From: Christensenella sp. UBA1252
Lineage (GTDB): Bacteria; Bacillota; Clostridia; Christensenellales; CAG-1252
DNA length: 27,387 nt
Reading direction: 5' to 3'
NCBI GenBank assembly: GCA_002308575.1
Contig: DBVY01000016.1
Location: 7,236 to 34,622 of the forward strand
Positions 1 through 27,387 of the stretch are shown here, piece after piece. The position numbers and the translations under genes were made by a program. The notes beneath the pieces were generated by a model. It did no database searches, was not told the origin of the DNA, and saw only the letters and a list, made by a program, of their open reading frames with translations. Every line of letters begins with the position of its first letter. Within the stretch, counting starts at the first letter, position 1.

Positions 1-3000
1 CAGGCGGCGGAATTCGACTATGCGGGTACGCAGGCTTGCATCGCGCTTCGCGAAGAGGGCTACGAGGTCGTGCTCGTAAATTCCAATCCGGCAACGATCA
101 TGACCGATCCGCAAATGGCGGACGAAGTATATATGGAGCCGTTGACCGTTCCGTATATCGAAAAGGTCATCGCGAAAGAGCGTCCGGACGCTTTGGTTCC
201 CGGCATCGGCGGGCAAACGGGGCTGAACCTCGCGATCGCGCTCGAAAAGAGCGGCATTCTCGAAAAGTACGGCGTCGAATTGCTCGGAACCAAGAGCGAA
301 AGCATCAAAAAAGCCGAGGATAGGGAACTCTTCAAAGAGATGTGCGAGAAGATCGGCGAGCCGGTCATTCCGTCCGTCGTGACCTATTCCGTCGAAGAGG
401 CGAAGAGGGCGGCGAAGCAAATCGGCTATCCCGTTGTGTTGCGCCCCGCGTTTACGCTCGGCGGCACGGGCGGCGGCTTTGCGGATGACGAAGACGAACT
501 CGTCGAGATCGCGGAACAGGGCTTTTTGCTCTCTCCGGCGAAACAAGTCCTCGTTGAAAAAAGCGTCAAGGGCTATAAAGAGATCGAATTCGAAGTCATG
601 CGTGACGGCGAGAACAATGCGATCACCGTTTGCGGCATGGAGAACGTCGACCCCGTCGGCGTACATACCGGCGATTCGATCGTCGTCGCGCCGATCTTGA
701 CTTTAACGGACAAACAACTCAAAATGCTGAACGACAGCGCGATCAAGATCATCAAAGAGCTTGAAATCTGCGGCGGTTGTAACGTACAATTCGCGCTCTC
801 TCCGAATTCGGACGACTATTATTTGATCGAAGTCAATCCGCGCGTTTCGCGTTCGTCCGCGCTCGCTTCCAAGGCAAGCGGCTATCCGATCGCGCGCGTC
901 ACGGCAAAGGTTGCGGTCGGAATGCTTCTCTCCGAGATCGAAGTTGCGGGCGGCACGGCGGCGATCGAGCCTTCGCTCGATTATATCGTTGCGAAATTTC
1001 CGCGTTTCCCGTTCGACAAGTTTACGACGGCGTCCAACCTGCTCGGAACGCAGATGAAAGCGACGGGCGAAGTCATGGGGATCGGCAGTAATCTCGAAGA
1101 ATGTATTTTGAAATCGGTGCGTTCGCTCGAAGTCAAAGTTTCTCACCTTTATCACCCGAAATTCGACGATATGACGGAAGCGGAACTCTTCGACTATATC
1201 AAAGTTTTCCGCGCCGATAACTTCTTCGCGATTGCGGAGCTTCTCTCGCGCGGCGCTTCGGTCGAGGCTGTTTCGAAAGTTACGCTGATCACCCCGTATT
1301 TCATTCGTTCGATCCAAAAGATCATCGAGGAAGAAGTGCGCTTGAAGGAAGCGAAATTCTCCGAAAGCGAGCTTCTCGCCGCCAAGAAGATGGGCTTCTC
1401 GGACAAGTACATCGCGAAGCTTTGGGACGTTACGGAAAAGGAAGTTTCTTCTTTCCGCAAAGGAAAGGGGATCGTGCCCGCGTTCCGTATGGTGGATACC
1501 TTGCATACGGGCAAATACATTCCCTATTTCTATTCGTCCTACACCGGCAAAAACGATTCCGTGCATACCGACAAGAAGAAGATCGTCGTGCTCGGCGCGG
1601 GGCCGATCCGTATCGGGCAGGGCATCGAATTCGACTATTCGACCGTGCACGCCGTACAAACGATCAAAGCCTCCGGCTACGAGTCGATCATCATTAATAA
1701 CAACCCCGAAACCGTTTCTACGGACTATACGACGGCTGACAAACTCTATTTCGAGCCGCTGACGCCCGAGGACGTTTCGAGCGTTTTGGATTTCGAAAAA
1801 GCGGTCGGCGTGATCACTTCTCTCGGCGGACAAACGGCGATCAACCTCGCCGCGCCCCTTGCCGCGCTCGGCGCGCCCTTGATCGGAACGGGCAAAGAAG
1901 AGATCGACAGAGCGGAAGACCGCGACCTGTTCGATCATTTGCTTTCGGAGATCGGCGTTCCCCGCCCCAAGGGCGTTGCGGTCAAAACGGTCGAAGAGGG
2001 CGTCGCGGCGGCGGAAGCTCTCGGCTATCCCCTTTTGGTGCGCCCGAGTTTCGTGCTCGGCGGCAGGGCGATGATGATCGTTTCCAAAAAGGAAGAATTG
2101 CTCTCCTATCTGACCGAAGCCGTTGAGATCGGCGAAGACAAGCCCGTTTTGATCGATAAGTATATCAAAGGCAAAGAGGTCGAAACGGACGCGATTTCGG
2201 ACGGCAAGACCGTGTTTGTGCCCGGTATTATGGAGCTTGTGGAGCGCACGGGCGTCCATTCGGGCGACAGCATCTCCGTTTATCCCGCGCTTTCTCTGAC
2301 GCAAACCGTCAAGCAAAAGATTTTGGATTACACCGAGAAACTCGGGTTGGCGGTCGGCATCAAGGGTTTGTTCAACGTGCAGTATATCGTGAAGGACGAG
2401 GACGTTTACGTGATCGAAGTCAATCCGCGTTCCAGCAGGACCGTGCCCTTCCTGTCGAAGGCGACGGGGATCCCGATCGCGGACGTGGCAACCAAGGTCA
2501 TTCTCGGCGAAACCCTTTCCTCGCTCGGTTATACGGGCTACGCGGAAAAGGATCGCGGCTGGTTCGTAAAAGTGCCGGTCTTCTCCTTCCAAAAGCTTTC
2601 CGGTTTGGATTCTTATCTTTCGCCCGAAATGAAGTCCACGGGCGAAGCGATCGGCGTCGGGAAAACGCCGTCCGAAGCGTTCGAAAAGGCGTTTATCGCG
2701 TCGGGTATGAAGCTCGAACGGAGCGGCGTGATCTTCGTCAGCCTCGCGGACGAGGACAAGGACGAAGCGTTCCCCTTCCTCGTCAAACTCGCGGAAATGG
2801 GCTTTACGTTCGCCACGACGGGCTTAACGACCAAGTATCTCCGCGAAAAAGGCTATGAAACCCTGCACCTCGGCAAAGCGAGCGAGGGAAAGAGCGAAGC
2901 CGTGGACTTTATCAAGGAAGGCAAGGCGGCGTACGTGATCAACACGCGCGCGATCCTTTCCGGCGTCCACGAAGGAAACGGCGCGCTGATTCGCCGCGCG

Positions 3001-3075
3001 GCGATCGAAGCGGGGAGGCAGGCGATAACCTCTTTGGATACTTTAAAGGCTCTCGTCGCCGTGCTTTCCAAGTAA
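1..3075 (+). CDS. carB: Carbamoyl-phosphate synthase large subunit (5' end outside window)
   Basis: Makes carbamoyl phosphate from bicarbonate, ATP and ammonia supplied by the CarA glutaminase subunit, for pyrimidine and arginine synthesis in the cytoplasm. The frame is open from base 1 and the first residues (QAAEFDYAGTQAC) match the conserved CarB N-terminus, so about 20 residues lie upstream; 1024 residues are visible against roughly 1060-1070 for the family. Both ATP-grasp halves are present, each with its signature (EVNPRVSRSSALASKASGYP in the first, EVNPRSSRTVPFLSKATGIP in the second), followed by a C-terminal MGS-like allosteric domain over about the last 120 residues. The gene ends in TAA six bases before a 191-bp repeat that carries a terminator. 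carA would be expected just upstream but is not in the window. Confidence 0.97.
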   Translation, partial: QAAEFDYAGTQACIALREEGYEVVLVNSNPATIMTDPQMADEVYMEPLTVPYIEKVIAKERPDALVPGIGGQTGLNLAIALEKSGILEKYGVELLGTKSESIKKAEDRELFKEMCEKIGEPVIPSVVTYSVEEAKRAAKQIGYPVVLRPAFTLGGTGGGFADDEDELVEIAEQGFLLSPAKQVLVEKSVKGYKEIEFEVMRDGENNAITVCGMENVDPVGVHTGDSIVVAPILTLTDKQLKMLNDSAIKIIKELEICGGCNVQFALSPNSDDYYLIEVNPRVSRSSALASKASGYPIARVTAKVAVGMLLSEIEVAGGTAAIEPSLDYIVAKFPRFPFDKFTTASNLLGTQMKATGEVMGIGSNLEECILKSVRSLEVKVSHLYHPKFDDMTEAELFDYIKVFRADNFFAIAELLSRGASVEAVSKVTLITPYFIRSIQKIIEEEVRLKEAKFSESELLAAKKMGFSDKYIAKLWDVTEKEVSSFRKGKGIVPAFRMVDTLHTGKYIPYFYSSYTGKNDSVHTDKKKIVVLGAGPIRIGQGIEFDYSTVHAVQTIKASGYESIIINNNPETVSTDYTTADKLYFEPLTPEDVSSVLDFEKAVGVITSLGGQTAINLAAPLAALGAPLIGTGKEEIDRAEDRDLFDHLLSEIGVPRPKGVAVKTVEEGVAAAEALGYPLLVRPSFVLGGRAMMIVSKKEELLSYLTEAVEIGEDKPVLIDKYIKGKEVETDAISDGKTVFVPGIMELVERTGVHSGDSISVYPALSLTQTVKQKILDYTEKLGLAVGIKGLFNVQYIVKDEDVYVIEVNPRSSRTVPFLSKATGIPIADVATKVILGETLSSLGYTGYAEKDRGWFVKVPVFSFQKLSGLDSYLSPEMKSTGEAIGVGKTPSEAFEKAFIASGMKLERSGVIFVSLADEDKDEAFPFLVKLAEMGFTFATTGLTTKYLREKGYETLHLGKASEGKSEAVDFIKEGKAAYVINTRAILSGVHEGNGALIRRAAIEAGRQAITSLDTLKALVAVLSK

Positions 3076-3081
3076 TGAAAC

Positions 3082-3272
3082 GGCTTTGTCTATTGCGCAA
3101 CTGCGTCGTTTACTGCTTTCGGTTCCGCGCGGTTACGTACTAAGGAGTATGCGCCGACGCGCGAGTCAAAGCGCTCTATCGCCCAAAAGCGGTAGGGCGC
3201 TTTTTTATTGCGATCGGTAGCGCTTTCTCGTTTGCTCGCTCCGAAACTGCCGTTTCGTTCGCGGGGCGGCGC
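3082..3272 (+). repeat. 191-bp intergenic repeat, copy 1 (downstream of carB)
   Basis: This segment recurs at 5007-5197 with 189 of 191 positions identical by direct alignment; the only differences are t/c and c/g near the 3' end. It starts six bases after the carB stop, in the same orientation as the gene. It contains a 13-bp-stem terminator hairpin and a small hairpin whose loop carries AAGG (TACT-aagg-AGTA). A 12-base match (TCAATCGCTATT) occurs again beyond both copies, at 3298 and 5238, so the original repeat may have been longer. I cannot name the family. It could be a REP-like mobile repeat that supplies terminators, or a conserved small RNA or 3'-UTR element. Confidence 0.93.
3170..3206 (+). 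terminator. Rho-independent terminator inside repeat copy 1
   Basis: Arms 3170-3182 and 3189-3201 form a 13-bp stem including two G-U pairs, closed by the loop ccaaaa and followed by six T. It is positioned to end carB transcription. Confidence 0.9.
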
Positions 3273-3285
3273 CCCGATTTTTTTT
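3262..3285 (+). terminator. Second terminator, formed at the edge of repeat copy 1
   Basis: CGGGGC-ggc-GCCCCG followed by A and eight T. The 5' arm belongs to the repeat and the end of the 3' arm to flanking DNA; copy 2 lacks the matching flank and cannot form this hairpin. It gives a double stop between carB and iscS. Confidence 0.75.
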
Positions 3286-3309
3286 AATAATTTTTCTTCA
3301 ATCGCTATT

Positions 3310-3330
3310 AACCTATTGACAAGGTAGGTT
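3310..3330 (+). promoter_or_regulatory. Dyad overlapping the iscS -35 box (candidate operator)
   Basis: AACCTA (3310-3315) and TAGGTT (3325-3330) are exact reverse complements separated by 9 bases, and the -35 hexamer lies in the gap. Such a strong promoter with a dyad over the -35 is the usual layout of a repressed promoter. For an isc operon an Rrf2-family (IscR-like) regulator is the natural candidate, but no regulator gene lies in the window and I cannot match the site to a known consensus. Confidence 0.5.
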
Positions 3331-3344
3331 GGTCGCGTTATAAT
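3316..3344 (+). promoter_or_regulatory. Consensus sigma-A promoter for iscS-iscU
   Basis: TTGACA (3316-3321), 17-bp spacer, TATAAT (3339-3344): a perfect match to the vegetative consensus at optimal spacing. The predicted start is about 20 bases before the iscS ATG and leaves room for the AGAGGT ribosome site. Confidence 0.9.
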
Positions 3345-3371
3345 GATGCCATCATTCGAAAGAGGTAGTCT

Positions 3372-4562
3372 ATGCAAGTATATTTGGATAATGCGTCAAC
3401 GACGAAAATGAGCCGTGCGGCGATCGGCGCGATGTTGCCGTTTTTCGAGGAAACCTACGGAAACCCGTCCAGTTTGCACTCGATGGGGCAGCGCGCGAAA
3501 GAGGCGCTCGAAGAAGCGCGCGCCGCAGTTGCCGCCTGCCTTGGTGCGAGCGAGGGAGAGATCTATTTTACGTCGGGCGGAAGCGAAGCGGACAATCAGG
3601 CGATCCTTTCGGCGAGCGCGATCGGCGCGAGAAAGGGGAAGAAGCATATTATAACGACGGCGTTTGAGCATCACGCCGTTCTGCACACCCTTGCGAAACT
3701 CGAAAAGCAGGGGTTTGAAGTTACTTATTTGCCCGTCGGGTCGGAAGGAAATATAACCGCGGCGCAGGTTGCGGCGGCGATCCGAGAGGAAACCTGCCTC
3801 GTAACGACGATGGCGGCGAATAACGAGATCGGGTCGGTTCTCCCGATCGCGGAGATCGGCGCGATCTGCCGCGAGAAAAAGGTTTTGTTCCACACGGACG
3901 CCGTGCAAGCCGTCGGGCATATTCCGATGAACGTTGCGTCGATGCATATAGATATGCTGTCCCTGTCCGCCCATAAGTTCCACGGACCGAAAGGCGTCGG
4001 CGTTCTGTATGCGAGAAAGGGGATCGCGCTCTCGAATCTGATCGAGGGTGGCGCGCAGGAGAGAGGCAAGCGCGCGGGCACCGAGAACGTGGCGGGCGCG
4101 GCGGGGCTTGCGGCGGCGCTGAAAGAGGCGACCGATCGCCTATCCGAAAATATGAAAAAGGTCGCGGCGCTCCGCGACAGATTGATCAAAGGTCTTTCGG
4201 AGATCCCGCATTCCGTTTTGAACGGCGATAAAAAGAGCCGCCTGCCCGGCAACGTTCATTTCTGCTTCGAGGGGATCGAAGGGGAAAGCCTTCTGCTTCT
4301 TTTGGACGAATACGGGATCGAAGCCTCGTCCGGTTCGGCTTGCACGTCCGGTTCGCTCGATCCGAGCCACGTCCTGTTGGCGATCGGGCATCCGCACGAA
4401 ATCGCGCACGGCTCCCTTCGCCTGACCCTTTCGGAGTACACGACGGAAGAAGAAATCGATCGCGCGCTCGCCGCCGTTCCCGAGGTCGTCGCGCGTTTGC
4501 GCAATATGTCGCCGATCTGGCGCGATAAAGTCAGCGGCAAAAAACCGTTTTTATTGAAATAA
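3372..4562 (+). CDS. iscS: Cysteine desulfurase (NifS/IscS type)
   Basis: PLP enzyme that takes sulfur from cysteine as a persulfide and passes it to the Fe-S scaffold; cytoplasmic. The 396 residues include the PLP Schiff-base lysine K202 (SAHKFHGPKG), the ring-stacking His100 (FEHHAV), the PLP contact D175 (HTDAVQ) and the persulfide Cys324 in the mobile loop SSGSACTSGSLDPSHVL, whose length and sequence are of the group I NifS/IscS type. The ATG follows AGAGGT by a normal distance. The iscU scaffold gene starts 10 bases downstream, so the two are presumably one transcript. The NifS name would be equally acceptable. Confidence 0.95.
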   Translation: MQVYLDNASTTKMSRAAIGAMLPFFEETYGNPSSLHSMGQRAKEALEEARAAVAACLGASEGEIYFTSGGSEADNQAILSASAIGARKGKKHIITTAFEHHAVLHTLAKLEKQGFEVTYLPVGSEGNITAAQVAAAIREETCLVTTMAANNEIGSVLPIAEIGAICREKKVLFHTDAVQAVGHIPMNVASMHIDMLSLSAHKFHGPKGVGVLYARKGIALSNLIEGGAQERGKRAGTENVAGAAGLAAALKEATDRLSENMKKVAALRDRLIKGLSEIPHSVLNGDKKSRLPGNVHFCFEGIEGESLLLLLDEYGIEASSGSACTSGSLDPSHVLLAIGHPHEIAHGSLRLTLSEYTTEEEIDRALAAVPEVVARLRNMSPIWRDKVSGKKPFLLK

Positions 4563-4572
4563 GGAGAAGAGT

Positions 4573-5001
4573 ATGGCATTGTACAGCGATAAAGTAATGG
4601 ATCATTTCAGAAACCCTCGAAACGTCGGCGTGATCGAGGACGCAAACGGCGTCGGTGAAGTCGGCAACGCGAAGTGCGGCGATATCATGAAGATCTATTT
4701 GAAGATCGAGGACGATATCATTAAGGACGTTAAATTCGAAACGTTCGGTTGCGGCTCGGCAATCGCGTCCAGCTCGATGGCAACCGAGCTTATCAAGGGA
4801 AAGCCGCTTTCTTCCGCATTGGAGCTTACGAACAAAGCCGTTGCGGAAGCGTTGGATGGGCTTCCCGCCTATAAAATGCATTGTTCCGTCCTCGCCGAAG
4901 AAGCGATCAAACGCGCGATCGCGGATTATTATAAGAGGGCGGGGATTCCGTATGACGAAGCCGCCTTTCGAGAGTTTGAGTGTTGCCACGACGGCGAATA
5001 A
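4573..5001 (+). CDS. iscU: Iron-sulfur cluster scaffold protein, IscU/NifU N-terminal type
   Basis: Scaffold on which [2Fe-2S] and [4Fe-4S] clusters are built before transfer to target proteins; partner of the desulfurase just upstream. The 142 residues carry the three cluster cysteines C35 (NAKCGD, with D37), C60 (FGCGSAIASSS) and C104 (KMHCSVLAEEA). The C-terminus adds an extra Cys pair (FECCHDGE, C137-C138) that is not part of the core scaffold. Start chosen at the ATG after AAGGAG. No iscA, hscA/B or ferredoxin gene follows, as is common for the minimal NifS-NifU pair of Clostridia. The stop is followed within five bases by repeat copy 2. Confidence 0.95.
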   Translation: MALYSDKVMDHFRNPRNVGVIEDANGVGEVGNAKCGDIMKIYLKIEDDIIKDVKFETFGCGSAIASSSMATELIKGKPLSSALELTNKAVAEALDGLPAYKMHCSVLAEEAIKRAIADYYKRAGIPYDEAAFREFECCHDGE

Positions 5002-5006
5002 TAAAG

Positions 5007-5197
5007 GGCTTTGTCTATTGCGCAACTGCGTCGTTTACTGCTTTCGGTTCCGCGCGGTTACGTACTAAGGAGTATGCGCCGACGCGCGAGTCAAAGCGCT
5101 CTATCGCCCAAAAGCGGTAGGGCGCTTTTTTATTGCGATCGGTAGCGCTTTCTCGCTTGCTCGCTCCGAAAGTGCCGTTTCGTTCGCGGGGCGGCGC
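5007..5197 (+). repeat. 191-bp intergenic repeat, copy 2 (downstream of iscU)
   Basis: Second copy of the 3082-3272 repeat in the same orientation, 1925 bp away, beginning five bases after the iscU stop. Together the copies bracket iscS-iscU as direct repeats. The flanking sequence after 5197 differs from that after copy 1 until the shared TCAATCGCTATT at 5238-5249. Confidence 0.93.
5095..5131 (+). terminator. Rho-independent terminator inside repeat copy 2
   Basis: Identical to the hairpin at 3170-3206: 13-bp stem, loop ccaaaa, six T. Expected to end the iscSU transcript. Confidence 0.9.
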
Positions 5198-5446
5198 GTT
5201 GATCGGCTCGTTCGCCTTCGCGCTTGTTCCTTTATGATCAATCGCTATTTGCTCCGGAGCCCATCTCCGCTCCGTGAAAAGGATGCTTTAATAAATCCTT
5301 GCATTCGCATCAATATCCAAAGCCTTTTGATTGGGATTTGGAAGCAGACGTAAAAAATGGCGTCTGTTTTTTTGTTTTTTTTCGGTCTTGCAAGAAAAAC
5401 TCCCTAAGTTGCGCGACCTTTGCGCGGAAGCTGTTTTAATTATTAC
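5198..5446. other. Gene-free spacer after repeat copy 2
   Basis: No convincing coding frame. It contains the palindrome GCTCCGGAGC, a small hairpin (AAGGAT...ATCCTT), an imperfect CCAAAGCC/GGGATTTGG pairing and the terminator at 5343-5373. Since iscU transcripts should already stop at 5131, the last terminator has no obvious client unless a small RNA is made here; no clear promoter was seen for one. Confidence 0.4.
5343..5373 (+). terminator. Rho-independent terminator in spacer
   Basis: AGCAGACG (5343-5350), 10-base loop, CGTCTGTT (5361-5368) with one G-U pair, then a T-rich run. It shields the downstream AAA+ operon from upstream transcription. Confidence 0.7.
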
Positions 5447-5476
5447 TTGAATATTGTGCTTTCGATATGATAGAAT
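5447..5476 (+). promoter_or_regulatory. Promoter of the AAA+/DUF2357-like operon
   Basis: TTGAAT (5447-5452), 18-bp spacer, TAGAAT (5471-5476), ending 19 bases before the ATG at 5496, with AAAAGGGA as ribosome site. Confidence 0.6.
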
Positions 5477-5495
5477 AAAGCAAAAGGGATAGATT

Positions 5496-7889
5496 ATGGA
5501 AAATAATAACAAGATGACCGCTTTTGAAAAGTATTACGAGAGCTCGTCCAAGACGCCGAAACGGAAACTTCCGTCGATCAACGGCAAGCGCCGCAACATT
5601 TTTTTTATTGCTTTGGCGATCCTGTTCGAGGCGCTGATCTTTGCGATCCCCGTATGTTTTTCGGTGGATGCGGCGGGAAAGGTTGGTCATTTCAAGTTTA
5701 TTTACAACGTCTTTTCCGAGGACGGGTTCGAATTGCTCGGGCCGATCGTTTTCGCGGCGCATTTGATTCCGTTTTTGTTGACGGTCGCATTCGCGATCCT
5801 GCATTTCAGGTATCTGTTTCAAAATAACGACAACTTCAATAAAAACACGGGTCTTGTGGTCGGATCCTGCGCGGTGGTCGCGTTTCTGTTTTTGTTGGTC
5901 GGGATCTACGTCGTGTTGTTCTATCAAGAGCCCAAAGCCGATACGACTTACTATACGTTGACCTTCTTGCCCATCACGGCGCTTGCGATGCTGATGCTGA
6001 TGGATTCCGTTTTGAACGGGAGATATCGCGAAGTGCAGGAGAAAGTGACGAGGAAGACGTCCGAGATTCGGATACTGATGGTCGTTTTTGTGTTGTTGTT
6101 CGCGTTGGTCGCGATCCTTGCGATCTTCTCGAAGATCTTGATCGCCAATTATACGGGCGATTATACGCAAAGAATCAAAGTCAGCGGCTACGACGTGTTG
6201 GCTCACTATAAATCTTATGGCGAAAGCTTCCAGGTCCTCGCGTTCGTTCTGCTTTCCGTGATCATTCTCGTCGCGCTTTCCGCGATCCTGACCCTGCTTT
6301 CGTTTTTCCGCAATTCAAGGCTGTTCAAATCCTTCTTTATTTGTTCGGTTTCCCTTGATTTCTTTTGTGTGGCGGGTCTTGCGGGGCTCGGTTTGTCCTA
6401 TCAGTACATCGAAAAAGCCAATATGGAAAGGCTCGCCGAACTGTTTGAGTATTACGGCGTTACGCTGAACGAGCAATGGGCGTTTTATTCCGATACGATA
6501 TATTACTTCATTGCGGCGGCTGTGTTGATGGTTGCCCTTTTCCTGTTTAAGCCCTATTCGCGTTTGGTGGCGGAGGAGATCCGCGCGGCGAGGAACAAGC
6601 GCGCCGAATCCGCGCCTCTTCCTTCCGCTGAAATGCCGGCGGAAGCGCCTGCTTACAGCGCCCCCACGGCGCCCGAGCCTATGAGAAAAGCCGCAGCCGC
6701 GCCTCATTCCGAACCGATCGGAACGGCGGAAACGCCTCTCAGAGTGGAAACGCAGGCGTTGAAACAACCCCTTGCGATCGATCAATGTCCGCCGTTTACC
6801 TTCCTTGATTCGCAGACCGCCGCGTTTAACGCGGATCGCGCCCAGCGCCGTCAGGCTGCGTTCCCGGAGCCTTCGCTCCCCGCGTTGGTCCACTTCGTAA
6901 AGGAGTACGCCAAGAATTCTCGATTGCATTTGTCCTACACCGCCGAAGATATCGCAACTTTCGTTGCGGGGCTTGGGATCAGCCGTCTTTCGATCTTGCA
7001 GGGTATGAGCGGAACGGGTAAGACCAGCTTGCCCAAGATCTTTTCGGAAGCGGTCTTCGGCAACTGCGAGATCATCGAAGTCGAATCGAGCTGGAAGGAC
7101 AAGAACGAACTTTTGGGCTATTACAACGAATTCTCGAAGACGTACATTCCGAAGAGCTTTACGCAGGATCTGTATAAAGCCAAGCTGAATCCCGATATTC
7201 TGACCTTTATCGTTTTGGATGAAATGAACTTGTCCAGAATCGAATACTATTTCTCCGATTTTCTTTCTTTGATGGAAAACGAGGAAGATAAGCGCGAAAT
7301 CAAACTCGTAAACGTTAAGATCGCGAATTACGAATCCGGCGCGCGCGTTCCCTACAAAATGTTGAAAAACGATATGACCTTGCAGATCCCGAAAAACGTT
7401 TGGTTTATCGGAACCGCGAACCGCGACGAGTCCACGTTTGAGATCTCGGACAAGGTCTACGACCGCGCAAACACGATGAACTTCAACCGCCGCGCGAAGA
7501 AGATCGTCGATTTTGACGAGCCGATGCAACCGCGTTTCCTTTCGGCGAACGTTTTGTCCGCATTGTTCAAAGACGCGACCCAAAAGAAGCATTTCGATCT
7601 TTCGGATTGCAAGCAGATCCAAAAAGCGGAGGAGATCCTCTTGCCGTACAATCTGTCTTTCGGCAACCGTATCGAGCGCCAGATCGAAGATTTCGTAAAG
7701 ATTTATTCGGCGTGTTTCGAAGGGCAGGACGTAACGCGAGAAGCGGTCGAAAAGATCTATCTCAGCAAGGTCGTCGCCAAGTTGGAATGGAAGACCGTTG
7801 AAAACAAAGAAGAGCTTGCGGCGCAATTCGAAGAGATCGGGTTGAAAAAGTGCGCCGAATTCGTGCGGAAACTGAACGAGGATATCTAA
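5496..7889 (+). CDS. Eight-helix membrane protein fused to a McrB-like AAA+ ATPase
   Basis: 797 residues. The N-terminal half has eight predicted membrane helices (about 35-57, 81-103, 118-143, 152-173, 192-216, 244-271, 277-301, 332-352). A Pro/Ala-rich linker follows (about 370-430), then a soluble AAA+ domain from about 465 to the end. The ATPase shows Walker A GMSGTGKT (503-510), Walker B with IVLDEMNLSRIE (D575, E576) and a sensor-like stretch FIGTANRDES around N642. The LDEMNLSRIEYYFSDFL segment is typical of the McrB/MoxR branch; the McrB GTP-specificity motif (MNxxDR) is not seen, so ATP is the likelier nucleotide. The next gene starts on the base after the stop codon, which implies coupled translation. 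The role is unknown. I infer a membrane-anchored remodelling or defence ATPase from domain order and partner only. Confidence 0.85.
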   Translation: MENNNKMTAFEKYYESSSKTPKRKLPSINGKRRNIFFIALAILFEALIFAIPVCFSVDAAGKVGHFKFIYNVFSEDGFELLGPIVFAAHLIPFLLTVAFAILHFRYLFQNNDNFNKNTGLVVGSCAVVAFLFLLVGIYVVLFYQEPKADTTYYTLTFLPITALAMLMLMDSVLNGRYREVQEKVTRKTSEIRILMVVFVLLFALVAILAIFSKILIANYTGDYTQRIKVSGYDVLAHYKSYGESFQVLAFVLLSVIILVALSAILTLLSFFRNSRLFKSFFICSVSLDFFCVAGLAGLGLSYQYIEKANMERLAELFEYYGVTLNEQWAFYSDTIYYFIAAAVLMVALFLFKPYSRLVAEEIRAARNKRAESAPLPSAEMPAEAPAYSAPTAPEPMRKAAAAPHSEPIGTAETPLRVETQALKQPLAIDQCPPFTFLDSQTAAFNADRAQRRQAAFPEPSLPALVHFVKEYAKNSRLHLSYTAEDIATFVAGLGISRLSILQGMSGTGKTSLPKIFSEAVFGNCEIIEVESSWKDKNELLGYYNEFSKTYIPKSFTQDLYKAKLNPDILTFIVLDEMNLSRIEYYFSDFLSLMENEEDKREIKLVNVKIANYESGARVPYKMLKNDMTLQIPKNVWFIGTANRDESTFEISDKVYDRANTMNFNRRAKKIVDFDEPMQPRFLSANVLSALFKDATQKKHFDLSDCKQIQKAEEILLPYNLSFGNRIERQIEDFVKIYSACFEGQDVTREAVEKIYLSKVVAKLEWKTVENKEELAAQFEEIGLKKCAEFVRKLNEDI

Positions 7890-9359
7890 ATGCCGGATCT
7901 TGACACGCTGAACGAATGGTATTCGTCTTTTGCGGCGTTCGTCAAAAAATACGACGGCGTATATTTTTCCGAATTGGATTATTTTTGCACACGCAATTTG
8001 AACCTCTATGCGCTGTACGAAAAGCCGGATTTCGACGAGATCGCCCTCGTCGTGCAAAAGGTGCAAGCCTCGTTTCCTTCGATCAGCCGCATTTTCGGAA
8101 AGCCGATCATTCATTTGATCGAGCGCGAAGAAATATTGCCCGTCGAGTCCGTTCGCTATATCAACACGAAGTCGATCGATCACGTCGCATCCCATTCCGA
8201 ACTGTGGGCGGATGTGAACGAAGAGGGCATCAAGCCGCGCAAACTGCTTTCGCGAACGTACCAAGACAATTATTCGATTTACGAAAACGTTGTGTTTGCA
8301 AACACGATCGACCTGATCCTCGGCTATATTCGCGCCAAAGCCAAGATCTTAAATGATCTGATCATTACCCAAAAACTGCATAACGTCAACATTTTGGATC
8401 GAAACAATCACCTCGATTATTACATCGTTCTCGGAAAATTGCACACGAGTTATATCCGCAATTACGGGCGCTATATGGACGATGCGGCGGCGCTCAAAGA
8501 GTCGCTCGTCGGTTTGTATCAAAAGATCTCGGGCAGGCTGTATAAAAAGGTGTATCGTTGCAATAAGGATAAGAAGATCGCCAAACTGTATAAGACGAAC
8601 ATTCTCTCGATGGACAAAGATTATAAAAAGATCTATTCGCTGTACCGCTTTTTCGAGAGCCGAAAGAAAGAGGATTTTTCGACGCTGGCACCCTTCGATA
8701 ACGACGATTATTTTTGGTTCTCGGAGATTCTGCTCCTGTTTTCGTTGCAGCACTTCGGCTTCTCGGAAGAGGAGCGGCAAGCCTTATGCTTTGACGCGCT
8801 CGATCTTTCCGTTTCCGCCGATCGCTATAAACTGCGCATCAAAAAGGCGGACGTCGGCGATTCTCGCGCCCTCCTTTTGACCTTTCACAATCAGATCGAC
8901 TATTCGATCTTGCTCTATCCCGTTTGCCGTTCGGGTCCGCTTCCGAAACTCGAAGACAAAGCGGGCGCGGACGAAGTCGTCTTCCTGTCGCCGATCCCGT
9001 CGGACGGCGCGCGCCTCGTCGGCATCACCGAGCTCGATTCTTTCCGCCGTTTGCAACAGATCCTCTTAAAGGGCATGATCCTTTCTTCCGAGAAGTTCGA
9101 CGTTTGCCCCTTCTGTTTGGGCAAGATGAAAAAGAATAAGGACAGAGAGCGTTACGTTTGTCCGTCCTGCAATCAAGTCATCGAAAAGCTCGTTTGCCCC
9201 GAAAAGAACTTACCCTATTTCAACAGTTATTTTATCCGAACGCCCGAGGCAAAAAAGAGCGGAGAGATCGTCGAACCCGACGCGAGAATGAATTTCCGCA
9301 ACATCAACCGACTGACCGCAAGCGCTTATCTTTGCCCGCATTGTAAAAAGATCCATTGA
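7890..9359 (+). CDS. DUF2357/McrC-like partner protein with C-terminal zinc ribbons
   Basis: 489 residues with no signal peptide or membrane helix, so probably cytosolic. Residues about 117-140 (RTYQDNYSIYENVVFANTID) resemble the core of DUF2357, the region through which McrC-type proteins engage McrB. The C-terminus holds a clear zinc ribbon, C406-P-F-C409 and C424-P-S-C427, and further Cys at 436 and 482/485 (CPHC) that could make a second site. Usual members of this group carry a PD-(D/E)XK nuclease C-terminal to DUF2357; I see no such motif here. The ATG directly follows the TAA of the ATPase gene, with GAGG as ribosome site, so the two products are probably made in step and act together. 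The DUF2357 assignment comes from pattern recognition and needs a profile search. Confidence 0.65.
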   Translation: MPDLDTLNEWYSSFAAFVKKYDGVYFSELDYFCTRNLNLYALYEKPDFDEIALVVQKVQASFPSISRIFGKPIIHLIEREEILPVESVRYINTKSIDHVASHSELWADVNEEGIKPRKLLSRTYQDNYSIYENVVFANTIDLILGYIRAKAKILNDLIITQKLHNVNILDRNNHLDYYIVLGKLHTSYIRNYGRYMDDAAALKESLVGLYQKISGRLYKKVYRCNKDKKIAKLYKTNILSMDKDYKKIYSLYRFFESRKKEDFSTLAPFDNDDYFWFSEILLLFSLQHFGFSEEERQALCFDALDLSVSADRYKLRIKKADVGDSRALLLTFHNQIDYSILLYPVCRSGPLPKLEDKAGADEVVFLSPIPSDGARLVGITELDSFRRLQQILLKGMILSSEKFDVCPFCLGKMKKNKDRERYVCPSCNQVIEKLVCPEKNLPYFNSYFIRTPEAKKSGEIVEPDARMNFRNINRLTASAYLCPHCKKIH

Positions 9360-9361
9360 GT

Positions 9362-9829
9362 TTACAAAAACTTTTTCAAAGCTTCCACCGAGCCCGAAAA
9401 CATCGCGAGCGTGTCTTTTGCGATCGCGCCCGTTTCGTCGCTGACCGAAACCTCGTTTTCGTTTAAAGCGCGGGTCAGGTCGGTGATCCCCATGTTCGTT
9501 CCCTTGATCAGTTTTTCCGCGATGTTGCTGTTGCTTTTGTCGCCGAAGATCGATAGTTTTACCATTTTCTTTTGCCATTTTTGTTTCATCGTGCCGTACG
9601 CTTCGGGTTCCACGTCCAGTTTTTTCATTTGATCGCTGACGCGTTCGCACAGCGCGGCGTACTCGCCGACGAGCTGTTTGACGTATAAGCGCAGGTCGCC
9701 GATCGCCGTCTTTTCAACGACGTCCAAAGATTGAATGCCATACACGAGCGATTTCATACATTCGTTTAAAAGTTCTTCTTCGTTTTCCGCGAACACGCGT
9801 TTGTTTTCGTTTTCCGTCATTGCGTCCAT
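9362..9829 (-). CDS. Small helical protein of a ferritin-like/DUF2383-like firmicute family
   Basis: 155 residues, entirely helical in character, with no Cys motif, signal peptide or membrane segment. The closing pattern (SNSNIAEKLIKGTNMGITDL, then an acidic loop and a final helix ending EALKKFL) is the hallmark of a widespread uncharacterised firmicute family of about 145 residues that I relate to four-helix ferritin-like/DUF2383 proteins. Typical metal-binding Glu/His pairs are not evident, so a metal role is not claimed. The start at 9829 has GGGAGG at good spacing; a second ATG lies three codons in. It converges on the operon to its left, stop codons two bases apart and no terminator between them, so its transcript probably runs antisense into that operon, and the reverse. 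Confidence 0.7.
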   Translation of the reverse strand: MDAMTENENKRVFAENEEELLNECMKSLVYGIQSLDVVEKTAIGDLRLYVKQLVGEYAALCERVSDQMKKLDVEPEAYGTMKQKWQKKMVKLSIFGDKSNSNIAEKLIKGTNMGITDLTRALNENEVSVSDETGAIAKDTLAMFSGSVEALKKFL

Positions 9830-9916
9830 AAGAGCCTCCCGATCGTTTTTAGGTAGTTTAGACCGCTTTTGCGAAAAATATAAACGGGGAGGCGAAAGGC
9901 AACTTTGACCGAACGT

Positions 9917-9945
9917 TTGACAAGGAAAGGCAAGTGGAATAAACT
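9917..9945 (+). promoter_or_regulatory. Promoter of the antiporter gene
   Basis: TTGACA (9917-9922), 17-bp spacer, TAAACT (9940-9945). A perfect -35 with a fair -10, about 50 bases before the antiporter start. Confidence 0.65.
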
Positions 9946-9996
9946 GTAATCGTCAAATCGAAAAAGGAGGATGCGCGTTTCCCTCGCGATAAAGAT

Positions 9997-11214
9997 ATGG
10001 ATTTTTTAACGAGTCTTGCTTTGATCCTTTTATCCTCCGTGATCCTCGGATCGATCTTTCGGGCGATCAAATTGCCGCCTCTCCTCGGAATGCTCCTCGT
10101 CGGCATCATCTTGGGGCCGCACCTCTTGAACCTGATCGCGCCGCCTCTTCTCGAGGTCAGCGCTTCTCTGCGCGAAACCGCTTTGATCATTATTCTGACG
10201 CGCGCCGGACTTTCCTTAAACCTCAAAGATTTAAAGGTCGTCGGGCGTCCCGCGATCCTGCTCTGTATGGTGCCGGCGTTGACCGAGATCCTCGGTTATA
10301 TGGTGTTCGCAACCTTGTTTATCCACACGTCTTTGCTCGAAAGCGCAATCATCGGAACGGTCATCGCCGCCGTTTCGCCCGCCGTCGTCGTGCCGCGCAT
10401 GATCGCGTTGCAGGAAAACGGCTACGGAACCTTGCATTCCGTTCCGCAAATGGTGAACGCGGGTTCGTCGATGGACGATATCTTCGTGATCGTCGCGTTT
10501 ACCGCGCTTGTCGGAATGGCGAAAACGGGTTCGTTTGAATTCGGGATCTTTTGGCAAGTTCCCGTTTCCATCATTCTCGGGATCGGAGTCGGCGCGCTCG
10601 TCGGCGCGGGGCTCGTCGTCTTCTTCCGACACGTCCACACGCGCGACACCGTTAAAATCATCGTGATGATTTCTTTTGCGTTCCTGTTCGTAACCATGGA
10701 AAACGCGATCGGGAAGTACGTTCCGTTTTCCGCGATGCTCGCGGTCGTAACGGTCGGCGTTGCGTATAACGCGATGGATCCGATCCGCTCGGCGCGCCTT
10801 TCGAAAAAGTACGAAAAGATCTGGGTTCTCGCCGAGATCATTCTGTTCGTGCTCGTCGGCGCGGAAGTGGATCTTTCGTACGTTGCGAAGAGCGGCGCGA
10901 TCGTCGCCGCCGTGATCTTTCTCGCCTTGATCTTCCGTATGGGCGGCGTCTTCCTTTCTTTGATCAAAACCCCGCTTGATAAAAAAGAGCGCTTGTTCTG
11001 CGCGATCGCTTATATCCCGAAAGCAACGGTGCAAGCCGCGCTCGGCGCGATCCCGCTTTCGATGGGGCTGGGGTGCGGCAGTGTCGTTTTGACGGCGGCG
11101 GTGCTTTCGATCATCATCACCGCGCCGCTCGGCGCCTTCTCGATCGACCTTACGAGCCATCGCCTGCTTTCGAGAAATCTTTCGCAAGAAAAATCCGAGG
11201 AACAGACCGCGTAG
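9997..11214 (+). CDS. Cation/proton antiporter (CPA superfamily)
   Basis: 405 residues of almost continuous hydrophobic helices (about 12), as expected for monovalent cation/proton antiporters of the inner membrane, used for Na+ or K+ extrusion and pH balance. The family region GSSMDD (D160-D161) supplies the ion-binding acidic pair, and ILTRAGLSLN after helix 3 and RMGGVFLSL near the C-terminus fit the Na+/H+ exchanger Pfam family. The ion cannot be told from sequence alone. The only good Shine-Dalgarno, AAGGAGG, ends 26 bases before the ATG, and a 4-bp GC hairpin lies between. No other in-frame start exists nearer to it. The gene has its own promoter and stands alone. Confidence 0.9.
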   Translation: MDFLTSLALILLSSVILGSIFRAIKLPPLLGMLLVGIILGPHLLNLIAPPLLEVSASLRETALIIILTRAGLSLNLKDLKVVGRPAILLCMVPALTEILGYMVFATLFIHTSLLESAIIGTVIAAVSPAVVVPRMIALQENGYGTLHSVPQMVNAGSSMDDIFVIVAFTALVGMAKTGSFEFGIFWQVPVSIILGIGVGALVGAGLVVFFRHVHTRDTVKIIVMISFAFLFVTMENAIGKYVPFSAMLAVVTVGVAYNAMDPIRSARLSKKYEKIWVLAEIILFVLVGAEVDLSYVAKSGAIVAAVIFLALIFRMGGVFLSLIKTPLDKKERLFCAIAYIPKATVQAALGAIPLSMGLGCGSVVLTAAVLSIIITAPLGAFSIDLTSHRLLSRNLSQEKSEEQTA

Positions 11215-11264
11215 CGTTTCATTCGCCTCTATTTCGGTATTTCCGATTTGAACGACTCTTTGTA

Positions 11265-11293
11265 AATCGTTATTGAAAAACGATTGCTTTTTT
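11265..11293 (+). terminator. Antiporter terminator, overlapping the next promoter
   Basis: AATCGTT (11265-11271), loop attgaaa, AACGATT (11279-11285), GC, six T. The loop contains most of the -35 box of the following promoter. Confidence 0.75.
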
Positions 11294-11301
11294 GATATCA
11301 T
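11273..11301 (+). promoter_or_regulatory. Promoter of the lipoprotein gene
   Basis: TTGAAA (11273-11278), 17-bp spacer, TATCAT (11296-11301); 36 bases before the ATG at 11338, which has GGAGGAGGG as ribosome site. Confidence 0.65.
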
Positions 11302-11337
11302 ACAATTACGGGAATCTTTCGGAGGAGGGCGTGTCGT

Positions 11338-11865
11338 ATGTGGAAAAAATTGCTTGCTTTGGCGTCGATTTTTTTGTTGCTCTTCGTTTTGCCGTTCGGA
11401 TGCGATCGCGGAGCGAAGCGGCGGGACGAACCTTTGACGGAAGAGGAACTGAATGCGGCGTACGAAAAAGGTTATCGAACGGAAGAAGAATTGAAAGCGG
11501 CGTACGAAAAAGGTTATCGAACGGAAGAAGATTTGGAAGGAGCCGAATTTGAATGCGATTCGGTGATCGTAACGCTTACGAGGGAAGAAACGATAAAATT
11601 CAAAAACTATTCGGAAACCGACTTTCGGGAGATCGGGTGCGCAAGTGTGGAAGACTTTTCGGAAAAAGTCGGCGAATACGTCAGAAAGAAACAGAACGGA
11701 GAAGATCCCGAAGAACCCGTACTCACCGAGAATTTCAAAAGGATGTTAAGGCTCGAGTTGAAAGAAAAGACGAGGGAAAGCGTCGTTCGGGCATTGCGGA
11801 TTCTGAGCGTAAGAGAAGAAGTGTTATTCGTAGGACCGAATTATATTTATCATTTAGTCGACTGA
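11338..11865 (+). CDS. Putative lipoprotein with EEL-x-AAYEKGYRT repeats
   Basis: 175 residues. The N-terminus is a Sec signal (MWKK then a hydrophobic run) ending in a lipobox-like LPFGC, so C22 is the likely lipidated residue; F at -2 and P at -3 make the box slightly atypical. Residues about 34-67 hold a 14-residue unit repeated twice, with a partial third (TEEELNAAYEKGYRT...). The rest (about 75-175) has the shape of a small alpha/beta domain seen in many clostridial secreted proteins: SVIVTLTREE, then DFREIGCASVEDF, and near the end ESVVRALRILSVREEV and PNYIYHL. It resembles protease-prodomain-like modules, which is a recollection of pattern and not a search result. Probably anchored on the outer face of the membrane; function unknown. 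Confidence 0.75.
   Translation: MWKKLLALASIFLLLFVLPFGCDRGAKRRDEPLTEEELNAAYEKGYRTEEELKAAYEKGYRTEEDLEGAEFECDSVIVTLTREETIKFKNYSETDFREIGCASVEDFSEKVGEYVRKKQNGEDPEEPVLTENFKRMLRLELKEKTRESVVRALRILSVREEVLFVGPNYIYHLVD
11455..11538 (+). repeat. 42-bp tandem repeat inside the lipoprotein gene
   Basis: Two units (11455-11496, 11497-11538) share at least their first 35 bases exactly. This near-identity at DNA level suggests a recent duplication and possible length variation between strains. Confidence 0.8.
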
Positions 11866-11911
11866 TCGAGAACCGTGTTTTTTCGGATTTACGGCAAGGC
11901 AAGGAGCAAAG

Positions 11912-12430
11912 ATGAAAGAAGATCGGATCGAAAAGTGCATCGCTTTCGGATTGACGGTCGTTTTTCTGATCGCGATCGTTCTTTGCGCGCCGAATCCATA
12001 TCGCGGAACCGTTTTGCGCGACGGCTATACGCTGCAATCGTCGGTCGCGGAAGGAACCGCCGCGGCGTCGGATTTTATGCGGGGTGAAGACGGAAAATTT
12101 CGTTACGTGTATTTAGGACGGGGAGAAGAATTGCCGAAAGAACTCGTTTACGTAATAAAGAACGAAGAAGAGGAAAAAGAGTGCTTTTCCGCTTTTACGG
12201 CGAAGATCGACTACGAAAAGGAAACGCTGATCGTTTGTTTCGTTCCGTCTACGAATCCGCGCTCGTGTAACGTTACGAAAACGAAAAAAGAAAAGGGTGT
12301 TCTTCGCGTCTGTTTGGCATACGATATCGGGCATTATTTTCGGGGAGCGGACGCTTGCGCTCCGAAAGTAAGGTGCTTCGTGATCCGCGTCCGAACGGCG
12401 GGCGCAAAGGACATTCGCGTGTATTTGTAA
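11912..12430 (+). CDS. Membrane-anchored hypothetical protein
   Basis: 172 residues with an uncleaved-looking N-terminal helix (about 9-27, IAFGLTVVFLIAIVLCAP) followed by an extracytoplasmic domain. The domain contains a strand-rich stretch, IDYEKETLIVCFVPSTNPRS, that recalls the C-terminal domain of PrcB-family proteins, but the likeness is weak. Three to four Cys residues in the domain could form disulfides. AAGGAG precedes the ATG. It starts 46 bases after the lipoprotein gene with no terminator between, so both probably share a transcript that ends at 12440-12462. No function assigned. Confidence 0.7.
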   Translation: MKEDRIEKCIAFGLTVVFLIAIVLCAPNPYRGTVLRDGYTLQSSVAEGTAAASDFMRGEDGKFRYVYLGRGEELPKELVYVIKNEEEEKECFSAFTAKIDYEKETLIVCFVPSTNPRSCNVTKTKKEKGVLRVCLAYDIGHYFRGADACAPKVRCFVIRVRTAGAKDIRVYL

Positions 12431-12439
12431 GAAAAACGA

Positions 12440-12462
12440 AAAGGGCGCGGCGCGCCCTTTTT
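12440..12462 (+). terminator. Terminator after the hypothetical gene
   Basis: AAAGGGCGC-ggc-GCGCCCTTT, a 9-bp perfect stem with a 3-base loop running into T's. Confidence 0.85.
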
Positions 12463-12475
12463 CCATAGGTTTCCG

Positions 12476-12516
12476 TTTTCGACAAAATGATCGGAAAGTG
12501 CGATCTTTTCGAGAAA
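12476..12516 (-). promoter_or_regulatory. Two Spo0A-box-like sites upstream of spoIIE
   Basis: 12476-12487 reads TTTTCGACAAAA, the exact reverse complement of the Spo0A box TTTTGTCGAAAA. A second site at 12506-12516 (TTTTCGAGAAA) differs at one core position and reaches the region where a -35 box would sit. This is the expected layout for a Spo0A~P-activated sigma-A promoter of spoIIE. Confidence 0.75.
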
Positions 12517-12536
12517 TTTTTCAATCGCTCGCGCGG

Positions 12537-12542
12537 TATAAT
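12537..12542 (+). promoter_or_regulatory. -10 box of the spoIIE promoter
   Basis: TATAAT, perfect consensus, with no recognisable -35, as is usual for Spo0A-dependent promoters. It ends only six bases before the ATG at 12549, so the transcript would start at or next to the start codon. Confidence 0.6.
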
Positions 12543-12548
12543 CGCGGT

Positions 12549-14798
12549 ATGAGAAACCGATTTTTCACAGGCGCGCTTTACGCCTTCTTTGCATTCTGTT
12601 TCACCTATCTTTTGGCGCGCGCCGAATTGCCGTTTTCGCTCTCGCCCTTTTATTCGGGCGTGTTTTTGCTTTCGCTGTCGGCGGGGTGGAGCTTTTTTCT
12701 CGCCGCGCCCGTTTTCGTCGCCGCGTCTTCCCTCGCTTTTTTTACGTTCACGGCGCTTCTTCGCGCTTTGTTCGTCGCGCTCGGAGCGGGGGCGTGCGCG
12801 CTCGTTTTCAAGCTCAAAAAGCGCAGATTCCAAGGGGCGGAAACCGTCCTCGTTTGCTTTTTCGCCCATCTTCCTACGCTCGCGTTTTTGCCCGTGAGCG
12901 GATACGTTTCCTTTCTTGCGTCCGCCGCGCTGTCCTCGATTTTTTCGCTGCTCCTCGTTCGTTCGTCCTTCGCGCGTCGATCGAGAAGATTTACGCTCGG
13001 CGAGATCGAAAAATGCGTGCTGTTTCTTGTGTCGTTCGCGCTTGGAGCGGGGTCGTACGCAACGCGGGCGTTCGGTCTGACTCCGTACTACTTTTTGCTC
13101 GCCGCGCTCTTGCCTTCGCTGTCCGTTCTCGGCGGAGAGGGAATCGTTCTCGTCATTTGTTTCGCGTTCGGCGCGATCGCGGAGTCCGGCGCGGGGCTAC
13201 TCGCGCTTCCCGTTCTCCTTGCCTTGTCGCTTGCGTTTTTTACGAAAGAACGGCGCCCCGTTTGTTCGTTCAGCGTGGCGGTTGCGGAAGCGTGCGTGTG
13301 CTTTTTGTATGCCCCTCTGTTTTCTCCCTATAATTTCGCGCTGATGGTTTCGGGCGGCGCGCTCGCCGCGTTTATGCCGAGCGAGATTATAGGCGCGGTC
13401 GCGCTTCGGTTCGGGAAGGGCGGGAGCGTTTCGGCGCGCAGCGTCGTAAACAAGGCGCGGCTTGATCTCAGCGGCAAGCTCGGGTTCGTTTCGGACGCGC
13501 TCAAAAAGACGTCGGAGAGCTTGTGTTTTTACGTTTCGGCGGATCGTAATTCGGACGCCGCGGCGCGAATCGCCTATTCGCTCTCGCGCTCACTATGCGA
13601 CGGGTGCAAAGGATATAAGGACTGTTCGAAGCAGGCGGGCGGATCTACGGCGGCGCTTTTCGAGGAAACCGTTTGCCGCGCGATCGAAAAGGGGAAAGCC
13701 ACGATCGTGGACATCTCGCCTTATCTCAGCGGAAACTGCCACAAGATCAAAACGATCTTGGATGAACTCAACGAGGGCGTTTCATGCCTTTCCGAGGAAA
13801 CGGAAAGGGGAAAAGCGCTTCGGGAAGAAAGGGAAGCGATGGCGGTCGGGCTCAGCGGGATCGCGGGGGTTTTGGACGTTTTGAAAAAGGAAACGCGCCG
13901 CGTCGTTACCTTTGACGGCAAGCGCGAGAAACGAATCCTCGCTTCGCTTGCGGCGGAAGGGGTGGCGGCGTTCGACGCGATGGTTGTGGAGGAAGGCGCG
14001 TATCTTTCGATCACTTTGACCGTCGGCGAAAAGGACGCCGAAAATCCGCGCGCCTTAAAGGCGATCGAACGCGCGGTCGGCGTCCCGATGATTCTCGAAA
14101 GCGTCGGTTTTGCGGGCGCGGGGCAAGCCTCCGTTTCTTTCGAAAGCGCTCCTGCGTTCGACGCGATCGTCGGCGAATCCGTTTTGCGGAAGGACGGATC
14201 TTCCCGCTCGGGCGACGTCAAAAGCGTAACGCGCATTCGCGGCGATAAGATCATGATCGCGCTGTCGGACGGAATGGGGAGCGGCAACGAGGCGTTTTCG
14301 GGAGCGAACGCCGCGATCGGGCTCGTTGAAAACTTCTATAAAACGGGGGTGGACGAAAAGGTCGTGCTTCCCTTGATCAACCGCCTTTTGACCGTCCGAA
14401 ACGACGGATCCTTTCAAACGCTCGATATGTGCGTCGTCAATCTCCGAACGGGCGAAGCGGATTTTATCAAGTTGTCCGCGCCCGAATCGGTGATCCGCCG
14501 CAAAGAAGGGAGCGAAATCGTGGAAGGGGGCGCGCTTCCCTTGGGGATCCTCAGAGAGATCCGCCCCGCGGTATCGAGGAAGAAGCTTTCCGCGGGCGAC
14601 GTCGTGATCCTTTCCACGGACGGCGTAACGGACGCGATCGGCGCCGACGGGATCGTGCGCGTTGCGGAAACGTGCCGTTCAAACAATCCGCAGACGGTTT
14701 CGGACGCCGTTCTTTCGGACGCTTCTTACGTTTCGGGCGCGGACGACAAAACGGTGATCGCGCTTCGCCTGTTTCGAAGGCTGGGCGATCACGGATAA
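12549..14798 (+). CDS. spoIIE: Stage II sporulation protein E (membrane PP2C phosphatase)
   Basis: Dephosphorylates the anti-anti-sigma factor SpoIIAA to switch on sigma-F in the forespore and helps form the polar septum. 749 residues from this ATG: about ten membrane helices in the first 300 residues, a central regulatory domain with the Cys motif LCDGCKGYKDC, and a C-terminal PP2C domain with metal-site motifs SDGMGSG (D574) and STDGVTDAIG (D691) and the late Asp in GADDKTVIAL. The frame is open further upstream, to a GTG at 12498, but that GTG lies inside the promoter region. No Shine-Dalgarno precedes either start. The length is slightly below the usual 800 or so residues. It points to endospore formation or its recent loss. 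Confidence 0.93.
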   Translation: MRNRFFTGALYAFFAFCFTYLLARAELPFSLSPFYSGVFLLSLSAGWSFFLAAPVFVAASSLAFFTFTALLRALFVALGAGACALVFKLKKRRFQGAETVLVCFFAHLPTLAFLPVSGYVSFLASAALSSIFSLLLVRSSFARRSRRFTLGEIEKCVLFLVSFALGAGSYATRAFGLTPYYFLLAALLPSLSVLGGEGIVLVICFAFGAIAESGAGLLALPVLLALSLAFFTKERRPVCSFSVAVAEACVCFLYAPLFSPYNFALMVSGGALAAFMPSEIIGAVALRFGKGGSVSARSVVNKARLDLSGKLGFVSDALKKTSESLCFYVSADRNSDAAARIAYSLSRSLCDGCKGYKDCSKQAGGSTAALFEETVCRAIEKGKATIVDISPYLSGNCHKIKTILDELNEGVSCLSEETERGKALREEREAMAVGLSGIAGVLDVLKKETRRVVTFDGKREKRILASLAAEGVAAFDAMVVEEGAYLSITLTVGEKDAENPRALKAIERAVGVPMILESVGFAGAGQASVSFESAPAFDAIVGESVLRKDGSSRSGDVKSVTRIRGDKIMIALSDGMGSGNEAFSGANAAIGLVENFYKTGVDEKVVLPLINRLLTVRNDGSFQTLDMCVVNLRTGEADFIKLSAPESVIRRKEGSEIVEGGALPLGILREIRPAVSRKKLSAGDVVILSTDGVTDAIGADGIVRVAETCRSNNPQTVSDAVLSDASYVSGADDKTVIALRLFRRLGDHG

Positions 14799-14850
14799 AA
14801 CGCCCTCGCGTTCGGATTTCCTTTTCGCCGCAAATTTCAGCGAAAAACAG

Positions 14851-14879
14851 TTGTATTTATAGTTTTTATATGATAAAAT
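14851..14879 (+). promoter_or_regulatory. Promoter of secG and probably the downstream unit
   Basis: TTGTAT (14851-14856), 17-bp spacer, TAAAAT (14874-14879), 30 bases before the secG ATG. Just upstream TTTTCGC/GCGAAAA (14822-14846) forms a hairpin that might weakly end the spoIIE transcript, though no T-run follows it. Confidence 0.55.
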
Positions 14880-14909
14880 GATAAAACGAAAAAAAGCAGG
14901 AGTGTAGCT

Positions 14910-15194
14910 ATGTTGGATTTTATGATCGGCGCGATCACCAGACAAGCGCGTGAAGTTATTGCAAACGTCCTTATTATTTTGATGACGGTCCTTTCGATCG
15001 CCATTATCGTCGTCGTTATGATGCAAGAGGGAGAGTCGGGCGGTGTATCCGCGATCTCCGGCGGCAGCAGCGATACGTTCTACGGCAAAAACAAAGGCCG
15101 CAGCAAAGAGCAGATCTTAAAGCGTGTGACGTTGATCCTCGGCGCGGTGATGCTCGTCGTATCCGTCGTGTTCTTCGTCGTAAAGCCTTTCTGA
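14910..15194 (+). CDS. secG: Preprotein translocase subunit SecG
   Basis: Small subunit of the SecYEG channel. 94 residues with two membrane helices (about 16-38 and 71-91) and the family's central motif MMQEGESGGVSAISGGSSD followed by a Lys/Arg-rich turn. The N-terminal extension of about 15 residues before helix 1 is a little longer than in many homologues. AGGAG lies at good spacing from the ATG. secG-smpB neighbourhood is typical of firmicutes; the usual rnr gene between them is absent. Confidence 0.93.
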   Translation: MLDFMIGAITRQAREVIANVLIILMTVLSIAIIVVVMMQEGESGGVSAISGGSSDTFYGKNKGRSKEQILKRVTLILGAVMLVVSVVFFVVKPF

Positions 15195-15216
15195 TCGAAA
15201 TATCATCGGCGTTTTG

Positions 15217-15243
15217 CGGGGGCTTTACTGCCCCCGTTTTTTT
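15217..15243 (+). terminator. Terminator between secG and smpB
   Basis: CGGGGGC (15217-15223), loop tttact, GCCCCCG (15230-15236), seven T. The T-run touches the AGGA ribosome site of smpB. Confidence 0.85.
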
Positions 15244-15249
15244 AGGAAA

Positions 15250-15693
15250 ATGGAAAACGTTAAGATCGTTGCGCAAAATAAAAAAGCCTACCACGAGTAC
15301 TTTATAGACGAAACGTACGAGGCGGGCGTGGCGCTCGTCGGGAGCGAAGTCAAAAGCGTTCGGGGCGGGAAAGTCAGTTTCGCGGACAGTTTCGTTTCGA
15401 TCAAAGACGGCGAAGCGATCCTCGAAAACTTTTATATCGCGCCTTATGAAAAGGGGAGCTTTTATAACCCCGAAGCGCGGCGTGACCGCACGTTGCTTTT
15501 GAACAAGCGAGAGATAGACCGTTTGCGCGGCGCCGTCGAGCGAAAGGGCTACACGATCGTCGCGACGAAGATCTATTTGAAACATTCCCTCGTCAAGTTC
15601 GAAATCGGGCTTGCGCGGGGCAAACACAATTACGATAAGCGAAACGCTTTGAAAGAAAAACAGCTCGAACGGGAAGCCGAGCGGGCAATGTAG
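15250..15693 (+). CDS. smpB: SsrA-binding protein SmpB
   Basis: Binds tmRNA and brings it to stalled ribosomes for trans-translation. 147 residues from the ATG at 15250, chosen because MENVKIVAQNKKAYHEY is the normal SmpB start; the open frame runs 12 codons further upstream through the terminator hairpin, which is not credible coding. Motifs: GSEVKSVR, the YxPY-like NFYIAPYEKGS, and RDRTLLLNKREI, with the basic C-terminal tail. The tmRNA gene itself is not in the window. Start site AGGA-AA-ATG sits directly behind a strong terminator. Confidence 0.95.
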   Translation: MENVKIVAQNKKAYHEYFIDETYEAGVALVGSEVKSVRGGKVSFADSFVSIKDGEAILENFYIAPYEKGSFYNPEARRDRTLLLNKREIDRLRGAVERKGYTIVATKIYLKHSLVKFEIGLARGKHNYDKRNALKEKQLEREAERAM

Positions 15694-15703
15694 GAGGAAA
15701 ACC

Positions 15704-16969
15704 ATGAAGAAAGACAGCCTTTGTTTACACGCGGGTTACACGCCGAAGACCGGAGACGCGAACGTGCTCCCGATCTATCAATCCACGACCTATGCGTACG
15801 ACACGCCCGAAGAACTCGCGCACCTGTTCGACGTTCCGAAGGACGGACACATTTATTCCCGCATCTCGAACCCGACGACGTCCGCGTTTGAAGAAAAGAT
15901 CGCCGCGCTCGAAGGCGGCGTTGCCGCGATGATGACCTCGTCCGGTCAATCCGCAACCCTTTCCGCGGTCTTGACCGTTGCGCAAGCCGGCGACAACATT
16001 CTCGCGTTCCCGACGATCTACGGCGGAACCTTCAACCTCTTGAAAGTCACGCTCGCAAAGATCGGTATCGAATGCCGTTTTATCAATCCTTCGATGACGG
16101 ACGAAGAGATCGAAGCTTTGATCGACGAAAAGACAAAATTGATGTTCGGCGAAACGATCGCGAACCCCGCGATGACGATCTTCGATTTCGATCGTTTCGC
16201 GCCTATTTGCAAAAAGTACGGCATTTTGCTTTTCATCGACAACACGCTCGCAACGCCCTGTTTGGTGACGCCGTTTAAGTACGGCGCGAACGTCGTGATC
16301 CACAGCACGACGAAGTACCTCGACGGACACGCGGTCGCGGTCGGCGGTATGGTCGTAGACGGCGGTAACTTCGAATTCCGCGGCAACCCCCGCTATAAGG
16401 ATTTCTACACGCCGGACGAGAGCTATCACGGCACGGTGTACGTGGATGAGGGCGGTCCCGCCGCATTTGCGTTAAAGGCGAGAATGCAGTTGATGCGCGA
16501 TATCGGCGTTTGCCCGAGCCCGTTCAACGCGTGGCTCGCGAACCTCGGTTCGGAAACCTTGCATCTCCGCATGAAACGGCACAGCGAAAACGCGCTCTTT
16601 ATCGCGCGCGCTTTGAAAAAGAACAAACATATCTCTTGGGTCAAATACTGCGGCTTGGAAGACGACGAAAACCACGAACCGGCGATGAAGTATTTCGAAG
16701 GCGGTTTCGGCGGCATGGTCTGCTTCGGCGTAAAGGGCGGCAGAGCGAAGGCGGCGGACTTTATTCGCAACCTTTCCTTTATTCGCCAGTTGACCCATAT
16801 CGCGGACAGCCGCACCTGCGTTTTGCATCCGGCTTCCACCACGCACCGCCAGCTTTCCGATCAAGACCTGATCGATTGCGGCATCAGCGAGGATTTTATT
16901 CGCCTTTCCGTCGGTTTAGAGGACGCGGAGGACATCTTGGCGGATATCGAACAATCGCTCGATAAATAA
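15704..16969 (+). CDS. metY: O-acetylhomoserine sulfhydrylase (Cys/Met metabolism PLP enzyme)
   Basis: Forms homocysteine from O-acetylhomoserine and sulfide, the direct sulfhydrylation route to methionine. 421 residues with the fold-type I motifs of the family: TSSGQSA near 79-84, the ring-stacking Y106 (FPTIYGGT), D179 (FIDNT) and the PLP lysine K204 (STTKYLDGH). The long insertion after the lysine (RYKDFYTPDESYHG) is typical of O-acetylhomoserine aminocarboxypropyltransferases and not of cystathionine synthases. AGGAGG lies before the ATG. It starts 10 bases after smpB and is followed by metA, which makes its substrate. Confidence 0.92.
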   Translation: MKKDSLCLHAGYTPKTGDANVLPIYQSTTYAYDTPEELAHLFDVPKDGHIYSRISNPTTSAFEEKIAALEGGVAAMMTSSGQSATLSAVLTVAQAGDNILAFPTIYGGTFNLLKVTLAKIGIECRFINPSMTDEEIEALIDEKTKLMFGETIANPAMTIFDFDRFAPICKKYGILLFIDNTLATPCLVTPFKYGANVVIHSTTKYLDGHAVAVGGMVVDGGNFEFRGNPRYKDFYTPDESYHGTVYVDEGGPAAFALKARMQLMRDIGVCPSPFNAWLANLGSETLHLRMKRHSENALFIARALKKNKHISWVKYCGLEDDENHEPAMKYFEGGFGGMVCFGVKGGRAKAADFIRNLSFIRQLTHIADSRTCVLHPASTTHRQLSDQDLIDCGISEDFIRLSVGLEDAEDILADIEQSLDK

Positions 16970-16994
16970 GACCCGAACGGGCAAAGGAGAAACC

Positions 16995-17903
16995 ATGCCG
17001 ATCGTAATACCGAAGGCGCTTCCGGCGTATCAAATACTTTCCGACGAGAATATTTTCGTGATGGGGGACGTGCGCGCTTCCACACAGGACATTCGTCCGA
17101 TCGAGATCGCGATCGTAAATCTTATGCCGACCAAGGTCGAAACGGAAACGCAATTGTTGCGCCTTGTCAGTAACTCTCCGTTGCAAGTCAAAGTAACGTT
17201 GATCAAAACCGATACGTACACGCCGACGCACGTTTCCGGCACCCACCTCACGAAGTTTTACAAGACGTTCGAGGAGATTCGGGAACGCCGTTTCGACGGG
17301 CTGATCATTACGGGCGCGCCGGTCGAAACCATCGAATTCGAAGACGTTAAGTATTGGAAAGAGCTCGAAAGCATTATGGAATGGGCGAACACGAACGTTA
17401 CGTCCACGATGTTTATCTGTTGGGGCGCGCAAGCGGGTCTTTACTACCATTTCGGGATCAAAAAACGCGTGCTCGATAAAAAGCTGTTCGGCATCTATAA
17501 AAACGCCGCCGTAAACCCGTTCGATCCTCTTTTGAAAGGGTTGGACGACGAGTTTTGTATCCCGATGAGCCGCCACACCGCGATCGACGAAGAGGCGGTT
17601 CTCGCCTGCAAAGATCTCGTCGTTTTGGCGCGCGGAAAAGAATGCGGCATTTCGATCCTCAAAACGCGCGACGACAGAAAGATCTTTTTAACGGGGCATT
17701 CCGAGTACGATCGGGATACCCTTTTGAAGGAATACCAACGCGATCTCAACAAGGGCGAAAAGATCGAACCGCCCGTGAATTATTTTAACGAGCGCGGCGA
17801 TGCGGTCAACGTCAGTTGGAAGAGCACGGCAAACCTCATTTTCTATAATTGGTTGAACTATTACGTCTATCAGGTCACGCCCTATGACATCGATCAAGTG
17901 TAA
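16995..17903 (+). CDS. metA: Homoserine O-acetyltransferase, MetA type
   Basis: Activates homoserine as the first step of methionine synthesis. 302 residues of the MetA family (class I glutamine amidotransferase fold) with catalytic C142 (ICWGAQ), H235 and E237 (LTGHSEYD). Residue 111 is Glu (GAPVE). In this family Glu111 is known to select acetyl-CoA and Gly111 succinyl-CoA, so I predict acetyl transfer (often named metAA). This agrees with the O-acetylhomoserine sulfhydrylase just upstream. AAAGGAG precedes the ATG. The last 20 bases overlap the next gene. Confidence 0.95.
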   Translation: MPIVIPKALPAYQILSDENIFVMGDVRASTQDIRPIEIAIVNLMPTKVETETQLLRLVSNSPLQVKVTLIKTDTYTPTHVSGTHLTKFYKTFEEIRERRFDGLIITGAPVETIEFEDVKYWKELESIMEWANTNVTSTMFICWGAQAGLYYHFGIKKRVLDKKLFGIYKNAAVNPFDPLLKGLDDEFCIPMSRHTAIDEEAVLACKDLVVLARGKECGISILKTRDDRKIFLTGHSEYDRDTLLKEYQRDLNKGEKIEPPVNYFNERGDAVNVSWKSTANLIFYNWLNYYVYQVTPYDIDQV

Positions 17904-18768
17904 GGGAGCGGTCGTCGTCAACGCCTATTGGCGGGGCGGCGACGAAGGCGCTCTCGCGATCTCGCGGGAGCTTTTGTCTTTCGGACTCTCCGCGCCCCTC
18001 GTTCGGGCGAACGATCTTATGATGCGCGTGGACGGCGCGGCGCAGGGAAACGCGCCGTTTTCTTTTGCGGTGTATCTCGATAAGGACGACGCCGTCGCTC
18101 GGCTCCTCGAAGAAAAGGGCGTGCGCCTTTTTAACGGCGCGGAAGCGATCCGCTTGGCGGACGATAAAATGCTGACCCATATCGCGCTTTTGAAAACGGA
18201 TCTTTCCCAACCCAAAACCATTCCTTCGCCCCTCTTTTTCGCGGGTGAGGACGACGGATCTTTTTTGAAAAACGTAATCGAAGAACTCGGCTTTCCGATC
18301 GTCGTAAAGAATTGTTACGGCGCGTTCGGCAGGCAGGTCTTTCTCGCTCGCAACGAAAGCGAACTCAGAGCGCTTCGCGCGAAACTCTTACCCGAAAAAC
18401 ATATTTATCAGGAATTTATCGATTGCGGCAGTACCGATCTTCGCGTGATCGTGATCGGCGGAAAAGCGATCTGCGCGATGCGCCGCCGCGCAAAAGACGA
18501 GGGCGAATTCCGCGCGAACGCCGAACTCGGCGGCACGGGCGAAGCGGTCGAACTGACAAAGGCTCTCGCCGAAACGGCGGAAAAAGCCGCGAACGCGCTC
18601 GGGCTTTGCTATGCCGGCGTCGATCTCTTGGAAAAAGAGGGCGGCTATCTCGTGGCGGAAGTCAATTCGAACGCCCATTTCGCTTTGATCAAAAAGGTCA
18701 CGGGCGTCAACGTCGCCCGCGAATACGCCGCGTTTATTGCGCGCGCGATCACGGAAGGAGGCAAGTAA
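17884..18768 (+). CDS. RimK-like ATP-grasp ligase
   Basis: 294 residues. ATP-grasp ligases of the RimK/LysX branch join an amino acid to a carboxylate with ATP. Visible parts: an N-terminal alpha/beta subdomain (GAVVVNAYW...), the start of the ATP-grasp domain at DDKMLTHIAL, ATP-binding FPIVVKNCYGAFGRQVF, YQEFIDCGSTDLRVIVIGG, and the metal-site end LVAEVNSNAHF. The phosphate-loop equivalent is NCYGAFGRQV where RimK has a Gly-rich loop. The substrate is unknown. The ATG at 17884 lies within the metA 3' end, so translation is probably coupled; an alternative start further in cannot be excluded. The next gene overlaps its stop by one base. Confidence 0.85.
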   Translation: MTSIKCKGAVVVNAYWRGGDEGALAISRELLSFGLSAPLVRANDLMMRVDGAAQGNAPFSFAVYLDKDDAVARLLEEKGVRLFNGAEAIRLADDKMLTHIALLKTDLSQPKTIPSPLFFAGEDDGSFLKNVIEELGFPIVVKNCYGAFGRQVFLARNESELRALRAKLLPEKHIYQEFIDCGSTDLRVIVIGGKAICAMRRRAKDEGEFRANAELGGTGEAVELTKALAETAEKAANALGLCYAGVDLLEKEGGYLVAEVNSNAHFALIKKVTGVNVAREYAAFIARAITEGGK

Positions 18769-19610
18769 TGACGGAAAGGAATTTCGATTGGGACGTTACC
18801 GATTACACCGATCCGCAATGCCCGTTTTGCACGGACGCCTATAAAGAGGACGCGGTCAAGCCGATCGACGTGCGCCGCGTGATCGAAAAATTGGACGAAT
18901 ACCTTTCGCATAACGACTTCGCGTCCGCGGAGCGCCATTTGAAGTATTGGATCGAGGAGGCGAGGATCGGCGGCGACGAACGCGGTCAATTCAGCCTCAG
19001 CGAAGAGCAAATGGGCTTGTATCGCAAGCTCGGCAAAGAAAAAGACGCGATCGCCGCGGCGGAAAGGGCGCTGTTTTTGATAGAAGAGCTTGGCATTCAA
19101 TCCTCCGTCGGCGCGGCGACGGCGCAGTTGAATGCCGCGACCGTGTATAAAGCGTTCGGGCAGGCGGCGCGCGCGATTCCTTTGTTTGAAAAGGCGAAAG
19201 CGGTTTACGAGGAAAAACTCGAAAAGTCGGACGAACGCCTTGCGGGGCTTTACAACAATTTCGCGCTCGCGCTCGTCGATCTGAAACGCTTTGACGAGGC
19301 GAGAGAAACCTACCGCCTTGCGCTTTCCGTTATCGAAACCGTCGAGGGCGGAGAGCCCGAGCAGGCAATCACCGAATTGAACCTCGCCTCGCTTTGCGAA
19401 GCGGAAAAGGGGTTGGACGGCGGCGCGGAAGAGATCGAAGCGCACCTCGAAAAGGCGGAAAAGCTCCTGAAAAAAGAGGGACTCGCGAAGAACGGAAACT
19501 ATGCGTTCGTCTGCGAAAAATGCGCGACGGTCTTTGATTATTACGGTTGGTTTATGACGGCTTCCGAACTCAAAGCGGAAGCGGAAAAGATCTACGGAGG
19601 AAAGATATGA
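18768..19610 (+). CDS. Tetratricopeptide-repeat protein
   Basis: 280 residues from the ATG in TAATG, preceded by GGAGG; the frame is open much further upstream but there it overlaps the ATP-grasp gene. An N-terminal DPQCPFC knuckle could bind a metal. The body is all-helical with TPR-like 34-residue spacing: EKDAIAAAERALFLIEE, GQAARAIPLFEKAKAVYEE, RLAGLYNNFALALVDLKRFDEARETYRLAL. TPRs serve as protein-docking surfaces. It overlaps the following DUF4037 gene by four bases (ATGA), a pairing I remember as recurrent in Clostridia, which suggests the TPR protein holds or presents the DUF4037 enzyme or its substrate. Confidence 0.85.
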   Translation: MTERNFDWDVTDYTDPQCPFCTDAYKEDAVKPIDVRRVIEKLDEYLSHNDFASAERHLKYWIEEARIGGDERGQFSLSEEQMGLYRKLGKEKDAIAAAERALFLIEELGIQSSVGAATAQLNAATVYKAFGQAARAIPLFEKAKAVYEEKLEKSDERLAGLYNNFALALVDLKRFDEARETYRLALSVIETVEGGEPEQAITELNLASLCEAEKGLDGGAEEIEAHLEKAEKLLKKEGLAKNGNYAFVCEKCATVFDYYGWFMTASELKAEAEKIYGGKI

Positions 19611-20548
19611 CGGGGCTCGAAATCGCGGAAAAGTATTACGGAGAATTCGGCAAAAAGATGATCGAGGATGAATTCCCCGAGCTGAAAAGCGTGATTGCGG
19701 TCGGCTTGATCGGCGGCGGTTCGGAATGTTACGGCTACGACGACGATCTTTCCAAGGATCACGATTTCGAACCGGGTTTTACGATCTTTTTGCCGCCCGA
19801 AGAAGTCGTGGACAGAAAGACGGCGTTCCGCTTGGAGCGCGCCTATGCGAAACTGCCGGACGAATTTATGGGGTTGAAACGCAATAAGGACGTTTCGTTT
19901 GACGTAGGGCGCAAGGGCGTCGTGCGCGCGGCGGACTTTTTTCTCTCCAAGGTCGGGAATGCGGAAGGCGATCTCTCGATCGGCGACTGGCTTAAAATCC
20001 CCGAGCATTATCTCTTGGAAGCAACGAACGGAAAGGTCTTTTCGGACGAACTCGGACTCATCACGGACGTTCGCAAAAAGCTCGCGTTTTTCCCCGAGGA
20101 CGTCTTTTTGAAAAAGCTTGCGGGCGCGCTGTCGGCGGCGGAGCAAGCGTCTTTCTATAATTACGAAAGGTTGCTTCTGCGCGGCGATCTCGCGGGCGCG
20201 CAACTTGCGGTCGTGGAGTACGTGAAGCACGCGATGCACGCCGCGTTTTTACTGGACGGGCAATATATGCCCTACTATAAATGGGTGTTCCGAGCGTTTA
20301 TCGAATTGCCGACCTTCGCCTCGCTCAAAGAAGATTTCGAGAGCCTGCTGACGACCGGGAATTCGGTCGGAGAAGCGATCGAGAAACGCAGTCGTTTCCG
20401 CCGCGTGAACGCACTCATCGGCGAGGAAATCCGCCGTCGCGGGCTTTCGGATTACGAAGGGTTGCACCTCGATTCCTTCGCGCAATGCGTAAACGCAAAG
20501 ATCAAAGATCCGTCGCTCCGCAACGCGCATTTGATGTCTGCGGTTTGA
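19607..20548 (+). CDS. DUF4037 nucleotidyltransferase-like protein
   Basis: 313 residues starting at the ATG of ATGA, behind GGAGG at 19596; the upstream part of the frame overlaps the TPR gene. Near the N-terminus GLIGGGSECYGYDDDLSKD is followed by HDF, giving the GS...D...D pattern of polymerase-beta-like nucleotidyltransferases (G36-S39, D45-D47, D51, D53), which is diagnostic of DUF4037. The C-terminal two thirds is helical (YFxxYERLLLRGDLAGAQLA-like), as in minimal nucleotidyltransferases with an attached helical bundle. Target unknown; it could modify a small molecule or a protein. It ends exactly where convergent glmS ends, with no base between the two stop codons (TGA|TCA). Confidence 0.85.
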   Translation: MTGLEIAEKYYGEFGKKMIEDEFPELKSVIAVGLIGGGSECYGYDDDLSKDHDFEPGFTIFLPPEEVVDRKTAFRLERAYAKLPDEFMGLKRNKDVSFDVGRKGVVRAADFFLSKVGNAEGDLSIGDWLKIPEHYLLEATNGKVFSDELGLITDVRKKLAFFPEDVFLKKLAGALSAAEQASFYNYERLLLRGDLAGAQLAVVEYVKHAMHAAFLLDGQYMPYYKWVFRAFIELPTFASLKEDFESLLTTGNSVGEAIEKRSRFRRVNALIGEEIRRRGLSDYEGLHLDSFAQCVNAKIKDPSLRNAHLMSAV

Positions 20549-22345
20549 TCATTCGACAGTTACGGATTTCGCGAGATTGCGCGGCTTATCGGTGTCGCAA
20601 CCGCGGTATTTCGCCGTAAAATAGGAAAAGAATTGCATCGGGATACAGGTAATCACGGGCGAAAACACGAAAGGGCAGTCGGGGATCGCGATCGCGTAAT
20701 CGGCGTTGAAAAGTCCTGCGGCGCTTTCGTTCGTAACTGCGATCGCCCCCGCGCCACGCGCCTTTACTTCGGCAACGGAGGAGGCGTTTTTTTCGTGTAA
20801 GGCGGGATTCGTCGAGATCATAAACGCGTATACGCCTTTTTCCATTAAAGCGAGCGTTCCGTGTTTGAGTTCGCCCGACGGATAGGCCTCGGAATAGACG
20901 TAGCTGATCTCTTTGAGCTTCAAACTGCCCTCTTTCGCGGCGTAATAGTCGGCGTTTCTGCCGAGAAAGAACACCGCTTCCGCATCGCGCACGCGCAAAC
21001 AGACGTCCGAAAGGTAGCCTTCGAGCTCGATCGCTTCCTGCGCCTTTTCCGGTAAAAGCGCAAGTTCCTTTTTATACAGCGCAAGTTCTTCGTTTTTCAT
21101 TTTTCCCGATATTTCCGCATAAGTCAAGGCTAAACGAAGCAAATGGATCGCTTGGGCGGCGTAGGTCTTCGTGGCGGCTACGGCGCGTTCTACGCCGCAA
21201 CGGGTGATCAAGGCGGCGTCGCATAGGCGCACGAGGGAAGACGCGCGCACGTTGCAAACGCATAAAACTTTCGCGCCTCCGCTTTTCGCCTTTCGAACGG
21301 CTTGCAGGGTGTCTGCCGTTTCTCCGCTTTGGCTGACCGCGATCACGAGCGGATCGCCGCTCGGATCCCATCGTTCGGTCAGAAATTCGCTAGCGACGTA
21401 GGCTTCTGTTCGAACGCCGCACAGTTCGCGCATGGCGGCTTGGAAAAGAAGGGCGGCGTGATAGGCGCTGCCGCATCCGATCAAACAAAATCTCCCGATT
21501 TTTCCGCTTAAAAGGCGTTTCATTTCTTCTTCCGGATAGCTTTCGATCGTCATCGCGAGCGAGGTCGGAACTTCGCGGATCTCCGAAAGCATAAAGGATT
21601 CGGCGCCTTCCGTTTTTTTCGCGAGGTCGAGGCCGCTCGTCTTTTCGAAAGAGAATGAACGTTCTTTTCCGTCGAACCCGAACAGGCGAATTTCCCGCGG
21701 CGTGAGCCGAACGATCTCCCCATTCGCAAGCGTGTAAAAATCTTCGCAATCTTCGGATATTCCCGAAAGATCGGAGCAAATAAAGTTGCCTTTTTTTCCC
21801 CGCCCGATTACGAGGGGGCTGTCTTTTCGGACGCCGTACACGACGTCTTTTTCGTAGACGCTGACGACGCCGAGCGCAAACGAACCGTTCAGGTCTTTGA
21901 CGGCGCGCAGGGTCGCGGATAGAACGTCGCCCGTGTAATAATAATCGATCAAATGGGCTACGACTTCGCTGTCCGTGTCCGAAGTTAAAAAGACGCCGCG
22001 TTCGCCGAGAAAGCGCGCCAGCGCGAGATAATTCGTGATGATCCCGTTGTGCACGACCGCGAATTTCGCGTAGCGCGAGAAAAACGGGTGGGCGTTTTCG
22101 TCCGTCGCCGCGCCGTGCGTCGCCCAACGCGTGTGCCCGATCCCGCACGTTCCTTTCGCGGCGTTCGGGTCGATCGCCCGTTCGAGGTTTTCGATCCTGC
22201 CCGCCTTCTTTTCGAGAAAGAGATGCGTTCCGTCCGCGATCGCCACGCCGCTGCTGTCGTAACCTCTGTATTCAAGATTTTTCAGTCCTTTCAATAGTAC
22301 GCGAACGGCTTCTTCTTCGCCCGCGTATCCGACGATTCCGCACAT
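20549..22345 (-). CDS. glmS: Glutamine--fructose-6-phosphate aminotransferase (isomerizing)
   Basis: Makes glucosamine-6-phosphate for peptidoglycan. 598 residues from the ATG at 22345, fixed by the required N-terminal MCGIVGYAG: C2 is the glutaminase nucleophile once Met is removed. The frame is open a further 29 codons upstream through the promoter, which is rejected. AGGAGGGGG lies at good spacing. The glutaminase domain (NLEYRGYDSSG, GHTRWATHG, HNGIITNY) is followed by two SIS sugar-isomerase domains (CGSAYHA, SQSGETADTL) and the terminal LAKSVTVE. The family is regulated by the glmS ribozyme in many firmicutes, but the spacer here is too short for it. Confidence 0.97.
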   Translation of the reverse strand: MCGIVGYAGEEEAVRVLLKGLKNLEYRGYDSSGVAIADGTHLFLEKKAGRIENLERAIDPNAAKGTCGIGHTRWATHGAATDENAHPFFSRYAKFAVVHNGIITNYLALARFLGERGVFLTSDTDSEVVAHLIDYYYTGDVLSATLRAVKDLNGSFALGVVSVYEKDVVYGVRKDSPLVIGRGKKGNFICSDLSGISEDCEDFYTLANGEIVRLTPREIRLFGFDGKERSFSFEKTSGLDLAKKTEGAESFMLSEIREVPTSLAMTIESYPEEEMKRLLSGKIGRFCLIGCGSAYHAALLFQAAMRELCGVRTEAYVASEFLTERWDPSGDPLVIAVSQSGETADTLQAVRKAKSGGAKVLCVCNVRASSLVRLCDAALITRCGVERAVAATKTYAAQAIHLLRLALTYAEISGKMKNEELALYKKELALLPEKAQEAIELEGYLSDVCLRVRDAEAVFFLGRNADYYAAKEGSLKLKEISYVYSEAYPSGELKHGTLALMEKGVYAFMISTNPALHEKNASSVAEVKARGAGAIAVTNESAAGLFNADYAIAIPDCPFVFSPVITCIPMQFFSYFTAKYRGCDTDKPRNLAKSVTVE

Positions 22346-22367
22346 AGCCCCCTCCTTGCAACGATAG

Positions 22368-22397
22368 AATATATGCGCGGCGCGCGCCGTCTGCCAA
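22368..22397 (-). promoter_or_regulatory. glmS promoter
   Basis: On the minus strand TTGGCA (22397-22392), 18-bp GC-rich spacer, TATATT (22373-22368). The spacer contains the palindromic GGCGCGCGCC-like core. Predicted leader about 15-20 bases. Confidence 0.6.
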
Positions 22398-22438
22398 AGA
22401 TCGGAACGCAAGGATTTCTCTGCGGCATACAATAGTAT

Positions 22439-23728
22439 ATGAAAAAATCGGTTTTCGGCACGGACGGCGTGCGAGGGATCTACGGAAAAACGCTAACGGA
22501 CGAAACGGCGTTTCGTCTTGGAGTCGCGCTTGGCAGTCGGGGCGACGTTTTGCTCGGCGGGGATAACAGGGTTTCCACGCCCGCGCTTCTGTCCGCGCTT
22601 GCGGCGGGCGTTAAAGCGGGAGGAGGAATCGCGCGCTCGGTCGGACTCGTAACGACGCCCGCCCTCTATTATCTTTTGACGAAACGCGAAGAACCGTTCG
22701 CCGTGATGGTGACGGCGAGCCACAATCCGCCCGAGCACAACGGCTTGAAAGTGTTTTCGCGCGAGGGAAAACTCGGGGAAAAAGATCGCCTTTCGATCGA
22801 AGAGGCGATGGCGAAAGCCGAAATCCCGCTCGCTTATGAGGAACCGAAGGTCGAAAACGAGGCGCTCTCTCGATACGAAGATTTTCTTCTGTCCTTCGCG
22901 GGTGATCTCTCCGGCGTTTCGGTTTTAATCGATCTCGCGGGCGGCGCGGGCTACGCGTTTCGCGATCTCTTACAAAAGACGGGCGCGACGGTCTTCGTTC
23001 GGAACGCGCGGCACACGGGGGAGAAGATCAACGAAAATTGCGGCGCGCTGTTTCCGTCCGTTCTTCGGAAAGAAGTGCTTGCCGTTCGCGCGGATCTCGG
23101 CTTCGCGTTGGACGGGGACGGCGACCGCATCGTCGCGGCGAACGGAAAGGGCGAGATCTTGGACGGTGACAAGATCTTATATTTGCTCGCGTGTCGCATG
23201 AAAGAAAGAGGCAAACTCAAAAGGCATAAGGTCGCGCTGACCGTGATGACGAACAGCGGCGTTTTGGAGAGCTTGTCCGAAAAGGGGATCGAAGCCGTTT
23301 GCTCCGCGGTCGGGGACGCCGCCGTCGTGGAAACGATGCGCGCGGAAGGCTTAAATCTCGGCGGCGAGCAATCGGGGCATATCGTACTCGGCGACCTTTT
23401 GATGACGGGCGACGCATTGCTCGTCGGGATCGCGCTGATGAAGATTCAAAAGGAAGAGGGAAGACTGCCCGACCCGTCCGTTACGATCTATCCGCAAGTT
23501 TTGTTGAACGTGCCCGTTCGAGATAAAACCGCCGCGCTCTCCTCGAAAGTTCGCGAAACCGCCGAGAAGATCAAAGGCGCGTTCGAAAAGGGGCGCGTTC
23601 TCGTGCGCGCAAGCGGAACGGAAAACCTGATCCGCGTAATGACCGAGCATCCGTCTTTCGAAAGAGCGGAAAGCGCCGCGAAAGAGATTGCGCGTGTGAT
23701 CGAAGAAGAAGATAAAAAGAAGGTTTGA
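22439..23728 (+). CDS. glmM: Phosphoglucosamine mutase
   Basis: Converts glucosamine-6-phosphate to glucosamine-1-phosphate, the step after GlmS. 429 residues with the N-terminal FGTDGVRG, phosphoserine S94 in TASHNPPEHNG, metal loop DGDGDR (D225, D227, D229) and the C-terminal phosphate-binding RASGTENLIRVM. The start matches the family N-terminus. There is no Shine-Dalgarno upstream; instead TACAAT (22428-22433) lies five bases before the ATG, so the mRNA may be leaderless or nearly so. It is divergent from glmS across 93 bp, an arrangement that keeps two successive pathway steps together. Confidence 0.95.
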   Translation: MKKSVFGTDGVRGIYGKTLTDETAFRLGVALGSRGDVLLGGDNRVSTPALLSALAAGVKAGGGIARSVGLVTTPALYYLLTKREEPFAVMVTASHNPPEHNGLKVFSREGKLGEKDRLSIEEAMAKAEIPLAYEEPKVENEALSRYEDFLLSFAGDLSGVSVLIDLAGGAGYAFRDLLQKTGATVFVRNARHTGEKINENCGALFPSVLRKEVLAVRADLGFALDGDGDRIVAANGKGEILDGDKILYLLACRMKERGKLKRHKVALTVMTNSGVLESLSEKGIEAVCSAVGDAAVVETMRAEGLNLGGEQSGHIVLGDLLMTGDALLVGIALMKIQKEEGRLPDPSVTIYPQVLLNVPVRDKTAALSSKVRETAEKIKGAFEKGRVLVRASGTENLIRVMTEHPSFERAESAAKEIARVIEEEDKKKV

Positions 23729-23762
23729 TCCGAATCCGAAACGGGGTTTTCGGGCGGAAAAA

Positions 23763-23804
23763 GCGCTTGCCGAACGGGGAATCGAGGGCGAGCGCCGTTT
23801 TTTT
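23763..23804 (+). terminator. glmM terminator
   Basis: GCGCTTGCC (23763-23771) pairs with GGCGAGCGC (23787-23795), 9 bp with one G-U, then CG and seven T. Confidence 0.8.
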
Positions 23805-23875
23805 GAAAAGTCAAGATAATTTATTGAAAAAGTTTCAAAAAGATTAAAAAAAGATAGAATGAAAGGTGGCACGAA

Positions 23876-23907
23876 CGCTTCTGCGGCAGAATTCTGCCGC
23901 AGAAGCG
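23876..23907. repeat. 32-bp perfect palindrome
   Basis: CGCTTCTGCGGCAGAA followed at once by its exact reverse complement, centred on the GAATTC at 23889-23894. There is no loop and no T-run, so it is not an ordinary terminator. A TAGAAT -10-like box (23855-23860) with a weak TTTCAA -35 lies just upstream. An ATG at 23859 opens a 25-residue frame through the palindrome, which I do not call. Confidence 0.85.
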
Positions 23908-24030
23908 ATGTAAGACGGTCACCAAAGAGAACATAAAACGGGAAAAGACGTTTTGACTTCGAAGCCTGCAAACGCAAAGAAAGCGGATCGAAGATCCGCT
24001 ATAACGAAAGATGATATTTTCGTTTGTTCG
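23908..24030. other. Spacer between palindrome and transposase stop
   Basis: Holds two hairpins: AGCGGATC-gaa-GATCCGCT (23982-24000), which on the minus strand is followed by TTCTTT and may weakly end the transposase transcript, and AACGAAA/TTTCGTT (24003-24024). No gene is supported. The left end of the IS is probably in here but could not be fixed. Confidence 0.45.
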
Positions 24031-25050
24031 TTAGGTAACGGCGAGACGGCTCAAGTGCTCGGCGAAAAGTTCGCGGGACGTGGCGTAGCCCAAGACCTCA
24101 CGGGGATAAGCGTTTACCCAGTCTTCGACACGCTGCACGTCTTCGACGGTGTACTTCGATAAATCGCTGCCCTTCGGAACGAGGCGACGGATCTCACGGT
24201 TTAACCGTTCATTCGTACCACGCTCCGACGAGCAATATGGGTGACAGTAATACACCTGCGTACGTTTGCCGCGATAAATCGAACGCTCTATTCCTTGATG
24301 GTCCGAAAACTCGGACCCGTTATCTACGGTGATGGACTTGAAGACCGAGCGAAACAGCTTTCCGAAGCGGCGTTCGAGGACGTTCAGACATCGGATCACG
24401 GACTCCGACTTTTGGTCGGACATCGGAAAAATAATCTCTTTACGGGTCAATCTCTCCGAGAGAACAAGGAGAGAGGATCTCGTCGGACCACAAACGCAGT
24501 CCATTTCCCAATGTCCGAACGTTTGACGGCTCCCTATCTCTTGGGGGCGCTTTTCAATGCTCACGCCTCGTGGAGCGCGCTTCATCACGGTCTTCCGATA
24601 CCCTTTCGGCTTACGCTTTGCGAGCGTGATATTCGCGAAGATACCGATTTCGATATACCGGTACAGCGTCGTCTTCGATATGCTCGTGAACGGAAGCCCC
24701 AAGCGCTTGATCTCTCCGAGAACGGCGCAGGGCGAAATTTTATCTTCGTTGACACGCTTCTCAAGGTAAGCACAAAAGGCATAGTCATGACCGATCTTCA
24801 GCGGCGAGCCTTTGGCGGTGCATTTCAAGCGATACCGTTCTTCCGCTATGTACGCGCTATAACTCTTATACGTTTCCCAAGTTCCGCCGTCAAGCAGTTC
24901 GCACTCTCCTCGATGCAGTTCGTTATAGATCGTAGTCAGAGAAACGCCGATAACCTCGGCAATCTCTTTCTTCGAATGTCCGGCGTTGTTCAACGTCTCA
25001 ATTTGTAGGCGTTGCGTGTACGTCAGATTTTTCGTTCCCGTCTTTCGCAT
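24031..25050 (-). CDS. IS30-family transposase
   Basis: 339 residues. An N-terminal helix-turn-helix (LTYTQRLQIETLNNAGHSKK then VIGVSLTTIYNEL) binds the element ends; the catalytic core shows D184 (HWEMDCVCG), D243 (ITVDNGSEF) and E276 (YCSSERGTNERLNREIRR), with the 33-residue D-to-E spacing of the IS30 DD(33)E group. The length is normal for the family and there is no frameshift, so it is probably active. AGGGGGA is the ribosome site. Transcription most likely starts at the promoter near 25213-25241, giving a leader of about 150 bases. Confidence 0.93.
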   Translation of the reverse strand: MRKTGTKNLTYTQRLQIETLNNAGHSKKEIAEVIGVSLTTIYNELHRGECELLDGGTWETYKSYSAYIAEERYRLKCTAKGSPLKIGHDYAFCAYLEKRVNEDKISPCAVLGEIKRLGLPFTSISKTTLYRYIEIGIFANITLAKRKPKGYRKTVMKRAPRGVSIEKRPQEIGSRQTFGHWEMDCVCGPTRSSLLVLSERLTRKEIIFPMSDQKSESVIRCLNVLERRFGKLFRSVFKSITVDNGSEFSDHQGIERSIYRGKRTQVYYCHPYCSSERGTNERLNREIRRLVPKGSDLSKYTVEDVQRVEDWVNAYPREVLGYATSRELFAEHLSRLAVT

Positions 25051-25117
25051 TTATGAATCCCCCTATTGACGAAACCCCTCTTTGCGATTTTTCGCAAAAG
25101 AAAAAGGAGGTCAGACT

Positions 25118-25192
25118 ATGAAGAGAGTGAAATTTATCACCATCACGATCAAATTTTTCTGCTTCTACTTCAACATAAGAATTATGCGGTAG
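25118..25192 (+). CDS. Possible 24-residue peptide, antisense to the transposase leader
   Basis: ATG at 25118 lies seven bases after a perfect AAGGAGG (25104-25110); 24 codons then TAG. The peptide starts MKRVKFITITIKFFCFYF and ends NIRIMR: a hydrophobic aromatic core between basic ends, the build of small membrane-active or leader peptides. A hairpin (TTTGCGA/TCGCAAA, near 25081-25098) stands just before the ribosome site and a TTGACG -35-like box near 25067, with no good -10. It may be real, or the AAGGAGG may be chance in a non-coding part of the IS. Confidence 0.4.
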   Translation: MKRVKFITITIKFFCFYFNIRIMR

Positions 25193-25212
25193 TCCAACCG
25201 TCCTTCCTCTTT

Positions 25213-25241
25213 ATGCTATCACAAAGCGGAGTTTTTGTCAA
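25213..25241 (-). promoter_or_regulatory. Promoter directed at the transposase
   Basis: On the minus strand TTGACA (25241-25236), 17-bp spacer, TAGCAT (25218-25213). A perfect -35 with a moderate -10; the transcript would read into the transposase gene. Confidence 0.55.
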
Positions 25242-25254
25242 ACCCCAGTAGCTG

Positions 25255-25547
25255 CCCCTAACCCTTGGGGATTCCTCTGAAGCCTTGTAGGGTAGGGCAA
25301 GCCTCGCCGTCAAGGGTCAGAAAAATAATGCTCCTTAATGCAGTTGCTTACCGCAATATTTTTCTTTCTTCCCTTGACTGCGGGCTTTTTCTACCCTCTT
25401 TTGCCATTAAGGGTTGAACGAATTTACCGTTCAACACCCGATATCAGTTTGGGATATTTTTAGCAACTGCTAATCCCAACGATAAAGGGCGACGGCGCGC
25501 ACGGCGCTAAACCGCTCGATGCATCGCCGTCTTTACCCTTTATCTAT
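25255..25547. repeat. Cluster of nested inverted repeats (structured element)
   Basis: Five or more hairpins follow one another. A long compound stem pairs AGGGTAG (25289-25295) with CTACCCT (25391-25397), GTCAAGGG (25309-25316) with CCCTTGAC (25371-25378) and AGAAAAATA (25319-25327) with TATTTTTCT (25357-25365). Then come GTTGAACG/CGTTCAAC (25413-25435), TTGGGAT/ATCCCAA enclosing TTAGC/GCTAA (25449-25479), and GATAAAGGG plus GACGGCG (25481-25497) pairing with CGCCGTC plus CCCTTTATC (25525-25544). The density far exceeds chance. It could be a miniature mobile element or a structured RNA. The last arm reaches into the next open frame. Confidence 0.7.
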
Positions 25548-26226
25548 TGGAATAGACAATAATTTTTCTGATGCTGTTGTACAGCCTCTAAAAACTTTAT
25601 ATGCCGATGTAGGTCATTCTCAAAATTTGGGGTTGTTTGGTGATAATTATGACTTTAAGGAAATTCAATCGGTTGTCGAACTTTTTGAAGAAGAAAACGA
25701 TATTCAAGTTTGGTTTGACAATTCCTTTTTTAAGGTATCTACAAATACCGAATTTTCATCTGAAGCAAAACAAGCTCTTGAATCGCAAAAATGGGTTTTA
25801 CGGTTTTGTGAAACTCCTGTAACAGCTTCTTCTTGGGGTGAGCCTCCTGTTGTAGGTTATACAGTTCATCGTACTCGTATCAGCGACGTTATAATTCTTC
25901 GCCTTCATTTTAAATCGCAAGGGAAAGAGTATAATCTTGGAGTCGTAGACAACAAGCAAACTGGATCTTTGGATCCTTTAGCACAAACACAAACTACATT
26001 TGATCTTTCCGATGAGTTGAAAGATTTCTTGTGGATTCTTTTGATTGTTTTAGGACTTTTTGTTCTTGGTGTTTTACTTTATCTCTTTTCTCCGATCCTT
26101 AAACTTCTTTTGTTTATTCTTTTGTTACCGTTCCGGGCGATAGGCCATATTTTAAAAAAGAATAAAGAGGATCGGGGATCTTCGGGCTTTCGTTCGACGA
26201 AAGCTTCTCGATATAGGCGGTGGTGA
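25519..26226 (+). CDS. AT-rich membrane protein, possibly 5'-truncated
   Basis: 235 residues from an ATG with no ribosome site, lying in the loop of the terminal hairpin; the first nine codons or so come from the structured element, so the native start may be lost. The body is mixed alpha/beta up to about 165 (including RISDVIILRLHFKSQGKEYN and LGVVDNKQTGS, a pattern I recall from hypothetical clostridial membrane proteins), then two membrane helices (169-190, 192-209) and a basic tail ending RYRRW. Codons end mostly in A or T, unlike the surrounding GC-rich genes, which suggests transfer. The next gene starts two bases after its stop. Function unknown; pseudogene status possible. Confidence 0.6.
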   Translation: MHRRLYPLSIGIDNNFSDAVVQPLKTLYADVGHSQNLGLFGDNYDFKEIQSVVELFEEENDIQVWFDNSFFKVSTNTEFSSEAKQALESQKWVLRFCETPVTASSWGEPPVVGYTVHRTRISDVIILRLHFKSQGKEYNLGVVDNKQTGSLDPLAQTQTTFDLSDELKDFLWILLIVLGLFVLGVLLYLFSPILKLLLFILLLPFRAIGHILKKNKEDRGSSGFRSTKASRYRRW

Positions 26227-26228
26227 TT

Positions 26229-26594
26229 ATGGCAAGGAAACGTAGATACACGAAAAAGTATACGCCGAGAAATGAGTTTCGGAAGAATAACAGTCCTTCA
26301 GCCATAGGGCACCCTGCTTATATCTTTGGGGAAACGAAAACAAAGTATAAGTCGTTTGGATTAACATCGAATCCTGATGATAAGGAACGAAAGATCGAAC
26401 TTCGAAAAAATCCTGATTCGAAGTCTACGGATAAGTCGTATATTCGAGTTAAACCTGTTACAGAGAATAAAAAATATTATTCGCAATCCATTTTGGATTG
26501 GAGCTTTTCAAAAGATGATATGTCAGTCGTTCGTCATTTGAAGAAGGATTATAAGAAGCGCGCATATCGTAAGCCGAAAAAGAAAAAGAAGTGA
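26229..26594 (+). CDS. Small, very basic AT-rich protein
   Basis: 121 residues from the ATG at 26229 (GGTGGT as weak ribosome site; GTG codons at 26220 and 26223 are in frame but overlap the previous stop). Both ends are strongly basic (MARKRRYTKKYTPR... and ...YRKPKKKKK). The middle shows GHPAYIFGE, KYKSFGLTSNP, ELRKNPDSKSTDKSYIRVKP and LDWSFSKDD, a set of motifs I associate with a recurrent accessory family in clostridial mobile DNA; no function is known to me. The charge suggests nucleic-acid or polyanion binding. Its base composition matches the gene upstream and not the housekeeping neighbours, so the two were probably acquired together. Confidence 0.7.
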   Translation: MARKRRYTKKYTPRNEFRKNNSPSAIGHPAYIFGETKTKYKSFGLTSNPDDKERKIELRKNPDSKSTDKSYIRVKPVTENKKYYSQSILDWSFSKDDMSVVRHLKKDYKKRAYRKPKKKKK

Positions 26595-26737
26595 GCCTGA
26601 TCCTGCATAAAGCACTTTCAATTCCTCGTGTTTCAGAGGTATCTCACTTCAGTAAATAGTATATCGCCGTTAAGGCATTTAAGTCAAGGAAGAATGAATA
26701 AAACAGTTAAAAAAGCGCCGTTTTTTTGAAAAAACGC
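26595..26737. other. Spacer between accessory genes and rpsF promoter
   Basis: GAAGTGAG (26588-26595) and CTCACTTC (26643-26650) could close a structure of about 60 bases with an inner CCTC/GAGG hairpin. A second hairpin, AAAGCG-ccg-T6/A6-CGCTTT (26712-26740), has a T-run only in the minus direction (rc of 26709-26714), so it looks like a minus-strand terminator or an insulator. No gene seen. Confidence 0.4.
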
Positions 26738-26766
26738 TTTACAATTATATAATAATAAATTATAAT
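26738..26766 (+). promoter_or_regulatory. rpsF-ssb promoter
   Basis: TTTACA (26738-26743), 17-bp AT-only spacer, TATAAT (26761-26766). Strong, as expected for a ribosomal protein operon. Confidence 0.85.
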
Positions 26767-26772
26767 GATTTT

Positions 26773-26817
26773 ACTTGCGCGGGTCGCAAGTATCCTTACT
26801 TTTGCGAAAAGCAAAGG
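26773..26817 (+). promoter_or_regulatory. rpsF leader hairpins
   Basis: The roughly 73-base leader begins with ACTTGCG-cgggt-CGCAAGT (26773-26791) and a second, weaker stem CTTTTGC/GCAAAG (26799-26816), then AAGGAGG. rpsF leaders in many bacteria bind the S6:S18 complex; the conserved CCG bulge of that element is not obvious here, so autoregulation is only possible. Confidence 0.4.
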
Positions 26818-26845
26818 TCAATCAGTCCAAAAGGAGGTAGTAAAA

Positions 26846-27127
26846 ATGAACAAGTACGAAGTTTTGTACATCTTGAACGGTGAAGCTGCGGACGAAGTCA
26901 AAGCGGCAACGGCGGACAAGTTCTCCCAATTGATCGTCGATCTGGGCGGCTCTGTCAGCACCGTGGACAAGTGGGGCATGAGAAAGTTCGCGTACCCCAT
27001 CAATTACAAGACCGAAGGCTATTACGTTCTTATGAATTTCGAAGCTGCGCCCGAAGTTCCCGCGGAACTCGAACGTCAGATGAGAAACGATGAAAACGTA
27101 ATTCGTTTTTTGGTAACGAGAAAGTAA
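26846..27127 (+). CDS. rpsF: 30S ribosomal protein S6
   Basis: 93 residues from the ATG at 26846, which follows AAGGAGG; the open frame continues 27 codons upstream through the leader hairpins and is not used. The sequence starts MNKYEVLYILNGEA and shows the S6 signature VDKWGMRKFAYPINYKTEGYY and the final DENVIRFLVTRK. S6 binds S18 on the 30S platform. The usual order rpsF-ssb-rpsR is followed: ssb begins 12 bases downstream. Confidence 0.96.
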   Translation: MNKYEVLYILNGEAADEVKAATADKFSQLIVDLGGSVSTVDKWGMRKFAYPINYKTEGYYVLMNFEAAPEVPAELERQMRNDENVIRFLVTRK

Positions 27128-27139
27128 TCGGAGGAAATT

Positions 27140-27387
27140 ATGAATAAGGTATTTTTAATCGGTAATTTGACCAAAGATCCCGAAGTATCGAGCACCAACA
27201 ACGGCATTCCCGTTTGCAAGTTTACGCTTGCGGTGTCGAGGCGTTTCGGCAACACCGAGACCGACTTCCTTCCCGTCATCGTTTGGAGAGGGCAGGCGGA
27301 AAACTGCGGTAAGTTCCTGAAAAAGGGCAGCAAAGCCGCGGTTGCGGGTTCGGTGCAAACCCGTTCGTACGACGCGAACGACGGCTC
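27140..27387 (+). CDS. ssb: Single-stranded DNA-binding protein (3' end outside window)
   Basis: Binds single-stranded DNA at forks and repair sites. The first 82 codons are present, behind GGAGG. MNKVFLIGNLTKDPEV is the family N-terminus, followed by the OB-fold elements CKFTLAVSRRF, DFLPVIVWRGQAENCGKFLKKG and AAVAGSVQTRSYD. The C-terminal acidic tail lies beyond the window. Confidence 0.95.
   Translation, partial: MNKVFLIGNLTKDPEVSSTNNGIPVCKFTLAVSRRFGNTETDFLPVIVWRGQAENCGKFLKKGSKAAVAGSVQTRSYDANDG

Follow-up and report, generated by a model that had tools for sequence, protein, structure and literature searches.

What is known of McrBC systems is that they cut nucleic acids. A two-gene locus of Christensenella sp. 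UBA1252 raises the question of what such a motor does when it is tied to a polytopic membrane part and its partner carries no recognizable nuclease. The locus lies in a stretch of 27,387 nucleotides, here called the window. An original prediction, made from the letters of this stretch alone, had proposed an ATP-driven membrane machine derived from McrBC-like defense, in which the GTP motif of McrB was missing and zinc ribbons had taken the place of the nuclease. The membrane-bound derivative of McrBC has stood up to the analysis, whereas the missing motif and the replacement of the nuclease have not. The identity of the pair as a CoCoNuT-like McrBC derivative is well supported.

Gene arrangement and distribution

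Both genes lie on the forward strand. Gene A (5496-7889; 797 amino acids) encodes a polytopic membrane protein that ends in an AAA+ domain of the NxD McrB type, and gene B (7890-9359; 489 amino acids) encodes a DUF2357 (McrC-type) protein with a probably degenerate nuclease-like region and zinc-ribbon motifs. According to the list of open reading frames the two are in frame, and the ATG of gene B begins on the base right after the stop of gene A, as had been read from the sequence at the outset. With two genes only, the pair measures about 3.9 kb. A survey of the neighborhoods of homologues, proposed as a check on conserved pairing, showed that in 72 of the 76 relatives that could be tested A immediately precedes B. 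The distribution of the pair among genomes is patchy; a relative is carried by the named isolate Paracholeplasma vituli, whose B protein is 31% identical.

The AAA+ domain of A

The AAA+ domain occupies about residues 440-797 of A (6813..7886). The window protein matches AAA_5 at an E-value of 0.0056, and matches at E <= 0.01 were obtained for 41 of 45 A homologues, which had been picked from the 120 matches listed. Walker A (GMSGTGKT, residues 503-510, 7002..7025) and Walker B (IVLDE, residues 572-576, 7209..7223, ending in DE at 575-576) are found where they had been predicted. Walker A, D575/E576, N642, D644 and E645 are invariant across the 45 homologues. The last three residues belong to the motif that had been thought absent: N642-R-D-E (7419..7430) is a shortened McrB signature at sensor 1 and corresponds to the published NxD variant, which is usually followed by E or D and is typical of the CoCoNuT/CoCoPALM branch (PMC11090510). 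The pattern [IV]GTANxDE is present in 71 of 72 adjacent pairs. Judged by its sequence, A belongs to the NxD branch of McrBC. PDC-M26A, the ATPase model of the PADLOC candidate system PDC-M26, matches A at an E-value of 1.9e-48 and also matches the CoCoPALM-like ATPase, and a sequence search of A against the PDB returned E. coli McrBC as its sole match (E 0.042).

The membrane part of A

Eight hydrophobic segments (35-53, 84-102, 124-142, 155-173, 193-211, 247-265, 276-294 and 333-351) account for the eight membrane helices of the original prediction. In the predicted model of A these helices are folded as two tandem claudin-like units, at residues 25-182 (5568..6041) and 187-362 (6054..6581), each consisting of four helices, the first of which is followed by a beta hairpin, as in the claudin fold. 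An internal repeat signal is also present in the sequence of the membrane part. The Pro/Ala linker that had been pointed out reappears in the sequence and the alignment as a poorly conserved stretch at about residues 366-428 (6591..6779). It is followed by CPPFTFLD (residues 431-438, 6786..6809), a conserved CPxF...D motif 5' of the AAA+ domain, in which C431, P432, F434 and D438 are invariant in the 45 aligned sequences.

DUF2357, nuclease-like region and zinc ribbons of B

Residues 1-270 of B (7890..8699) comprise the DUF2357 helical region and a beta stalk (75-84 and 118-127), with the Pfam match at 64-133. For the window protein itself this match is weak (E 0.0047, under Pfam's cut-off); among 73 B homologues, picked from the 120 matches listed, DUF2357 was detected at E <= 0.01 in 35, the best at 2.8e-6, in agreement with the proposed assignment of the second protein to DUF2357. 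The predicted model of B points to a McrC-like fold and arrangement that reaches into the nuclease part. There, residues 274-398 (8709..9083) form a probable degenerate PD-(D/E)xK-like region, which ends in an [ED]SFRRxQQ helix. Acidic residues reach 77-96% conservation in columns 335, 361, 362 and 383 (the window protein has Q at 335), and in the 73 B sequences no conserved (D/E)xK pair is found, the acidic columns having no conserved basic residue two places on. The idea that zinc ribbons replaced the nuclease is not borne out: a degenerate PD-(D/E)xK-like region lacking the motif is probably still present in B, and the ribbons are common to soluble CoCoNuT-like relatives. A comparison of B with PADLOC at E <= 1 gave no match.

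The predicted knuckles at the end of B are CPFC at 406, CPSC at 424 and CPHC at 482. C406, C409, C424 and C427 make up zinc ribbon 1 (9105..9170) and are invariant in the 73 sequences; a search with the B profile hit the zinc ribbon of the ribosomal protein eL43 (E 0.0011). Cysteine conservation points to a likely second zinc site (9195..9356) composed of C436, which is invariant in the same homologues, and CPHCxxxH at 482-489, of which C482 and C485 are at least 90% conserved.

Proposed mechanism and alternatives

The reading that is tentatively preferred, with confidence a little short of even, regards A and B as a nuclease-free, membrane-embedded derivative of NxD-branch McrBC, closest to soluble CoCoNuT-like operons and acting in abortive-type defense with a membrane output. 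A would assemble into a ring like that of McrB, each subunit having two claudin-like four-helix units at its N-terminus. These units stand where coiled coils or a base-reading domain might be expected, and in a hexamer twelve of them would come together in the membrane. McrC stimulates hydrolysis by McrB, and the DUF2357 stalk of B may in the same manner enter the A ring and stimulate hydrolysis. The dead nuclease-like domain and the zinc ribbons of B would bind a nucleic-acid or ribonucleoprotein trigger. Because no nuclease is recognizable in the pair and none is recurrent beside it, a mechanical or membrane-directed output is the most likely. We infer a defense role in which, once the trigger is sensed, the ring would distort or open the membrane units and the membrane would be damaged or resealed. 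A more pointed version is conceivable and rather doubtful: a McrBC-type ring would have exchanged its nuclease for the membrane, nucleic acid that is foreign or aberrant would be sensed by B, and the firing ring would open or remodel the membrane through two or three claudin-fold units per subunit, brought together by the hexamer.

It is quite possible, if short of probable, that the pair is an envelope machine and not a defense system, with a ring that acts on proteins of the membrane or surface by pulling, sorting or assembling them; CoCoPALM is suspected of a part in pilus-type assembly. At least six helices are predicted in 52 of the 53 A proteins of at least 740 amino acids from the 72 adjacent pairs, the exception being locus L133; five shorter frames, three of them without helices, were set aside. 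On contig C41 of the same genome, two signal-peptidase-like genes flank the second NxD pair and are followed by GGDEF/EAL genes and by genes that have signal-peptide-like starts, and a lipoprotein-like protein is encoded between B and A in the divergent loci L128, L129 and L135. A signal peptidase (Peptidase_S26) is found within three genes of A in genome G010, although the same cluster occurs in the window's genome without the pair, and the Pfam scan of the window neighbors detected no signal peptidase beside the pair. By a crude rule, exported neighbors are not enriched (13/59 at +1, 12/57 at +2, 9/56 at -2 and 8/54 at -3 versus 70/421 farther away), and a third gene at a fixed position was seen in no more than six loci. 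The zinc ribbons and the dead nuclease of B also speak against an envelope machine, as they point to nucleic acid.

A lipid-handling transporter, in which the tandem four-helix part works like LetA and the AAA+ ring serves as power source, is unlikely. LetA of E. coli, which has two four-helix modules, ranked first when the membrane model was searched with Foldseek (9n8w_A; 372 columns, probability 0.96), but its E-value of 7.3e-3 is weak, the overall TM-score is 0.25, and LetA is absent from the 50 VIA-align rows listed. The A profile against a shallow LetA/PqiA alignment gave a probability of 4.7 over 23 columns (E 0.0086), the PqiA family (PF04403) was not matched by A of the window's own genome at E <= 0.1, and no MCE domain was detected among the Pfam-scanned window neighbors.

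Restriction of nucleic acid after all, with the cutting done by an unrecognized nuclease of B or by an unlinked partner, is very unlikely. The McrC-like arrangement that B retains into the nuclease part would suit it, and CoCoNuTs whose McrC nuclease is absent or inactive rely on separate nucleases (PMC11090510). No (D/E)xK pair is conserved in the 73 B sequences, however, and neither an HEPN nor any other nuclease gene recurs at a fixed position beside A and B in more than six loci or was found by Pfam among the window neighbors. Least probable of all is a housekeeping chaperone, an AAA+ protein of MoxR or dynein type that is McrB-like in its P-loop fold only and is partnered by a zinc protein. 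Pfam returned only the generic AAA_5 and AAA for the window protein A, both below cut-off, and no PDB chain was hit at E <= 0.01 by the profile built from the 45 homologues, but NxD motif, DUF2357 partner and McrC-like fold point specifically to McrBC, and a patchy distribution does not suit housekeeping.

One lineage appears to retain motor, activator and zinc ribbons, to have dropped every recognizable nuclease and to have built the motor into the membrane via repeated four-helix units. If the pair serves in defense, action on the membrane can take the place of cutting as the output of a McrBC motor; if it works on the envelope, a restriction-type motor has been put to use at the cell surface, a role also suspected for CoCoPALM. 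Should the membrane indeed stand in for the nuclease, gut bacteria and wall-less bacteria would possess a claudin-fold effector driven by a McrBC motor.

Comparison with known systems

The likeness of A to claudins and TARPs, eukaryotic four-helix membrane proteins, concerns the predicted fold only, and A differs in that its tandem units are fused to a motor. LetA, like A, has two tandem four-helix modules; it is not known to have an ATPase domain. E. coli McrBC is likewise an AAA+ and DUF2357 pair in identical gene order, and its McrC provides the fold predicted for B. It differs in that McrB has NxxD where A has NxD and a methylcytosine-reading domain where A has a membrane part, and B has zinc ribbons and lacks a conserved catalytic pair. 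Pfam found no modified-base-reading domain at the N-terminus of A, where the eight-helix membrane part lies. Of the features of canonical McrBC, the pair has the AAA+ protein and its DUF2357 partner but lacks NxxD, a catalytic PD-(D/E)xK and a base-reading domain.

CoCoPALM, of which the C41 locus is an example, also combines a membrane-tied NxD ATPase with a DUF2357 partner; it has an FtsB-like anchor, coiled coils and signal peptidases (PMC11090510), as opposed to the four-helix units of A. CoCoPALM-like ATPases form a separate clade with A outside it (support 99/95, 82/54 and 99/97 in three trees, the last with two four-helix rows), and the rows nearest to the pair are soluble helicase-containing operons. 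CoCoNuT Type II, with the order CnuH helicase, CnuE, CnuB ATPase and CnuC, shares the NxD ATPase, and its CnuC, a DUF2357 protein with CPxC zinc ribbons whose nuclease-like domain is inactive (PMC11090510), may correspond to B. Type II operons differ in the helicase and the nuclease-effector gene, neither of which stands alongside the pair, and in their long coiled coils, in place of which A carries a polytopic membrane part and a Pro/Ala linker before the AAA+ domain.

A two-gene unit with a shortened McrB motif

In the ORF reading, gene A (5496-7889, 797 aa) and gene B (7890-9359, 489 aa) both lie on the + strand, and the ATG of B begins on the first base past the A stop, which confirms the two-gene unit of the original prediction. 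Eight hydrophobic segments were computed for residues 35-351 of the window protein A, whose linker is rich in Pro/Ala. Motif scans of A located Walker A at residues 503-510, Walker B with its end at residues 575-576, and, in the sensor position, N642-R-D-E, as well as CPFC (406), CPSC (424) and CPHC (482) in B. The window proteins match the generic AAA_5 (A) and DUF2357 (B) models under the Pfam cut-off. Among homologues, each set picked from 120 listed matches, AAA_5 was matched by 41/45 A proteins and DUF2357, the family originally proposed for B, by 35/73 B proteins (Pfam, E <= 0.01).

The McrB GTP motif, previously thought to be missing, is present in window A as IGTAN-R-D-E, an NxD variant. 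According to passages in PMC11090510, NxxD is reduced to NxD in a major McrBC branch, usually with E or D next. Since [IV]GTANxDE also occurs in 71 of the 72 relatives having A adjacent to B, A is assigned to the NxD branch by motif. Searched by sequence alone, A matched no PDB chains other than those of E. coli McrB, and these weakly (E 0.042), and a profile of the 45 A homologues matched no PDB chain at E <= 0.01.

Pairing and genomic neighbourhood

When one genome per species was scanned with a strict pattern, 163 stretches matched and yielded 121 relatives, 80 of which were kept (L056-L135); these belong to Anaeroplasma, Acholeplasma, Izimaplasma, Erysipelotrichaceae, Bacilli, Clostridia and others, for the most part as metagenome bins. 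In the 76 loci where B could be read together with the DNA before it, A lies immediately upstream of B in 72, the order is B, lipoprotein-like gene, A in three, and B was seen without A in one (L134). A-B is a real variant of NxD McrBC across several Bacillota and Mycoplasmatota lineages, and no description of it was found in the literature searched. The three reordered loci (L128:7706-14498, L129:2856-7755 and L135:9941-14580) come from Bacillota bins, presumably of termite gut origin to judge from the bin names; B of L135 lacks any CxxC motif.

The neighbourhood survey proposed with the original prediction upheld the pairing and revealed no recurrent defence neighbour: 121 PADLOC families were matched, each in at most two of 124 neighbours. 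Across the 80 loci, no third gene keeps a constant place in more than six related loci. Strong matches to reverse-transcriptase defence models (DRT, best E 1e-115) and to HEC-06 came from one or two of the neighbours. In the related loci L072, L077, L082 and L099, a very long gene follows B (765 to 3,281 aa within the available stretches), and in three of them its start looks like a signal peptide; Pfam matched nothing in the leading 666 aa of the L099 gene. Window neighbours scanned up to 23728 include carB, nifS, nifU, a Na+/H+ exchanger, spoIIE, methionine genes and a few without family; no mobile genes were among them.

Distribution and locus differences

Full-length B was found in 2/20 genomes of the window's family; B occurs in 6/200 genomes of the order (three full-length), in 1/391 of the class, and in 5/13 and 13/55 genomes of the families of two other carriers. 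At the thresholds of these searches each carrier genome holds one copy; the pattern scan gave two loci, L088 and L091, in the RGIG3910 bin. The distribution is patchy, with single absences unsure because many genomes are incomplete bins.

In the window, A-B sits between nifU and a 155-aa gene followed by the exchanger. The sole other full-length carrier among 13 genomes of the genus, G010, has the same flanks around other genes, of which one resembles enzymes of Cys/Met metabolism and another looks Rrf2-like by eye. Several other relatives share the Cys/Met-metabolism gene behind nifU and, by eye, the Rrf2-like one; at 5002-9361 of the window both are absent, with A-B in their stead. The G010 pair lies elsewhere, downstream of a short-chain dehydrogenase gene, and the counterpart of that site in the window genome has no pair and a different downstream gene. 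As each site is without the pair in the other genome, the unit, or the genome around it, was rearranged after the two genomes split. No flanking repeat or tRNA was found at the window site. In G+C, A (0.50) and B (0.49) rank low within the range spanned by eight measured neighbours (0.49-0.59). The 155-aa gene (9362-9829, - strand) weakly matches DUF2383 (E 0.0027) and adjoins the exchanger in G010 too, at 86% identity.

Possible function

By analogy with McrBC, A would form a ring with the stalk of B inserted in its pore. The dead nuclease and zinc ribbons of B suggest nucleic acid as the trigger, and the absence of a recognisable nuclease together with the tandem four-helix units points to a putative output at the membrane. 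The pair is very probably a nuclease-free, membrane-embedded derivative of CoCoNuT-like McrBC. The full reading, this identity together with defence through a membrane output, has somewhat less than an even chance; defence is favoured by the patchiness, the locus difference and the kinship with CoCoNuT-like operons. Defence is opposed by the lack of recurrent PADLOC families among the neighbours and of mobile genes among the window neighbours scanned, by the failure to find viral copies of the pair when looked for, and by the CoCoPALM parallel; the pair may instead have an envelope role, which is somewhat less probable.

Relation to other NxD systems

The window's genome carries a second NxD ATPase/DUF2357 pair (L005:3525-11866, contig C41). 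In this CoCoPALM-like locus the pair is flanked by two signal-peptidase-like genes, one above the Pfam cut-off and one weak; behind them come GGDEF/EAL genes as well as genes whose starts resemble signal peptides. Two other genomes (L027 in G017, L028 in G015) encode an ATPase of a third type, which has four membrane helices and the sequence VGTANKDDS and sits beside a 430-aa gene and a fragment resembling signal peptidase by eye. On an Enterococcus faecium plasmid (NZ_MT074686.1 84544-86823), a McrB-like gene is split by an IS982-like element, with more IS elements after it. The PADLOC model PDC-M26A matches membrane, CoCoPALM-like and CoCoNuT-like NxD ATPases alike and therefore cannot separate them.

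In AAA+ trees the membrane A proteins form one clade (support 100/100, 16 rows; 98/100 with four long rows dropped). Separate from it in three trees are the CoCoPALM-like ATPases from the same bacterial family, with support of 82/54 (five rows) in the first, 99/97 in the second, where two four-helix rows group with them, and 99/95 in a further tree. The closest rows to the membrane clade are two soluble ATPases, one from Treponema L133 and one from MT835511, a record labelled bacteriophage (unverified); support for this placement is 96/95 in the first tree and 81/97 in the second. In MT835511.1 the operon (33941-45916; SF1 helicase, 535-aa protein, NxD ATPase, DUF2357 protein) lies close to the record end. 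Similar four-gene operons are found on plasmids of Nostoc, Deinococcus, Pseudanabaena, Rhodoferax and Polaromonas; their ATPases fall on the membrane side of CoCoPALM in the first tree (92/99), and the second tree leaves their placement open. Typing covered all genes in MT835511 and Nostoc and the first two in Treponema L133. Gene 1 encodes an SF1 helicase (AAA_11 and AAA_12 above cut-off) and gene 2 a protein of 535-547 aa with weak MkoB-like matches in MT835511 and Nostoc, a wHTH match as well in Nostoc and no Pfam match in Treponema L133; in MT835511 and Nostoc the ATPase and the DUF2357 protein follow as genes 3 and 4. The typed operons thus match the CnuH-CnuE-CnuB-CnuC order given for Type II CoCoNuT in passages of PMC11090510, a likeness of gene order, formal Type II membership aside.
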